A stretch of DNA of 64,000 nt. Source: Methanosarcina barkeri MS. Its GTDB lineage: Archaea; Halobacteriota; Methanosarcinia; Methanosarcinales; Methanosarcinaceae. Each line of letters begins with the position of its first letter. The first letter of the stretch is position 1. Location: contig NZ_CP009528.1 in assembly GCF_000970025.1 (NCBI RefSeq), positions 1,847,168-1,911,167 of the forward strand, given 5' to 3'. Both the position numbers and the translations under genes were made by a program. Positions 1-64,000 of this stretch are shown in pieces. The notes beneath the pieces were generated by a model. That model saw only the letters and a program-made list of their open reading frames with translations, did no database searches and was not told where the DNA came from.

Positions 1-2
1 GT

Positions 3-1754
3 GAAAGAGCCTTCTTTGATGAAGTTTTAATGAATCTTTTTGTGTCATATTACGAAGAAAGTAGAAAAACTGAAAATATTTGGGAACAAATCAAAGTTGA
101 TAATAACAAATTACATCCACTAGCTGAGATATTGTTAAAATTAAAAAAGCTAAATTTTGATAAGGATGTTTTAACCGGAAATATTCTACAAAAAATTCTC
201 GCTAAGACTCAGTTTTTTAATCTAACTTTAATAACAAACAATGTTTCATTATACATCCGTATACGTAAGTTCCTAATAAACTATCGAGAGAAACTTCATA
301 ATGAAAATATATTTTTGGAAATTCAATTAAATGATGAGGAAATTGTTGAGAATATAAGTTTTGAGGATACTTTTGAAAACAATTTTTTAAATGTTTTCTG
401 CAAAGAACTACACCAATCTTTAAATGTAAATTTCAAAGATGCCTATGTAGATGCGTTAGTGGCAATTATTTTAAATCAGGATATTAATTTCAGGGACGAA
501 GTATGCAAGATCGCATCAAGAAATGATGAAGCCGTATATGTTTTGATGGCCTATCACGATTTACGTAAACAAAAAGGAGAAGGAAACGAACAGTTTTTAC
601 TCTCCAATATCTTTGATCAAGGTGAAACGCCTTCCCAGATGAAAGAAAAGATTGAAATCGACCAAGGAAGTAAGAAGACATATCAATATTTTAAATTGGG
701 TTTATCTAGAGGGGAATGGTATGAGTCGAGTCAAATAATAACCCAAAAAATGATTAAAGAACTTTCAGACAGAATAGACCATGAACAAAAATATCGTTCT
801 CTCAAAATTGCATTTACAAAAGTTCTAACAAAAGTAAATATAAATACTTTAGATAAAGCGGTTGATGCAGGACTTTTTTCTGTATACTTGATTCTTACTT
901 CAAAACCTGCAAAAGGAAGGTTTCTAGATAATATAGTGGATAAACTTTCAGTTAGAAGTAATAAATGCGAAAAAAGGAAAAAAGGAACTTCAACTAGAAG
1001 TTATGATACTGATATAGTTGAATCTTTTAAATCAAAATTTGGAATTTCACTGCTTTTTGATTCAAGCACTCCAATATATGATTTTGAGAAATACTCTGCA
1101 TCTACTAGAATTGGTATACTTGATAAAAAAATTTCATTTACTACTTTTGTTGATAGGATAAATAAAGACATTGAGAAGTTATTGAAAGCAGAGAATGAAA
1201 AAGATCCTACTAAGAAGTGGGAAGATATAGGTTTTATAGTGTTGAGAATTAGTCCTTCAAAGTATAGTTTTGGAATAATGAATGAAAAAATAGAAAAAAC
1301 TTGCAATGTTACATCAACAAATTTAGATATTGCAAAAAAAATTGCAACACTTGCTTCAGATTATCTTTCAGATGCTGAAAAGACAGTTATCTCTACTTTT
1401 GATAATACTGTAAATCTTGTAGATATAATTGAGCAGCTTACTATTTTTGACTTCATGTCACCAGTAGTACAAAAAGAATTTAGTAAATATAATAGTTTCT
1501 TAAAGGATGAAGACTTAAGAGTTTCTATTTACAAATGTTTGGAAGAGAATGGCATTGATTCTTTCAAACAGTTAAGTATTTTCCTTCATCATGATAAAGA
1601 ATTAAAAAATAAACTCAAAAACTCTTTCTCTTCTTGTCTAGATAGCTTGTATTTTACCAAAAGAAGATCAAGACTCAATAAGAGTACACAAGAAGTTTTT
1701 GTTAATGAATTTTTGGATACACTAGAATCATTAAATGAAATTTGGAATATGTAA
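3..1754 (+). CDS. Hypothetical protein, AT-rich, 5' end outside the window
   Basis: I do not recognise this protein. The frame is already open at the window edge, and the first ATG (position 30) has no Shine-Dalgarno, so translation very probably begins upstream; at least 574 residues remain. The chain is rich in Lys, Glu, Asn and Ile, with no signal peptide, membrane segment or obvious metal or nucleotide motif. The C-terminal third is dense in charged helices (ends with sequence ESLNEIWNM). Codon use is markedly more AT-rich than the genes to its right, and a decayed integrase lies about 300 bp downstream on the other strand. Both suggest acquired DNA. A defence or mobile-element role is only a guess from that context. 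Confidence 0.75.
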   Translation, partial: ERAFFDEVLMNLFVSYYEESRKTENIWEQIKVDNNKLHPLAEILLKLKKLNFDKDVLTGNILQKILAKTQFFNLTLITNNVSLYIRIRKFLINYREKLHNENIFLEIQLNDEEIVENISFEDTFENNFLNVFCKELHQSLNVNFKDAYVDALVAIILNQDINFRDEVCKIASRNDEAVYVLMAYHDLRKQKGEGNEQFLLSNIFDQGETPSQMKEKIEIDQGSKKTYQYFKLGLSRGEWYESSQIITQKMIKELSDRIDHEQKYRSLKIAFTKVLTKVNINTLDKAVDAGLFSVYLILTSKPAKGRFLDNIVDKLSVRSNKCEKRKKGTSTRSYDTDIVESFKSKFGISLLFDSSTPIYDFEKYSASTRIGILDKKISFTTFVDRINKDIEKLLKAENEKDPTKKWEDIGFIVLRISPSKYSFGIMNEKIEKTCNVTSTNLDIAKKIATLASDYLSDAEKTVISTFDNTVNLVDIIEQLTIFDFMSPVVQKEFSKYNSFLKDEDLRVSIYKCLEENGIDSFKQLSIFLHHDKELKNKLKNSFSSCLDSLYFTKRRSRLNKSTQEVFVNEFLDTLESLNEIWNM

Positions 1755-1755
1755 T

Positions 1756-1776
1756 TCAGGGGTTAAGAACCTCTGA
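1756..1776 (+). terminator. Stem-loop after the first gene
   Basis: Two bases after the stop codon, a 9-bp arm (1756-1764) pairs with 1768-1776 across a 3-base loop, with one G-U pair. It is likely a transcription or mRNA 3'-end hairpin. No strong T-run follows directly. From 1777 to 2056 I see no gene. Confidence 0.45.
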
Positions 1777-2056
1777 AAGATAATTTTAATAGCTTAGAGC
1801 TAATTCCCAGCTTTTTATACCTAGATTAATATTTGTTTTATAACTTCATATTAAACTGTCTCTCTCTTTATTTCCTTGACTTTGGACTTTAACCTCTTGT
1901 GGCCAAGTTTTCCCAGGCTTTAATCCTCCCCAAAACATGGCTGTTAAGGGTGAAAAGCTTATCACTTTTGGCCATAGAGGATATGCACAAATATCCCAAC
2001 AACTGGGCCGGCGCGAAGCTTAACGGTCGCTGGGTAGTAGTCCACACGTAGTTAAT

Positions 2057-2700
2057 TTACACGAGTTGTATAGCCCGAGCACCTGTTTTACCTTTAGGAA
2101 AAGTTAGCTTGCAGCTATGACTATTGAAATTTACATCCTTGACTCTATATGGAATCAGTTTTCCAAGCCTACCGCCAGACTCATACAGGACAGCAATGAT
2201 TGCCCTGTTTTTGGTTCCAGTTGCGGTATCAATCAGATATGCGACCTCTTCCTCAGTCAAAATATCTTCTGGCAACTTTCGGGTCACCACACCACGATTA
2301 ATTTTCAGACTTTCTGCAAGCTTACGTATGCCTGGCTGCTCGAGTTCTTCACTAAGATAGTTGAGGAACTTTTTAGCGCCGAGCTTGTACATATTTTTTC
2401 TGCTCTCTGACAGGCGTTTGCCTTTACTAGTTCGCTTGCATATATAGGTATCAAGGGCTTCAAGAAAATCGAGGATGTCATTTTTGTGAGCTGATCAAAA
2501 TCTGTTCGAACATGCGCAACAAAAAAGTTGCAACCTCAAAGTTGTTTATCGTAGTCCGCATTTTAGTGCCAGAGAGCTTCACCGATCGGACATAAATTCT
2601 CACAAGCTCCCGGTCCCTTCCAGAGACACCTGCTACTTTGTAAATTTAATATAGTGCTTTAGCGTCGTGTCAAATGTGTCGTCAGGCGTGTTGATTATGA
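2057..2700 (-). pseudogene. Decayed archaeal tyrosine recombinase (integrase)
   Basis: On the minus strand the pieces read as a SAM-like N-terminal DNA-binding domain followed by the start of the catalytic domain. The last piece (2392-2057) contains LPEDILTEEEVAYLID, then LYESGGRLGKL with the first catalytic Arg, and PKGKTGARAIQLV. It stops there, so the HxxR and Tyr motifs are missing. Upstream, in-frame coding continues past the first ATG (NDILDFLEALDTY), then needs frame changes near 2490-2500 and near 2645 to reach further integrase-like sequence (YVRSVKLSG, TFDTTLKHYIKF). At least two frameshifts plus loss of the C-terminal half make it non-functional. It marks a former integration event next to the AT-rich unknown gene. 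Confidence 0.8.
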
Positions 2701-2765
2701 ATAACAATAATTATATATAGTTCAATTTATACGTAATTTTATATAAAGTTTATCAACAAAAAAAC

Positions 2766-2820
2766 TTTTTCCAAAAAAGTTTTATCAAAAATATTTTTTC
2801 CAAAAAAGTTTTATCAAAAA
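2766..2820. repeat. 26-bp direct repeat in AT-rich gap
   Basis: A 26-bp sequence (2766-2791) is repeated exactly at 2795-2820. The gap 2701-2970 is otherwise A/T-rich and holds shorter echoes near 2885-2960 (for example TATGAATAACAGGA twice), just before the metallophosphoesterase. No gene is seen in the gap. Confidence 0.7.
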
Positions 2821-2970
2821 ACCTTGTTAGAAAAAAAGCTTACAAAAAATACATGGCAAGATCTTTTTGAATAATTATGAATAATAAGACTTCTACAAAC
2901 AAGCGTGAGTAATAAGACCCTTACTAATAGTTATGAATAACAGGATTATGAATAACAGGACCTGATAAAA

Positions 2971-3630
2971 ATGAAGATACTGGCTATTTCTGACCCCCAC
3001 GGGGATTATTCGAAGATAAAAGAAATGATTGAAAAGGCAGGGGATTTTGACCTTGTAGTCATTGCCGGGGACATTACCAATTTTGGGCCCGATGAGAAGG
3101 TTGAAGAATTAATGGAAATGTTTGACAAACCTGTACTTGCGATTCCGGGTAATTGCGACTATAAGAGCATCTTAAAAGCCCTTGACGCTTCTAAAGCTAC
3201 TAACCTGCACGGAAAAGCCGAACAAATAGGAAATATCAGGTTTATAGGTCTGGGCGGCTCAAATCCCACCCCTTTCAATGCTCCCTTTGAGTTATCCGAA
3301 GAAGAAATTGAAAATTCCCTTGAAGGAATGGTCTGCTCTGCCGAAAATGACAAAGATTGCGACACCATAGTGCTTCTGACGCATGCCCCACCTTACGGTG
3401 CAAGGGATGAACTTCCTTTCGGACACGTGGGCAGCACAGCTATCCAGAAATTCCTTGACCGGGTTGACCTGATCGTCTGCGGGCACATCCATGAGGCAAA
3501 AGGCCTGGAGAAGGTTGGAAAGACTGTGGTGGTAAACCCTGGCGAAGCATGTAAAGGTTCCTGCACACTGATAACCCTCGGAGAAAAGGAGGAAAACAAA
3601 CCTATTGAGGTTGAATTTATAGAGGTGTAA
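2971..3630 (+). CDS. Calcineurin-like metallophosphoesterase
   Basis: This is a 219-residue cytoplasmic phosphoesterase with a two-metal centre; the substrate is unknown. The motif series is complete: DPHGD at residues 8-12, AGDITNFG near 32, GNCD near 61, THAPPYG near 138 and GHIHE near 167, with a late NPGE. These supply the Asp, His and Asn ligands of the family. The size matches the small YfcE/MJ-type archaeal branch that cleaves phosphodiesters or phosphomonoesters. It stands alone: upstream is a repeat-rich AT gap, and downstream is a 680-bp gap with a 14-bp array. The start is the first ATG, in a GATAAAAATG context, and the domain begins directly after it. Confidence 0.9.
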   Translation: MKILAISDPHGDYSKIKEMIEKAGDFDLVVIAGDITNFGPDEKVEELMEMFDKPVLAIPGNCDYKSILKALDASKATNLHGKAEQIGNIRFIGLGGSNPTPFNAPFELSEEEIENSLEGMVCSAENDKDCDTIVLLTHAPPYGARDELPFGHVGSTAIQKFLDRVDLIVCGHIHEAKGLEKVGKTVVVNPGEACKGSCTLITLGEKEENKPIEVEFIEV

Positions 3631-3898
3631 AATAACAAGATTCAATAATAGCCAAACCTCAAGTTCTAATCAGCTTCAGTCAGGTTTGGAAAATTTTCCC
3701 AGGTATATCAGGTGTAGCAGTTGCCTGAAAGAATATTACACAGGTTTAATACACTCTGAACCTTTTCCTGTTTTTTGGGACTAAATTCATTACCTGGAAA
3801 ATCCATACTATATAATTATATTTTATTTTAGCTCACTCTGTTTACTTTACCTTAAGGAAAAATCCATTTTGCTAACCCACAATTATTCATTTGCCTTT

Positions 3899-4052
3899 GT
3901 TGAGTTGCTTTCGTTGAGTTGCTTTCATTGAGTTGCTTTCGTTGAGTTGCCTTCGTTGAGTTGCTTTCGTTGAGTTGCTTTCGTTGAGTTGCTTTCGTTG
4001 AGTTGCCTTCGTTGAGTTGCTTTCGTTGAGTTGCTCTCGTTGAGTTGCTTTC
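3899..4052. repeat. 14-bp tandem array, 11 copies
   Basis: Eleven contiguous copies of GTTGAGTTGCTTTC occur, with single-base variants in copies 3, 4, 8 and 10. The period of 14 gives long reading frames on both strands, but these are low-complexity and have no ribosome site. The array lies in the 685-bp gap between the phosphoesterase and the MgtC-like gene. Confidence 0.95.
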
Positions 4053-4315
4053 GTTATATACTTGTATAAAAAAAGCTGATGTTTGATTAAAAGCGCTTTG
4101 AGAGACGGAAATAAAAGGATTAAATGGTAGATGTCGGAGCAAATGTACAAATAGAATACTTAAATAAGTCTTAGAAATATTAATAGAAATTTAATAGAAA
4201 CATTATTCGAAGTTTCTTGGAACTTGACTCTGGATTTTATAAACCGAAAAATTGTAGAGGTTGAGCTACGGACGTCATAGAGGAGTTTGGTTTTGATCCG
4301 GTTTTTCTGGATTTC

Positions 4316-5548
4316 ATGACAAAACTTGCTATAGCCTTTCTGATAGGGATAATGGTAGGTATAGAAAGGGAGCATAGAGGTATTGAACATGAAATTTTTG
4401 CCGGGGTGAGAACCTACAGCATAACCTGTATAACAGGTATGTTAGCTGCTTTCGTGAGTGAGTCAAAAGGACCGGGTTTTGTCTATGTAGCTGCGCTCTT
4501 TTTCGGAGCAATCTGCTGCATAATCACCTATTCCAAGATATTCCTCTTTAAACGAATAGGAGTCACCAGTCCTATCAGTCTTTTTTTCATTTTCGTTATG
4601 GGAGTACTTGTTGGCTATGATTATGGCCTGTTTGCTATTATTTCTTCAATAGTTGTGGCTTTTCTTCTAATCCAGAAACAGCCTCTTCACCAGTTTGCAG
4701 GAAACCTGACTAAGGATGAACTCTATAATGCCGTACAGTTTCTGGCTGTGACTTTTATACTTTATCCAGTGGTGCCGGATAGGGAGTTTTACGGAGTTAT
4801 AAATTTCAGGTCTGCAATACTTATTGTAATTCTTGTTTCCCTTATCAGTTTTTTAAGTTATGTGCTCCTGAGAAAGTTCGGCACAAAGCGTGGGATCTGT
4901 TATTCAGGCTTTGTAGGTGGCTTTGTGAACAGTGAGGCAACAACAGCCGCGCTTGCAGGTCTCTCAAAAAGAGTGGATGAAATGGCTGATCCTGTGCTTA
5001 CCGGAATCCTGCTCTGTAATATTTCCATGCTCATCCGGAATCTTGTATTAGCCCTGATTGTTGACACAACTGGCCAGACAACTCTTCGTATGCTTCCTCC
5101 CCAGGCAGTGATCATCCTTGCTTCCGTAGCAATAGTTCTCAGGTATGATAAAAAATTTTGTCCAGTAGATGGAGGAGAACTTAAAATTGAATCTCCTTTC
5201 TCACTTGGGCAGGCGTTTAAATTCGGCTTTGCTTTTACCGTCATTCTGATAGTAGGAAGCTTTGCTTATAAAGTCGCAGGAACTGCTGGAATTTACGTCA
5301 CTGCCCTAGGCGCTCTTGTTAGCAGTTCGGGAGTGATTGTTTCGGTAACCTTACTTGCAGTAAGTGGAAATATTTCCTGTGCAACCGCAGCGAACACTGC
5401 AGTGCTTGCAAGCCTTATTAGCACGATTAACAAGATCCTGCTGTCGAAAATCTCCGGTTCTCCCAGCCTTTTCACTCTTGCAAAGAAGAGTTTCGGGATA
5501 ATTACAGTTATAGGGACTCTTGCTTTACTTTTATGGAACTTAGTGTGA
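4316..5548 (+). CDS. MgtC/SapB + DUF4010 membrane protein
   Basis: This is a 410-residue integral membrane protein. The N-terminal third is an MgtC/SapB-type domain (LIGIMVGIEREH near residue 9, then GVRTYSITCITG near 30). The rest is a DUF4010 domain with the glycine-rich GFVGGFVNSEATTAAL segment near 197. About ten to twelve hydrophobic segments are visible. The family is membrane-bound with unclear transport function. The family-like sequence appears to continue about 12 codons upstream of this ATG (a GAGGAG site lies at 4280-4285), but no ATG, GTG or TTG is in frame there before a TGA at 4262. The true start may therefore be non-standard; ATG 4316 is the safe choice. It stands alone. Confidence 0.88.
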   Translation: MTKLAIAFLIGIMVGIEREHRGIEHEIFAGVRTYSITCITGMLAAFVSESKGPGFVYVAALFFGAICCIITYSKIFLFKRIGVTSPISLFFIFVMGVLVGYDYGLFAIISSIVVAFLLIQKQPLHQFAGNLTKDELYNAVQFLAVTFILYPVVPDREFYGVINFRSAILIVILVSLISFLSYVLLRKFGTKRGICYSGFVGGFVNSEATTAALAGLSKRVDEMADPVLTGILLCNISMLIRNLVLALIVDTTGQTTLRMLPPQAVIILASVAIVLRYDKKFCPVDGGELKIESPFSLGQAFKFGFAFTVILIVGSFAYKVAGTAGIYVTALGALVSSSGVIVSVTLLAVSGNISCATAANTAVLASLISTINKILLSKISGSPSLFTLAKKSFGIITVIGTLALLLWNLV

Positions 5549-5682
5549 ACAGGATCTGACACGGATTTGTGCTTACATTATAATCTTTTATTATCTTTCA
5601 GTTCTATTATTGCCTCTTAGGTTTGTTATTTATCATAGCTGCAAAGCTGAGAGAGTTTCTTTTTTCACGTGAATTCTGGGAG

Positions 5683-5882
5683 AGACTCAGTACCAAAATC
5701 TAGTGATGAATGTAAAATTCAAAATCACTAGATTTTGTAATTGGTCACAATCCTTGTGATACAACTTTGTGGTTGAGGTCTTTAGATCTCGAATATTGAT
5801 TTTAATGAAAGCCAGATTTTTCTTGCTAATTCAGATTTTCAATCAAAAAAATACAAAAATCACTGGATTTTGGACCAGAGTC
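5683..5882. mobile_element. MITE-like element with nested inverted repeats
   Basis: The left arm (5683-5707) and right arm (5859-5882) form an imperfect terminal inverted repeat of about 24 bp around GACTC...CCAAAATC.AGTGAT. Inside, 5694-5707 also pairs perfectly over 14 bp with 5724-5737. About 200 bp long and without coding capacity, it looks like a non-autonomous element, or it may act as a terminator for the gene before it. Confidence 0.5.
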
Positions 5883-5919
5883 CTGGAGAGAATGATAAAT
5901 TAACGGGTTTAGGTTTCAC

Positions 5920-6249
5920 TCAGCAAAACTGCGCCCAATATCGGTGTGCTTTGACGTAACTTCCCCATAGTACGAAATCATTCCATTCTTCAAGCTCGAT
6001 CTCTGCTTCTCTCAAATAGACCTTATTTTGAAAAGTTGAAAAATCCATGTCGTACTTCTGCTTCATTTCAGCTATTTTCTTGTCGTAGTAACCGGCTTTT
6101 TGTTCAGCCTTGTTATGCACAAAACCCTGTAAGATTTCTTGCTCGTCTTTGTTTAAACCGATTTTGGCCATACTATCTATAGGCTCAAGGAGTTTTCCAG
6201 GCATTTTTATATAACGACTATAATGACAATATTCAATGGTTTCCCCCAT
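5920..6249 (-). CDS. Small hypothetical protein, possibly antitoxin-like
   Basis: This is a 109-residue soluble protein on the minus strand. It starts at ATG 6249 and ends with AHRYWAQFC. The middle is helical and Lys/Glu-rich (KAEQKAGYYDKKIAEMKQKY), followed by MDFSTFQNKV and an EEWNDFVLWGSY segment. The pattern of a helical linker, a 'kYgmdf..F' turn and an acidic W-containing end resembles small archaeal and cyanobacterial antitoxin-type proteins. That is a resemblance of pattern only, and no toxin-like frame lies next to it. It is bounded by the MITE-like element and a 900-bp AT-rich gap. Confidence 0.6.
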   Translation of the reverse strand: MGETIEYCHYSRYIKMPGKLLEPIDSMAKIGLNKDEQEILQGFVHNKAEQKAGYYDKKIAEMKQKYDMDFSTFQNKVYLREAEIELEEWNDFVLWGSYVKAHRYWAQFC

Positions 6250-6860
6250 ATTATCACCTATAATTATTATTATTATTTTTATTATTCTGTCCCTTTAATA
6301 TAAATGTATTTGTGTGCTTCCTCAGTTTTAAGTAAGTTATCTAGAGTTAAATAAAAATAAACTTATAAATTAGGAAATATCCTTTACAAACTCACATATT
6401 AATATTTTATCAATTGTTTTGTTGAATTTATGTATTTGAAAATTTATAAAGTTTGTGGAAAAATCTGTATATATTATGGAAATTCGGACTATGAAAATTC
6501 TGACACCCAGAGATTCAAGCTTCTGCCGCTGGTTAGAGAAAAATAAAACTTTAAAACTGAAATGTAATAAGAGGGGGAAAAATATAAATTTTCTATTTTG
6601 TAGAGGTCTTCAGAACTAATAAATAGAAATGAAACAGTTATTCTATTTTTTCTGCGGTTGAAAATCCATTAAATAAAGAAGATACAACTTTGTAGATAGT
6701 CATTACACTTTATTTATATAATATTATTGTTCGGCTTTAAAATATTTTATTCTAGGCTGTCTTTTGTTAATAAGCAATTTTTCATATAAATAATTTAAAA
6801 TAATTATAAGAATAATTGAGTAACTACTGGGAGAATTATTTATTGTAACATGAAAGGAAT

Positions 6861-6894
6861 TTGATTGACGCTAGTTAATTGCTAGCGGAATCAA
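6861..6894. promoter_or_regulatory. Imperfect palindrome in long AT-rich gap
   Basis: TTGATTGACGCTAG (6861-6874) pairs with 6882-6894, with one base bulged, over a 7-base loop. It could be an operator or hairpin. It is the only clear structure in 6250-7153, which is otherwise AT-rich with no gene I can support. Confidence 0.35.
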
Positions 6895-7153
6895 CTCAAA
6901 TTTTGTGATCCCAGGATAATAAAATCTCTAGATTATGTATATGTTATCAATATATGTTATCAAATTTGATCCCGTTGATGTTTTATTGGTCAGAGGGATG
7001 GGAAAAACTGTCAATGTATCTAAAAAGTTGGCAGGAGCAATCTGAACATAAATAAAAATTGGGAATCCTTTGAAAGGTGATAAATATTTAATCAATAAAT
7101 ATAAAAATTATTATAAATTGTTATAAGTATAAATGATTTAGGAGTTGAATCTA

Positions 7154-7276
7154 ATGACTCAACATAAAGAAGAAATAAAAGAAGAAACAAAGAAAGAAGA
7201 AGTCAAAGTTGAACCGATACACCCCTCTGAACAAAGAGGAGGTAAAAAGAAAGGTCTTCTTGACACCTGTAAGTAA
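7154..7276 (+). CDS. Small Lys/Glu-rich peptide, 40 aa
   Basis: ATG 7154 follows an AGGAG site at about 7140-7144 and runs 40 codons to TAA. The N-terminal half is almost only Lys, Glu and Thr. The C-terminal half contains HPSEQRGGKKKGLLDTCK with a single Cys near the end. I do not know the family. The good ribosome site, the distinct C-terminal half and the position at the head of a row of small redox or zinc proteins make it a credible gene, although composition alone could mislead. Confidence 0.55.
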   Translation: MTQHKEEIKEETKKEEVKVEPIHPSEQRGGKKKGLLDTCK

Positions 7277-7589
7277 GCAGGCTCTTATCCGCTAGTGGGT
7301 GAGTCTTCAATAAAATCAAAAAATAAGCACACCATATTTGTGAAAAAACATATAAAAATATTATTAGTGCTTTGTTCTTTGATAATTCTTCCACATCTTC
7401 CACAGTAAATAAAGACAAATGTATTTTAAGATCTCATCCATAGCGAATATAATTTTTTGCCATTTCAGTTTTCAGAAAATCAGCTTTGAATTTTGGATTA
7501 TTCTCTAAAAACTGTATCAGTATAGCAATGGGAAAGTTTAATTAAAATGCTTTGAGATAATAACTTAAAGGAACCAGGGTGAAAGGTTT

Positions 7590-7718
7590 ATGGGCGTATC
7601 TGCTAAAGGAGAAAGATATCTTTGTGAGATATGTGGTAACGAAGTTGTAGTAGAAGAAGTAGGTGGAGGAACTCTTGTTTGTTGCGGCCAGGAAATGACT
7701 CTTGTTGATAATAAATGA
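7590..7718 (+). CDS. Desulforedoxin-like rubredoxin-fold protein, 42 aa
   Basis: This 42-residue protein has the four cysteines of desulforedoxin: YLCEICGNEV (C12, C15) and TLVCCGQEM (adjacent C31, C32) after a GGG turn. In this family the Cys4 set binds one iron and the protein transfers electrons. The same domain forms the N-terminus of desulfoferrodoxin (superoxide reductase). Here it stands alone, without the SOR domain. An AGGGTGAAAGG stretch precedes ATG 7590. Its neighbours are the charged peptide and two DUF2180 zinc proteins, all on the plus strand, so an oxidative-stress or redox role is likely. Confidence 0.88.
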   Translation: MGVSAKGERYLCEICGNEVVVEEVGGGTLVCCGQEMTLVDNK

Positions 7719-7814
7719 AGTCATCCGTATAATTTAATTAATAAATTATACTTTAATGCATTTTAACAAATTTTCGGATAAATAAACAACTTTTTCTTAC
7801 CTGGAGGATAGCTT

Positions 7815-8045
7815 ATGAAATGCTATGAATGCGCTAAAGAAGGCAAAGATACGGACGCAGTTGGGATTTGTATTGCGTGTGGTAGAGGGGTTTGCAAAGA
7901 GCACCTTATTCGTGAGGAAACTCCTGCTTGGGAAGGGAGTTATCCAATTGAACTGAAGCCTGACATTGAGCACATTAAAAGAATTATGTGCCAATCTTGC
8001 CATGAAGCTCTGAAGGAAAACTGCCTATTTAATGAGGTTTGTTGA
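7815..8045 (+). CDS. DUF2180 zinc-binding protein (copy 1)
   Basis: This is a 76-residue Cys-rich protein of the archaeal DUF2180 family. Residues 3-6 form MKCYEC, residues 19-27 form CIACGRGVC followed by KEH, and a further CQSC lies near residue 58. The pattern is a B-box-like double zinc site; the function is not known. GGAGGA lies 8-13 bases before ATG. The next gene, a paralogue, begins 11 bp after this stop, so the two are co-transcribed. The copies share the CYxCA start and the VGxCIxCGxGxC core but differ in the loop (EGSYPIELKPD here). Confidence 0.85.
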   Translation: MKCYECAKEGKDTDAVGICIACGRGVCKEHLIREETPAWEGSYPIELKPDIEHIKRIMCQSCHEALKENCLFNEVC

Positions 8046-8056
8046 GGTGATAAAGA

Positions 8057-8278
8057 ATGATGAAGTGTTATGATTGCGCTGAAGAAAATAAAGAAAACGA
8101 GGCAGTAGGGGTTTGCATCGTCTGTGGAAAAGGTCTCTGTATAGATCATATCAAAGAAGTAGAGTTACCTATGAAAGGAGGATATCCACTTCCCCATTTG
8201 ACACTAAAGAAAGATCTTCCCAGAATGATGTGTCGTGAGTGCATTGATGCCACTATTGGGGACATAGGCTGCGTCTAA
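8057..8278 (+). CDS. DUF2180 zinc-binding protein (copy 2)
   Basis: This 73-residue paralogue of the preceding gene keeps MKCYDCAEENK, VGVCIVCGKGLCIDH and a C-terminal MCREC. The start may be ATG 8057 or the adjacent ATG 8060; a GAGGTGA site precedes both. The pair in tandem suggests a recent duplication or two zinc proteins that work together. No DNA-binding domain or enzyme motif is visible beyond the zinc ligands. Confidence 0.85.
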   Translation: MMKCYDCAEENKENEAVGVCIVCGKGLCIDHIKEVELPMKGGYPLPHLTLKKDLPRMMCRECIDATIGDIGCV

Positions 8279-8526
8279 AAAGCTGGTTTTAAATTTTGAT
8301 AGTTTATTCCGTAGACTGAAGGCTTATTTCCTCTTTAATTCTATTGGCATTATTTCCTTGTCCCTAAATACTAATCTAGAGTGTTTGAAAATCATTTAGA
8401 ACGGGCTCAATCAAAAAATCATCTATAAATTTATAGTTGTACCGTTCTTTATTTGCCAGTCAAGTCTTAAATATAAAAAAAACATCTGATCTTTCTACAT
8501 ATTATTCAATAGGTAGGTGACATAAT

Positions 8527-8874
8527 TTGGCAGACCATAAAACAGTAACAGAGAGTATAGAAAAGAAAATGGGATTTAAGCCCCAGATCTTAGAAACACT
8601 TGAAGAACTTGATCCTGATTTTCTTACAAAGTACAGACGTTGTGATGGAAAATTATTATCTGATGGAGCTCTGCCTGCAAAAACAAAAATCCTTATGGCT
8701 CTTGCAGTTGTGGCATCTAAGCAGTGTGAGGCCTGTACAGTGGCACAGATGAAAAGTGCTCTTAATCATGGAGTTACTAAGGAAGAAATCATGGAAGCTA
8801 TGGAAGTTATCTTTATCACCTCAGGAGCTCCGGCTGTTGCTGCTTGTCGTGAAGCCCTGAAATTATTGAAATAA
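8527..8874 (+). CDS. Carboxymuconolactone decarboxylase/AhpD-like protein
   Basis: This 115-residue protein has the CMD fold: a helical repeat with the CEAC pair at residues 67-70, followed by [22 protein letters not shown]. In AhpD-type members the CxxC and the nearby His support peroxidase or thiol-disulfide chemistry. Many archaeal copies are annotated only as CMD family. The start is TTG 8527 with AGGTGA six bases upstream. It ends the row of small redox proteins that begins at 7154, although 250 bp separates it from the second DUF2180 gene and it may have its own promoter. Confidence 0.88.
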
Positions 8875-8930
8875 AACACTTAAAATATTTATTTAATTTA
8901 TTTTTTGTGAAATTATAGTTATAATAAGAA

Positions 8931-9068
8931 GGCTCTGTCAAGTCCTGGGTTAATGAAATATTTCTTCAAGAATAATAGAGTAAGAATTACAGTAAAAGCA
9001 ATCAATAGGTTATCAAAAAAAAGTACTTAGCTCATCTGATTTTTATGAACCTATGATTTGACAGAGTC
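8931..9068. mobile_element. MITE-like element
   Basis: Imperfect terminal inverted repeats of about 28 bp start with GGCTCTGTCAAG (8931) and end with TTTGACAGAGTCT (to 9069). The 138-bp unit has no coding capacity. It is probably a non-autonomous relative of an insertion sequence with CTCTGTCAA ends. The rest of the 8875-9390 gap shows nothing else. Confidence 0.6.
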
Positions 9069-9491
9069 TTTTCTTTTTTGATATAGTTTTTTTTCGGAAC
9101 CGTGCCGTTTTTTTAGAACTGTACTGTTTTTTTAGACATTAGCAGAACTTCAAACTGGTTTTTTAGTCTCACAATATCATTCAGGAAAAAAGAGATCATG
9201 CCACTCATTCAAACTAGTGAAGAGCCATTTTTAGTCTTCAAATTTTGTCTCTTAATCATAATTCTCTCTTTATCACAAGAAATAGTTTGAAACTCTTTTT
9301 TATAATTAACTTTATATAAAATAATTCTCTATAAATTAGTAGTTGTATTCAATTTTCATCGAGCTACATTAGATTTTAAGTCACTCAAATGTGTTTCAAA
9401 AGCCTACTGAGAAATATACTGCGGAACGCAGAGTAAATGTAATGAATCCTATCCGTTGCTCCGATGAAAATAACACAAAAGAGAGATATTT

Positions 9492-9983
9492 ATGACGTTA
9501 GCAAAATCTCCATGGATTATACACGTGAATTGTAACAGTTGTAATGGCTGTGATATTGAAGTAATAGCTTGTCTTACTCCTTTATATGACGCTGAAAGAT
9601 TTGGTGTGTTAAACATCGGTACCCCCAAACAAGCAGATATAATGGTGGTTACAGGCGCAGTGAATTACAAAAATGTGGACGTGCTTGTAAATATCTATAA
9701 CCAGATTCCTGATCCAAAAGTTGTTATAGCAGTCGGCGCCTGTGCATCCACAGGTGGAATTTTCCATAGCTGTTATAATGTAATAGGCGGAGTGGACCAG
9801 GTTATACCCGTAGACATATATGTTCCAGGCTGCTGCCCAAGACCTGAAGCTATACTTGATGGAATCATGGCGGCTCTTCCAATTCTAGAAGATAAGAAGA
9901 AAAAGAATATCAAAGGAAAAGAGGTAAAACTCAAAAGAAATGAGGCACCGGTACCTGGTGATTCCCTGGGCACGCCACGCTGA
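9492..9983 (+). CDS. echC: EchC-like [NiFe] hydrogenase small subunit / NuoB-like protein
   Basis: This 163-residue protein has the fold that carries one [4Fe-4S] cluster at the interface with the hydrogenase large subunit or NuoD-like partner. Cluster ligands are visible in CNSCNGCDIE (residues 14-20), VGACASTGG and PGCCPRPEAI. The order and loop wording fit Ech hydrogenase subunit C better than FpoB. The last 30 residues are Lys-rich. No other hydrogenase subunit is nearby: an IS5 relic follows directly. A short open stretch (...NPIRCSDENNTKERYL) ends in a TGA that overlaps this ATG, as the preceding gene of an operon would. It is probably an orphan left from a larger complex. Confidence 0.82.
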   Translation: MTLAKSPWIIHVNCNSCNGCDIEVIACLTPLYDAERFGVLNIGTPKQADIMVVTGAVNYKNVDVLVNIYNQIPDPKVVIAVGACASTGGIFHSCYNVIGGVDQVIPVDIYVPGCCPRPEAILDGIMAALPILEDKKKKNIKGKEVKLKRNEAPVPGDSLGTPR

Positions 9984-10004
9984 AGCAAAAGTGGTGTAAG
10001 CTTT

Positions 10005-10440
10005 TTGCCTTAGAACCTATCCTGAAAGTCCTGCTGCTCTGAATGTTATCCGTGCAGATGCGAAATGAAGCATAGCAAGGTCATTCTCGATTTTCTTTTC
10101 CCATCTTATAAGCAGTCTTCTGAATCTGTTTAGCTAGGAATGTGTCCTTTCTACAACACGTCTTCTTGCCCTAAAACCGGTACTCTATTCTTATTTATTC
10201 TTCTCCACGGCTTTTACTATGGGCAGTATAACCATATTCTTTAACCAATTCTCTGATATCCGGTTCCAGCTCCACTTAATGGTGCTTTTGTCACAGCACC
10301 ATCAATTGCTTGCTATTCCCACTCTAGTCCGTTCTTATTATGTTACTCCATTAGACCAGCTTGCCGCATGTTTTCAAAGAATCCAGAAGTTTGCCACTCC
10401 TTAATCAATCATGAACGGTTCTTGGAGCTCCATAAAATCG
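10005..10440 (-). pseudogene. IS5-family transposase relic
   Basis: On the minus strand the end reads RRVVERTHSWLNRFRRLLIRWEKKIEN and then LAMLHFASARITFRAAG before a stop, across frames. This is the C-terminal signature of IS5-type DDE transposases (the Arg/Glu-rich helix with the catalytic Glu). Upstream the coding sequence breaks into several frames and no N-terminal half is recognisable. The outer end near 10010-10030 (AGAACCTATCC.GAAAGT) resembles the terminal repeats of two MITE-like elements at 26920 and 63271. It has interrupted the VOC-gene copy that follows. Confidence 0.75.
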
Positions 10441-10442
10441 TG

Positions 10443-10617
10443 GCGAAGATTTTCTTATCGATTCTCGTGATGAATTCAAGGCTTATCTGGAAAAAATGGT
10501 GCCGAAATTCTCCGGGGCCTGAATAAGGTCCCGACCGGCAGGAACATAACAGTAAAGCATCCCGACGGCTCGGTAATAGAGTACGCGGATCACTCCAAAA
10601 ATGCCAAAAATAAATAA
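10443..10617 (+). pseudogene. 3' fragment of a VOC/glyoxalase-like gene
   Basis: This 175-bp stretch is a near copy of the 3' end of the intact VOC gene at 13422-13784. The shared protein text includes DEFKAYLE, KVPTGRN, TVKHPDGSVIEY. It needs a frameshift near 10493 (GAAAAAATGGTGCC against GAAAAAGGTGC). The 5' two thirds are gone, cut by the IS5 relic. It is a dead duplicate about 3 kb from its intact partner. Confidence 0.8.
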
Positions 10618-10625
10618 TTTAAACG

Positions 10626-10976
10626 TTATTTTTGAGCTTTTTCAATTAAATTGTTAATTATATCGTCTACAGTTTCTGATTTTCGTGCACTTAAAACTGA
10701 GCAAATAAACCATAAAGCTGAAATTATACCAGCAATGTAAAATATTTTTTGCCATGTATCACCACTTACGATAAAATCATGAAAATCAGAAGTGATAAGT
10801 GTTATTACAATAGTGGCAAATATAGCATAAGGAGTAGTCCAGCGACTCTTCTTCTCTAATCGTTTCAGGTGATTACTTAAACAAACTCTTAGAGTATCTT
10901 CATTTATACGTATATAAACACCTGGTACAAAGATAGTTTCTCTGGCACTGTAATCCACAGAAACATCATCTAGCAT
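10626..10976 (-). CDS. Small two-helix membrane protein
   Basis: This is a 116-residue unknown protein. It has a soluble N-terminal half of about 45 residues with YSARETIFVPGVYIRI, then two hydrophobic segments (about 49-65 and 77-95) separated by a short polar loop, and a charged C-terminal helix (ETVDDIINNLIEKAQK). No enzyme motif is seen. It is encoded downstream of and on the same strand as the large TPR gene (130 bp gap), so the two may be expressed together and the TPR protein may work near the membrane. Confidence 0.65.
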   Translation of the reverse strand: MLDDVSVDYSARETIFVPGVYIRINEDTLRVCLSNHLKRLEKKSRWTTPYAIFATIVITLITSDFHDFIVSGDTWQKIFYIAGIISALWFICSVLSARKSETVDDIINNLIEKAQK

Positions 10977-11106
10977 ATCTTTCTTACTTTTTTTATATTC
11001 AGGAATCTGACTCAGAACTCTCTACTCTCCCTCTTTCTATAAATCAGAATTTTTTATTTTTACGCAAATATTCTAATATTCCCATCTAGCTTGAAGAAGG
11101 ACCTTT

Positions 11107-13284
11107 TTATTTACCAGTATTTTTGTTAATACTAATTATATTTCTTTGAATTTTTTGAATATAAGGGTGGCCTGATCCATAAACGCTCTCCAGGATTTTG
11201 AGTGCACGATTAAACATTTTGAGAGCTTCTTTATATCTTCTCATTTCCCTATAGAGAACAGCCATGTTGTTTAGAGTGATTGCAACATCAGGATGCTCTG
11301 GTCCGTAAATATTCTCCAGGATTTCTAGTGCACGATTAAACGTTTCAAGGGCCTGTTCATATTTTCCAGTTTCTCCGTAGAGAACAGCTATATTGTTTAG
11401 AGTATTTGCAACATCAGGATGCTCTGATCCATAAGTATTCTTCAGGATTTCTAGTGCACGATTAAACGTTTCAAGGGCCTGCTCATATCTTCCAGTTTCT
11501 CTGTAGAGAACAGCTATATTGTTTAGAGTATTTGCAACATCAGAATGTCCTAGCCCCAACAATTTTTCACGGATATCAAGAGATTTATGATACAGGTTCA
11601 TTGCTTCTTCATATCTTCCCATATCTCTGTAGATTCCTGCTAGATTGTTGAATGCAGTCCCTACGTAAGATTGATAGGCTACGTTTTTGGGGTCTTTATT
11701 AAAGAGTTTTTGCCTCATCTCAAGTGCTTTTTCGTACCTTTGTTTTGCCTCTTCAATGTGCCCCATATCAGAAAGTAAAGCACCTAAATTATTGATTGTC
11801 ATTGCTACATCTGACTGATAGGCTACGTTTTCGGGGTCTTTTTGGAGGAGTTTTTGCCTCATTTCAAGTGCTTTTTCGTACCTTTGTTTTGCCTCTTCAA
11901 CTCGCCCCATATCAGAAAGTAAGGTACCTAAATTGTTGAGCGTCGTTCCTACGTAAGATTGATAAGCTACGTTTTCGGGGTCTTTTTGGAGGAGTTTTTG
12001 CCTTATTTCGAGTGCTTTTTCGTATTTTTGTTTTGCCTCTTCAATGCGCCCCATATCAGAAAGTAAGGCACCTAAATTGTTGATTGTCATTGCTACATCT
12101 GACTGATAGGCTACGTTTTCGGGGTCTTTATTGAAGAGTTTTTGCCTCATTTCGAGTGCTTTTTCGTATCTTTGTTTCGCCTCTTCAATGCGCCCCATTT
12201 TTTGAAGGAGAATTCCATAATTTGATTGTGTGTTGACATGTTTGGGATCTGCTTCCAGAGCAAGTTTATACTGTTCTTCTGCTTCCTCAAGGCATCCCGA
12301 ATCTGAAAGGAGATTACCGTAATTTGAGCGTGTGTTGACATTTCTGGGGTCGACTTCAAGAATAAGTTTATATTGTTTTTCTGCCTCCTCAAGACGTCTC
12401 ATATCCAAAAGGAGATTACCGTAATTTGAGCGTATGTTGACATTATTGGGGTCTGCTTCCAAAGCAATTATATACTGTTTTTCTGCTTCCTTAAGGCGTC
12501 CCATATCCGAAAGGAGATTACCGTAACTTGAGCGTATGTTGACATTATTGGGGTCTGCTTCCAGAGCAATTATATACTGTTTTTCTGCCTCCTCAAGGCG
12601 TCCCATATCCAAAAGAAGATTTCCGTAATTAGAATGCGTGTTGAGATGATTGGGATCTGCTTTCAGAGCAAGCTTATATTGTTCTTCTGCTTCATCGCGT
12701 CGCCCCATTTTTTGGAGGAGATTACCGTAATTCGAGTGTGTGTTGACATGTTTAGGATCTGCTTTCAGAGCAAGTTTATATTGTTCTTCTGCTTCCTCAT
12801 GGCGTCCCATATCTGAAAGGAGATTTCCGTAATTAGAATGTGTACTGACATGACTGGGGTCTGCTTCCAGAGCAAGCTTATATTGTTTCTCTGCATCCCT
12901 AAAGCTCCCCATTTGTTTCAGGAGAATTCCATAATTTGAGTGTGTGCTTGCATCATTGGGGTCTGCTTCCAGAGCAAGCTTATACTGTTCTTCTGCTTCC
13001 ATAGGTAGGTTCAAAAAGTAAGAAGCTGTTCCCGCATTATAATGAGCAACTGCTTTTTCAGGTCCTGTTGATAAGCTTGCAGCGGTCTTTGCAAATATAT
13101 ATACTAATTCATAGGATCCTTCCGATCCACAGAGAGTGCTCAGATCTAATAACTGATCAAAAGAAATCAAATTTTTTGTTGAGAAGTTAATTGCAAGGTC
13201 AACTGCTTTGTTTAAATTTCCTTCTTCAGATTGCAGAGATTCAACTACAATTTTCCGCAGTTCTTCTATCATATCATTATCCAT
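11107..13284 (-). CDS. Large TPR protein with three repeat classes
   Basis: This 725-residue, probably cytoplasmic, scaffold protein has an N-terminal segment of about 75 residues without repeats. Then come about nine 34-residue TPRs (HSNYGNLLSDMGRxEEAEEQYKLALEADP type), four of about 50 residues (NNLGALLSDMGxIEEAKQRYEKALEMRQKLxxKDPENVAYQS type), and three 42-residue kinesin-light-chain-type repeats (HPDVANTLNNIAVLYxETG). Repeats within each class are nearly identical, which points to recent internal expansion. TPR arrays bind partner proteins; the partner is unknown. The start at ATG 13284 (MDNDMIEELRK) has no strong Shine-Dalgarno. It is one of four TPR genes in this window. Confidence 0.92.
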   Translation of the reverse strand: MDNDMIEELRKIVVESLQSEEGNLNKAVDLAINFSTKNLISFDQLLDLSTLCGSEGSYELVYIFAKTAASLSTGPEKAVAHYNAGTASYFLNLPMEAEEQYKLALEADPNDASTHSNYGILLKQMGSFRDAEKQYKLALEADPSHVSTHSNYGNLLSDMGRHEEAEEQYKLALKADPKHVNTHSNYGNLLQKMGRRDEAEEQYKLALKADPNHLNTHSNYGNLLLDMGRLEEAEKQYIIALEADPNNVNIRSSYGNLLSDMGRLKEAEKQYIIALEADPNNVNIRSNYGNLLLDMRRLEEAEKQYKLILEVDPRNVNTRSNYGNLLSDSGCLEEAEEQYKLALEADPKHVNTQSNYGILLQKMGRIEEAKQRYEKALEMRQKLFNKDPENVAYQSDVAMTINNLGALLSDMGRIEEAKQKYEKALEIRQKLLQKDPENVAYQSYVGTTLNNLGTLLSDMGRVEEAKQRYEKALEMRQKLLQKDPENVAYQSDVAMTINNLGALLSDMGHIEEAKQRYEKALEMRQKLFNKDPKNVAYQSYVGTAFNNLAGIYRDMGRYEEAMNLYHKSLDIREKLLGLGHSDVANTLNNIAVLYRETGRYEQALETFNRALEILKNTYGSEHPDVANTLNNIAVLYGETGKYEQALETFNRALEILENIYGPEHPDVAITLNNMAVLYREMRRYKEALKMFNRALKILESVYGSGHPYIQKIQRNIISINKNTGK

Positions 13285-13421
13285 TTACTGGCCTACCTCA
13301 ATGGAACTTCAACCCGAAAAACAATTTTTAATTCATTGTTTTGAAACATATAAATAATTTTTTATATTGTGGGCAGATGACGATTTATAGAAGTATAACA
13401 AAAATCAGTTTTTGTGATATA

Positions 13422-13784
13422 ATGAAAATCCTTCAGACCCTCTCTCGTCTCTACGTAAACGATCTCAACTCAGCCCTTGAATTCTACGAAGAACTTCTCG
13501 GCTCCCCCAAAGCCATGCGCTTTGCAATCCCGCAAATCGGCCTGGAACTGGTTCAAATAGAAAATGTTTTACTAATAGCCGGTTCGGATGAAGCTCTAAA
13601 ACTCTTCAGAAGTACGCAGGCTACCTTTCTTGTCGATTCTCTTAATGAATTCAAGGCTTATCTGGAAGAAAAAGGTGCAGAAATTATACGGGGCCCAAAT
13701 AAGGTCCCGACCGGCAGGAACATGACAGTAAAGCATCCCGATGGCTCGGTAATAGAATACGTGGAACATTCAACCCTGGCCTGA
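13422..13784 (+). CDS. VOC-family (glyoxalase/bleomycin resistance-like) protein
   Basis: This 120-residue single VOC domain has the opening LYVNDLNSALEFYEELLG and the closing VPTGRNMTVKHPDGSVIEYVEH, both typical of the fold. The closing Glu is a likely metal ligand, while the opening metal His is replaced, so catalysis is uncertain. The frame is open 27 codons further upstream, but that part is not VOC-like, so I start at ATG 13422. A truncated second copy lies at 10443-10617, so the gene has been duplicated locally. It may act on or bind a small hydrophobic molecule; the substrate is unknown. Confidence 0.85.
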   Translation: MKILQTLSRLYVNDLNSALEFYEELLGSPKAMRFAIPQIGLELVQIENVLLIAGSDEALKLFRSTQATFLVDSLNEFKAYLEEKGAEIIRGPNKVPTGRNMTVKHPDGSVIEYVEHSTLA

Positions 13785-14014
13785 AAAATAAAAATCAGCT
13801 ATCAATTCAAAAATCCTGCTCCAGAGCTTCAGAGTCAATATTTTATTTTTTTACTCGGACAGGAAAAGTTTTAAACTTATAAATTAACGGAATCTACAAC
13901 TCATAATCATGATTTTATAAATTTGATAGAATCGTCACCGAAATTTAGAATCATTGATATGTTATTGACACACTCATTGATATAGTAATCCAGGAATTTT
14001 CCAGAGGGGTAATT

Positions 14015-15028
14015 ATGGTAAACACTAGCTTTACGCGGGATATTCAATTCCCGCCTTTGCCACTTGAAGAATGGGAAGGTACGAAGAATAAGCTGCACCT
14101 GTTCCTGCAAATCGTCGGGAAAGTCAGGCTTGCATTGTTTCCGAAAATGAACCACTGGTGGCATGTGCCGTTTTATGTTTCAGTGCGTGGACTCACGACC
14201 GGACCTATTCCTTATGAGGACATGACTTTTGAAATGGAATTTAATTTTCGGGACAAGGAGCATATTTTAAGGATTGAGACCAGCGAAGGAGACTTGAAAA
14301 CCGTACCTTTAAAAGGGCTTTCAGTTGCCGTTTTTTATGACAGAGTATTTTCAAGTTTGGGCGAGCTTGGGATTATGGTGGGCATCAGGCCTGTGCCTTA
14401 CGATATCCCTGAGGTAAGTACCGAACCTTTTCCATCTGATTACCAGCATACCGCCTATGACGAAGAATACGTGAACCGTTTCTGGAGAATCCTTGTGCAG
14501 GTCTGTTCTATCTTTCAGGTTTTCAGGGGCTGGTTTATAGGGAAAAGTTCGCCTGTGCACTTTTTCTGGCATCACGCTGACCTTGCCCTGACTCTATTTT
14601 CAGGCAGGTCTGCGCCTGTCAAGGAAGGAGCAAATTCTGTAGAACTTGAGGCTTCTTCACATGAAATTCTCAGCTTCGGGTTCTGGGCTGGAGACCAGCA
14701 GATAAGGGAACCTGCTTTTTATGCTTATATGCACCCGCAGCCAACGGGCTTCATGAATGAGCCGCTAAGCCCAAAAGAAGCTTTCTGGAGCCATCATACC
14801 GGGCTTGCACTTTTAAGGTATGAAGATGTCCGAAATGCAGCAGATTCACCGGAAAAAGCGGTTCTGAATTTTCTTGAGAGCGTGTATCAGGCAGGAACAA
14901 AGAAGGCGAACTGGGATATTGAGGCTCTCAGGCTTCCGTCATCCGAAAAGCAACTTAAGGAAAAAGCTCAAAAGCAGCACAAAGAATATGCGGATATACT
15001 GGAAAAATTGGAAAGGCCGGAGATCTGA
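14015..15028 (+). CDS. DUF5996 family protein
   Basis: This is a 337-residue soluble protein. The opening LPLEEWEGTKNKLHLFLQIVGKVRLAL and MNHWWHVPFYVSVRGL, the HFFWHHADLALTLFSGR segment near 180 and the EAFWSHHTGLALLRYED segment near 250 are the recurring features of DUF5996. The paired His-rich blocks suggest a metal or redox site, but the function is not known. GAGGGG stands 7 bases before ATG. It has no operon partner: a 230-bp gap precedes it and a 725-bp repeat-bearing gap follows. Confidence 0.85.
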   Translation: MVNTSFTRDIQFPPLPLEEWEGTKNKLHLFLQIVGKVRLALFPKMNHWWHVPFYVSVRGLTTGPIPYEDMTFEMEFNFRDKEHILRIETSEGDLKTVPLKGLSVAVFYDRVFSSLGELGIMVGIRPVPYDIPEVSTEPFPSDYQHTAYDEEYVNRFWRILVQVCSIFQVFRGWFIGKSSPVHFFWHHADLALTLFSGRSAPVKEGANSVELEASSHEILSFGFWAGDQQIREPAFYAYMHPQPTGFMNEPLSPKEAFWSHHTGLALLRYEDVRNAADSPEKAVLNFLESVYQAGTKKANWDIEALRLPSSEKQLKEKAQKQHKEYADILEKLERPEI

Positions 15029-15487
15029 ATTTCAAATTAAAAGAGTTATGAGGCGCTTTTGTCTGATTTTCCTTTATATTTTGCCTGATTTTCCTTCATA
15101 TTTTCTTTAATTATTCTTTTGCCCTTTTATATCGAATCATGAGAGTATTAATCTCATTAGAATTTTTTTGAACTGAAAGCCATGTTTAACCAGTATAAAC
15201 TGCGAAAAGCCGGTATTTTAATTAAATTTCATAAAAAATGATTTTTACTATGTTGATGTAAATTCAATGGGTCATAAATAGCTTAATCTTAAATTAAAGC
15301 TTTAGAAATGATTATTTTATTAATTTACTAGTTTTTAAGCTGGGTATATTATAAGTATACTTATATTTAATCCGGTTAATATTAAAATTATAAGTTAAGG
15401 TGCCAAGTTAATAGGTATCGGCAAAACAGTTTGGCAATTTCTTCCAGAACTGCGAGGTCAAGTAGAAATTACATACACATGAAAATC

Positions 15488-15695
15488 TTAAGTTAGTTAG
15501 CTTAAGAATTGAGTTCAGGTTGGGGGGTTGAAGTACTGAGTTCAGGTTGGTGAATTTAAAAATTGAGTTTAAGTTGGGGAATTGAAGTACTGAGTTCAGG
15601 TTGATGAATTTAAAAATTGAGGTTAAGCTGGAGAGTTGAAGCACTGAGTTCAGGTTGATGAATTTAATTATTGAATTCAGGTTGGGTAGTTTAAG
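15488..15695. repeat. Degenerate tandem array, about 27-bp units
   Basis: Seven to eight units alternate between GAATT/AGTACTGAGTTCAGGTTG and TTTAAAAATTGAGTT-type versions, giving a period of about 27 or a double period of about 54. The array stops about 60 bp before the secreted-protein gene. The preceding 15029-15487 is AT-rich with no gene that I can support. Confidence 0.75.
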
Positions 15696-15753
15696 GATTC
15701 TTTTTCACACACATATATAGTATTTTTTAATCAAACTAGTCAGGAGTTAATTT

Positions 15754-16089
15754 ATGGTAAATACAAAATTTGATAGAATAAAAAAGATTTGTGCTATTTT
15801 ACTGGTACTTTGCTTTGTATTGTCAGTAACGGCTGCAGCAGCAAGCGCAGCTGGTAATAGCAAGAATAAAAATGGTTACAAAGACGGCTATAAAAAAGGT
15901 TATGGAGATGGCAGAAAACAGGGCCAAAAAGATTGCAATAAATATGGCAGCAGAGAAGCTCTCTCGAAAATCCCCTCTCCTCACAATGATAACAGATGGA
16001 CCAAAAATTACAAAGACAATTATAATAGAGGGTACCAAAAAGGATACATCGAAGGATACAATGGATATAGGTATACGTGCCTGAAATAA
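15754..16089 (+). CDS. Secreted Gly/Tyr/Lys-repeat protein
   Basis: This 111-residue exported protein has a charged N-terminus (KFDRIKK), a hydrophobic core (ICAILLVLCFVLSV) and AAAASAA as a likely signal peptidase I site near residue 33. The mature part has GYKDGYKKGYGDGRKQGQKD and NYNRGYQKGYIEGYNGYRY repeats of the G-Y-x-x-G type, and two cysteines. The signal peptide is nearly the same as that of the minus-strand gene at 18233, so the two share an ancestor in their export module. It is likely a surface or envelope component; I know no family function. Confidence 0.75.
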   Translation: MVNTKFDRIKKICAILLVLCFVLSVTAAAASAAGNSKNKNGYKDGYKKGYGDGRKQGQKDCNKYGSREALSKIPSPHNDNRWTKNYKDNYNRGYQKGYIEGYNGYRYTCLK

Positions 16090-16637
16090 AAGATAAAAAG
16101 CTTGAAATCCAAAATAGAAAAAAAGCTATTCCTGATATGATACAAAATTACCAGAGCAGAGGACCTTGTATAAGAACTCCTGTTTTAGTGACTGTTTAGT
16201 AACACTGTTAGTCTTCCTGTTAAAGTCTTCCCGTTAAATGACACAGTTTGCTGCTATCTTCCTGGTGATTTTGTTTGCGAATTTTTAAAAATCTATCATC
16301 TTTTATAAAAACGGAATGTTTTGCAAAGAAATATTAGAGCACTGTATCTTTTTTTTTGATTTATTTAAATTGAAATAAATAATAAACGATATATTTATTT
16401 ATCATCTGTACTTACTTAATTGTAATTTATAGCCGTAATAGTCTGAAAACATGGGGAGGGTGTTCAGTAAGCCGGCTTCAAAATTCTATATTTGACTTCT
16501 CAAAAGTAATTTTGGAACGTGCTCATTATAGCAAAATTAATTTTGGGTCTGGGGGCAAGCCATTGAAATTATCCAAAAAAACAGCTATGTATTCTATATT
16601 CGGATAAATTTAGAGACATTTTACGCTCATAACTTTT

Positions 16638-16780
16638 AGCAACTGATCCCCATAGCCTAGCAACTGATCCCCATAGCCTAGCAGCTGATCCCATAACCTC
16701 GAATTACAACACAGGATTAACTGATAACACTGAATTAACTGATAACACTGAATTAACTGATAACACTGAATTAACTGATA
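16638..16780. repeat. Two small arrays: 21-bp and 18-bp units
   Basis: AGCAACTGATCCCCATAGCCT occurs twice (16638-16679) with a third degraded copy. Then ATTAACTGATAACACTGA occurs three times (16716-16769), with a partial fourth running into the ribosome-binding region of the gene at 16784. Copy-number change here could alter expression of that gene. Confidence 0.85.
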
Positions 16781-16783
16781 GAG

Positions 16784-17722
16784 ATGAAACTGAGGTTTTA
16801 CATTCTGTGCACTGCTGCTCTACTCGCTTTAGCGATATCTCCTACTTCAGGAGTACCTTTCTTAGCAGACGGCAACATCACTGCAACGATCCATGGGGCT
16901 ACATATGCATGGGATACTCTTGAATCCCTCAATGACACTGTGATTAGCATCAATTCTAATCCTCCTCAATCAGTACTGGCAAAAGATGGTACTTATTCCT
17001 TTGAACTCGGACCCGGAGACTATGTTATTACAGCCAGGTATTACCGGAACAGCACTATAGTCTATTCAAAAGAAGCAACTTTGAAAATTGAAGAGGAGGG
17101 AAACTATGTCTTTGATCTCCTGCTTTATCCTGTCTCCGAAAATCCGGTAAAGGAAACAGCCGAAGACAAAATAAGTAATGTCAATAACGTTAATCCCACC
17201 GAAAAAACCAGGAATGACTTTTTTACTGTAAGCCATCTACCAGTAGCCCTCCTGGTTCTTTTTCTGTTCGGCGGAGGTTATAAACTTTCCAGAAAGCGGA
17301 AAAAGATGAAAATAAACAGGTCTCAGGAAGGGAAGTTCTATACATCCAGGCTTCTGACAAATGCCCTTGCTAAAATCCCTGGTTCTGGAATAAAGTTGGG
17401 GGTCAAAAACACCCAAGAGGCAGTTTCAGTAAAGAAAACAGTAATAGAGCCAGGTGAGCCAGGAATAAAAATTACAGATAATTCCAAAATTGAGACCGAT
17501 GATTTAAGAAGATCTCCTCTTACTAAGGATCTCCGAGAAGTCCTTGATGTGATTCGGGGCCACAGGGGTAGAATTACGCAAAAGGATCTACGCAGCAGGC
17601 TTGATTATTCCGAAGTGAAAGTCAGCCTCATGCTTTCAGAACTGGAAAAGAGAGGCCTGATTCAGAAGTTCAAGCATGGGCGTGAGAATATTGTGATTTT
17701 AACAGATGAGGATCACAGATAA
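16784..17722 (+). CDS. Membrane-anchored winged-helix regulator
   Basis: This 312-residue protein has a signal peptide (1-23), an extracellular beta-rich domain (about 28-115; it resembles a carboxypeptidase-regulatory-type sandwich, with DGTYSFELGPGDYVITARY), a transmembrane segment (about 148-166, followed by KLSRKRKKMK) and a cytoplasmic C-terminal winged helix (about 243-308; VLDVIRGHRGRITQKDLRSRLDYSEVKVSLMLSELEKRGLI). This is a one-component transmembrane sensor layout in which the extracellular domain would signal to a DNA-binding domain that stays at the membrane. The ligand and target genes are unknown. The 18-bp array ends just before the start. Confidence 0.85.
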   Translation: MKLRFYILCTAALLALAISPTSGVPFLADGNITATIHGATYAWDTLESLNDTVISINSNPPQSVLAKDGTYSFELGPGDYVITARYYRNSTIVYSKEATLKIEEEGNYVFDLLLYPVSENPVKETAEDKISNVNNVNPTEKTRNDFFTVSHLPVALLVLFLFGGGYKLSRKRKKMKINRSQEGKFYTSRLLTNALAKIPGSGIKLGVKNTQEAVSVKKTVIEPGEPGIKITDNSKIETDDLRRSPLTKDLREVLDVIRGHRGRITQKDLRSRLDYSEVKVSLMLSELEKRGLIQKFKHGRENIVILTDEDHR

Positions 17723-17841
17723 GTAATCACAGATGTAGCGAATCACAAGTAAGTAGCGAATCACAGATGTAGCGAATCAAAGATAAGTGGCGAAAGGGAA
17801 GCTAAATTTATACGACTCAACAAAAGTATACCATATGATAT

Positions 17842-17908
17842 AATTTAATAATTAATGATGCAACGATAATAATTTAATAATTAATGATGCAACGATAATA
17901 ATTTAATG
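17842..17908. repeat. 29-bp tandem repeat
   Basis: Two complete copies (17842-17870 and 17871-17899) plus a partial third. Just upstream, 17724-17790 has irregular repeats of GTAGCGAATCACAGAT. No gene is seen between 17723 and 18232. Confidence 0.8.
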
Positions 17909-17986
17909 ATATAATGGAAAAAAGAAAATCAGGGATATTTCACTTTGTTCCTCAGGGCAGAGAACTCGTGAATCTCCCCACTTTCT

Positions 17987-18024
17987 GAGCAGTAAGAACT
18001 CTATTGTTCTTGGTCTTACTGCTC
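17987..18024. terminator. Strong stem-loop
   Basis: GAGCAGTAAGA (17987-17997) pairs perfectly with 18014-18024 over a 16-base loop that holds a smaller hairpin, followed by TTTTAATTAAT. It may serve as a terminator for the regulator gene, although it lies 260 bp after the stop. Confidence 0.55.
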
Positions 18025-18232
18025 TTTTAATTAATAATTTTTAATCCAGAATATTTTCTTTTAATCTGGATTATTTTTTTTAATCCAAAGGGTTGTATGG
18101 CTAAGTAATTACTATATTTTACATTTACATAATTTACAGCCAGCTCTGAACATCTATTTTAAATAACTGTTATAATCACCGTAGAACTTCTTATAACCTC
18201 CAAACTATTTCATATACATTTTGAGCCATTTC

Positions 18233-18625
18233 TTACCATCTGCTTCCATAGTGGCTTCTATAACTGCTATAGTATTCGTAGTAATAGCTGTAGAATTCAC
18301 TGTAATAACCGCAGAACTTTTTATAACTGAAGGACCAAACTATATACGCTTTGTACCATTTGTTGTACTCTTTGCCATATTTCTTATTGTTCCACTTTCT
18401 CTTGTCGTTGTCCCACTTTCTCTTGTCGTTGTCCCACTTTCTCTTGTCGTTGTCCCACTTTCTCTTGTCGTTGTCCCACTTTCCCTTGTAGCTATCCCAC
18501 TTCTTCTTGTCATAGTTGCCAAATTTAAATTTGTTCTTGTTGTCCCAAGACGCTGCACTTGCTGCTGCAGCTGTCACTGACAGTACAAAACAGACTGCCA
18601 AGAAAATTCCCAGTATCTTTTTCAT
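18233..18625 (-). CDS. Secreted KWDNDKR-repeat protein
   Basis: This 130-residue exported protein starts at ATG 18625, with GGAGTGAGG upstream; the longer frame from a GTG would overlap that site. The signal peptide MKKILGIFLAVCFVLSVTAA ends in AAAASAA. Next come five or so copies of the 7-residue unit KWDNDKR, encoded by exact 21-bp repeats (about 18390-18490), and then a very Tyr/Ser-rich tail (YYSEFYSYYYEYYSSYRSHYG). The charged repeat plus aromatic tail suggests an extended surface or matrix protein. It shares its signal peptide with the gene at 15754. Confidence 0.78.
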   Translation of the reverse strand: MKKILGIFLAVCFVLSVTAAAASAASWDNKNKFKFGNYDKKKWDSYKGKWDNDKRKWDNDKRKWDNDKRKWDNDKRKWNNKKYGKEYNKWYKAYIVWSFSYKKFCGYYSEFYSYYYEYYSSYRSHYGSRW

Positions 18626-18643
18626 TTCTAACACATACCTCAC

Positions 18644-19944
18644 TCCAGAAATTTATTTAAATTGTATTCAATTTAAACTATATTTATTTTTAAAACCTTA
18701 GTTATTTTTTAATTATTTTATTTTGTATTTTACGTTCTTTATTTTATTTTCTATATATTACTCAACTTTGTTTTGTCCTTAAATTACCTGTTTAATTTAC
18801 CTATTCTGGTTGTCCTGCTGACTATACGCAGCTTGACAAGTCTAAAATTCGTTAGATTAAATATAAATATACTTATATCAAAAAATAGCTTAAAAGGGTT
18901 TAATTAATAAAATAAGAGTTTTAAAAGATTTAATTTGGAAAATAAAGGTTTTTAAAATTTAAAAGATATTTTCATCTATTTATAACGTGCTTAATACGTA
19001 TAAACCCCCTTAAATCCGAGTTTTCAGTGATAGTTACTAAGATATGAAGTATATAAGCCTTCCAACATATTCAATTAAATAGGGTTGTATTTGCTCTTTA
19101 AATATGATCAACAATTTGCCTTATGGTTATATCTTTGAATTACCGCTTCTGATATCTATTAAGTAATTTTTTTCTAAATACGGAGTTTTTTAAGTAAAAA
19201 AGGGATTAATAGGAATTTTTAAATTAAATAAGGTTTTTTAAACTTTAAAATCTGTGTAGAATCTCAAGTAATACATATTCCATGAAAAAAACCTCTTAAA
19301 ACTAGCACATATTTTAAAAAAGCGATAAATTTGCTTATCTATATTTTCAGACACATGCATAAGAAATTACTTTACGATAATTGAAAGTGCAAGAGCTATG
19401 CAATACGCAGTTTAACTAAAAAACCAGTAGCATGAGCTTAAAAACTCTTTACTATTCCTATTGATTTACTGGATGCGGTAAGGTACCAGAACCTCATCCC
19501 AGCTGCATCAAGCACTTCTATGGTCAGATATGCGCACTTTCGGTTGGGTATTAGTGAAAAAAAATCTAATAAAATCTGGCAGCTTTGGTGAAGACCAGGC
19601 TAACTGATGGACAGGCTCGCTGATATCTTTTAAAGCAAATTAAAAATTTATTATTCAGTAACTCGATATTTGCTTCATGTAACGAAAAAATGCATAAACG
19701 AATTGTAAAAACAAGTTCCAAAAACAAGTTCAATACCAACTGTAATCCAATACCAGCCATAAACCTTAATTATCTTTCTGAGGACTCTGTTTAGATCGAA
19801 TCTGAAATCGATGTGAAATCATATGGCGAAGAATGTGAAATCATATGGCGAAGAAAACGAAAGATATTCCAACAATCTAAGAAAGAAAGTAATCTTCTGG
19901 GCAAATAATATGGAATAAAAATGCTGAATATAGCATTAATGGGG
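18644..19944. other. Long gap without a supported gene
   Basis: This is 1.3 kb of mostly A/T-rich sequence. A 21-bp direct repeat (TGTGAAATCATATGGCGAAGA) occurs twice at about 19812-19855. The less AT-rich stretch 19440-19610 could be an old gene relic, but I cannot match it to anything. The minus frame at 19566-19760 has no ribosome site and no recognisable domain. Confidence 0.5.
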
Positions 19945-20034
19945 ATTGGGCATCTGGTTATTGGGGAGTTGGGGGGTATGGGGGGTTATTAAAAAGAGTT
20001 AAAAGGTCTATTATGACCTTCCCAGATGCCCAAT
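19945..20034. mobile_element. G-rich MITE-like element, copy 1
   Basis: A perfect 13-bp inverted repeat, ATTGGGCATCTGG (19945-19957) and CCAGATGCCCAAT (20022-20034), flanks 64 bp that carry GGGG, GGGGGG and GGGGGG runs (19963-19985). A second copy in opposite orientation lies at 45011-45099. The G-runs (with GGGG at 19941) could form a G-quadruplex on the plus strand. Confidence 0.65.
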
Positions 20035-20062
20035 AGCCTAGAGTACTTCATGATATATAAAC

Positions 20063-21201
20063 TAGGAGTTACGCAGTTGGCTCCTAGCATATTGTTTTTT
20101 CCAAACTTTCAAATATTTGAATTAATTTAACGTGTATTGGGGATTCCTTAAGTATTCTGTCACTGCCACTCTTCTAATTTTCATAGCACTTTCAAACCAG
20201 GATATTCCACTTTTGATTCTTTGTAATTCCAGTCTAAGAAAAGCTCTTAATGAGAACATTATATGTGCTCTCTGTGATTCTTCCTTTCTTGCCTGACATT
20301 TTTCGACACCACAGAACTGTTTTATTCCCCTATGATATTCCTCAATTTTCCATGACTTCTTTGCCAAATCTTCACGTTTTGCTTCATCCATCTCTTGCAC
20401 ATCTGTAACCCAGTGTTGCGTGTCTCCATTTTTTGAAACTATCCTAAACACCTTTACAAATCCATATGCTTTGAGGTGAACCACACGTCCTTTTGGAGGA
20501 ATATCTACTGTTTCAAGTGGCACATTTCCCTTGTTGTCAGGATTTACCAAACGATTATTTTTCAATCTTGTAAGGAAATGCCACTCTTTCTGTCTAATGG
20601 CTTTAAGGTTTTTCACACTTGCATACCATGTATCAAATAAAACGAATTTGGGATTAAAACCACGTTCTTCGGCCTTGTCAAGCATATCACGGAAATGGTC
20701 ATTCTTTGTTTTGTCGTCTACATCGATGTTATAAATTCGAAAATCGATAGGTATAACGGTTGTACCGTCAGTCCAAACTAAGGTAACCAGGCCTATTCCC
20801 TTTACAGTACGATGATGTTTTCCACTCCACATACGACGAACAAAAGCAATTTCTTCTGCGTATGGTTTATCTAATGTTGAATCATCAACAATTAGGTATC
20901 CTCCCTTAAGCTTGACATAACTTTTTACTTCCTCCCATAGTGCTTCCGTGTCTGGAGGTTGCCTTTGAAGGCAACGAGTAAAAGCATCATGAGAAGGAGC
21001 ATTAGCTATGTCTGGATAACATCTAGCAGCTTCAGTACAGCTAAAAACGTTAGAAGCCGCAATGAGAAAATTAATGTAGTCAATGTCGGTACACTTAGGT
21101 GGATTTATGTCCATAACTCCGTACGTTTTTAGAGAAACACTAAGCCATAAGTATATTTATAAAGATATCAAGTTTTCGGCATTTTAACTGCGTAAGTCCT
21201 A
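20063..21201 (-). mobile_element. IS701-like insertion sequence, apparently complete
   Basis: Terminal inverted repeats are TAGGAGTTACGCAGTTG (20063-20079) and TAACTGCGTAAGTCCTA (21185-21201), matching at 15 of 17 positions. The 1.14-kb element holds a single full-length transposase gene on the minus strand. If the target is YTAR, as in the family, the flanks would be CTAG (20062-20065) and CTAA (21199-21202), which differ by one base. Confidence 0.85.
20122..21114 (-). CDS. DDE transposase, IS4/IS701-like
   Basis: This 330-residue transposase has catalytic residues in LIVDDSTLDKPYA near 75-85 (first Asp), KFVLFDTWYAS near 155-165 (second Asp) and WKIEEYHRGIKQFCGVEKCQ near 260-275 (Glu in the Y-x-x-R-x-x-K-type motif, here E-Y-H-R-G-I-K). 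The length and the GKHHRTVKGIGLVTLVW segment fit IS701-type enzymes. No stop or frameshift is seen and the terminal repeats are present, so it may still move. The start at ATG 21114 (MDINPPKCTDIDYINFL) lies about 90 bp inside the element end. Confidence 0.9.
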   Translation of the reverse strand: MDINPPKCTDIDYINFLIAASNVFSCTEAARCYPDIANAPSHDAFTRCLQRQPPDTEALWEEVKSYVKLKGGYLIVDDSTLDKPYAEEIAFVRRMWSGKHHRTVKGIGLVTLVWTDGTTVIPIDFRIYNIDVDDKTKNDHFRDMLDKAEERGFNPKFVLFDTWYASVKNLKAIRQKEWHFLTRLKNNRLVNPDNKGNVPLETVDIPPKGRVVHLKAYGFVKVFRIVSKNGDTQHWVTDVQEMDEAKREDLAKKSWKIEEYHRGIKQFCGVEKCQARKEESQRAHIMFSLRAFLRLELQRIKSGISWFESAMKIRRVAVTEYLRNPQYTLN

Positions 21202-21471
21202 AGAACAAGAAACTTCAGAGATGATTTAAAAATTAAGCTAAAAACACAGAAATAAGTTCTGTAGAGACTTCAACGTGGATTAAAATATGACTTATATATA
21301 CTGTTGTAAAGAGGCTTTGTTCTAATTTGCTGTCAATTTCAATCCAAATCTTCCTCTATTATTGAAACGGGCTCTAGATTAAAGTTTGATATAGGACTCG
21401 TTTGGTTTCAAAAATTTCATAAGTGGTAATTTTACAGATGAACTGAAGCACTGTTTAGGAGAAAACGGTAA

Positions 21472-22413
21472 ATGTCCGATAAATTAGATCTCTCAATCGT
21501 AGTCCCGGTTTTCAATGAAGGAGAAAACGTAGGGGAATTATATAACCAATTGAATGTAGTTCTTTCAAGATTGGGAAAAACATCTGAGATCATTTTCGTA
21601 GATGATGGATCTATGGATGACACTTTTAAGAAGTTAAAAGCGATCAAAGATAGCAAAATTAAGATTGTAAGATTCCAGAGGAACTATGGAAAGGCTGCGG
21701 CTCTTTCCTGCGGGTTCAAGAAATCACGGGGAAATTTTGTTATTACCTTGGATGGAGACCTGCAGGACGATCCCAAAGAAATCCCTAGATTTCTTGAAAA
21801 ATTAGAAGAATATGATATGGTTTCAGGCTGGAAGAGTAAAAGGCACGATCCTGTTTCAAAAACCCTTCCCTCAAAATTATTTAATGCTTTGACTCGATAT
21901 ATCACAGGAGTCAAAATTCATGACTTCAACTGTGGATTCAAAGGTTATAGAAACTATGTCGTAAAGAACGTAAGATTATATGGAGAATTCCATCGCTATA
22001 TTCCAGCTCTAGCACACTGGAAAGGATACACTGTCGGAGAAATTGAAGTCGAACACCATCCTAGAATTCATGGAAAATCAAAATATGGAGTTGAAAGGCT
22101 ACTTAAAGGCTTTCTGGATCTGATCACAGTAACATTTTTGAATCTATACAAGAAAAGACCCCTTCACATCTTTGGAGGTATCGGCTTCTTACTAATATTC
22201 TCAGCAATAATTATAAACCTGCACCTTGTTTCTTTATGGCTCATGGGTATCAAGATCGGAGACAGGCCTCTGCTGATGTTGAGTATATTAATCACGGTTC
22301 TTGGAGCTCAATTTATATCCCTTGGCCTGATAGGAGAACTGATCACAAACTCCAGAAATAACGATGATTATATTATAAAGTACGATAGCTATGAACTGGA
22401 AAACGATAGGTAA
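21472..22413 (+). CDS. GT2 glycosyltransferase, dolichol-phosphate-sugar synthase type
   Basis: This 313-residue enzyme has a GT-A domain with VVPVFNEGENV at 10-20, IFVDDGSMDD at 41-50, ITLDGDLQDDP at 91-101 (metal-binding Asp) and the HGKSKYG acceptor loop. Two C-terminal transmembrane segments (about 230-252 and 263-288) follow. The family moves a sugar from a nucleotide donor to polyprenyl phosphate at the cytoplasmic face. The gene overlaps the next by 23 bp, so the flippase-like protein is translated with it. The role is probably in N-glycan or surface glycan assembly; the sugar is unknown. Confidence 0.93.
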   Translation: MSDKLDLSIVVPVFNEGENVGELYNQLNVVLSRLGKTSEIIFVDDGSMDDTFKKLKAIKDSKIKIVRFQRNYGKAAALSCGFKKSRGNFVITLDGDLQDDPKEIPRFLEKLEEYDMVSGWKSKRHDPVSKTLPSKLFNALTRYITGVKIHDFNCGFKGYRNYVVKNVRLYGEFHRYIPALAHWKGYTVGEIEVEHHPRIHGKSKYGVERLLKGFLDLITVTFLNLYKKRPLHIFGGIGFLLIFSAIIINLHLVSLWLMGIKIGDRPLLMLSILITVLGAQFISLGLIGELITNSRNNDDYIIKYDSYELENDR

Positions 22414-23284
22414 AACTGTAGTCAGTTTGGGGCTAATGTTTTACCTTATAGCCAAACTTGACCTGAGGACAATCTACCAGACCTTTACCCAGACAAATCT
22501 GGAATTGCTTTCTCTCTCGTTACCTTTTATTGCTCTGATGTACCTGATAAAAGCGATAAAATGGAAGTCTCTACTCGATTGTATAAATGTTCAAATCCCT
22601 GTAAAAAGATCACTTGAAATAATTTTAATGGGTAACTTTTATGGCGCTCTTACTCCGGGCAGGGCAGGAGAAGTTTCAAGAGCTTTTTACTTAGATACTG
22701 AGAACTCCAGAAGCATACCTACCGTAGTAATGGACAGAGTCATAGACATGGTCTGTCTTCTGGTTTTAAGTGTACTATCTATAGCTTTCTTTTTTAAAGA
22801 TAAAAATTTAATATATATAATGACGCCAATGATAATGATTTTTATCGCTGGTATTTTCGTTATCACAAATGAAAAGATTGTAAATCTTATTTTCGGGATA
22901 TTTTCGAAAAGAAGTGAATTTAAAGAAAATTATATTAAAACAATAAAACAAATCACCGGAAATAAAAAAGCTATTTTTTCTGTTTCTGCATTAACTCTTG
23001 GGTATTACTTGCTGAATTTATTGGTATACTGGATAGTTATAAAATCCTTAAATCCCGCATTAAACAGCTTACTTACCTTTTCTCTCCCAATAGTAGTAGT
23101 TCTGGGTAATTTTCCAATTTCTATATCAGGATTTGGAGTTAGAGAGTTTGTAAGCGTTACAATATTCAAGTTATTGAATGAAAGTTCTGCATATGGATTT
23201 TCCTGCTCTATAGTTCTATATTTCTTGACTACACTATTACCAGCAATATTTGGATTCATACTTACTTTAAGAAAAAAACCTTAA
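22391..23284 (+). CDS. Flippase-like membrane protein (LPG synthase TM/AglD C-terminal family)
   Basis: This 297-residue protein has seven or eight hydrophobic segments. The conserved GNFYGALTPGRAGEVSRAF near 81-100, VMDRVIDM near 112 and ISGFGVREF near 245 are the family's signature. Related proteins translocate or handle polyprenyl-linked sugars, or synthesise lysyl-phosphatidylglycerol when fused to a catalytic domain, which is absent here. It begins inside the end of the GT2 gene, so the pair likely makes a lipid-linked sugar and places it outside the membrane. Confidence 0.9.
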   Translation: MNWKTIGKTVVSLGLMFYLIAKLDLRTIYQTFTQTNLELLSLSLPFIALMYLIKAIKWKSLLDCINVQIPVKRSLEIILMGNFYGALTPGRAGEVSRAFYLDTENSRSIPTVVMDRVIDMVCLLVLSVLSIAFFFKDKNLIYIMTPMIMIFIAGIFVITNEKIVNLIFGIFSKRSEFKENYIKTIKQITGNKKAIFSVSALTLGYYLLNLLVYWIVIKSLNPALNSLLTFSLPIVVVLGNFPISISGFGVREFVSVTIFKLLNESSAYGFSCSIVLYFLTTLLPAIFGFILTLRKKP

Positions 23285-23315
23285 AATTTCAAGGCAGGTC
23301 GAATTGTTATAAAAA

Positions 23316-23664
23316 GGACATTGGGAATGGATATTAAGAGCGGATATTAAGAATGGATATTGAAAAAGGACATCGAGAACGGACATCAAGAAAGGATATT
23401 GAAAACGGACATCAAGAAAGGATATTGAAAACGGTTATTGAAAACGGTTATTGAAAACAGTTATTGAAAACGGTTATTGAAAACGGTTATTGAAAACGGT
23501 TATTGAAAATAGTTATTGAAAATAGTTATTGAAAACGGTTATTGAAAACAGTTGTTGAAAACAGTTATTGAAAAGGTTATTGAAAACAGTTATTGAAAAG
23601 GTTATTGAAAACGAATATTAAGAATGGATATTAAGAAAAGATATCGAAAAAGGACATTGAAAAT
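23316..23664. repeat. 13-bp tandem array, 27 copies
   Basis: The unit changes along the array: GGACATCAAGAAA and GGATATTAAGAAT at the edges, GGTTATTGAAAAC and AGTTATTGAAAAC in the middle; two copies have 12 bp. It fills most of the gap between the flippase gene and the methyltransferase gene. The graded variation suggests expansion from the middle. Confidence 0.95.
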
Positions 23665-23778
23665 AAAGTCAAAGCAGTTGACACAAATTCTAAATAATCG
23701 GGCTATTAAGAATAAAAAATTAAAACTGAATATAAGAAGAAATAAAATTAAAAACGCATTTTAAATAGGTGGGGCTAA

Positions 23779-24363
23779 ATGGACCAGAACCAGAGTAGAA
23801 ATTACAAAAAATACAACTCCAAAAATCCGCTTATGGGTATAGTGATATCCAATTTTATGAAAAACTTAAAGGAAACTGCCAATCATTTAGAAAATATAAA
23901 TAATGTTATTGATATAGGCTGTGGAGAAGGATTTGTAATAAACTGCCTTAATTATCCAAAAATAACAGGCGTTGATATTTCCAGAAATGCTCTGAGAATT
24001 GCAAAGGAGAAAAATCCAGAGTGTGATTTTTGTTCAGGCAGCATATGTGAAATTTCGTTTAAAGAAAACAGTTTCGATCTTGTTATAGCAACCGAAGTAC
24101 TGGAACACCTCGAAAAACCGGATTTAGCTCTTCAGGAGATCCGACGAATAACCAAAAATTACTGTATTATCAGTGTGCCTAACGAACCCTATTTCCGTAC
24201 AATGAATTTTTTCCGGGGTAAAAATTTGACACGTTTTGGAAATGATCCTGAGCATGTTCAGAACTGGAGTTCAGGAAAGTTTGTGAAATTAATAGAAACT
24301 TATTTTGATGTGCTGGAAGTTCGAAGGCCATTTCCTTGGACTATGGTTCTATGCAAAAAATAA
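23779..24363 (+). CDS. Class I SAM-dependent methyltransferase
   Basis: This 194-residue methyltransferase has motif I VIDIGCGEGFV (about 44-54), the acidic loop GVDISRNAL (about 66), motif FDLVIATEVLEHLEKP (about 102-117) and a late ISVPNEPYFRTMNFFRGKNLTRFG segment. The substrate is not evident. The position among glycosylation genes and the NEPYFR.. loop, common in methyltransferases of surface-glycan clusters, suggest action on a sugar or lipid-linked glycan. AGGTGGGG lies six bases before ATG. The 13-bp array separates it from the GT2/flippase pair. Confidence 0.88.
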   Translation: MDQNQSRNYKKYNSKNPLMGIVISNFMKNLKETANHLENINNVIDIGCGEGFVINCLNYPKITGVDISRNALRIAKEKNPECDFCSGSICEISFKENSFDLVIATEVLEHLEKPDLALQEIRRITKNYCIISVPNEPYFRTMNFFRGKNLTRFGNDPEHVQNWSSGKFVKLIETYFDVLEVRRPFPWTMVLCKK

Positions 24364-24405
24364 TTATTAACATCTACTTTTTATTAACATTTATTTTTTA
24401 ATAAA

Positions 24406-24537
24406 GAGTTCATCCCAAAACTCAAAGTTTGCCTCTCCGGTTCCTGCATTTTAAGTGACCTATTGAGTTTCATATCGTGAAAACAATCCAGAATAATTCC
24501 AATAAGTGAAAATGAAAATGGGTTTTGAGATGGCTTC
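24406..24537. mobile_element. MITE-like element
   Basis: Imperfect terminal inverted repeats GAGTTCATCCCAAAACTC (24406-24423) and GGGTTTTGAGATGGCTTC (24520-24537) match at 13 of 18 positions. There is no coding capacity. The rest of the gap up to 24709 is made of loose repeats of TTTAATAACATTTA type. Confidence 0.5.
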
Positions 24538-24709
24538 AACATTTTTTTAATAACATCTAATATTTAATAACACTTAATTTTTAGTGACATTTAACATATA
24601 ATAATATTCAATTTTAAGTACATATAATATTTAATAACATTTATATATCATTTGGGATTTATTTCGAAAAAAAGAATAAGAGATATTCAGGAAATCGGGA
24701 GACAATTTC

Positions 24710-26914
24710 GTGGAAATAAGAAAAACATCTAACCCGGAAAAAAACCGAAGTTTTAAGAATAAACATTTTTACAATTTACGGGATTATTCTCTGGTGGGAA
24801 TCTCATATACTCTTTTGACAATTATTCTTACTTATCCTGTCTTCTTTAAGATAAAAACCGATATTCCTGGAACAGGAGCGGATTCGTTTCAATGGATGAG
24901 GATCTTATGGTACACAAAAATAGCAATAAAGGAAGCGAATTTAGCGGCTTTGACGCATGACTCTCTCCTATTTTACCCGAATGGCATAGAATCAATGCCC
25001 TTTTCATCAGCCTTCAATCAAGTGCTATATGTATTGCTGTCGCCCTTTTTAGAACTGCACGTCATATACACGATACTATGGCTATTAACTTTTATAATAG
25101 GAGCTGTTGGTTCGTATTTTCTGGTAAAATATCTTACGGATAATAATTATGCTGCCTTTATTGCAGGAATTGTATTCGCGTTTTCTCCGTACCATTTTTC
25201 CAGAGGACTATACTTTTTTGGAGCAGCGACAGTTCAGTGGATACCCTTCTGTGCGCTGTATCTCATGAAAACAGTTAAAGAAGAAGGGATTAAGAACCCA
25301 GTCCTTGCAGGAATCTTTTTCATTCTGGTAGCAATGAGCGACCTGCAGTACCTGATCTTTATGGGGATCTTTGCAGGGTTAGTATTCTTCTATGATTTTT
25401 ACCTGACTCTCAGGTCCAGAAATAACTTTACTCATTCTGTAAAACAAATAATTATAAAATATTTATTTTTTGGCGGGGTCGCTTTTCTCGGAGTACTGCC
25501 TTTGACCATTAATGAGATACTTATTGCTCTTTCAAAACAAAACTTCCTAAGGCCAAACATAAATGAAATTCCCAAATTATCAAACGATTTGATGAGCTTT
25601 TTCCTGCCTTCTCATTTACATCCGTTGCTAGGTCAGTTTACCTTAGACTTATATTCGAATATACCAAGCTGGCCTGCTGAACGGGTGAACTTTATAGGGT
25701 ATATTGTTCTCGGACTTTCAATCCTTGCACTCTTGAAATCAAGGAGAAAACCTGACATAAAGTTCTGGTTCGTAACTACGTTTTTCTTTACGATAATTAG
25801 TTTAGGGCCCATATTACACTTCAACGGAGCGGTTGCTTTCACGGATTCCAATCTGAAAATTCCACTTCCATATCAGATACTATACAACACAATTCCTTTC
25901 CTGAAAAACTGCAGGACAGTTGGCAGGTTTTTTGTTATCGCAACCCTTGGGTACTCCGTTCTGGCAGGGTATGGTTTTTCGGAATTACTGAAGTATAAGC
26001 CCGATAGAAAAAAGCTTATCTTTACAATAGTAGGTTTTCTGCTGGTTTTTGAATACCTATCTATTCCGTATCCGACCACACAGGTAAGTGTTCCTGACTT
26101 TTATTATAAAATTAGTAACGATAAGGATAACTATGCGATTCTCGAAATCCCGCAAAACTCTAACGCAGGATATATGGCTTTTCAGGATTTGTACTATCAG
26201 ACAGTCCACAATAAAGCTCTCGTAGGTGGATATTCAGCAAGGTATCCAGCTAACGTTGGTGACTTTCAAAGAAAGACTCCGTTCATTAAAGAATTACAGT
26301 ATTATTCCTTGGGAACTAAAGATATTTTAAAGGAAGATGTTACTGATATAGGCACGTCTGTCCTGAATGCCAATAATATAAGGTATGTTATTGTCCACAA
26401 AAACCAGTTGTCCAGTGATCAGCTCGAGTTTGTAACCAATTTGCTGAATAAGACCCTTAAAACTGAACCTGATGTATACGATGAAGACGGGCTTATTGTT
26501 TACCGTGTTCCAGATGAAACAATTCAGCCCTTTATGCTTTTAGGTAAAGGATGGAACCGCCTGGAAAATTGGGACGGCACAATGACCAGGTGGATATCAA
26601 ACAAGGCTACGTTATCGGTTTATTCAGGCGTTGCTGAAAATGCAGTATTAAAACTCAACGCATGCAGCTTACATTCACCAAAGACGCTCGAGGTTTATAA
26701 TGGCAAAACTCTCCAGAGTAAACAAAATATCAGCACTAATTTAAGCACAGTAAATATTCCTGTTACCTTAAATCAGGGAAAGAATGTCATTCTTTTAAAT
26801 GTACCTGAAGGCACCGAAAGACCATGTGACTTTCCGGAGCTAAAGAATAATGATACAAGGAAGTTAAGTATAGCAATTCAAAGAGTTCGGTTAATTCATT
26901 CGCCTGAAGATTGA
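24710..26914 (+). CDS. GT-C-like multi-pass membrane glycosyltransferase
   Basis: This 734-residue protein starts at GTG 24710. After a short cytoplasmic N-terminus it has about 11 transmembrane segments, with D58 in the first outside loop (GTGADSFQW) where GT-C enzymes carry their catalytic Asp. A soluble C-terminal part (about 480-734) is predicted outside the cell, with NIRYVIVHKNQL and a beta-rich last 120 residues. GT-C enzymes take sugars from polyprenyl phosphate donors, which the GT2 gene 2.3 kb upstream could make. The exact family is unclear; a YfhO-like or DUF-type membrane protein is the alternative. Confidence 0.78.
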   Translation: MEIRKTSNPEKNRSFKNKHFYNLRDYSLVGISYTLLTIILTYPVFFKIKTDIPGTGADSFQWMRILWYTKIAIKEANLAALTHDSLLFYPNGIESMPFSSAFNQVLYVLLSPFLELHVIYTILWLLTFIIGAVGSYFLVKYLTDNNYAAFIAGIVFAFSPYHFSRGLYFFGAATVQWIPFCALYLMKTVKEEGIKNPVLAGIFFILVAMSDLQYLIFMGIFAGLVFFYDFYLTLRSRNNFTHSVKQIIIKYLFFGGVAFLGVLPLTINEILIALSKQNFLRPNINEIPKLSNDLMSFFLPSHLHPLLGQFTLDLYSNIPSWPAERVNFIGYIVLGLSILALLKSRRKPDIKFWFVTTFFFTIISLGPILHFNGAVAFTDSNLKIPLPYQILYNTIPFLKNCRTVGRFFVIATLGYSVLAGYGFSELLKYKPDRKKLIFTIVGFLLVFEYLSIPYPTTQVSVPDFYYKISNDKDNYAILEIPQNSNAGYMAFQDLYYQTVHNKALVGGYSARYPANVGDFQRKTPFIKELQYYSLGTKDILKEDVTDIGTSVLNANNIRYVIVHKNQLSSDQLEFVTNLLNKTLKTEPDVYDEDGLIVYRVPDETIQPFMLLGKGWNRLENWDGTMTRWISNKATLSVYSGVAENAVLKLNACSLHSPKTLEVYNGKTLQSKQNISTNLSTVNIPVTLNQGKNVILLNVPEGTERPCDFPELKNNDTRKLSIAIQRVRLIHSPED

Positions 26915-26919
26915 TTAAA

Positions 26920-27002
26920 AGCCTATCCGAAAAGTAAATAATACGTATCGAAAAGTAACAGTAAGTATATAATATAAGAGTTAATCACTTTTTGGATAGG
27001 CT
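26920..27002. mobile_element. Short MITE-like element with CCTATCC ends
   Basis: AGCCTATCCGAAAAGT (26920-26935) is inverted at 26987-27002 with one mismatch. At 83 bp it is non-coding. The same end type occurs at 63271 and next to the IS5 relic near 10010, so an IS5 transposase probably moved it. It starts six bases after the GT-C gene's stop and may act as its terminator. Confidence 0.7.
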
Positions 27003-27148
27003 CAAAAGGTAGTTAAGTAGGTAAAAGATAGTTAAGTCAAAACATAACAGAAATATTTTTATGTAGTTATAGTTATACTCTCTGGTGTGTCTTACAAAAA
27101 TTTGAATGAAATTCACAAAATTCAATTAAGTTTCAGAGGGTTAGCCGG

Positions 27149-28549
27149 GTGGAAAATGTCTCATTAATTTTACTTTTTTTGTCAGTTTTAGGAGGTTACC
27201 TGCTTGGCATAATCTCAGGGCTCCTGCCTGGAGTACATAACAATAATTTTGCGCTTGCCCTTATAGCCCTTACCCCTTTCCTGGCTGAAAAAGGGCTTTC
27301 ACCTTTTTACATTGCCGTGATTATTCTCTCAAATGCTGTCTCACAGACTTTTCATGACGTGGTCCCTTCAGTGTTTCTAGGGGCACCGGATGGAGATACT
27401 GCATTAATGGTCCTGCCAGGGCACAGGCTTCTTATTGACGGAGCAGGAGCTGAAGCAGTCCGGCTTTCAGCACTAGGAAGCGCAGGCTCGGTAGTTGCTT
27501 CCCTGATTTTTGTACTGCCGTTTTCGCTTTTCTTTAAGGCCATTTATCCTTATGTTGAAGCACATATGGCACTGATTCTTATTTCAATTGTCTTTTTAAT
27601 GCTTGCAAGTGAAAAAGGTGAAAGCGTTGAAGATTCAAAGGAGAAAAGCCCATTTGCAAAATATAAGTACAAAGTTTTTGCCCTGATTTTGTTTTTAATC
27701 ACAGGCATACTTGGGCTCTTCGCTTTTGATAGGGAATCCCTTATGGTTCCGGTTGTTAATTTTGGAGAGCCTTCCATACTCCTGCCTCTTCTGAGCGGGC
27801 TTTTCGGGGCTTCCCAGCTAATTATAAGCCTTCTTACAAGCTCAAAAATTCCCGAAGAGTCAGTGTCGGCACTCAAGCTTTCTCGAAAAAGAATTTTTAG
27901 AGGAATCCTTACAGGCAGTGCAGCAGGTTCGCTTGTGGCATGGCTGCCAGGCCTCTCATCAGCGATTGCTGCACTCCTTACAGGCCTTGTCGCAAAAGTT
28001 GATTTTGACAGGATTCCGCTTAAGAAAAAAACCTCTGATCCAGAGCCCGGAAAGTTAAGAACCTCTCTTTATTCCGACCCTTATGCCAGTAATCCTTCAA
28101 CTCTTGAGAGCTCAAAAGAATTCATAATTTCAAATTCCGGAGTAAACACTTCAAATGCAATTTTCGGGCTTGTAGCTTTTGTGGTGATCGGGAGGACACG
28201 AAGTGGAGCAATGGTTGCCGTAGAAGATGTTCTGGAGACAAATATACTTGATTTTCCGGTACTGCTACTCTTTTTTGCTGCTATGGTCTTAACTGCACTG
28301 TTTTCATACTTTTCGACGATCTGGCTAGGTAACAATGCTCATTTGTTCCTAAAGAAAGTTGATTACAGCAAACTTTGTACAGGTGTTCTTATTGGGCTTG
28401 GAGTAATGGTTTATCTTTTCACAGGACTTTTTGGTTTTTTCATTTTTGTGATATCGACCCCAATAGGAATGCTCTCTTCCTTTATGAATGTCAGGAAATC
28501 CCATGCAATGGGAGTTATCTTACTGCCTGTGATCCTGTACTTTTTGTAA
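27149..28549 (+). CDS. TctA-family (COG1784) archaeal permease
   Basis: This 466-residue integral membrane protein starts at GTG 27149 and has about 11 hydrophobic segments. Two inverted half-domains each begin with the family glycine/proline motif: GIISGLLPGVHNNN near 20 and GSLVAWLPGLSSAIAAL near 262, with ASNPSTLESSKEFIISNSGVNTSNAIFGLVAF near 310. The relatives are the tripartite tricarboxylate transporter large subunits, but archaeal members lack the binding protein and small subunit, and none is encoded here. The substrate is unknown. Confidence 0.9.
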   Translation: MENVSLILLFLSVLGGYLLGIISGLLPGVHNNNFALALIALTPFLAEKGLSPFYIAVIILSNAVSQTFHDVVPSVFLGAPDGDTALMVLPGHRLLIDGAGAEAVRLSALGSAGSVVASLIFVLPFSLFFKAIYPYVEAHMALILISIVFLMLASEKGESVEDSKEKSPFAKYKYKVFALILFLITGILGLFAFDRESLMVPVVNFGEPSILLPLLSGLFGASQLIISLLTSSKIPEESVSALKLSRKRIFRGILTGSAAGSLVAWLPGLSSAIAALLTGLVAKVDFDRIPLKKKTSDPEPGKLRTSLYSDPYASNPSTLESSKEFIISNSGVNTSNAIFGLVAFVVIGRTRSGAMVAVEDVLETNILDFPVLLLFFAAMVLTALFSYFSTIWLGNNAHLFLKKVDYSKLCTGVLIGLGVMVYLFTGLFGFFIFVISTPIGMLSSFMNVRKSHAMGVILLPVILYFL

Positions 28550-29024
28550 AAGATATTTTTTCATAAAAGAATTTTTAATTGGAGATCGGACAATAAGTCG
28601 ATAATGACTCCAGAAAAATCGTTCTTTTTCCATTTTGAATTCAGAGAGATTTTTTCCTTTACTCCAGAAATTTTACTTTTTCAATCCGATTGCATGTAAA
28701 AATATAAAACTTAAAATGTATTGGGCTGGAAATGTACAGAGAGCTAAAAAGTATCTGCTATAAAAGAAAATAATAATAAAACAATCAATAAAGCTAAAAA
28801 ATTAAAACCAGGTAATAAAGCCAAAAAGGTAAAACCAGGCAATAAATACAAAAATATAATGTAAAATAGTCTACTGAGGCTTGTTTGAATTAAAAAGACC
28901 AGGTCCGAATAGAACAGAAAATTCCTGATAATATAAATAATTCCTGATAAAGTGAAATATTTCGAATAAAGTTAAAAAGATTGAATAAAATTGAAATAAA
29001 TAACCATAAGGGGTATCCAGGAAT
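28550..29024. other. Gap without a gene
   Basis: A/T-rich. A short direct repeat (TAAAACCAGGTAATAAAGCC and TAAAACCAGGCAATAAATAC) lies at about 28803-28850. I see no gene on either strand with a ribosome site. Confidence 0.5.
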
Positions 29025-29525
29025 ATGGAAGTAAAACTTGAACAGCGTTTAACTGAACTCAGGGCAGAATATGAATCAGGGCAGAAAATCCTCAAAGACA
29101 TCGAATTAAAGCTTGCAGAACTTGAAGACCGGAAAAAAACTCTGAAAGAGACTCTCCTTCGCATTAGCGGGGCAATTGACTTGCTCGAAGAGGTACTGGA
29201 AGTAAAAGAAAGCGCTGAAGGGCCAGAAACCATGGTAGAGCCCGGAACTGTTGCCGGAAACGTGGAAGTTCCGAATGTTGTAAAACAGTCCCTTAAGAAA
29301 GCCATTAAAATTCTGGAAGAAGCCGGGCTTACAGCAGGAGAGGTTGTCGAACAAAAGGTGGTTTTACCCATAGGGGTTATGGCTGGTGATATCATCAGAC
29401 AGGAACCGAAACCAGGTACGAAGTCCCCTGTCGGATCATCCGTAAAACTTGTAGTTGCGGTAAAAGGCAAGTTTTTGCCATCTGAGAGAAGCTCACTGTG
29501 CGACGCTTTTTCCGACCGCATTTGA
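29025..29525 (+). CDS. Coiled-coil + single PASTA domain protein
   Basis: This 166-residue protein has no signal peptide or membrane segment, so it is cytoplasmic. Residues 1-60 form a charged coiled coil (EQRLTELRAEYESGQKILKD onward). Residues 80-148 form one PASTA domain: VEVPNVVKQSLKKAIKILEEAGL, then DIIRQEPKPGTKSPVGSSVKLVVA. PASTA domains in bacteria bind peptidoglycan outside the cell, which does not apply to a methanogen cytoplasm; here it is likely a protein-binding module. AAGGGG precedes ATG. It lies directly upstream of a TPR gene (22 bp), and the two probably form an operon. Confidence 0.88.
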   Translation: MEVKLEQRLTELRAEYESGQKILKDIELKLAELEDRKKTLKETLLRISGAIDLLEEVLEVKESAEGPETMVEPGTVAGNVEVPNVVKQSLKKAIKILEEAGLTAGEVVEQKVVLPIGVMAGDIIRQEPKPGTKSPVGSSVKLVVAVKGKFLPSERSSLCDAFSDRI

Positions 29526-29547
29526 ACAAAGTAAAGGAGGGTTTAAA

Positions 29548-30876
29548 ACGGAGGCTTACTCTTCCAAATCAAAGATTTCCCTGAACGAACTTCGGGAACA
29601 CTGCAGGGCAGCAATTTCAGCCTTTTCTGCGCTTGAACATTCAGGGAGTCAGGCATCCCAGAGGCTTTGCCTGGAAAAATTCCTCAATGAATGCCAGGGC
29701 GCTTCAATGGTCTTATGGCATAAAAAGGATAGAAAATTCGGAAAACACCTCAGATCTGTGCTTTCAGTCTCTAATAATTCCCCTCTTTCTCCAGCAGTCT
29801 TTTCCGGGTTCAAAACAGTGATTAAAGGAATAGAGAAAGAGAAAACAGCAGGAATATGTAAAACTGAAGGAATAGAGAATACTGACGGAACAGAAAAAGC
29901 TGGGGAGATAAAGAATAATGAAGAAATAAAAAACGCTGAAGAAACAGAAAATATTCTAGAAATTGAAAAGACTTCCCGGAACAAAAAAAAGCAAGGGACA
30001 CCTGAAGAAGATGTCGATAAAGGGAACTCAGCCGCTTTTCTATATAACACGGAAGCAAAAAAACTTACTTTTCATGGAAATATCTATGAAATCCTGCCTC
30101 TTTTCCTGAATGTAAGAGACCTTTACGCCTCCTTGCCCTTTTTCGAAGAACTTCAGGCCTGTGCTGAACGGCTTGAAAAGGAGCCACAGGACGCAACAGC
30201 TCTCTTTCAGAAAGCTGTGCTCATGTATAAGGCCAGAAGGTTTGAAACTGCCCTGCAGCTTACTGCAAAGGTTCTGAAAATTATTCCTGACGATCACAGA
30301 GTATGGTATAATAGGGGCGTCATTCTCTCGGAACTGGGCCGACTTGAAGAAGCGATTGCGGCTTATGACAGGACAATTGAGCTTGAACCGGCTTTTGAAA
30401 TTGCCTGGGACAATAAAGGAGTTGTGCTTGCAAGGCTTGGCAGGTTTGAAGAAGCCCTCGAAACCTACGATAAAATTCTTCGTAGATCTCCAGAATATGC
30501 TGAAGCCTGGGCAGGAAAAGGCTCCATACTTTCGGCCCTCGGCAGAGAGGAAGAAGCCCTTGAAGCTTACAGTTCGGCTCTTCGAATTAGGCCTGAATAC
30601 CTTGAGGCCCTTACTTCGACCGGAAGCCTGCTTTTCAGGTTAGACAGGTACGAGGAAGCACTGAAGATTTACGATAGGGCGCTTCAGTTCGCCCCTAAAG
30701 ATCCCCGCTTCTGGGCAGCCAGGGGTTTTGTCTTTTCGGAAATGGGTAAACAGGAGGAAGCACTGAAAAGCTGTAATCGGGCTCTGGAATTGCAACCTGG
30801 TTTCGTTCCTGCACTTGAAGTAAAGGTAAGAATCCTTTCAGAAATCCAAAGACAGAAGGCTAAACCCTCTCAGTAA
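29548..30876 (+). CDS. TPR protein, possible ACG start
   Basis: From ATG 29707 the protein has 389 residues. The coding frame clearly continues upstream (ISLNELREHCRAAISAFSAL and onward), and a strong AAGGAGGG at 29535-29541 sits six bases before ACG 29548. No ATG, GTG or TTG lies in frame between that site and 29707, so I place the start at ACG 29548 (442 residues), with ATG 29707 as the fallback. A low-complexity Glu/Lys/Asn/Thr linker (about residues 95-155) is followed by six or seven TPRs (WYNRGVILSELGRLEEAIAAYDRTIELEP type). The pairing with the PASTA gene suggests a joint scaffold role. Confidence 0.8.
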   Translation, partial: TEAYSSKSKISLNELREHCRAAISAFSALEHSGSQASQRLCLEKFLNECQGASMVLWHKKDRKFGKHLRSVLSVSNNSPLSPAVFSGFKTVIKGIEKEKTAGICKTEGIENTDGTEKAGEIKNNEEIKNAEETENILEIEKTSRNKKKQGTPEEDVDKGNSAAFLYNTEAKKLTFHGNIYEILPLFLNVRDLYASLPFFEELQACAERLEKEPQDATALFQKAVLMYKARRFETALQLTAKVLKIIPDDHRVWYNRGVILSELGRLEEAIAAYDRTIELEPAFEIAWDNKGVVLARLGRFEEALETYDKILRRSPEYAEAWAGKGSILSALGREEEALEAYSSALRIRPEYLEALTSTGSLLFRLDRYEEALKIYDRALQFAPKDPRFWAARGFVFSEMGKQEEALKSCNRALELQPGFVPALEVKVRILSEIQRQKAKPSQ

Positions 30877-30904
30877 TTTCTTTTTTTATATTTTCCTTCA
30901 GTCG

Positions 30905-31008
30905 TTATTTTTTTGTACTTTTCCTGTCATTTTGTTTGTTTTTGGAGTCATTTTGTTTGTTTTTTGGGTTATTTTGTTTGTTTTTTGGGTTATTTTGTAT
31001 CTTCTTCA
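30905..31008. repeat. T-rich array with TTTTGTTTG units
   Basis: About four copies of a 23- to 25-bp unit such as GGGTTATTTTGTTTGTTTTT follow the TPR gene. The T-runs may also end transcription. Confidence 0.6.
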
Positions 31009-31110
31009 AATTTTATGGGTAAAAGCAGTAATGTATTTTCGACCACAGACAAAATATAATAGTTATTCCATTTTCCTTTATCATATCTTAGAGTAAACTT
31101 GGAGTAAAAA

Positions 31111-31182
31111 ATGGAACTTGAAGCTTTAAAACAATCTCTGGCTCAACTAATCAGAGAAAAAAGATCAGTGAGTGGAAATTGA
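31111..31182 (+). CDS. Possible 23-residue peptide or gene remnant
   Basis: ATG 31111 follows GGAG by ten bases and encodes MELEALKQSLAQLIREKRSV and three more residues before TGA. It looks like the helical start of a longer protein cut short; no continuation in another frame is clear. Weak call. Confidence 0.25.
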   Translation: MELEALKQSLAQLIREKRSVSGN

Positions 31183-31295
31183 GGGATCTCCACTCAAATA
31201 TGAAGAGGATACTCAATAATTATCAACAAGGCACCTACATTTTTCAGTGAGTTTTTTTATAGCAACTTTACTGGCTCTTAGAGGCCGTCTGAATA

Positions 31296-31490
31296 TTATA
31301 TATCTCTTATGTTCTTACGTTTTTTATCCGACCTAGTCGGTCTAATCATTATATGGATCACAGCAGCATATATTAATGCTTGGCTTGATTCTGTTAATCC
31401 TTCGTAGTCTTTACTCAAACGTCGATATCTTCCCAGCCATCCAGATGTACATTCTACTATCCATCTGTGAGAAAGTACTTGAAAAATATG
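31296..31490 (-). pseudogene. C-terminal fragment of an IS5-family transposase
   Basis: The minus strand reads [40 protein letters not shown] and a short basic tail before a stop. This is the catalytic Glu region and C-terminus of IS5-type transposases of another subgroup than the 10-kb relic. Only about 60 residues remain. An element end (GAGGCCGTCTG, about 31281) follows. Upstream on its strand the coding sequence is lost where the duplicated lipoprotein region begins. Confidence 0.75.
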
Positions 31491-31494
31491 GTTC

Positions 31495-31725
31495 CTGCAG
31501 TCTCATATTTAGAAACTTTTCTTTCATAATTCAGGAGAAAATGAAATAAGAAAAATAAAAGATGAAAGTAAACCTCAGATCTCTATTTTCCAAGATATTA
31601 GGTTACTATACGGCAGGTTATAAGAAGAATTATGTTCAGAATCTAGCAGTAATTATTATAAGACCTTAATATCAATTATAAAGCATTTATTATAAAACAC
31701 AACATGTATTAAATGGGGGGAAAAT
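31495..31725. repeat. Duplicated upstream region of the lipoprotein genes (partner 32462-32690)
   Basis: The 230 bp before the first lipoprotein gene align with the 230 bp before the second: TTTAGAAACTTTTCTT at the outer edge, TTATGTTCAGAATCTAGCAG in the middle, and TTATTATAAAACACA just before the start. Homology continues about 70 bp into both coding regions. This is a segmental duplication that includes the promoter. The gap 32065-32461 holds no gene that I can support. Confidence 0.8.
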
Positions 31726-32064
31726 ATGAGAAAAGCACTTGTTATATTGATAGTGTTATTCGGTGTATTCCTTGCAATAGGATGCGCTGGTCAGGAAGGC
31801 GGAGCTCCAAATGAAACAGTCACTCCAGCTACGGCAGTCACTCCAGCTATGGCAGTCACTCCAGCTACGGCGGTAACTCCAACTACAGCAGTAACTCCAG
31901 CTATGGGAGCAACCAAGACTACCATACAGGGCAATAATACTACTGCAAACAGGACCGTTATACAGGGTAACAATACTACTATAGCCAAGACCACCATAAA
32001 AGGCAATAATACTACTGCAACTAAGACCACTGTAACCAAAGCGACTCCTAAAAACAATTACTAA
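31726..32064 (+). CDS. Small Thr-rich lipoprotein, copy 1
   Basis: This 112-residue protein has a signal peptide (MRKALVILIVLFGVFLAIGC) ending in a lipobox with Cys 20, so it is likely lipid-anchored on the outside. The mature part is low-complexity: five VTPATA-type repeats, then three units of TTIQGNNTTANRT type. The repeated N-x-T sites are candidates for N-glycosylation. GGGG lies before ATG. It shares its signal peptide, first mature residues (AGQ) and upstream DNA with the gene at 32691 but has different repeats. It is probably a cell-surface stalk or spacer protein. Confidence 0.8.
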   Translation: MRKALVILIVLFGVFLAIGCAGQEGGAPNETVTPATAVTPAMAVTPATAVTPTTAVTPAMGATKTTIQGNNTTANRTVIQGNNTTIAKTTIKGNNTTATKTTVTKATPKNNY

Positions 32065-32690
32065 ATTGTTAAATGGTAACTCGGTGCTAAACTGTTTAAT
32101 AGTAATTCCGGAGTCACCCTCTGTTCCAGAGGCTCTATATTATAATTAGCTTCTATGCACGAATTTTAATTCATAAGGCGATAGCTGTGAATTTTCGTTT
32201 AGTAACCAGAATGAAAATATAAGCTAATCTTACTAAAAAAACTTTTATTAATATTAGGTGATATATCCGACAATCTATAATGACAAGGATGTAAGGTAAT
32301 ACAAAGACAATGATATTAGACGCTTGAGATGTCTGAATTACCGACAAATCTTACTTTAACGAGAAAGGTTTTAAAAACGATTTCGCTTTTTTAATCATTA
32401 TTATCTTGTCAACAAGCTGAAAGCTTCTTTTTCTAAATTATTAATGATTTTGAATGTGGCTTCATGCAGTTTTACTTTTAGAAACTTTTCTTTTGTAGTT
32501 AAAGAGAAGATGAAACTGGAAGAAGAAGTATGTTAAATTAGCGGAAGACTCCTGTTATTAAAGATTTTGATGAACTATACGAAAGATCATAAGAAGAATT
32601 ATGTTCAGAATCTAGCAGTAATTGTTATAAGACCTCAATATTAATTATAACGCAGTTATTATAAAACACATGATTTGAGTGGAGGAAAAC

Positions 32691-33086
32691 ATGAGAAAAG
32701 CGCTTGTTATTTTGATAGTATTTTTCGGTGTATTCCTAGCCATCGGATGCGCTGGTCAGCAAGCTCCAAATGAAACGGGAACTCCAAAAGAGACTGCAAC
32801 CGAAGTCCAGGCAGTGACCGGAGCTGAAGCTGTAACACCGGTTCAGGAAGCAGTAACCGAAACTGAAGTTGTAGAAACTCCTGTTACAGAAGTAACTCCG
32901 GTTGAAGCAGTTACTGTAGTAGAAAATGTAACTGAACCGACAAACATAACTATAACAAAGAAACAGGATCAGAAGACTCCAATTGAATTGAAAACTCCAA
33001 CCAAGGCACAAACTCCAGCCAAAAATGTTACAGGCACTACCGGGAACAAGGGAGTAATCCAGGTAACACCTAGCACGGGCAAATAA
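32691..33086 (+). CDS. Small Thr/Val/Glu-rich lipoprotein, copy 2
   Basis: This 131-residue paralogue starts at ATG 32691, with GGAGG upstream; the longer GTG frame overlaps that site. The signal peptide and lipobox (FLAIGC) match copy 1. The mature chain has PNETGTPKETATEVQAVT, several VTPVE/VTEV repeats, N-V-T and N-I-T glycosylation sites, and a basic Pro/Thr-rich end. It is more acidic than copy 1, so the two have diverged after duplication while keeping the same export signal and promoter region. Confidence 0.8.
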   Translation: MRKALVILIVFFGVFLAIGCAGQQAPNETGTPKETATEVQAVTGAEAVTPVQEAVTETEVVETPVTEVTPVEAVTVVENVTEPTNITITKKQDQKTPIELKTPTKAQTPAKNVTGTTGNKGVIQVTPSTGK

Positions 33087-33520
33087 TGGCACATGCCTGA
33101 AAAAACTTATAAAGAACAAAATATGGGCAGAGTATTTGGTAATTCTGAGTATAGGCTGAATTATCGAGTGACGATTGGTATATTTAGTAATGTTAGTAGT
33201 AATCCGAATCCTGCCCATACCACAAAGCAGTAAGGCGCTGTAAGTACGTAGTACGGATTTTCAATAGAATAAGGTCAACAGAATAAGGTCAATAGAATAA
33301 GGCGGCAGTTGCAGCATTTTTATTCAAGCGGCAAGAGATAAATATCTTATTTCGCATTACCTGAATAGGTACATTGCAATTATTTTCAAACTGGATTGTG
33401 AAGAAAGAGCCTTTTAAAGCTTGATCGAAAAAAATAAAAATTTAAAAATCTTAAAAAAAGTAAACATTGAATAATAATAGGTTATTAGACAAAAATAAGG
33501 CTGGTATGTAAAAAATTCGA

Positions 33521-34711
33521 TTACTGGGTATCTCCTCCTACTTCGGCATATCTGGGATCAATTTCTACAGCTTTTCTGTATGCTTCTTCTGCTTCTTCTT
33601 CCCGTCCAAGGAAACTCAGACAGACAGCTTTCCCGAACCATGAATCTGCAGCCTCAGGATTAAGCTTGAGTGCCTGCCCATAAATATCCAGAGCTTCTTC
33701 AAAGCGTCTGAGCTGAGCAAGCACGAAACCCAGACTAGAATAAGCTTCTAAATACTCAGGGTCAAGCTGTGTAGCTTTCCTGTACGCTTCTGCGGCTTCC
33801 TCGAACCTCCGCATCTGGCTGAGGGTAAAGCCTTTATTGTACCAGACATCGGCATTTTCGGCGTTGATTTCGATTGCTTTGTCAAAGGCTTTAATTGCCT
33901 CATCATATTTTTCAAGGTTTTCGAAGTCTATCCCCATATTATTCCAGGCATCATCGTTCTCAGGATCAAGCTCTACAGCTTTTTGATATGCTTTTAAGGC
34001 CTGCCTGTAACTTCCAAGGCTGTCCATGTCCACGCCTTTATAATGCCAGGCTTCGGCAAAGTTGGGATCAAGTTCAATTGCCTTGTCGTACGCGATAATT
34101 GCTTCGCCATACTTGCCCATTTGACCCAGCGCTATGCCTTTTCCTACCCAGGCTTCTTTATAATCGGAATGTTCCTCTAGGACTTTTTCATAGGCTTCGA
34201 TAGCTGCCTTATAGTCTCCTGCCTGGCTCAGGTTCAGGGCTTTTCCGTACCATGCATTTGGATATTCCGGTCTGAATTCAAGGGCTTTTTCATAGGCTTT
34301 AACAGCTTCGTCATACTTACCAATCTGGGACAAGGAGAAAGCCATATTATTCCAGATATCTGGATCCTCGGAATTGATATTGATAGCTTTTTCATAAAAC
34401 TCAAGGGCCTCTTCGTATTTTCCAACGGTTTCAAGGGCCTGAGCCTTATTGTTTAATAGGTCTATATTATCTGGATCAAGCTCGATTGCTTTATCAAAAG
34501 CCTCCATTGCCTCATTAAAGTTGCCACAGCTGAGAAAATCAAGTCCGTATTCATTAAGCTTGGCTGCAACGACTTTATCGCTGACCTCCTGCTCACCTGT
34601 ATCCCCCGAATCGCTTAGAACAAACATTTCTTCGGAAACTGGTTCTTCTTCAGATTTTTCTTCACCGCCTTCTTTTCTGAAGGTTTCATCTTTTGGTTCG
34701 TCGGAACTCAT
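33521..34711 (-). CDS. TPR protein, about 10 repeats
   Basis: This 396-residue cytoplasmic protein has an acidic, disordered N-terminus of about 50 residues (DEPKDETFRKEGGEEKSEEE). It is followed by about ten canonical 34-residue TPRs of WYNKGFTLSQMRRFEEAAEAYRKA type, ending shortly after the last repeat. Such arrays bind partner proteins or peptides; no enzyme domain is present. The start ATG 34711 has GAAATTTTGATATG context with a weak ribosome site. It stands alone on the minus strand. Confidence 0.92.
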   Translation of the reverse strand: MSSDEPKDETFRKEGGEEKSEEEPVSEEMFVLSDSGDTGEQEVSDKVVAAKLNEYGLDFLSCGNFNEAMEAFDKAIELDPDNIDLLNNKAQALETVGKYEEALEFYEKAININSEDPDIWNNMAFSLSQIGKYDEAVKAYEKALEFRPEYPNAWYGKALNLSQAGDYKAAIEAYEKVLEEHSDYKEAWVGKGIALGQMGKYGEAIIAYDKAIELDPNFAEAWHYKGVDMDSLGSYRQALKAYQKAVELDPENDDAWNNMGIDFENLEKYDEAIKAFDKAIEINAENADVWYNKGFTLSQMRRFEEAAEAYRKATQLDPEYLEAYSSLGFVLAQLRRFEEALDIYGQALKLNPEAADSWFGKAVCLSFLGREEEAEEAYRKAVEIDPRYAEVGGDTQ

Positions 34712-34875
34712 ATCAAAATTTCCTGCTCTGCCTTTTGTAGTAGAACCTGCGGATTCTTAAATCCCCGCGTTCGGTATTTACTTAAATTCGTTGTTCGTTT
34801 ATAATTTATACTCTGTCCTTTATGGCTTTTATAGCCTCTCCCCGAAAAGCTCTGAAAATAGTTCCAGAAAGAAGA

Positions 34876-35030
34876 GCAGAGAAGCAGAGTAGAGAAAGAA
34901 AAAGCAGAGAAGCAGAGTAGAGAAAGAAAAAGCAGAGAAGCAGAGTAGAGAAAGAAAAAGCAGAGAAGCAGAGTAGAGAAAGAAAAAGCAGAGAAGCAGA
35001 GTAGAGAAAGAAAAAGCAGAGAAAGAAAAA
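34876..35030. repeat. 28-bp tandem array, 5.5 copies
   Basis: Five exact copies of a purine-rich 28-bp unit (GCAGAGAAGCAGAGTAGAGA plus AAGAAAAA) and a partial sixth lie between the divergent TPR and HAD genes. The near-perfect identity points to recent expansion. All Gs and As fall on one strand, so triplex or strand-slippage structures are possible. Confidence 0.95.
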
Positions 35031-35072
35031 GCAAATTTACATGGCTTAGAAAAAGCAGCAGGCACGAAGAAA

Positions 35073-35804
35073 ATGGACGAGATTGAGAATAATATGAATA
35101 TAATTCAGAAAAAGCTGGAGCGAGTTTACCCCGAAGCTCTGAGAGCTGTGCTTTTTGATATGGATAACACTCTTTTTGATTTCGTAGCTGCAAAACTGGA
35201 AGCTTGCAGGGAGATTCTCTTTTTTATCTGGAAGGGAGATGTTACGGAAGAACCTTCTGTACTTTTCAGATACTTCCTTAGAGGAGTTTACGGTTTTGAA
35301 GACTACGAAAATATTCGAGACTACATGCAGGAGAGAAATGTTTTTACAGCTCAGGGCTACAGGAAGTGCTGTGAGATCTATGAACGGGAAAAACTACAAA
35401 ATCTCGAACTCTATCCAGCTGTACCGGATACTCTTGATAAGCTTAAAAAGCTAGGCTTAAAGCTTGTGATTATAACGGATGCCGATAGTTATCATGCCCT
35501 GGCAAGGCTTACAAGGGTCAGGATTCTTAATTACTTCGATCTTATTGTGGCTGCGGATACTACGGGCACAAAAAAACCAGATACGGCCCATTTTCTTTTC
35601 GCGCTTAAGGTGCTCGGGATAAAACCCGAAGAAACTCTGGTAGTGGGAGACAATATCAAAAGAGATATGGTCCCTGCTCGTAAACTTGGACTGAGAACCG
35701 CTTACGCTTCTTATGGAGACTGGAGACCTAGAGAAGAGATGAATCAATGCTTCGATTTCAGGCTCGATACGTTTTCGGATATGCTTAATATACCTGGACT
35801 CTGA
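35073..35804 (+). CDS. HAD-superfamily hydrolase
   Basis: This 243-residue phosphatase-like protein has all four HAD motifs: FDMDNTLFD (nucleophile Asp near residue 29), IITDAD (near 133), KKPDTAHF (Lys near 165) and VVGDNIKRDM (near 190). An alpha-helical C1 cap lies between motifs I and II. The substrate is unknown; phosphoglycolate or a nucleotide is possible. ATG 35073 has a weak GAAG site, and ATG 35094 is an alternative start. The 28-bp array ends 40 bp upstream, so its length could influence the promoter. Confidence 0.9.
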   Translation: MDEIENNMNIIQKKLERVYPEALRAVLFDMDNTLFDFVAAKLEACREILFFIWKGDVTEEPSVLFRYFLRGVYGFEDYENIRDYMQERNVFTAQGYRKCCEIYEREKLQNLELYPAVPDTLDKLKKLGLKLVIITDADSYHALARLTRVRILNYFDLIVAADTTGTKKPDTAHFLFALKVLGIKPEETLVVGDNIKRDMVPARKLGLRTAYASYGDWRPREEMNQCFDFRLDTFSDMLNIPGL

Positions 35805-35822
35805 GTAGTAAGCTTTTTCAAA

Positions 35823-35987
35823 CAACCCTTTTGAAAAAACTGCTTACCTGCAACCCTTTTAAAAAAACTGCTCACCTGCAACCCTTTTGAAAAAACTGCT
35901 TGCCCGAAAACCCCAGCAACAACATGATCGGCATGATCAAACGGCTCAACGGTTGTAGCACAACCCTTTTGAAAAAAGGCTTAACCG
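35823..35987. repeat. 28-bp repeat, three copies plus one displaced
   Basis: CAACCCTTTTGAAAAAACTG plus CTTACCTG (28 bp) occurs three times in tandem (35823-35906), and a fourth, shorter copy lies at about 35961-35987. It sits just after the HAD gene. Nothing else is clear up to 36177. Confidence 0.85.
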
Positions 35988-36177
35988 AAAATCTTAGCTT
36001 TGAGCATGTATGCTAATAAACCTGTAAACCGGATACATCAGGAGAAACAGAAAACTTTTATAGAAAAGAAAACTTTTGGCCGTCAGTCCTGAGGATTTTG
36101 GAAAGGAATTTTCGACTAACGGCTTTCTCTGGCTCTGGGTTCTTTGACTTATATGGAAAAATCTGAGGTCTGTTTAC

Positions 36178-37056
36178 TCAAAGGAGATCAGAATATATCG
36201 GGTTTATATCGACTGCTCTCTCATAGGCTTCCATCGCTTTCTGGTGTTTCTTAATTCTGTCGTATACGATGCCTTTACCAATCCAGGCTTTTGTAAAACT
36301 TGGATTGATATCGATAGCTTTCTCAAAAGCTTGAAGTGCCTCTTTGTATTTTTCCAGGTCTCTCAGGGCAATTCCCTTATTATACCAGAACCGGGCATTG
36401 TCGGGATTTGCCTTTATCTTTGTGTCAAAAATCTCCACGGCTTTTTCGAGATAAAGTCTAGCTTCATCGTGTTTTCCAAGCCAGCGGAGAGCCACACCTT
36501 TGTTATAAAGGGCCTTTCCATTAGCAGGGTTTAATTCAAGAGCCTTGTTGAAAGCGCTAATGGCTTCTTCATAACTTTTTACCTTACAGAGCCCCATACC
36601 TTTCTTGCACCACTCACTTGCGCTCATGGAACCCATATTATAATTCTTCTCATAAAGGCAAATAGCCTTCTCAAAATCATCCATAGCATCTTCGTATGCC
36701 TTCATTTCCCTCAGAGCCATGCCTCGCCTGTACCATACTTCAGGGTCTTCAGGAGCGAGATATATAGCATGGTAGTATGCATCAAGAGCTTCTTTATACT
36801 GCATAAGGTCTACCAGCAGTTCACCTTTGGAGCACCAGGTCTTAACATCCGCAGGATTGATCTGAAGAGACTTATTAAGGACATCAAGAGCTTCGTCATA
36901 TCTGAAAAGGCTTTTCAGAACCATACCTTTGCTAAATAGGATTTTTGCATTGTCAGGGCTTATTTCCAGAGCTTTATTGTATGCATCAAGAGCTTCTGTA
37001 AATCGTCCAAGTTCATGGAGTGCAACACCTGTATTGTACCACTCGTTCGAAGTCAT
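36178..37056 (-). CDS. TPR protein, about 8 repeats
   Basis: This 292-residue protein consists almost entirely of TPRs of WYNTGVALHELGRFTEALDAYNKALEISPDN type. One repeat is extended by an insert (CLYEKNYNMGSMSASEWCKKG, around 135-155). I place the start at ATG 37056; the GTG one codon earlier is also possible. It is the fourth TPR protein in the window and, like the others, has no catalytic domain. It may be a free scaffold. Confidence 0.92.
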   Translation of the reverse strand: MTSNEWYNTGVALHELGRFTEALDAYNKALEISPDNAKILFSKGMVLKSLFRYDEALDVLNKSLQINPADVKTWCSKGELLVDLMQYKEALDAYYHAIYLAPEDPEVWYRRGMALREMKAYEDAMDDFEKAICLYEKNYNMGSMSASEWCKKGMGLCKVKSYEEAISAFNKALELNPANGKALYNKGVALRWLGKHDEARLYLEKAVEIFDTKIKANPDNARFWYNKGIALRDLEKYKEALQAFEKAIDINPSFTKAWIGKGIVYDRIKKHQKAMEAYERAVDINPIYSDLL

Positions 37057-37059
37057 CAC

Positions 37060-38015
37060 TCAACCACACCTTTTTTAGATAACGTTTTTCCACTGATTAT
37101 CACATCTACTTTAGCAATAATAATATATGCTTTCAGAGCGTTAAATTAGTTTTGTACTTTAGCTCCATACTAAAAATAAGGAGATATCTATAGTTTCACG
37201 TCATAATTTCTGTGTCAAGGACAAATTTCCAGTTATACATGATTTCCAGTTATACATGATAACCTATGCTTTTGCTCTTTTTAAGGATTTTGAAAACTTT
37301 ATATACTTTAATATTTTAAAAATAAAGTTTTCACAGGTCGGGCAAGAATTCGATAAATTAAGACAACTTTATACATGTTTTTTAATTATTCTTGAAATTA
37401 ATAAAAATATATGTATCATAGCCTCAAATTCTTCAGTCTTTCCTTTATTATATCAGTGTTTTTGCCCTGACATGAGGAAAATTGATCTACAAAATAAAAC
37501 TTGAAAAATCCGGTAAGTTTGATTTTGGCAAAAGTTGAGATCACCTCCTCTCACGGCCTGTCAAAAGTCTAATTATCGACTTCTCACATTGAGGAATTGA
37601 GGAATTCTCTGGTCTGGAGAAACTTATGTAAGGACTAGATGTCTTAATTAGGGCCAAAATCAGCTCTTAATAGCCTCACGTCTTTTGAAATTATATTAAA
37701 AACTTCTCTTAAAAATAATAAAGATAAATATCCCAAGGGTCCTTTCACACTTAATAAACTAATTAGTATAATTTTATATGCTCGTAAAAATAACGATAAA
37801 GACATTTAATAAAGGCATTCAATAAAGAATTTAACAGGATATTTTATAAGTATATATATAAATAATTATAATGTATAGAAGTATTTCTGACATGCCAGAA
37901 ATATAAAAATTTCAAATGGGTGCTCTGAAAAGCTCTTCAGAGCGGCCTTTATATCCCACAACATTTTAAATTTTTTAATACGCAGACGTTTTTCTAATAG
38001 AAGTCAGCTTTGGAG
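37060..38015. other. Long AT-rich gap
   Basis: No gene is supported. The plus-strand frame at 37256-37504 starts in low-complexity AT-rich sequence without a ribosome site. A stem-loop GCTCTGAA...TTCAGAGC lies at about 37922-37944 and may terminate the minus-strand receiver gene. Confidence 0.5.
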
Positions 38016-38525
38016 TTAGAAATGAGTACGTTTCAAGATCATTCCCACCCTCGCCCGCAGTTCCATAGGGTTAAAAGGTGTAGTAACATAGTCATCAACT
38101 CCCGATTCAAAAGCCTTAATCCTGTTTTTTACTTCTCCTTTATCACTGAGAACCATAACCGGTATCCACCAGTACCTTGAACTTGTTTTAAGCTGCTTGC
38201 AGATTTTGAAACCTTCAAGGTCTGCAAGCCCTGTATCCAGCAAGACAAGATCGGGTTTTTCAGCTTTTATCGCTTCAAGTGAAGAAAAACCGCCAGGGAC
38301 TTTGACAACATTATAATTTTCAGCGTCAAGTGTCGCCTTAATACTTAGGGCACTGCTCCCATTACCCATAATCAGGATTTTCTGCCGTGTGTCCTTAAGA
38401 TTTGCGATTCGGGTCTTTACCAGTTCTTCTGAAACTGAAAGACGGGAGGCAATCTCTCCTTCACTTATTTCAGGTTGCGCTTCAATTAATTTCAATATCT
38501 CATGATCAAGATTTTTATAATTCAT
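38016..38525 (-). CDS. Winged-helix + degenerate receiver domain protein
   Basis: In this 169-residue protein, residues 2-45 form an AsnC/Lrp-like helix-turn-helix (LDHEILKLIEAQPEISEGEIASRL), and residues 50-168 a CheY-like receiver. The phospho-acceptor Asp is kept (LVLLDTGLADLEG), but the acidic pair at the domain start is replaced (ILIMGNGSS where ILIVDD is usual) and the conserved Lys before PF is Thr (VTTPF). It therefore probably does not undergo normal phosphotransfer. The domain order, DNA-binding first, is the reverse of the usual response regulator. The start is ATG 38525 after GGAGGGTG. No kinase is adjacent. Confidence 0.87.
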   Translation of the reverse strand: MNYKNLDHEILKLIEAQPEISEGEIASRLSVSEELVKTRIANLKDTRQKILIMGNGSSALSIKATLDAENYNVVKVPGGFSSLEAIKAEKPDLVLLDTGLADLEGFKICKQLKTSSRYWWIPVMVLSDKGEVKNRIKAFESGVDDYVTTPFNPMELRARVGMILKRTHF

Positions 38526-38758
38526 CACCCTCCATCACCATACAGTATATATTTTCTTAGATCTTAAACATTTCTCAAATCTTTTAAAACACGCGTTACT
38601 TTAAATTTAGTACAGTATGAAGAGTATAGAGTTATCCAAATATTCAGAAGACTTCTTATGAATCGTCGGATTGACCAATTAGGAGATAAGTTTATAACCG
38701 TAAATAGCAAGTTAATATTGGAAATAAGAATCACTTACAGAGAACAGCCACCTCTGAG

Positions 38759-39049
38759 ATGATATCAATGGATCCAATGGAAAAAATTTTTGGTAAAACC
38801 GCACAGATGACAGTACTCAAGAATCTGATTGAACACCAGAACGAATCAACCTACCTTTCTGGGATAGCTGAAGAAACTGGCCTGTCTCACTCCAGCGTAT
38901 CAAGGGTCATTACTCCCCTGATCGCATCGGGCATAGTCATAGAAAAGCCTCTGGGAAAGCAAATCAGGACTTTCCAGCTGAACATGGACAATGAGGCAAC
39001 AAGGCTGATTATAGATTTCTACAATAATATCAACCAGATGCTTGGATAA
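38759..39049 (+). CDS. Winged-helix transcriptional regulator
   Basis: This 96-residue single-domain DNA-binding protein (FGKTAQMTVLKNLIEHQNES, then LSGIAEETGLSHSSVSRVITPLIASGIVIEK) has a classical wHTH with a basic wing (PLGKQIRTFQLN) and a C-terminal dimerisation-type helix. It could start at ATG 38759 or at ATG 38768 (MDPMEKIFG). Homologues in methanosarcinas are small ArsR/MarR-like regulators. The effector and targets are unknown. It is divergent from the receiver gene upstream (230 bp apart) and may regulate it. Confidence 0.82.
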   Translation: MISMDPMEKIFGKTAQMTVLKNLIEHQNESTYLSGIAEETGLSHSSVSRVITPLIASGIVIEKPLGKQIRTFQLNMDNEATRLIIDFYNNINQMLG

Positions 39050-39246
39050 TCCTTAAAAGCAGAAGTACAAAAAACGAGAACTAGGGGCAGAAATGGTCTA
39101 CTGTCCCGTCTTTTAAATTTGCAAACAGTTTAAAGTTTTAGATAATTAAACTTCCAGGTAATTTCAACCTGAATATCTTGATTAGAGTAATTCTTCAGGT
39201 AACCATTTCAGGTAACTTTAACCAGATATCCTGATTTAGATCGTTC

Positions 39247-40176
39247 TCATGTAGTCTCTTTTTTGAAGCTCTCTATGTACACGTTCGCAGCGGTAGCTGC
39301 CAGTGCTCCATCTCTAACGGCTGCAACAAGTTGCCAGATTGGGGTATCACGACAGTCTCCTACAGCATAAATCCCTTTCTTCGAGGTTTCAAGGAAACGG
39401 TCCGTCGTGATAAAACCTTCATCATCCTTATCCACGTCAATGATTTCAGTGTTTGGATGAATGCCCACGTAGATAAAAACACCGTCTGTAGACAGTTCGC
39501 GCTGTTCTCCGCTTTTAAGATCTTTTAAGCTTATTTTTTCGACTCTTTTAACTCCTCCACTGCCTCCCATGATTTCCAGAATCTGGGCATTAAAAATGAA
39601 TTCAATATTCGGAGTTGCAAAAGCTCTATCTTGAAGGACTTTAACAGCTCTCAGCGTGTCTCTTCTGTGAATCAGATATACTTTCCTGGCAATTTTCGAA
39701 AGAAGAAGGGCATCCGTAACTGCTGAGTTGCCACCCCCGACCACCACAACAGTTTTGTTTTTAAAAAAAGGCCCGTCACAGATGGCGCAGTAAGAAACCC
39801 CTTTACTGATAAATTCTTTCTCTCCAGGCACGTTCAGATGCTTGGGATTTGCACCTGTAGCAACTATGACAGCTATTGACTCAAGAGCTCCACTATCCGT
39901 GGAGACTATTTTCTTTTCTCCTTCGGCGCGAACAGAGAGGACTTCAGTTATCTTTGTTTCTACCCCAACAGCCTGAGCATGAGCCTTATATTTTTCCATT
40001 AATTCTAGCCCTGAGATAGCTGGAAAGCCAGGATAATTTTCCACGAGATCTGAAAGCGCAATCTGCCCACTTATTTCACTTCTTTCAAGTATCAAAGTAT
40101 TAAGTCCGGAGCGTACGGCATAAATACCGGCTGCGAGCCCCGCAGGCCCTCCTCCTATAATTATAAGATCATACAT
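39247..40176 (-). CDS. trxB: Thioredoxin-disulfide reductase
   Basis: This 309-residue flavoprotein has the FAD-binding GGGPAGLAAG at 8-17, the redox pair C130-A-I-C133 in SYCAICDGPFF, the NAD(P)-site GGGNSAVTDA at 147 and HRRDTLRA at 170, and the closing FAD motif GIYAVGDCRD. It reduces thioredoxin. I start at ATG 40176, with GGAGGG just upstream; the longer frame adds 11 unrelated residues. A thioredoxin-like gene ends 56 bp upstream on the same strand, so the pair forms a complete thiol-redox operon. The electron donor (NADPH or reduced F420/ferredoxin) cannot be read from the sequence. Confidence 0.95.
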   Translation of the reverse strand: MYDLIIIGGGPAGLAAGIYAVRSGLNTLILERSEISGQIALSDLVENYPGFPAISGLELMEKYKAHAQAVGVETKITEVLSVRAEGEKKIVSTDSGALESIAVIVATGANPKHLNVPGEKEFISKGVSYCAICDGPFFKNKTVVVVGGGNSAVTDALLLSKIARKVYLIHRRDTLRAVKVLQDRAFATPNIEFIFNAQILEIMGGSGGVKRVEKISLKDLKSGEQRELSTDGVFIYVGIHPNTEIIDVDKDDEGFITTDRFLETSKKGIYAVGDCRDTPIWQLVAAVRDGALAATAANVYIESFKKETT

Positions 40177-40232
40177 GTTTCCCTCCTGAATACAGAAAAA
40201 CAGTTTCAATGGAATACCTTTTTGAGATTTAC

Positions 40233-40475
40233 TCAGCTAATACGAGATATAGCTTCAGCTTTTTTCGGGAGGCCTGTAAAAGCTACCTCTCCATCAATAA
40301 TAGTCGTAGGTACTCCAACTATGCCATACTTATCTATCAATGCCTGACCCTCTGGAGTTTCCACGTCTATTTCCTCGTATTCAAAGTCATACTCGGATTT
40401 CAGGTCTCTCCAGAATCTTCTAGCTGCCGGACAGGCAGTACACCAGCTGGCGTGAATAAGCGTAACTTTAGCCAT
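40233..40475 (-). CDS. Small thioredoxin/glutaredoxin-like protein
   Basis: This 80-residue redoxin has active site W-C12-T-A-C15-P near the start, a cis-Pro loop GVPTTIIDG near 53 and no transmembrane part. The size matches the short archaeal redoxins that serve as thioredoxins. The next gene on the strand is its reductase. The ribosome site before ATG 40475 is AAAGGGG. It lies divergent from dphB with 156 bp between. Confidence 0.92.
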   Translation of the reverse strand: MAKVTLIHASWCTACPAARRFWRDLKSEYDFEYEEIDVETPEGQALIDKYGIVGVPTTIIDGEVAFTGLPKKAEAISRIS

Positions 40476-40631
40476 AAAAACCCCTTTAAAAATTACAGTT
40501 GTAAATCCATTCTAATATTAATTTTCATATATAAATAAGTTAAGCGTACCCTCAAATTCGAAAAATGAAGAATTACTGCCTGATCTGTTCAAACAAAAAG
40601 CTTTAAACCAGCAGGGCTCTTAAAGCGGGCT

Positions 40632-41432
40632 ATGCTTACATTTATAGGTCTGGGTCTTTTCGACGAATATGACATTTCTTTAAAGGGACTTGAGGCTATC
40701 AGGGAAGCTGACATGGTTTACGCGGAGTTCTATACATCCTATCTCATGGGTACGAACCTTGAAAAAATGGAGAAACTCTACGGAAAGAAAGTCTTTTTGC
40801 TTTCAAGAGAGGATGTGGAGCAGCACCCTGAGTGGCTCTCCGAAGCAAAGGACAGGAATCTTTGCTTCCTGACTGGCGGGGATACAATGGTCTCCACAAC
40901 CCATGTAGATTTACGCCTGAGAGCTGAAAAACTGGGAATAGAGACCCGTCTGGTTCATGGGTCTTCAATTGCCTCGGCTGTCTCGGGTCTTACAGGACTG
41001 CAGAACTACCGCTTTGGTAAATCCGCAAGTATTCCTCATCCCTATGAGAGCAGAAGAGGCACAAGGATAATCTCAGAAACTCCTTATGATACCATAAAAC
41101 AAAACTTGGAGCTTGGCCTGCATACTCTGGTGTTTCTGGATATAGATAAGGAAAAAGGCTATATGACCGTAAACACTGCCCTTGAGCTTCTCCTTGAGGT
41201 TGAAGAAAAAAGGGGAGAAGGAATTATGCGAGGAGCCGTTGCAGTAGGAATAGCCAGGGCAGGCTCTGAAAAGCCGGTCGTAAAAGCAGACTATGCGGAA
41301 AAACTCAAGGACTTTGATTTTGGAAAACCTCTCCACATCCTGGTAATTCCCGGAAAACTGCATTTTCTTGAAGCCGAAGCGCTTGTGAAACTTGCAGAAG
41401 CTCCAGCAGGATTTATGAACGAAGCGGAATAA
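40632..41432 (+). CDS. dphB: Diphthine synthase
   Basis: This 266-residue SAM-dependent methyltransferase of the tetrapyrrole-methylase fold methylates the modified histidine of elongation factor 2 in diphthamide synthesis. The start LTFIGLGLFDEYDISLKG, the SAM loop LTGGDTMVSTTH near 80 and HGSSIASAVSGLTGLQNYRFGKSASIPHP near 109 are characteristic, and the length is normal. DUF357 follows 39 bp later. The next diphthamide enzyme, Dph6, lies 2.5 kb downstream on the same strand. Confidence 0.96.
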   Translation: MLTFIGLGLFDEYDISLKGLEAIREADMVYAEFYTSYLMGTNLEKMEKLYGKKVFLLSREDVEQHPEWLSEAKDRNLCFLTGGDTMVSTTHVDLRLRAEKLGIETRLVHGSSIASAVSGLTGLQNYRFGKSASIPHPYESRRGTRIISETPYDTIKQNLELGLHTLVFLDIDKEKGYMTVNTALELLLEVEEKRGEGIMRGAVAVGIARAGSEKPVVKADYAEKLKDFDFGKPLHILVIPGKLHFLEAEALVKLAEAPAGFMNEAE

Positions 41433-41471
41433 AGAAGAGAATACTGTTTATAGCGTTTCCTGGTGATTATA

Positions 41472-41753
41472 ATGCCTGCTGATCTTGATGAAAAAGTCAA
41501 AAGATACGAAGATATGTTAAAAAGAGCCCTCCAGAAAGCCAAATATGCCCCAATTCCGGAATCCCATATGTACGCCGTTGCAAAGGATTATTATACAATG
41601 GCAGAGGCTTATTATAAAGATGGGGTGTATTTTCTGGAGAATAGAGATCCTGTAAATGCCCTTGCCTCCTTCAGCTATGGTCATGCCTGGCTCGATGCAG
41701 GGGCAAAACTAGGGGTTTTTGCAGTCGATGATGAAACTCTTTTTACTATATAA
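41472..41753 (+). CDS. DUF357 protein
   Basis: This 93-residue helical protein of the archaeal DUF357 family has KVKRYEDMLKRALQKA, YAVAKDYYTMAEAYYKDGVYFLENRDPVNALASFSYGHAWLDAGAKLG. The TPR-like helical hairpin suggests protein binding; its role is unknown. The start is ATG 41472, with GGTGATT upstream. It follows dphB by 39 bp, so the two are likely co-transcribed. Confidence 0.9.
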   Translation: MPADLDEKVKRYEDMLKRALQKAKYAPIPESHMYAVAKDYYTMAEAYYKDGVYFLENRDPVNALASFSYGHAWLDAGAKLGVFAVDDETLFTI

Positions 41754-41790
41754 ACAGGAAATGAGAATAAAATAAGAATAACTGAAGAGG

Positions 41791-41960
41791 AATAACTAAA
41801 GAAAAATAACTATAGAAGAATAACTAAAGAAAAATAACTATAGAAGAATAACTAAAGAAAAATAACTATAGAAGAATAACTAAAGAAAAATAACTATAGA
41901 AGAATAACTAAAGAAAAATAACTATAGAAGAATAACTATAGAAGAATAACTAAAGGCAAA
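41791..41960. repeat. 28-bp (2 x 14) tandem array, 5 copies
   Basis: The unit AATAACTAAAGAAA + AATAACTATAGAAG is two related 14-mers. Five exact 28-bp copies (41791-41930) plus two further half units. It follows the DUF357 gene. The remaining gap to 42224 shows no gene. Confidence 0.95.
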
Positions 41961-42224
41961 TAAAATATAATATAAGAAAATTAAAAATGCCTGAACTTGA
42001 GTCTGGGAAAAAGCATAGATGCCTCAGTTAAAAGGATTAAAGTTGCAAGACTGAGAATTAAAAACTTAACTGAAAAACCATATAAAATCAAATATAATAC
42101 TATTTATTTGAAGCAGAAACAATTTTATATACTTTATTCTATTCTTTAGATTCTGTGAAAACTTTTCCCGATCGGGATATCTTCTTAAAAAACGTGCATA
42201 ACAGAATAATAATGGTGGACAATA

Positions 42225-42614
42225 ATGAAAAACTTCCATGTGGTACTTGAAGCAGCTTGGTTGGTTAGAGATGTGAAGACGGCTGATGATGCTATAGGAG
42301 TCGCAATTTCAGAAGCTGGAAAACGCCTGAATCCTAAACTGGATTTTGTAGAGGTTGACGTAGGAACTACATCCTGTCCGGTATGTGGTGAGCCCTTTAG
42401 CAGTGTTTTCATAGCAGCAAACACCGCTCTTGTAGGTCTTATTTTTGAGATGAAGGTTTTTGATGCTGAGTCTGCCGAACATGCGGAAAGGATTGCAAAA
42501 TCCGTGATTGGAAAGTCTCTCCGCGATATTCCTCTAACAGTCGTTGAAGTCACCGAATTCGAAAGGTCAGTTGAGAAGAGCGAACAGCAGCATAAGAGCA
42601 AAACAAGCAAATAA
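42225..42614 (+). CDS. DUF555/UPF0212 protein
   Basis: This 129-residue protein is conserved in Euryarchaeota. It has [45 protein letters not shown] and a zinc-like CPVCGEPF pair near 51-54, followed by [29 protein letters not shown]. The usual length is about 115; the C-terminus here has a polar extension ([11 protein letters not shown]). Function is unknown. A weak GGACAATA precedes ATG. A stand-alone gene between two gaps. Confidence 0.9.
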
Positions 42615-42878
42615 AAGTTTTTCCCAGGACCTATTAGACAGAATAAGACATTATGCTACGGCTAGTTATGCCTCTAGGTTTTGTTCAGATTTGACTTTCC
42701 AAGGGCTGAAAAGAGATATTTGGTGAGAAAAGAGACATTTGGTGAGAAAAGAGTCACATCATTGATAAAAACCCGGTAAAAAAGCAAGTTTTATCTCTTC
42801 TTCAGACTTGTTTTTTAGAGTTTTATCCGGCGCAAAGAGCCGGGCTTTTTCACAACCCATGAAAAAAGAGGACACTAC

Positions 42879-43778
42879 ATGGACAGAGTAATTTCAATCG
42901 TAGGGCACACTGCCCTTGATTACATTGTAGATGTTGAAAGAATCGCAGGAAAAAACGAGTCATCTCCTGTCATTGACTATGAAGAATATCCTGGCGGAGG
43001 AGCTGCCAATATTGCGGTTGCCATTGCAAAGCTGGGAGGAAAGAGCCAGCTGATTTCCCCTGTAGGTTCGGATTTTATAAGTTCGGGATATGAAAAACTC
43101 CTTACGGAAGCGAATGTTGACCTCTCCCGTCTTTATAGAATTAAGGACCAGAAAATTTCTAAAGCCTTTATTTTCACTGACAGGGAAGACAACCAGACAA
43201 CCTATTTTTACTGGGGAGCTTCTTCAAAATTCAAGGAATTGGAACCCGAACCTGTAGATTTCGTTCATCTTGCAACCGCTGACTCGGTGTATAACGCGAA
43301 ACTCGCACAAATTGCCGGCTTCGTCTCCTTTGACCCGGGCCAGGATCTTGTTACGTATTCGAAAGAAAATCTTGAACTCATACTCGCTCATACTGACATC
43401 CTTTTTGCGAACCGACACGAGATAAGGCGAGTTTCAGAGATGACCGGAAAAAGTTTCTCTGAACTCAAAGCGATGATCGACATTATTGTGGTCACATACG
43501 ATTCCAAGGGCAGCAGGATCTATACAGATAATGATGAATTTTTAATTCCTGTAATTTCTGTCCAGGCTGTAGATCCCACCGGAGCAGGAGATGCTTACAG
43601 GGCAGGTTTCCTTCTTGCCCTCACAAGAGGATACCCGCTTTCCACCTGCGGGAAAATTGGGTCTACAGTAGCTTCTTTTGCTGTACAGGCACAAGGTTGC
43701 CAGACAGACCTTCCAACCTGGGAGGAAATGAAAGCCCGTTATGAAGCTAATTTTGGCAGGCTTGAGAAAGAGTGCTGA
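42879..43778 (+). CDS. PfkB-family sugar/nucleoside kinase
   Basis: This 299-residue kinase of the ribokinase fold has the substrate-side GGGAANIAVAIAKLGG near 46 (PfkB signature 1) and VDPTGAGDAYRAGFLLAL near 228 (signature 2, with the catalytic Asp). It lacks extra domains. The archaeal branch includes nucleoside kinases such as MJ0406, so inosine/guanosine/cytidine or ribose are candidate substrates. The frame starts at ATG 42879, with GAGG upstream. Dph6 begins 110 bp later. Confidence 0.92.
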   Translation: MDRVISIVGHTALDYIVDVERIAGKNESSPVIDYEEYPGGGAANIAVAIAKLGGKSQLISPVGSDFISSGYEKLLTEANVDLSRLYRIKDQKISKAFIFTDREDNQTTYFYWGASSKFKELEPEPVDFVHLATADSVYNAKLAQIAGFVSFDPGQDLVTYSKENLELILAHTDILFANRHEIRRVSEMTGKSFSELKAMIDIIVVTYDSKGSRIYTDNDEFLIPVISVQAVDPTGAGDAYRAGFLLALTRGYPLSTCGKIGSTVASFAVQAQGCQTDLPTWEEMKARYEANFGRLEKEC

Positions 43779-43888
43779 AATTGCAAATGCAGAAGAAGCA
43801 TGATCAAAAGTCAAAAGATATATAAAATATTACTTAATGATCCACGCATTATAACCCTCAACGTACAGTAAAACAAAAAGGGATGCAG

Positions 43889-44560
43889 ATGAAACTCGCA
43901 GCACTGGTTTCCGGTGGCAAGGACTCGATTTTTGCCATATATAAAGCCCTCCAGGAAGGGCATGAAGTCACCCACCTGATTAATATTGTTCCCGCAAGGG
44001 ACGATTCTTACATGTATCATTCCGTCAACCTCCACATGGTAGAACTAATCTCTGCCGCCTGTGAAATCCCCCTGGTTCAGCAAGAGTCAAGCGGAATAAA
44101 GGAACTTGAACTGGATGACCTGACCCTTGCTCTCAAGAAAGTAGATGTAGACGGTGTATCCGTAGGTGCGATTGAGTCCCAGTACCAGGCAGGTAGGGTG
44201 AAGAAGATCTGCGATTCCCTGGGGCTTAAGGTCTATACTCCTCTCTGGCACAGGGACCCTGAAGAATTGCTCAATGAGATGTCAAAAGTACTTGATATCC
44301 GTATTGTAAGGGTCGCAGCTGACGGCCTCGACGAGTCCTGGCTTGGTCGCCCTATTAATGTAAATTCAATCGAACATCTCAAAGCCCTGAACAAGCGGTA
44401 CATGGTTCACATGGCCGGAGAAGGTGGAGAATATGAAACTGTTGTGCTTGATGCTCCCTTTTTTAAAAAGCGGATTGAGATTGTAAAAAGTGAAGTTGAA
44501 TGGCAGGGTGACACTGGCTCCTTAAAGATCCTGGAAGCAAAACTTGTTGATAAAAATTGA
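43889..44560 (+). CDS. dph6: Diphthine-ammonia ligase
   Basis: This 223-residue ATP-pyrophosphatase has SGGKDS at residues 8-13, then YHSVNLHMVELISAACEIPLV, DGVSVGAIESQYQAGRVKKICDSLGL and the closing HMAGEGGEYETVVLDAPFF. These are typical of the enzyme that amidates diphthine on elongation factor 2. Two starts are possible (ATG 43883 and 43889); I prefer the second because AAAGGGATGC then serves as its ribosome site. A hairpin terminator follows. With dphB in the same window, two steps of diphthamide synthesis are close together. Confidence 0.92.
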   Translation: MKLAALVSGGKDSIFAIYKALQEGHEVTHLINIVPARDDSYMYHSVNLHMVELISAACEIPLVQQESSGIKELELDDLTLALKKVDVDGVSVGAIESQYQAGRVKKICDSLGLKVYTPLWHRDPEELLNEMSKVLDIRIVRVAADGLDESWLGRPINVNSIEHLKALNKRYMVHMAGEGGEYETVVLDAPFFKKRIEIVKSEVEWQGDTGSLKILEAKLVDKN

Positions 44561-44593
44561 TTATGAAAAAGGCTTCCTGAAAAACAGGTTAAT

Positions 44594-44612
44594 CCCGAAG
44601 ACGGGTTTTATT
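44594..44612 (+). terminator. Terminator after dph6
   Basis: CCCG AAGA CGGG hairpin (44594-44605), with AAT.. and ..TTT extending the stem, followed by TTTTATTTATTT. Good spacing after the dph6 stop (34 bp). Confidence 0.6.
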
Positions 44613-44682
44613 TATTTCATTTAGAAGCGCTATAAGCGCTACAATTCTTTAAAAAATGATATTTTTATTTGGATTTTTTCAT

Positions 44683-44828
44683 TTTTCACTTTTTATTCTT
44701 TAATTTTTCACTTTTTATTCTTTAATTTTTCACTTTTTATTCTTTAATTTTTCACTTTTTATTCTTTAATTTTTCACTTTTTATTCTTTAATTTTTCACT
44801 TTTTATTCTTTAATTTTTCACTTTTTAT
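44683..44828. repeat. 22-bp tandem array, 6.6 copies
   Basis: Six exact copies of TTTTCACTTTTTATTCTTTA + AT, then a partial copy. It is pyrimidine-rich and lies downstream of the dph6 terminator. Confidence 0.95.
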
Positions 44829-45010
44829 CTCTATCTTTTGTCAATTATGCAGTTTCTCAAGTCAGATATTTGTCTGATTTTCAAACTGAATTCAGATTTA
44901 CAATGTAAATATAATTAAATCTTTTCCAAAAAATATAAGTACTGTGAAAAATTTATATTTATTATCAGTATACCATTGTTTTTATATATTTTCATATATA
45001 TTTATCTAAT

Positions 45011-45099
45011 AGGGCGTCTGAGATACAACCATTTTTAATGTAAACCTCAACCAACACTTTTCCCCCCAAAATCCCCCATTCCCAATACTCAGATGCCCT
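45011..45099. mobile_element. G-rich MITE-like element, copy 2
   Basis: The ends AGGGCGTCTGAG (45011-45022) and CTCAGATGCCCT (45088-45099) are inverted with one mismatch. The interior carries CCCCCC, CCCCC and CCC runs (45062-45083), that is, G-runs on the minus strand. In inverted orientation it aligns with 19945-20034 (GGGCATCTG, then TATTGGG, then two long G-runs). ATTTATCTAAT occurs on both sides (45000-45010 and 45111-45121) as a possible target duplication or recombination scar. Confidence 0.65.
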
Positions 45100-45358
45100 T
45101 CCCCAATAAAATTTATCTAATATCATGGAATGAAAATACGTAAGAATAATGCTTCCTACGTACTTTTTCCTTCCTTTTTTCCATAATTACGATTATTCCA
45201 CTAATGTTGTTATTTGCTCATTAACTGAAAATGTCTCAGTTCCAGCAAGCTTCCTCAATAGAAGAAGACTTAAAGGTAATGCCTGGATAGTTCTATCTCA
45301 TATTTTAATTCCTGATACTTCACTCAATTTCTTATCCTTCACAAAATTTCCTAGACTT

Positions 45359-46291
45359 TCAAGTTGTGATTTCGTCAACCGACGGCTCTTCCATAATATC
45401 GGTTTTTCTCTGTTCCTTACTATCTTCAGCTTCAAGGATATCCCTCAGGTATTCGAATACGTCTTCCCTGAGATTTTCGTTTTGAAGAGCAAAGTCCACT
45501 ATTGATTTTACATACCCTAACCTGTCGCCAGTATCGAACCTTTTTCCTTTGAACCTGCAGGCATAGATAATCTGAGACTTGTTAAGAACCCGGATCCCAT
45601 CAGTCAGCTGAATTTCATTTCCTACTCCGGTTCCAGCTTCTTTTATACAGTCAAAAATTTCTGGAGTGAAAACATAGCGGCCTATTGCTCCAAGATTGGA
45701 AGGAGCATTTTCAGGTGACGGTTTTTCGACGATATCCTCAAGCATATAGAGAGAGTCACAGAGTGGCTTTCCTTTTATAATTCCATAGCTGCTCAGTTTT
45801 TCATAAGGAACTTCTTCCACTGCAAGCGTGGACCTCCCATATTTCTCAAAATTATCTATGAGCTGAGCTGTGCATGGCTTGTCATTCACAATAATATCAT
45901 CTCCGAGAAGCACGGCAAAAGGTTCGTTTCCAATATGATTTTCTGCCCTGAGAACCGCATCCCCTAGCCCGTTAGGTTCTTTCTGGCGGATGTAGTGAAT
46001 ATCAACAAGGGAGGAAACATCCCGGACAAGCTTAAGAAGTTCAGTATTATGCCTTTTCGCAAGGTGCATTTCGAGTTCAGGAGAATCATCGAAATAGTCT
46101 TCAATTGCTCGTTTGCCCCTGCCTGTGATAATGATTATATCTTCGATTCCCGAGGCAATGGCTTCCTCTACAACGTAGTGGATTACAGGCGTGTCAATTA
46201 TAGGGAGCATTTCTTTGGGCATGGACTTAGTGGCAGGCAGGAAACGGGTTCCAAGGCCTGCTGCAGGGATAAGTGCTTTTTTGACGGTCAA
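45359..46291 (-). CDS. galU: UTP-glucose-1-phosphate uridylyltransferase
   Basis: This 310-residue nucleotidyltransferase makes UDP-glucose from UTP and glucose-1-phosphate. It has KKALIPAAGLGTRFLPATKSMPKEMLPI at the start (nucleotide loop and Lys), VLLGDDII near 130 for the metal-binding Asp, and GIRVLNKSQIIYACRFKGKRFDTGDRLGYVKS near 240. The most likely start is TTG 46291, eight bases after GGAG; the GTG at 46300 overlaps that site. It feeds surface-glycan and glycolipid pathways such as those of the 21-27 kb cluster. Confidence 0.95.
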   Translation of the reverse strand: MTVKKALIPAAGLGTRFLPATKSMPKEMLPIIDTPVIHYVVEEAIASGIEDIIIITGRGKRAIEDYFDDSPELEMHLAKRHNTELLKLVRDVSSLVDIHYIRQKEPNGLGDAVLRAENHIGNEPFAVLLGDDIIVNDKPCTAQLIDNFEKYGRSTLAVEEVPYEKLSSYGIIKGKPLCDSLYMLEDIVEKPSPENAPSNLGAIGRYVFTPEIFDCIKEAGTGVGNEIQLTDGIRVLNKSQIIYACRFKGKRFDTGDRLGYVKSIVDFALQNENLREDVFEYLRDILEAEDSKEQRKTDIMEEPSVDEITT

Positions 46292-46461
46292 GAAGGACAC
46301 TCCAAAAAGGATTTGAAGTAAGAATATAACATTTTTAATTAAATCTGACTTTAATTATACTTGCCTTATGATTAATTTTTCTCTGCCTGATACCATAGAA
46401 TCAAAGTGAAGGCTGAGTGTAACCTAAGATAGCAGCTTTTCTTAGCAAATTAAGCTATTAA

Positions 46462-46587
46462 CAGATATCTAGCTTTATCTGGCTCCGATAGCTTCTATCT
46501 GAAGATGTCTGGATTTATCTGGCTTCGATAGCTTCTATCTGAAGATATCTGGATTTATCTGGGTCTTATACTGCTTCTATCTGAAGA
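46462..46587. repeat. About 42-bp repeat, three copies
   Basis: ATCTGG(A)TTTATCTGG...GATAGCTTCTATCTGAAG occurs three times with drift, between galU and the DUF1330 pseudogene. No supported gene lies in 46322-46849; a 32-codon frame from 46662 has no convincing features. Confidence 0.75.
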
Positions 46588-46849
46588 TAGTGACCGAGCA
46601 ATCTGATGCCTGTGAAACCTCTATAGACACGTACTGGGAAAATTGATATAAAAGGGAAGAAAATGCTGAAAAAAGAATTATTTTTAGCAGGTTCAAGGCT
46701 ATTAATGTTCAAATTGCTGAACAAAAAAATCCAAAGGACCCAGAAAAATATGACAAATTGATTAAAAGCGATCTACCAGATACCGACAAATTGATTAAAA
46801 GTGAGAAGTCAGTTTAAAAACGGTGGTATATTTCTGATTCTAGCTATAA

Positions 46850-47147
46850 TTATTCTGGTGGCAAATATCCATTGACTATACTGATTTTGTAATCGTAGAG
46901 TTCTCTCTGAAGGGTGCAATCTTCAAGTATCCCACCGAATTAAAGCAATTTCTTAACTGTTCTTCGGTTTCAAACTCAATAATGATTATTCTCTCGGGAT
47001 TCCAATTTCCAAACATTGGAATAACCTCACCTCCCCTGACCAGATACCTGCCTCCGTACTTTTTTATAATATTTGGAACTTTTTCGACATATTTAGTATA
47101 CAGTTCATGATTCATGACTTGATTTCTATTATCATATAAACGGTCAT
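46850..47147 (-). pseudogene. DUF1330 gene with two single-base frameshifts
   Basis: Reading right to left, ATG 47147 (after GAAAGGAAAA) gives MTVYMIIEIK, then runs to a stop at 47112. The rest of the domain follows in another frame: MNHELYTKYVEKVP, KKYGGRYLVRGGEV, ERIIIIEFETEEQL, FRENSTITKSV, then a stop at 46876. Beyond that, the expected family ending VNGYLPPE follows in a third frame to TAA 46850. Adding one base near 47114 and one near 46877 restores a normal domain of about 98 residues. The family is a small ferredoxin-like alpha/beta barrel related to antibiotic monooxygenases. The gene is probably inactive, or the sequence has errors here. Confidence 0.82.
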
Positions 47148-47532
47148 TTTTCCTTTCTTCTCGCAGACGATTAAATGAGATATCCAGCCGAACTTGTTGC
47201 GACCTAACTTATTTTTACAACAATCGTTATTGACTTTTCGGATAGTTTCCAGGATAAAAGTAATTTCTCTGTAAAAATACTCTATATAAAAAGATATAAA
47301 AGATATACAAAGTACGTTCAGCAGTAGACTCATACAACAAGGCATGAACAAATTAACCTGCAAAAATGCAACAAATATCTGTAATAAATTATTAACAAAC
47401 ATATATTTTAATAGATACTCCGAAACTAGAATTAGCTGCAAGCTTCAGGTTTGATTTGCTGCTGCATGTAGTACCAGATTATATAAGCTGGGGATGTATA
47501 CTTTCTAAATACAGGAATCTGAGGGGGAAATA

Positions 47533-48051
47533 ATGGCAAAAAGGTTAAAGGTTGCAAATCCGGCCCGCTGCATAGGCTGCTACTCCTGTATGATGGCCTG
47601 CGCAAGAACCTGGTATGATACTATATCTTTGAAAAACAGCCGAATTGATATACAGACCCGCGGAGGGATCGAAACTCCTTATTCTCAAATCGTCTGCCAT
47701 GCCTGCATAGACCCTCCTTGCATGAGGGCATGCCCGCTGGGCGCGCTTACCAAAAGGAAAGGGGGAGGAGTGAATCTCAATAAAGAGATCTGCGATGGCT
47801 GCGGAAACTGTATAGAAGCCTGCCTGGTGGGAGCTATCCATCTGGACGCGGAGAAAAAAGCCGTAATCTGCAAACACTGTGGTGTCTGCTCGAAGTTCTG
47901 TCCCCATGATGTGCTGGAAATGATTGAAGTCGAAGATAGCGGAGAAGTAAAGCTTACTGACACGGGCCCTGCTCCGGATACAAGTCCGGGTAGTCCTACT
48001 GCATCCCATAAAGACCTTTACGGAGGAGAAGAACCCGGGGAGGAAAAATGA
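47533..48051 (+). CDS. Polyferredoxin partner of AOR
   Basis: This 172-residue iron-sulfur protein has at least four [4Fe-4S]-type Cys motifs: CIGCYSCMMAC near 13-23, CHACIDPPCMRAC near 55-67, CDGCGNCIEAC near 87-97 and CKHCGVCSKFC near 113-123. The Pro-rich C-terminus is disordered. Layout and order resemble DmsB/HybA-like electron-transfer subunits. Its stop overlaps the AOR start by four bases (ATGA), which gives translational coupling. It would carry electrons from the tungsten enzyme to a redox partner. The ribosome site is GAGGGGG. Confidence 0.92.
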   Translation: MAKRLKVANPARCIGCYSCMMACARTWYDTISLKNSRIDIQTRGGIETPYSQIVCHACIDPPCMRACPLGALTKRKGGGVNLNKEICDGCGNCIEACLVGAIHLDAEKKAVICKHCGVCSKFCPHDVLEMIEVEDSGEVKLTDTGPAPDTSPGSPTASHKDLYGGEEPGEEK

Positions 48052-49811
48052 CAACCGAGCAATACGCTATTGAAGGGCTTAAGAATATACTCTATATTGA
48101 CCTGAATAGCCATAGCTATCATGTTAAGGAAAGGCGCGACCTCTATGAGAAATATCTGGGTGGTGTGGGAGTTGCCACAAACCTCATGCTCGAAGAGTCT
48201 AGAGAAGGCACAGGGCCTCTTGATCCGGAGATGCCAATAATCCTCAGCACAGGGCCACTCTCGGGAGTATATCCTACCTGCACCAAGACAGTTGCACTGT
48301 TCCGTTCCCCTCTCAACGGAGAATTGGGAGAATCCTATGCAGGTGGCCATCTTGCTATGTCCATGCGCTATTCAGGGTACGAAACAATTGTTATCAACGG
48401 GGCTTCCCGATACCCTGTGTATGTAGCAATCCACGACGACAAAGTTACCTTCAGGGACGCATCTTCCATATGGCATCTCTCTTCAGCAATTGATGTGGGA
48501 AAAATCCTGCGCGAAATAGAACCCGGTGCAGGCAGGCGCAGTATTATCAGAATTGGGCCTGCAGGAGAACGGGGGATCACATATGCCGATGTCAATGTTG
48601 ATACCTACCGCCATTTCGGACGCCTTGGGCTTGGAACGGTCTTCGGGGCAAAGAAACTTAAAGCTATGCTTATTTCCGGAAACAGGGAGTTGAAAAGCCC
48701 TGAGCACAATGCCTACCGAAAGACTGTCAGTATGCTCTATGACACAATTGTGAAAACCGGGCTTACTGAGAAGTACCATAACCTGGGCACAAGCGAAAAC
48801 ATTCTGGTTTTAAACGAACTTAAAGGCCTGCCTACTCGAAACCTGCAGGCAGCTTCTTTCGAAGGAGCTGAAACGATTTCAGGAGAGCTTTTTGCCGAAA
48901 AATATCTTCTCAGGCGGGTCTCCTGTGCAGGCTGCCCAATCGGGTGTATTCATGTAGCCATGCTAAAACGAGCCTTCTCAAAAGCCCATGAATATGAAGC
49001 ATTGAATATTTCTTATGATTTTGAATTGATCTATGCTCTGGGATCGAACCTTGGCGTAGCTGATCCTGAAGCTGTACTAGAGCTTATTGATGCCTGTGAA
49101 AAAGCAGGGGTTGATATAATCAGCATGGGCGTTGTACTTGCCTGGGCAACAGAGATGCAGCAGCGCGGGAAGATTTCCGCTAACGATTCTCTGGGGCTTA
49201 AACTTTCCTGGGGAGATAAAGCTGCATATCTGAGGGCAATAGACCTTGTAGTTCAGGCTCCAAACGAATTTTACTCAGACCTTGGAAAAGGGGTGGAATA
49301 TGCCTCAAAAAAATACGGAGGAGAGGACTTCGCAATTCGACTTGGAGGACTGGAAATTCCGGGATATCACACAGGACTTGGAAACGTGCTTGGACTCACT
49401 GTGGGCGCCAGGCATTCCCATCTTGACAGCGCAGGTTATTCTGCAGATCAGAAAGCATTTAATCAGCCAATTTCAGATGAGCAGATTGTTGATTATATAA
49501 TTGATGAAGAAGACCGGCGCAATGTCCTGAACTGCATGGTTTCCTGCCTTTTTGCCAGAAACGTCTACACATACGAAAACGTAATTCAGGCCCTTAAGGC
49601 TCTGGGAATCGAAAGAACCGACGAGGAATTAAAATCACTGGGAAAGGACATTTTCAGGAAAAAGTATGCATTAAAAAAGAACTTTGGCTTCAGGTTCGAA
49701 GACCTTAGAATCCCAAAAAGATTTTTTGAAACTCCCTCTACCACAGGGATACTCGAAGAAGAAAGAGTTAAAAGATCGATTGAACTTTATAGAAAGAAAA
49801 GGGGATTATGA
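48048..49811 (+). CDS. Tungsten aldehyde ferredoxin oxidoreductase
   Basis: This 587-residue enzyme oxidises an aldehyde to the acid, or in reverse reduces an acid, with tungstopterin. Its family length is about 600. The N-terminal beta barrel opens with ILYIDLNSHSYHVKERRDLYEKYLGGVGVATNLM. Cofactor-binding residues appear at RIGPAGERGITYADV and RHFGRLGLGTVFGAKKLKA. CAGCPIGC near 294-301 supplies three cluster cysteines, and the fourth lies in NVLNCMVSC near 485. The partner ferredoxin overlaps upstream. The physiological aldehyde is unknown. The enzyme likely works on amino-acid-derived or scavenged aldehydes, and it may depend on tungstate supply. Confidence 0.94.
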   Translation: MTTEQYAIEGLKNILYIDLNSHSYHVKERRDLYEKYLGGVGVATNLMLEESREGTGPLDPEMPIILSTGPLSGVYPTCTKTVALFRSPLNGELGESYAGGHLAMSMRYSGYETIVINGASRYPVYVAIHDDKVTFRDASSIWHLSSAIDVGKILREIEPGAGRRSIIRIGPAGERGITYADVNVDTYRHFGRLGLGTVFGAKKLKAMLISGNRELKSPEHNAYRKTVSMLYDTIVKTGLTEKYHNLGTSENILVLNELKGLPTRNLQAASFEGAETISGELFAEKYLLRRVSCAGCPIGCIHVAMLKRAFSKAHEYEALNISYDFELIYALGSNLGVADPEAVLELIDACEKAGVDIISMGVVLAWATEMQQRGKISANDSLGLKLSWGDKAAYLRAIDLVVQAPNEFYSDLGKGVEYASKKYGGEDFAIRLGGLEIPGYHTGLGNVLGLTVGARHSHLDSAGYSADQKAFNQPISDEQIVDYIIDEEDRRNVLNCMVSCLFARNVYTYENVIQALKALGIERTDEELKSLGKDIFRKKYALKKNFGFRFEDLRIPKRFFETPSTTGILEEERVKRSIELYRKKRGL

Positions 49812-49874
49812 TCTATGATGGAGTAGAATATAAAAGATAGAGCAGGCCCTCTTACTTCACAAGTCCTTGGGATT

Positions 49875-49958
49875 ATAAAGACCACTTTTTTATAAAGACC
49901 ACTTTTTTATAAAGACCACTTTTTTATAAAGACCACTTTTTTATAAAGATCATTTTTT
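49875..49958. repeat. 17-bp tandem array, 5 copies
   Basis: ATAAAGACCACTTTTTT is repeated four times exactly; the fifth copy diverges and contains the stop codon of the minus-strand methyltransferase (49950). It lies between convergent genes and could act as a shared terminator through its T-runs. Confidence 0.9.
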
Positions 49959-50693
49959 CACAGCTTTTATGAAGTAGATGGGAGAAGCATAGTCGAGCTT
50001 ATCCGGTAAGTTCACTTTTTTCCTGGAACGGCATAGGTAATCCGTACGCTCAATATTAATATTCTCAAAACCTGCATCATTAAAGAACCTGAACACCTGG
50101 TCAGGTTTTAAACTATAAAGAGGAAGATCGTTTTTTATCGGGTTATAGTGTTGATTAAAGAGGTTATGAAAGTTTCTTTCCTTTATAGAACGTATCCCAT
50201 CTGATATGGCACGGATCGACTTCAGGAATATACCCGAATTAAACCAGTCACCATCGATGGCAATGATCATACCGTCTTTTTTTAACACTCGTTTCCATTC
50301 AGACAGAGCTTTTTGTGGATCTGGGAGTGTCCACAGGAGAAACTTGCTGGATACCACATCAAATTGCATGTCTGGAAACTGCAGATCCTCGGCATCCCCA
50401 TGGATGAAATTTATGTCAAGAGATTTCTTCAAGGCGTTTTTTCTGGCTTTGTCAAGCATCCTGGTTGACAGGTCAACAGCAGTCACATGATGGTCCATCT
50501 CTGCAAACATCAGGGCAAGTTGACCTGGCCCTGTACCGACATCGAGTATTTCAAGATGTTCTCTTCTATCCACTGTTGATGAAAGCATGTTTTTCCAGGT
50601 AGCCCATTCCTCCTCGGATTGTTCCACAATTTCAGTACTATAGGTCTCACTGCGATAATCCCAGTAGTTTCGTATCACTTCTTTAGTTTCCAT
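49950..50693 (-). CDS. Class I SAM-dependent methyltransferase
   Basis: This 247-residue enzyme has LEILDVGTGPGQLALMFAEM near 47 (motif I), VTAVDLSTRMLDKARKN near 69, FIHGDAEDLQFPDMQFDVVSSKFLLWTLPDPQKAL near 96-130, and a longer C-terminal part typical of UbiE-like small-molecule methyltransferases. The start is ATG 50693 after GGAGTGA; the longer TTG frame would cover that site. The substrate is unknown. The neighbours (AOR, then a 900-bp gap) give no clue. Confidence 0.9.
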   Translation of the reverse strand: METKEVIRNYWDYRSETYSTEIVEQSEEEWATWKNMLSSTVDRREHLEILDVGTGPGQLALMFAEMDHHVTAVDLSTRMLDKARKNALKKSLDINFIHGDAEDLQFPDMQFDVVSSKFLLWTLPDPQKALSEWKRVLKKDGMIIAIDGDWFNSGIFLKSIRAISDGIRSIKERNFHNLFNQHYNPIKNDLPLYSLKPDQVFRFFNDAGFENINIERTDYLCRSRKKVNLPDKLDYASPIYFIKAVKK

Positions 50694-50708
50694 GTGTTCA
50701 CTCCACAA

Positions 50709-51632
50709 AGATGAGTTATGGAACTGATTTTATGAATGATAAATAAATGGCGATTTAGGGAATAAAGATTTTATTGATTGTAACACTATATTGAATAAAA
50801 ATATATAATATTATCGTTTTTTAACACAAGTGCTAGTTGGCATAATAAGTATTGGAAGACAGGATAGAAAAGAAAAAAAAGCCCAGCTGTATAATGTAAA
50901 GTTTCAGGAAAGTTGTATAAGGTAGTGCCTCGAATTTGCTGTAACTTCGAAGTCCAGTTTTTGCTTACTATGAAGAAAATTGATCTTACGATATGGAATT
51001 TTCTACCCAATAAATTTTTGAGATTTATGGTTTTTCTGAAAAATTGGCACATTGTCCTTTTTAAGGGTAAGAATAAAAATTAGGTCATGTTTCATTGAAA
51101 TTTAGAAACTTCCATAAAATATGGAACCAAACAAGAAAAAATTAAAATGACTCGTTATTCAGTTACCACAAATAGATATCAAAAGCCTTAATTTAGAGAG
51201 TTTAGCATTTACAATATATTTCAGTTGGTTTTGTAAACTGATGCCAACTGCTGTCATAATTAATATTGTTATGAATCCTTTATGAGAGACATATCAGTAT
51301 GGCCAAAATCGGTGTTGTTAACTCATTTTAGGGTACCTGAATAGTTACAAAATATTTGTAGTTAGGACTCAAACAGATTAAAAATATTGTATTGGAATTT
51401 AGCGAAAACAATAATGAAAATATGAGATTAATTTAAAATTATTTAATATTAAACTAAACTATCAAAAAATTATATATTTTTAAAATAATTATTTTTATTT
51501 AATATTTATTTTTTAAAGGTACTAATTATTGATATAGAACGTAAATTTTTTATGATATTAAGTTAATTTAATAATAAAGTTTAATCTCAAATATGGGAAC
51601 TACTTCTTTGTACTGTGGAGTTGTAAACTATT
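50709..51632. other. Long AT-rich gap
   Basis: No gene is supported. The minus frame at 50786-51052 is Phe/Leu-rich with no ribosome site. The last 250 bp before the kinase are very A/T-rich with TATATATTT-type boxes, and could contain its promoter. Confidence 0.5.
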
Positions 51633-51653
51633 ATGCACAGTTGGAGAGATATC

Positions 51654-53120
51654 ATGGAGGGAGATTTCTACAAAGAAAACATAGAGAAAATTGAAAAAAG
51701 ATTCTTTTCCATAGCTGAGATGACGGGGCAATTAATATTTGACGGTGATGTACAGACAGGAAAGATTGAGTGGTCAGGACCTATTGAAGAGTTCACAGGT
51801 TATACTCAAGAAGAGTTCAACAAAATTGATTTTGTCGCCTGTAAAGAATTGATACATCCAGAAGACAGAGAAAGAGTTTGGTGTTCTCTTGAGAATTCTT
51901 TAAATACAGGGGAAAAATTTGAGCAAAAATTCAGGTTTCGGAAAAAAGATGGAAACTATATTTACGTAGAGGATAGTTCGGTTTTTCTCAAAGGCAAGAA
52001 TGACTGTGTATATAGAGGAATAGGTTTGCTTAAAAATATCACAGAAAATAAGTATGCACAGGAAAAGCTCAAGGTAAGCGAAGAACACATTCTAAAATAC
52101 CTACAGAACTTTAGAGGTATTGGATTTGAGTTAGACAATAATTTCAATCTCATGCTTCTTCATGGAGCCGTAGAGGAAATTACAGGCCATAGAAATGAAG
52201 AATTTCTATCAGGAAAAATCAAATTGGTTCAGCTAGTATATCCTGAAGATCAAATTAATTTCCTTGAGAATCGAAAGAAACTGAACATTACACCTAACTC
52301 TTTAACTGAACAAGAATATCGAATTCTGAACAGAAATGGGAATATAGTTTGGGTCTTTGAGTCTATCCATGTTGTGCACGATATAAATAAGGCAAACCAG
52401 TTTTACCAGGGGTTCATCCAAGATGTGACTGAACAAAAAATTGCAAAGGAAGCTATTGACAAAGCCGAAAAACTTCGTAAAAAAGAAATTCACCATCGAA
52501 TCAAAAATAACCTGCAGGTAATATCCAGCCTCTTAGAATTAGAGTGCGAAAATTTGCTGTCCGGTGACCTAGAACGTGAAAAAGTTATTGAAGCATTTCG
52601 AGAAAGCAATAATCGAATCATATCCATGTCTATAATCCATGAAGAACTGTATAATTCCAAAGATATGGAAACAATCAATTTTGCTTCATACTTGAAAGAA
52701 TTAACAGATGATCTTTTCAAGTCGTATAAAGTTGGAAGTTCTGATATCCAATTGCTTTTAGATGTGGACGATATATTTTTTGAAATGGATAATGCAATCC
52801 CTTTAGGGATCATTATCAATGAACTCGTTTCTAATTCATTAAAGTATTCATTTCAAGAAGGAAGAAGCGGGAAAATTCAAATTAAACTTCACAGAGACGT
52901 TAATGATAAAAAGAAAAGTTTGGTCACTCCAAACCGAAATTTTATGTTAATTGTTGAAGACAATGGCATTGGTTTTCCGGATTCAATTGACTTCAGAAAC
53001 ACTAGTTCACTGGGCTTACAGTTGGTAAATACTCTTGTTGATCAAATCAATGGCGACATCGAACTTATAAAAGATTCAGGAACAAAATATAATATACGAT
53101 TTACAGATTCTTGTACATAG
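51654..53120 (+). CDS. PAS-PAS histidine kinase (HisKA_2/HWE type)
   Basis: This 488-residue soluble sensor kinase has two PAS domains (about 20-140, with WSGPIEEFTGYTQEEF and HPEDRERVW; about 148-265, with LHGAVEEITGHRNEEF and YPEDQINFL). Then comes a DHp helix KKEIHHRIKNNLQVISSLLELE with phospho-acceptor His 280, and an ATPase domain with NELVSNSLKYSF (N box), VEDNGIGFP (G1) and SSLGLQLVNTLV (G2). No membrane segment occurs, so it senses a cytoplasmic signal, perhaps redox or a lipid-like ligand. The start is ATG 51654 after GGAGAG. The terpene-synthase-like gene follows after 55 bp, and no response regulator is adjacent. Confidence 0.93.
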   Translation: MEGDFYKENIEKIEKRFFSIAEMTGQLIFDGDVQTGKIEWSGPIEEFTGYTQEEFNKIDFVACKELIHPEDRERVWCSLENSLNTGEKFEQKFRFRKKDGNYIYVEDSSVFLKGKNDCVYRGIGLLKNITENKYAQEKLKVSEEHILKYLQNFRGIGFELDNNFNLMLLHGAVEEITGHRNEEFLSGKIKLVQLVYPEDQINFLENRKKLNITPNSLTEQEYRILNRNGNIVWVFESIHVVHDINKANQFYQGFIQDVTEQKIAKEAIDKAEKLRKKEIHHRIKNNLQVISSLLELECENLLSGDLEREKVIEAFRESNNRIISMSIIHEELYNSKDMETINFASYLKELTDDLFKSYKVGSSDIQLLLDVDDIFFEMDNAIPLGIIINELVSNSLKYSFQEGRSGKIQIKLHRDVNDKKKSLVTPNRNFMLIVEDNGIGFPDSIDFRNTSSLGLQLVNTLVDQINGDIELIKDSGTKYNIRFTDSCT

Positions 53121-53175
53121 ATACGAGTGATATTTCAATTGAATCAATTTATCAAAGTTGGTGGTAATTGTGATA

Positions 53176-54144
53176 ATGTCCAAGTATGATACATTGTGGG
53201 AAAATTACTACTCGAGCTACAAGAAAGTTGCAAGCCCTCACAGAAAGCCAAATCTTTTTAAATGGCTTTATGATAGTTACATATTTCTACATCTTTCTTG
53301 CGTTGATTCTTCTAGTGTCTACAAACTTGCCGACTTCAAAGCATGTCTAGCTCTAGTGGATACAGCCGTTGATGATTCTTGTGATAATGCATCTTTTATA
53401 GAAGAGAATGGGGGAGACAAATTCAGTTATGAAATGCTGAGTATTCTTTATAGTGCGGATAAAATTGTATCTGGAACTTACAAGCCATCACAACTTAACG
53501 AAGAAAATCTTTATACAAAAATTACATTTGATATTTTTTCTGATTTTCTTATGAATCATCTAATATCCCTTCCAAGATACTATGATTTTAAAAGTGAGTT
53601 ATTCCTATCAATAAAAAACGTAGCCGGGTCAATGGAGTTTTCTTATCTTTTGAACAAAAATAAGATTGCATATCCTTATTCTCTTGTTGTTCAAAATAAG
53701 GGTCCTTCCACAATGGTTGCGGTTCTCTCCATACTTGATCTGATGTCCTCTGAAAGTTTTGATGCTTCAGAGCTTGGAAAAGCAATAGCTCTATTTAATA
53801 TGGCCGACGTTGTAGCAATGCTAAATAATGCAGTCAATACATGGAAAAAAGAAATAGTTGAAAGAGATTACAGTAGTCCAGTAATTTCACTAGCTCTTGA
53901 GAAAAAGCTTATTAAATTCAGTGATTTCGAAAATCTTAGCACAGAAAAAATAGAAGAAAAGCTGTTACCAGTATCTTTAATGGTAAATGAAGATCTTAAC
54001 AGAAAGTTATTGTTAATGGAGGAGTTTGCTGAGACTTATGAAATAAAAAGCTTTGATACTTCTAGATATATCAACAATTATAGAATTTACGCATTTGAAA
54101 GTCAAAAAAAGAATAAAGAGGTCTGCCAAAAGCATGCAGCTTGA
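53176..54144 (+). CDS. Putative class I terpene synthase
   Basis: This is a 322-residue, mostly helical protein. It shows DDSCD (residues 66-70, DDxxD) at the end of a helix, a second metal motif N218-x3-T222-x3-E226 about 150 residues later, and an RY pair at 297-298 near the C-terminus. These are the three landmarks of class I terpene cyclases, in order and at proper spacing, and the size matches bacterial single-domain enzymes. The Asp usually second in the NSE motif is Ala 219. The predicted reaction is Mg-dependent ionisation and cyclisation of a prenyl diphosphate; the product is unknown. The start is ATG 53176. It is encoded 55 bp after the PAS kinase, probably on one transcript. Confidence 0.72.
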   Translation: MSKYDTLWENYYSSYKKVASPHRKPNLFKWLYDSYIFLHLSCVDSSSVYKLADFKACLALVDTAVDDSCDNASFIEENGGDKFSYEMLSILYSADKIVSGTYKPSQLNEENLYTKITFDIFSDFLMNHLISLPRYYDFKSELFLSIKNVAGSMEFSYLLNKNKIAYPYSLVVQNKGPSTMVAVLSILDLMSSESFDASELGKAIALFNMADVVAMLNNAVNTWKKEIVERDYSSPVISLALEKKLIKFSDFENLSTEKIEEKLLPVSLMVNEDLNRKLLLMEEFAETYEIKSFDTSRYINNYRIYAFESQKKNKEVCQKHAA

Positions 54145-54158
54145 TTATTTGAAATAGC

Positions 54159-54204
<46 letters not shown>

Positions 54205-54776
54205 TCTGTGACCTTTTTTGCTCGGGATTTTGTCGTCGTAATTGGGACTGCTGAAAATGATGAATAAGTCTAAAACGTATTCCCAAAGAGTACGGAATCA
54301 AAGTCCTAGTCTTTCCTAACCTCGGTTTTCATATGTGAGTATTTTCTTTATTAAATTATTTTCTTTATTTACCTAAATCTTTCCTGACAGTGCTTTCTTG
54401 TTATCTCTAGGCACATGATAATTTCGAAAGTTTTATAATGGTTGTATTTTATGTATACTTTCAACATAATAATTAATAAATAATTAATAATTAATCCTAT
54501 TAAACTGTATTTTATACCATAAAATTCTTCTTAAAAGTAAAAATAACGAAAAATATGTGCATGTGGAAATGGTAATAAGAATAAGTGTAAGAATGTTACT
54601 TTACCTGAGAATTAATTTCTGAATGGATTTATAATGTAGCTGTGCTAGCACTCAGATAGAAATTTGAGCATTGCAGAATACGTTGTCTATACTCAACTTG
54701 TCTATTCCATACGATTTCAAGAGTATTCCTCTGAAAAAAGGATGATTTTAAGTTAGAATTTCCCACAATTTTTAAT

Positions 54777-54940
54777 TTGTATGTGAATTTCCCTACTGAA
54801 AATGGTTTGTTTAAGGCAGTAAACGGCGTAGATCTTTCTATTGCTGAAAACGAAACATGCTTACGGTCCTTGCGTTCAACTACCTTGGGGACGAATTAAA
54901 GGACCTGCTTGACCCAAGAGATATGAAAGACATCGACTGA
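54777..54940 (+). pseudogene. Chimeric relic of a peptide/nickel ABC transporter
   Basis: The first part reads LYVNFPTENGLFKAVNGVDL and SIAENET, which is the N-terminus of an OppD/DppD-type ATPase up to just before its Walker A. It then jumps to LTVLAFNYLGDELKDLLDPR plus a short tail and TGA, which is the C-terminus of a DppC-type permease. A deletion has joined the start of one gene to the end of another in a different frame. Everything between is missing. Confidence 0.78.
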
Positions 54941-55012
54941 AGCTTAACCTTCGAAATAAGAGGGACATCGACTGAAGCTTAACCTTCGAAAAAAGAAGGA
55001 CATCGACTGAAA
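54929..55012. repeat. 35-bp direct repeat, 2.4 copies
   Basis: GACATCGACTGAAGCTTAAC... repeats with a period of 35 from the end of the ABC permease relic (54929, 54964, 54999). It duplicates the relic's last codons and stop, and ends 30 bp before the MFS gene. Confidence 0.85.
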
Positions 55013-55045
55013 CTGTATATTTGATATTTCTTCAGAGCAACTACC

Positions 55046-56344
55046 ATGAAAAAATACTCATCATTTAACAGCAAGTTTATTTTAAATGCAACCATCAGTG
55101 CGGTCGCCGGATACAGGGCAAAATTAAATTGTTTCAGTCGAAATGCGTGCCTGTTCTTAGGATATATTTTCCTCATCTCTTTGAGCCTGGGAATTTACGA
55201 AGTAATCTTCAATCTGTACATCTTAAGGCTCGGGTTCAGGGAGGATTTCCTGGGACTCATGCTCTCACTGGTTTCCATATCCACTGGCCTGTTTGCAATC
55301 CCTGCGGCCATGTTCTGCGATAGGGCAGGCAGAAAGAACACATTGTTATTGTCCTGCCTTCTTCTCCTGTTTTCCTTTGCAGTCCTGTATACCACTACCT
55401 CAACATTCCTGCTGGTTTTTTTCAGCATTCTCTATGGGGTATCCTCATCACTTAAAATAGTTACAGCATCTACGTTCATGGTTGAAAACTCAACGAGTTA
55501 TGAAAGGATGCATCTATTTTCGATGTACTACCTGTTATACACTATAGGTGTCATGATAGGAAACTTTGCGGGTGGCATTCTACCGCAGACCTTTACCAGC
55601 TCACTCAAGATTGACCCCACAGGCCCAACGGCTTATCAGCTCTCACTATATGCATCTTTAGCTGCTGTGTTAATTTCCCTGCTACCTCTGATATTCATAA
55701 AAAACAAAAAAACCATTCTGCCAGGAAAGCCAGCTCTGTTTTCTACCCTTTCTTCTACTTTAAGGTCAAAAACGATCCAAAAATTAGTTCTGGTAAACGG
55801 GCTTATAGGTATGGGATGGGGGTTGGCTCTTCCCTATTTTAATGTTTATTTTGACATTGTCCTTAGAGCAAGTTCCAGGCAGATAGGCTTCATCTTTTCT
55901 CTTTCTCAAGTGGTCATGATGTTCACTTTATTATTTGTCCCTATACTTACTGAATGGTTAGGGAAAGTAAAGGTTGTAGCCCTGGTTCAGCTCTCTTCAA
56001 TTCCATTTCTTTTGCTTTTTACATCTACATCCGTACTTACAATAGCTGCTTTCGGATACATCATGAGGTCAGCTATAATGAATATGTCAAATCCTGTATT
56101 GAGCAATTTCAATATGGAAGTTGTTAGCGAAGAACAGAGAGCAACTGTGAACAGCCTGATATGGATGAGCTGTTATACATGTGTTGGACTAAGCACCTAT
56201 GCAGGTGGTTTGATGATGGCTCACAACTACTATAGTCTTCCCTTCCTTCTGACCTGTGTTTTATATGTAATTGCTACTGTACTTTATTATTTGTTCTTTG
56301 ATAAGATGGAAAAGGAGCAAAAAAACTTAGAGATCTCGGTCTGA
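55046..56344 (+). CDS. MFS transporter
   Basis: This 432-residue membrane protein has 12 hydrophobic segments in two halves. The loop between helices 2 and 3 has the MFS motif (PAAMFCDRAGRKNTLLLSC), and a polar cytoplasmic loop (about 225-250) separates the halves. An N-terminal extension of about 30 residues precedes the first helix. It resembles drug/sugar efflux permeases; the substrate is unknown. It stands after the ABC relic and has no operon partner. Confidence 0.9.
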   Translation: MKKYSSFNSKFILNATISAVAGYRAKLNCFSRNACLFLGYIFLISLSLGIYEVIFNLYILRLGFREDFLGLMLSLVSISTGLFAIPAAMFCDRAGRKNTLLLSCLLLLFSFAVLYTTTSTFLLVFFSILYGVSSSLKIVTASTFMVENSTSYERMHLFSMYYLLYTIGVMIGNFAGGILPQTFTSSLKIDPTGPTAYQLSLYASLAAVLISLLPLIFIKNKKTILPGKPALFSTLSSTLRSKTIQKLVLVNGLIGMGWGLALPYFNVYFDIVLRASSRQIGFIFSLSQVVMMFTLLFVPILTEWLGKVKVVALVQLSSIPFLLLFTSTSVLTIAAFGYIMRSAIMNMSNPVLSNFNMEVVSEEQRATVNSLIWMSCYTCVGLSTYAGGLMMAHNYYSLPFLLTCVLYVIATVLYYLFFDKMEKEQKNLEISV

Positions 56345-56624
56345 TTGAAACCGGAGTTAAAATAAAATAGAAAAAAATGCCTGAAAAATGCTAGTTTTTA
56401 ATTTGAGTATTTGCAAGCTGTAGTGACCCTGACCTTATCGAAGTCAGGAAAGGTTTCTGTAATTGGTGTTCAAAGCTTTACGTAAAATTAGTTAACCGAA
56501 TATAGGTGAAACTGTAGTATCATTTATTAATCTTCTTTCAAAAGCCGTTTTATTCTTAAGCATTGGGAATTTACTCAAAAATAAGCGGCATCTTTGAGGA
56601 AGTCTGATCAACAAAATTAACTAC

Positions 56625-56720
56625 TTTGTTATAATTTCAACAGCTTCTTTTGTTATGATTTTAACAGCCTCTTTTGTTATGATTTCAACAGCCTCTTTTG
56701 TTATGATTTCAACAGTTTCA
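56625..56720. repeat. 24-bp tandem repeat, 4 copies
   Basis: TTTGTTATGATTTCAACAGC + CTCT occurs four times with small changes. In the rest of the gap 56345-57457 I see no gene on either strand. Confidence 0.9.
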
Positions 56721-57457
56721 TCAAGATTATGCAGGTTCCTACTATGTGAAAATCTATGCCTCATACTTATTATTCCTTATATTTATACCAAGATTGCTTA
56801 ATCTACTTAGAAAATACTTAGACTTTGGGTCAATTAGAACCAACTGCCTTTTTTGTGTTTCAATCGCAAAGCCTAAAAACTAAGACCTGAGCATGGATAT
56901 CTTTTAAAAAATTATTTAGAGGCTAGACACTACTCTTTTACATTTCCCGTTATCTGTAACATTTATTCCATGAATTTAAATAATATTAAAGCTTTATTCC
57001 ATAAATGGGGGAAAGAAAAACCAATTTTTCGAGTGGTGGACGAAAAGAATAGTTTTTCGTAATGGTCGAAAGGAAAGGCTACTTTGACAAAATTACTTTA
57101 CAAAATGATAGACGAAAAAGCGGCTTAAGAACTGTTTGCAAATTAAAGTATCTCCATTATGTTCCTTTTATGATTCAAAATCTCGTCCTGCAAAGCTTTG
57201 AGCTTTAACTCTGGTTAACTTTTATTCGACAAGTCTTAGATTCAGGTTTTACGCAAAAACAAGACGTTTACAGTCATCTCTGAACTGAAATTTATAACAG
57301 TTAACTCCGATAACTCGGACAAAACTAAAAATTTTATGCAACTAAAGCTATGGGATAAATTCAAAAAAATCTCCCAAAATCTGAATGTATGATCTAAAAG
57401 CTGCATCTTGCTGTCATGTATACTGTCATGTATAGTTACTCGAATTAGGGTGAAAGC

Positions 57458-58921
57458 ATGAGACTAACAAAATCTATTTGCCCAGAATGCAAAAGAGTAA
57501 TTGAAGCTTCGATCTTCGAGGAAAATGGGAAAATAATAATGGGAAAAAAATGTCCCGATCACGGGAGTTTCAGGGATGTCTACTGGTCAGATGCTGAACT
57601 CTACTGGAAGTTCGAAAAGTATTCATATACAGGAACAGGGGTTTCAAACTTCAAGAGTTCCGGTTCTTTAAACTGCCCTTTTGGTTGCGGGATCTGCCAG
57701 CATCATGAATCGGGAACTTTACTTGCAAACATAGATGTTACTAATCGATGTAACCTTAAATGCCCTGTCTGTTTTGCAAATGCAAAAGTAAAGGGCTTCG
57801 TTTTCGAACCAAGCTTCGAAGAAATCCGAAAGATGATGGAAACACTAAGAAATGAGAAACCTGTGCCCTGCTCTGCCATTCAGTTTTCAGGTGGAGAGCC
57901 AACAGTAAGGGATGACCTTCCGGAGATTATTGAACTGGCCCAGGAGCTGGGGTTTGCACATATCCAGCTTGCAAGCAACGGAGTTCGCCTTGCTAATAGT
58001 CCTGAATACTGCAAAAGGCTAAAAGATGCAACCTTGCGTACTGTTTATCTAGCTTTTGACGGAATCACTCCAGAGCCTTATTTTGAAACTCGGGGCTTTA
58101 ACGCTCTGTCTTTGAAGAAAAAAGCTATTGAAAATTGCAGACGTTGCGGGCCTGAAAGTATTGTGCTTGTTCCAACTCTTGCAAAAGGTGTAAATGACTC
58201 TCAGATAGGGGGGATCATCCGTTATGCAGCCGAAAATCTTGACATTATAAAAGGAGTGAACTTCCAGCCAATTGCGTTTACAGGAAGAATAGATCAGTCT
58301 CAAAGAGAACAGAAGAGAATCACCATACCTGACGTCATAAAGCTTGCGGAAGAACAGACTAATGGAGAGATTCCCTGTAATGCCTGGTACCCGGTATCTT
58401 TTGTGGTTCCTCTAAGCCGCTTCCTCTCAGCTATGAGAAAAGTTCCTATTCCGGAGTTGACAGTTCATCCACACTGCGGTGCTGGAACTTACGTTTTCTA
58501 TGAAGAAGGGCACTTTATCCCAATTACAAATTTTCTTGATGTGGAAGGTTTTGTTGAATTTCTGGCTGAAACAACCTCAGAAATGAATGGAAGAGTTAGC
58601 AGAATTCTAACCCTTCCGAAGATCATCAAGCAAGTGCCACGGTACATTGACGAGAAGAAGGGACCAAAGTCGATAAATGTAGTCCAGATGATCCTTGGTG
58701 TCCTTAAAAAAGGTGATATGGAAAATACATCACGTTTTCACAGAAATACACTATTCCTCGGAACAATGCATTTTCAGGATTTATACAACATAGATCTTGA
58801 AAGAATCAAAAAATGCGGAGTACATTATGCCATACCAGACGGTAGAATAATTCCTTTCTGCGCATATAACAACTTTCATAGAGACTCCGTCGAATCAAAG
58901 TTCTCGGCGCCTTATATATAG
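57458..58921 (+). CDS. tes: Tes-like radical SAM enzyme (tetraether lipid synthase family)
   Basis: This 487-residue radical SAM protein has an N-terminal Cys cluster (C8, C11, C32), a second set CPFGCGIC at 73-80, and the SAM cluster C98-x3-C102-x2-C105 in NRCNLKCPVCFANA, then FSGGEPTVRDDLPE near 145. More Cys pairs occur near the C-terminus (VHPHCGAG, FCAYNNFHRDS). This arrangement matches the family that joins archaeol biphytanyl chains to form GDGT tetraether lipids. Related proteins of uncertain role share the fold, so the exact reaction is inferred. GGGTGAAAGC precedes ATG. A stand-alone gene; control is not visible. Confidence 0.87.
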   Translation: MRLTKSICPECKRVIEASIFEENGKIIMGKKCPDHGSFRDVYWSDAELYWKFEKYSYTGTGVSNFKSSGSLNCPFGCGICQHHESGTLLANIDVTNRCNLKCPVCFANAKVKGFVFEPSFEEIRKMMETLRNEKPVPCSAIQFSGGEPTVRDDLPEIIELAQELGFAHIQLASNGVRLANSPEYCKRLKDATLRTVYLAFDGITPEPYFETRGFNALSLKKKAIENCRRCGPESIVLVPTLAKGVNDSQIGGIIRYAAENLDIIKGVNFQPIAFTGRIDQSQREQKRITIPDVIKLAEEQTNGEIPCNAWYPVSFVVPLSRFLSAMRKVPIPELTVHPHCGAGTYVFYEEGHFIPITNFLDVEGFVEFLAETTSEMNGRVSRILTLPKIIKQVPRYIDEKKGPKSINVVQMILGVLKKGDMENTSRFHRNTLFLGTMHFQDLYNIDLERIKKCGVHYAIPDGRIIPFCAYNNFHRDSVESKFSAPYI

Positions 58922-59323
58922 GAACACGGATCTGAACAAGAATAACAGATTTAGGAAGATTAAAATACATTTAAAAATATGAAAAAAACTCAGGAGTTTT
59001 AGGTAATGGAATGATTGTTACTGAGATTACTGAATGAACTACATCTCTCACCTGCCACTTTCCGTTTTTTGCTGGAAATTGGCGAGGAGTGGATTTTCCA
59101 GCTTTCTTTGATAAAAAACTGCTTCTTTTACCTCTCTAATGCTTATTCTAAAACTTAGAGCTTATCCTAAGTCGTTAAGAGTGTGTTTTAATTTAGAATT
59201 GGTTTATAATATCTAGCATCATCATATATCTAGCACTATTCAAATTGTGTATGTGCCAATTGTAATCTGCAATTCGTCATACATTTTAGGATCGGCTCTA
59301 AATCAGGAGGAGTGGGGAATAAT
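58922..59323. other. Gap before the GH130 gene
   Basis: No gene is seen. ATATCTAGCA occurs twice (about 59210-59240). A strong AGGAGG at 59305-59310 belongs to the next gene. Confidence 0.5.
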
Positions 59324-60286
59324 ATGATCTGGAAAGATGAAGGAGAATTATTTGTAAGATGTAAGAAGAATCCGATACTTACAGTTGATTATTGGCCTTA
59401 TAAGGTCAGCTCGGTATTTAACCCTGCAGCGGTTATGGTCGACAATACAACTATACTACTGGTACGGGTTGAAGACCATAGAGGTTTTTCCCATCTTACG
59501 GTAGCTAGAAGCAAGAATGGAATTGACGGTTGGGAAATTGATCCCAAACCAACCTTTTCCTCGGATCCAACATACTATTCTGAAGAGATATATGGTATTG
59601 AAGATCCACGTATAACTTACATTGATGAAATAGGAAAATGGGCTATAGCTTATACGGCTTTTTCGGACTCGGGTCCATTAACGTCTCTTGCCTATACCGA
59701 AAATTTCACTAATTTTCAGAGAGTAGGGCCTATCATGCCGCCTGAAAATAAAGATGCTGCTATTTTTCCTACAAGACTTAACGGCAAATGGGCAATGTTA
59801 CACAGGCCTCTATCTAACATTGCAGGTGCAAAGGCAAATATCTGGATATCTTTTTCGCCTGATATGAAATACTGGGGAGAGCATAAGGTTCTTTTGTACG
59901 CTCGAGAAGGAGGGTGGTGGGATGCCCGTAAAATTGGATTAGCCCCTCCGCCAATGAAAACATCTGATGGATGGTTAATTATGTACTATGGGGTACGTCA
60001 GACAACATCTAAAAAGAGCTATCGGCTCGGACTTGCTCTTCTTGACCTTGAAGATCCCACAAAAGTACTCCATAGGTCAGAAGGCTGGGTTTTCGGGCCT
60101 CGTGAAATGTATGAGCGGACTGGAGACGTTAATGATGTTGTTTTCCCGTGTGGATGGATCCTTGTGGGCGATGAACTCCGCATTTATTATGGAAGTGCAG
60201 ATATGTCTGTAGCAATGGCCAGTGCAAAAATGAGCGATATTATGCAGTATATCCGTGAATGTCCTGGGACACAATGCTTTGAATAA
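59324..60286 (+). CDS. GH130-family mannoside phosphorylase/hydrolase
   Basis: This 320-residue enzyme has a five-bladed beta-propeller fold. The family signposts are NPAAVMVDNTTILLVRVED near 33, GIEDPRITYID near 91 (catalytic Asp region), HRPLSN near 156, WWDARKIGLAPPPMKT near 193 and YYGSADMSVAMASAKM at the end. Family members phosphorolyse beta-mannosides (1,4 or 1,2). In a methanogen the substrate may be a storage mannan or the glycan of a surface protein. I start at ATG 59324; GTG 59312 is too close to AGGAGG. A stand-alone gene. Confidence 0.92.
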   Translation: MIWKDEGELFVRCKKNPILTVDYWPYKVSSVFNPAAVMVDNTTILLVRVEDHRGFSHLTVARSKNGIDGWEIDPKPTFSSDPTYYSEEIYGIEDPRITYIDEIGKWAIAYTAFSDSGPLTSLAYTENFTNFQRVGPIMPPENKDAAIFPTRLNGKWAMLHRPLSNIAGAKANIWISFSPDMKYWGEHKVLLYAREGGWWDARKIGLAPPPMKTSDGWLIMYYGVRQTTSKKSYRLGLALLDLEDPTKVLHRSEGWVFGPREMYERTGDVNDVVFPCGWILVGDELRIYYGSADMSVAMASAKMSDIMQYIRECPGTQCFE

Positions 60287-60799
60287 TACTGCAGATAACT
60301 TGAAAAATATTGCAAACAACTTAAATAAATATTGTACACAGCTTGAAAATTAGTGTAAATTACTTGAATAAATAGTGTAAACAACTTGAAAAATATTGTA
60401 CATAGTTTGAAAAATATTACAAACAGCTTTATAATAAACAGCTTGAAAAAACAGAATACAGAGACAACTCTATTTTTTTCATTAGCATTAGCTTGCTGCA
60501 TGTAAAATCCATATATCATTTGGAGATACTGGGCTCAATGCCAAAAATTGCCAGTATAGATGAAATCCAGAGTTTCCGGGTCAATAATAAATTATAAATT
60601 ATGTCATATATTTTTATTTTTTCTGCTTCTATGTTATAAATGAGAATTTTATCGGGTTTATGATACAGATTTACAACTGCGAAAAATGACAGGTTCAGAA
60701 GAAGAGGTCCAAAAGAAGAGCTCAATAGGAAAAATAAGCCTGGATTTTAGGCATTTTATATTGGGAAAACACGGATTGGGGGTTTATTTATAGGGGATA
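60287..60799. repeat. Degenerate repeats in gap before the P-type ATPase
   Basis: Units of about 23-26 bp such as AACTTGAAAAATATTGCAAA recur six times or so between 60297 and 60450 with heavy drift. The minus frames there are by-products. The rest of the gap holds no supported gene. Confidence 0.6.
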
Positions 60800-63222
60800 A
60801 TGTAAAGCTCAAAATCGATGAAATAAAGGATTCGCCTGCAGATGAAGTCCTGAAAAACCTTAATTCAAGTAATAGGGGACTTTCTTCATCGAAAGCTGAA
60901 AACCGGATTAAGCAGTATGGTTATAATGAAATTTCCGAAAAGAAGGTCAACCCACTTATAAAATTTTTAAGTTATTTCTGGGGTCCAATTCCCTGGATGA
61001 TCGAAGTGGCAGCTGCAATTTCAGGTGTTATCCATCGATGGGAAGACTTTGTGATCATCTCCTTACTCCTCATCTTAAACGGGGTCGTGGGGTTCTGGCA
61101 GGAACATAAAGCTGACAATGCGATTGACCTCCTTAAACAGAAAATGGCTCTGAATGCCAGAGTACTCAGAGACGGACAATGGACCCAAAAACCTGCACGG
61201 GAATTGGTCCCAGGAGACGTTGTCCGTGTACGTTCAGGGGATGTTGTGCCTGCTGACCTTAAACTCCTTGAAGGGGAATATCTGCAGGTAGATGAATCAG
61301 CCCTTACGGGAGAATCCCTGCCTGTAGAGAAAAAATCTGATGGAATTGCCTATTCAGGGTCCGTGATCCAGAAAGGGGAAATGAATGCTCTGGTTGTGGC
61401 TACGGGCATGAATACCTATTTTGGAGCAACAACAAAACTGGTGGCCGAGATTCGGACCAGGAGCCACTTTCAAAAAGCTGTCCTCAATATCGGAAACTAC
61501 CTGATTGTTCTTGCAGGCTGTATTGTTGCAATTGTTTTAGTTGTAGAAGAGCTTTTCAGGCATACTCCTTTTCTGGAAACTCTACAGTTTGCGCTTGTGC
61601 TGATAGTCGCTGCAATTCCTGCAGCTCTTCCAGCAGTGATGTCCGTTTCAATGGCTGTAGGAGCTACTGAACTTGCAAAAAAAGGAGCTATAGTCAGCAA
61701 ACTGGTCTCCATAGAAGAAATGGCAGGAATGGACATTCTATGTTCGGATAAAACCGGTACAATTACCCAGAATAAGCTAAAATTATCCGAGTTAGTGCCC
61801 TTTGGAGACTTCAACGAAAACGACCTTCTGATATATGGATCTCTTGCTTCAAGAGAAGAGGACAATGACCCAATTGATAATGCAATCCTCCAGAAAGCGA
61901 AAGAAACGGAATCCCTTGAAGACAAAATAAAAACTTATAAAGTCGAGAAATTCACGCCATTTGACCCTGTTATAAAGCACACTGAGGCTACGGTTAAAGG
62001 ACCCGAAGGAGAGTTTAAAATTGCCAAAGGCGCACCCCAGGTTATTCTGGGCATGTCAAGCAATAAAGAAGAAATAAGGCAGAAGGTAGAAGAAAAAGTA
62101 AATTCTATGGCTTCGAAAGGATATCGTGCCCTGGGAGTGTGTGTAGAAGAAGAAAGAAAATACAGGTTTGCAGGACTTTTTGGACTTTATGACCCACCGC
62201 ACGAAGATTCCGCTGAGACCATAAAGACGGCAAACTCCCTTAACGTAGACGTGAAAATGGTAACAGGAGACCACCTTTCCATTGCTAAGGAGATAGCAAG
62301 CCAGGTAGGCCTGGGCACGAACATAGTTACAGCTGATGATTTTGTAGAAAAATCTGATTCTGAAGCCCAGGAAATTGTAGAGAAGGCAGATGGGTTTGCC
62401 CAGGTTTTTCCCGAACACAAATACAAGATCGTTGAACTCCTTCAGAAAAAAGAACATATTGTTGGCATGACAGGTGATGGAGTCAACGATGTCCCTGCCC
62501 TTAAAATGGCTGATGCTGGAATTGCTGTTGCAGGAGCTACAGATGCTGCAAAATCCGCTGCAGACATAGTGTTTACAATTTCAGGGCTCTCGACCATTAT
62601 TAATGCGATAAAAGAAAGCCGCAAGATATTCCAGAGGATGAAGAGCTACGCCATCTACAGAATAGCTGAGACTGTAAGGGTGCTATTTTTTATTGCTACT
62701 GCAATAATTGTGTTTAATTTTTATCCTGTAACCGCTATAATGATTGTTTTGCTTGCTATTCTCAATGATGCTCCTATAATGGCTATTGCATATGATAACG
62801 TGAGATATTCCCAAGTTCCAGAAGAATGGAACATGCGTGAAGTCGTAAGGATGTCTACCTTTCTGGGAATTATAGGTGTTATTGTTTCATTCGCCATATA
62901 CTATATTGGAGCCAGGATTCTTTACCTCAGTCCAGGTGTACTGCAGTCTTTTATTTTTCTGAAGCTTGCAGTAGCCGGGCATCTGACCATATTTATTGCC
63001 CGCAACAGGGGACATTTCTGGTCACCTCCTCCGGGAAAACTTCTTTTTTGGGCTGCAGTGGTTACAAAAGTGCTGGCAACACTCGTTGCAGTGTATGGAT
63101 TTTATATATCTCCAATTGGATGGAAACTGGCAGGTTTTATCTGGATCTACGCACTGGCAGCTTTTGTTATAACTGATTTTATGAAAGTGAAGCTTTATGA
63201 GATAATGGACCGTAGAGAGTGA
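60800..63222 (+). CDS. Type IIIA (H+-ATPase-like) P-type ATPase, 5' end out of frame
   Basis: The coding frame is open from about 60755, and family-like sequence (KIDEIKDSPADEVLKNLNSS, then NEISEKKVNPLIKFLSYFWG) lies upstream of the first in-frame ATG (60997). ATG 60800 follows AGGGGATA but runs into TAA at once; one added base after it would give a normal start and about 808 residues, the family length. Motifs: DESALTGESLP, DKTGTITQNK (phosphorylated Asp about 316), KGAPQVIL, MVTGDH, MTGDGVNDVPALKMADAGIAV. Ten membrane helices. It would pump protons or another cation out. It is possibly inactive or started in an unusual way. Confidence 0.88.
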
Positions 63223-63270
63223 TTTTTAAAAGATAAAGCGAAATAAGTAAAATATATGCGTCTTCGGATA

Positions 63271-63400
63271 AGAGCCTATCCAAAAAGTTAGTAACGCGTG
63301 TTGAAATATCACAATAGAGCTATAATATCCGGTATCCGTTCCGGTTTTACATATTGCCTATTGTTAAAGTTACAGCAGGTAACCATTTTGGATAAACTCT
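63271..63400. mobile_element. MITE-like element with CCTATCC ends
   Basis: AGAGCCTATCCAAAAAGTTA (63271-63290) is inverted at 63381-63400 (AACCATTTTGGATAAACTCT) with a few mismatches; 130 bp, non-coding. The ends match those at 26920-27002 and near the IS5 relic at 10 kb. Confidence 0.65.
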
Positions 63401-63495
63401 TAGTCCAAAACTAACATTGACCGAATCAAGCATCAAAGAATCTCGGTTACTGACTGCAGCCATATTTATATATAAAAGGTATTATATTTATCTGC

Positions 63496-64000
63496 ATGAG
63501 GGTTATCAGGAGACTGAATATTGTTATTTTGCTCATTTTGATCCTTTTTATCGCATATATCCGATACCTGACTAACTTCTACATCTTCGAGGATCGGGCT
63601 CTCCTGGATGCTCTTCTTATCTCTTTAGTTGTAATTTTTCTGGCCTATATAATAAATTCCGTTACCGGAAATCTTATTCTTAGAAAAGTATCGACTGCCA
63701 AAGACAGATACACTCTGAGGAAAACTGCATCTATCCTTATCACAGCACTTGCTTTTGCCGCACTTTTTGCAATCTGGTTCAAGCGAACCAGCACCCTGCT
63801 TATTGCCTATGGGATTCTCAGTGCCGGAGTCGCAATTGCACTTCAAGACCTTTTGCGAAACATAGCAGGAGGAATTCTCCTCATTTTGTATCACCCTTTT
63901 AAAGCAGGAGATCGGATTCAAGTTGAAGACAACGTAGGCGATGTGCTTGACATAGGGAGTATAAACACTACAATAATGGAAATCAGGGAATGGGTGGATG
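63496..64000 (+). CDS. MscS-family mechanosensitive channel, 3' end outside the window
   Basis: The first 168 residues are visible. There are three hydrophobic helices (about 7-24, 35-53, 76-95). Next comes the pore helix with its small-residue pattern (YGILSAGVAIALQDLLRNIAGG, about 103-124), and the start of the beta domain (HPFKAGDRIQVEDNVGDVLDIGSINTTI). This is the standard MscS core, which opens under membrane tension to release solutes. The start is ATG 63496 with a TGCATGAGG context and a weak ribosome site. The frame is open at the window end. Confidence 0.92.
   Translation, partial: MRVIRRLNIVILLILILFIAYIRYLTNFYIFEDRALLDALLISLVVIFLAYIINSVTGNLILRKVSTAKDRYTLRKTASILITALAFAALFAIWFKRTSTLLIAYGILSAGVAIALQDLLRNIAGGILLILYHPFKAGDRIQVEDNVGDVLDIGSINTTIMEIREWVD

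Follow-up and report, generated by a model that had tools for sequence, protein, structure and literature searches.

The window (the whole 64,000-nucleotide stretch of Methanosarcina barkeri MS DNA that was analyzed) carries a gene for a soluble sensor histidine kinase followed, on the same strand, by a gene whose product has the predicted fold and the metal-binding motifs of class I terpene synthases. The reading that we favor, and consider likely, is that the product of the second gene is a class I terpene synthase able to carry out catalysis and controlled by a dedicated signal, and that the gene makes up half of a conserved two-gene module. The features of the pair are listed below.

51654–53120 (+), soluble sensor histidine kinase, PAS-PAS-HisKA_2-HATPase_c (PAS_3 6e-37; HisKA_2 PF07568 4.9e-29; HATPase_c PF02518 1.2e-10)
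51765–52025 (+), first PAS domain of the kinase, residues 38–124 (best stretch for PAS_3)
52077–52454 (+), second PAS/S-box domain of the kinase, residues 142–267 (best stretch for TIGR00229)
52485–52727 (+), HisKA_2 dimerisation and phospho-acceptor domain, residues 278–358, with H-box KEIHHRIKNN (PF07568)
52794–53102 (+), HATPase_c domain of the kinase, residues 381–483 (PF02518)
53160–53165 (+), Shine-Dalgarno-like GGTGGT ahead of GTG 53170, read from the sequence; GGTGAT in most relatives
53170–54144 (+), class I terpene-synthase-like protein (fold match; profile link to PF19086-positive relatives; pairwise dN/dS 0.14–0.22)
53371–53385 (+), DDSCD, residues 66–70, aspartate-rich Mg-binding motif at the end of helix 45–70 (DDxx[DE] in 103 of 103 covering members)
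53698–53700 (+), K175, candidate pyrophosphate sensor by a helix break at ~180 (column counts and DSSP; putative function)
53827–53853 (+), N218-x3-T222-x3-E226 (NSE triad), with K/R at 225, on helix 197–228 (column counts, 105 members)
54064–54069 (+), RY, residues 297–298 ([KR][YF] in the Methanosarcina clade; not conserved family-wide)

Fold, motifs and class of the synthase-like protein

The reading frame at 53176–54144 (+) is unbroken and encodes 322 amino acids. The gene probably starts two codons upstream of ATG 53176, at GTG 53170; we prefer this start because of the GGTGGT site ahead of it and because close relatives have a start codon at the same place. In one close relative the codon matching GTG 53170 is the sole usable start.

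The first-pass annotation, made from the sequence alone, had taken the product for a class I terpene-synthase-like protein and had proposed a fold prediction as a check. The AlphaFold model (pLDDT 91, pTM 0.90) has the all-helical class I fold, and the best 50 PDB matches to it are class I terpene synthases exclusively, with Z of 21–24 over 255–282 residues. Among them are Sat1646 (Z 23.7, rmsd 2.6, 257 aligned residues), tolypothrichol synthase (Z 23.7, rmsd 3.2, 277 aligned) and bornyl diphosphate synthase (Z 23.3, rmsd 3.7, 280 aligned). A model of a haloarchaeal relative (L024), built without Methanosarcina sequences, has pLDDT of 92.9 and likewise matches terpene synthases (best Z 22.3). 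A search of a viral structure library gave no significant match.

Direct sequence searches with the protein produced no match in Pfam (at E up to 1), NCBIfam or PDB sequences. Profile searches with PF19086 and PF03936, also proposed in the first-pass annotation, did not detect the protein directly, but PF19086 was reached through intermediates of the family. Two relatives score above the curated cut-off of PF19086 (Terpene_syn_C_2, 23.7 bits): L024 with 33.7 bits (3.9e-8) and L029 with 23.8 bits. In profile–profile comparison the Methanosarcina clade matched the rest of the family with 99.8% probability (E 4e-28); across the 273 columns the DD and NSE motifs of the two sets line up. The class membership thus rests on family intermediates and the fold, as the direct searches had no match; the protein is almost certainly a terpene-making enzyme. 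PF19086 detected nothing in 31 Methanosarcina genomes, a result uninformative by itself since 14 control genomes were empty as well. In the family tree the stem of the Methanosarcina subclade is 2.4 changes per site long (support 100/100); such a stem would account for Pfam missing the clade, and it indicates that function may have shifted in this subclade. A standard Pfam scan, then, overlooks an entire clade of such enzymes. Weak similarity of relatives to the C-terminal domain of mevalonate-3-kinase (E 0.007–0.03) was below the cut-off and was judged to be a chance match.

Conservation was counted over 105 family members. Every member that covers them has D66 and D67, followed by D or E at position 70. 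N218 and E226 occur in 105 of 105 members; at 222 there are 104 T and a single S, and residue 225 is K or R in all 105. Class I synthases use the DDxx[DE] and NSE residues to bind their three Mg ions. By DSSP, the model has DDSCD as the end of helix 45–70 and N218–E226 (sequence context NNAVNTWKKE) near the end of helix 197–228, a placement as in class I cyclases. Shuffling of the same residues yielded DDxxD together with NxxxTxxxE at suitable spacing in 0.03% of cases. The gene is under purifying selection, as judged from pairwise dN/dS of 0.14–0.22 in the Methanosarcina clade.

The first-pass annotation had named three landmarks of class I cyclases, DDSCD at residues 66–70, N218/T222/E226 and RY at 297–298, and all were found in the 322-residue translation. 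The acidic and NSE motifs are kept across almost all of the 105 relatives; RY is no family landmark, since R297 occurs in only 7 of the 105 members, with a [KR][YF] pair in the Methanosarcina clade. In bacterial class I cyclases the pyrophosphate-sensor arginine is located ~46 residues before the NSE triad and the RY pair ~80 residues after it. Only in the Methanosarcina clade is position 175 always K or R; elsewhere in the family other residues take its place. That neither the sensor arginine nor the RY pair of bacterial cyclases is conserved family-wide speaks against the reading that we favor.

If the protein is catalytically active, as we infer, its substrate would be an allylic prenyl diphosphate (C15, C20 or C25) supplied by the cell, which it would ionise with three Mg ions held by DDSCD and N218/T222/E226, releasing a cyclic or linear terpene. 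One could suppose instead that the protein is a class I isoprenoid enzyme of a different kind, either one that synthesizes prenyl diphosphates or a prenyltransferase with a second substrate. The superfamily fold is common to both kinds of enzyme, and archaea need prenyl diphosphate synthases. Still, the protein has the NSE triad in place of a second aspartate-rich motif, it has no match to polyprenyl_synt (PF00348) at E up to 1, and terpene synthases lead the structural matches, with no prenyl diphosphate synthase among the best 50 PDB matches listed. We regard this alternative as most improbable.

The kinase and the two-gene module in Methanosarcina

The synthase was found in 11 of 31 Methanosarcina genomes, in three of them (G004, G013 and G026) as broken or partial copies only. 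An orthologue of the kinase, intact or as a remnant, accompanies it in 11 of 11 synthase-bearing genomes and is present in 0 of the 20 others. In the genus-wide search these orthologues have identity of 69–100%, while the next-best kinases reach at most 54%. At the M. barkeri locus the kinase gene is intact, with pairwise dN/dS of 0.07–0.19. Every intact locus has kinase and synthase in the same order and on the same strand, including a locus from another genus (G184, UBA9310); G001 is one of the genomes with an intact pair. The window, G001/G006, G184/UBA9310, UBA289 (L038) and ERenArc_MAG2 (L039) have different flanking genes, so that the module occupies several unrelated sites. The first-pass annotation had noted the adjacency of the two genes in a single sequence; the association turned out to be much stronger than was claimed there, and the PAS/HisKA_2 kinase is a true partner of the synthase. 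The conserved unit in Methanosarcina is one enzyme and one sensor, with no tailoring genes. A methyltransferase gene located 3′ of the synthase in two genomes was considered as a terpene methyltransferase and rejected: it belongs to the core genes and has counterparts of 86–97% identity elsewhere.

Decay of the module was observed repeatedly, in L120 (G004), L040 (G013), L122 (G026) and L039 (G002), and in three modes: synthase deleted with kinase kept, both genes broken, and kinase broken with synthase intact. In G004 the kinase is retained and the synthase is seen as remnants only. Broken kinase remnants lie beside the synthase in L039 and L122, both of which are outside the list of orthologues.

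The first-pass annotation had put the start of the synthase 55 bp after the kinase. This is true for ATG 53176; to the preferred GTG the gap is 49 bp, and in relatives it extends up to ~600 bp, which argues against a single tight operon everywhere. In the long gaps of L119 (G003), L043, L118 and L121 there is a common conserved block ahead of the Shine-Dalgarno site, absent from the window; it may be a promoter or leader element. Comparing the window with L131 and L038, we saw that the synthases are closer (dS 0.35–0.44) than the adjacent kinases (dS 0.76–0.80), a mismatch that suggests recombination inside the module.

The pairing of the synthase with a dedicated PAS/HisKA_2 kinase leads us to propose that terpene synthesis answers to an intracellular signal of its own. 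The PAS domains would read an intracellular or redox cue, and the kinase would set expression of the synthase by phosphotransfer to a putative regulator; action of the kinase on the synthase or on its expression is what we infer from their association.

Several other features were observed around the locus. A tetraether lipid synthase gene, Tes (NF045702, 727 bits), is located at 57458–58921 (+), 3.3 kb downstream of the synthase with an MFS transporter gene between them; with it the region has two isoprenoid-related genes. A (TTA)15 microsatellite at 54159–54203 starts ~15 bp past the synthase stop codon, and tandem arrays flank the MFS gene at 54925–55011 (35 bp, 2.5 copies) and 56625–56715 (24 bp, 3.8 copies). 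At ~54780–54870 we read from the sequence an apparent remnant of the N-terminus of an oligopeptide-type ABC transporter ATPase (ENGLFKAVNGVDLSIAENETC). Genes for a ferredoxin-like Fe-S protein and then an aldehyde ferredoxin oxidoreductase family protein are present at 47533–49811 (+). No known RNA families were found at the locus.

Distribution of the family and its sensor neighbors

Phylum-wide, family members were detected in 35 of 393 genomes by a single-sequence search and in 38 of 393 genomes (19 of 136 genera) by a profile search. A wider scan of ~85,000 species genomes added, among archaea, haloarchaea (Natrinema, Haloarcula, Halorubrum, Haloferax and others), Thermoplasmatota, Methanofollis and Methanohalobium and, among bacteria, Patescibacteria/CPR (3 of 287 sampled genomes with a family member) and a few other bacterial MAGs; taxonomic assignments of MAGs may be affected by contamination. 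The first-pass annotation had presented the protein as an archaeal terpene cyclase in a methanogen. The family is not confined to methanogens: it is widespread in haloarchaea and present in CPR bacteria.

Neighbors of the synthase were analyzed at 45 loci, non-redundant at 70% identity and with the Methanosarcina clade excluded; a gene was counted as a sensor gene if it had a HATPase, BAT-HTH_10 or KaiC-like domain, and as distal if it was >3.5 kb away. An adjacent sensor was present at 23 of the 45 loci. Sensor genes made up 24 of 83 adjacent genes versus 2 of 170 distal genes (p 3e-11). The enrichment held at 50% non-redundancy (p 2e-5) and was not significant at 40%, where 7 loci were left; since the genomes are related, locus counts overstate the number of independent events. 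Pfam scans of 80 neighbors gave BAT (11), HATPase_c (11) and HisKA_7TM (5), none of which was among the families seen at least twice in 71 controls.

The sensors are of different kinds. PAS-GAF-BAT-HTH_10 neighbors were seen in Halorubrum, Halogeometricum, Halomarina and Haloarcula relatives, a KaiC-like neighbor in Halorussus, a PAS-HisKA protein in Methanohalobium and PAS-HATPase kinases in others. CPR loci have 7TM-type kinases directly downstream of the synthase; in one of them (L089) the kinase follows almost directly after the synthase. In a gammaproteobacterial MAG (L104) a PilZ domain (E 7e-12) is fused to the N-terminus of the synthase, in a CDS starting at ~2485 (+); the fusion may represent a c-di-GMP sensor joined to a terpene synthase. 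The surroundings are sensor-free at several loci, Methanomicrobia among them, and about half of the non-redundant loci are without an adjacent sensor.

It might be argued that this is an ordinary terpene synthase with ordinary local regulation, and that adjacency to sensors reflects kinase-rich haloarchaea and Methanosarcina and hitchhiking of the module. M. acetivorans has 53 histidine kinases (PMC11784639), the sensor-free loci would fit, and so would the methyltransferase gene beside the synthase in two genomes, an incidental core gene. Such an account has to face the excess of sensor domains among adjacent over distal genes, the perfect co-occurrence of an orthologous kinase with the synthase and the existence of the PilZ fusion; we consider it unlikely. 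In the reading with dedicated signal control, the whole family is linked to sensing, and its lineages have joined one synthase to unlike partners: Bat-type PAS-GAF-HTH regulators, 7TM and PAS kinases, KaiC-like ATPases and, by fusion, a PilZ domain.

The same diversity could point to another arrangement in archaea and CPR, in which the terpene itself is the signal and the adjacent lineage-specific sensor its receptor, as in the LuxI/LuxR and ComQ/ComP pairs. A conserved unit of a lone enzyme and a lone sensor with tailoring genes absent, the pairing of the same enzyme with several unrelated sensor types and the membrane 7TM kinases of CPR bacteria agree with it, and there is a precedent, the Bacillus quorum-sensing locus ComQXPA, where the gene of an isoprenoid enzyme is located beside that of its pheromone histidine kinase (PMC4008528). 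Yet Bat-type regulators are DNA-binding proteins, usually taken to control nearby genes; diversity of sensors is equally compatible with regulation, and about half of the loci have no sensor next to the synthase. To our mind, synthesis and reception of a terpene signal at one locus is a rather doubtful interpretation.

At two CPR-type loci (L107 and L111) a polyprenyl synthetase gene lies a short way upstream of the synthase, which fits a biosynthetic role for the family. This pairing argues against a dead or slow terpene-synthase fold that binds prenyl diphosphate and works as a subunit of the kinase, in sensing or as an adaptor, as does the invariance of the metal-binding motifs in >100 divergent members, which a pure binder would not need. 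Constant sensor pairing in Methanosarcina, the long stem branch and a sensor arginine that is not family-conserved are what could be said for such a subunit; overall we find it very unlikely and retain a catalytic synthase under sensor control as the preferred reading.

Comparison with known systems

Our literature search for archaeal terpene synthases found no characterized class I enzyme; subscription literature was mostly outside its reach, which makes this weak evidence of absence. One study tallied the sequences with a PF03936 domain in archaeal proteomes (PMC10600500). Haloarchaeal terpene-type clusters have been predicted by genome mining, with neither a class I cyclase nor a sensor link named in the accessible parts of these reports (PMC8600319, PMC10105419, PMC12144867), one of which, in such a part, gives bacterioruberin as the sole archaeal terpene tied to a cluster as of 2023 (PMC10105419). 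The paper on M. acetivorans kinases does not mention terpenes (PMC11784639). The enzyme class is an established one; our literature search turned up neither this archaeal/CPR family nor any account of its regular coupling to sensors.

Archaea depend on isoprenoids, and the family places a likely cyclase in genetically tractable organisms, with relatives in Haloarcula and Haloferax. Unrelated sensors in archaea and CPR, together with the PilZ fusion, suggest signal-controlled terpene output where no such physiology is known; archaeal chemical signaling via terpenes thereby becomes directly testable.

The 2-methylisoborneol operon reportedly combines genes for cyclic-nucleotide-binding proteins with methyltransferase and cyclase genes, the methyltransferase being said to act on GPP. 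There too a terpene synthase is located beside a putative nucleotide-sensing protein, comparable to the sensor link described here. The partner in our family is, in contrast, a histidine kinase, a Bat regulator or a PilZ domain, and in Methanosarcina there is no conserved methyltransferase.

The likeness to ComQXPA is in gene arrangement. ComQ prenylates the ComX pre-peptide, whereas in the window the kinase comes first and the 49-bp gap leaves no room for a pre-peptide gene; the synthase, unlike ComQ in this comparison, has no match to the polyprenyl_synt family.

Bacterial class I terpene synthases (PF19086; Sat1646 7e4n, tolypothrichol synthase 9kgb, epi-isozizaene synthase) are likewise single-domain all-helical proteins of ~320 amino acids, with DDxx[DE] and N-x3-[ST]-x3-E in the same order. 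Identity to them is ~10%, and the Methanosarcina members score nothing on PF19086. The NSE motif has T-W and no Asp in second position, unlike that of the bacterial enzymes, and the family differs from them further in having no conserved sensor arginine or RY pair and in its linkage to sensor genes.
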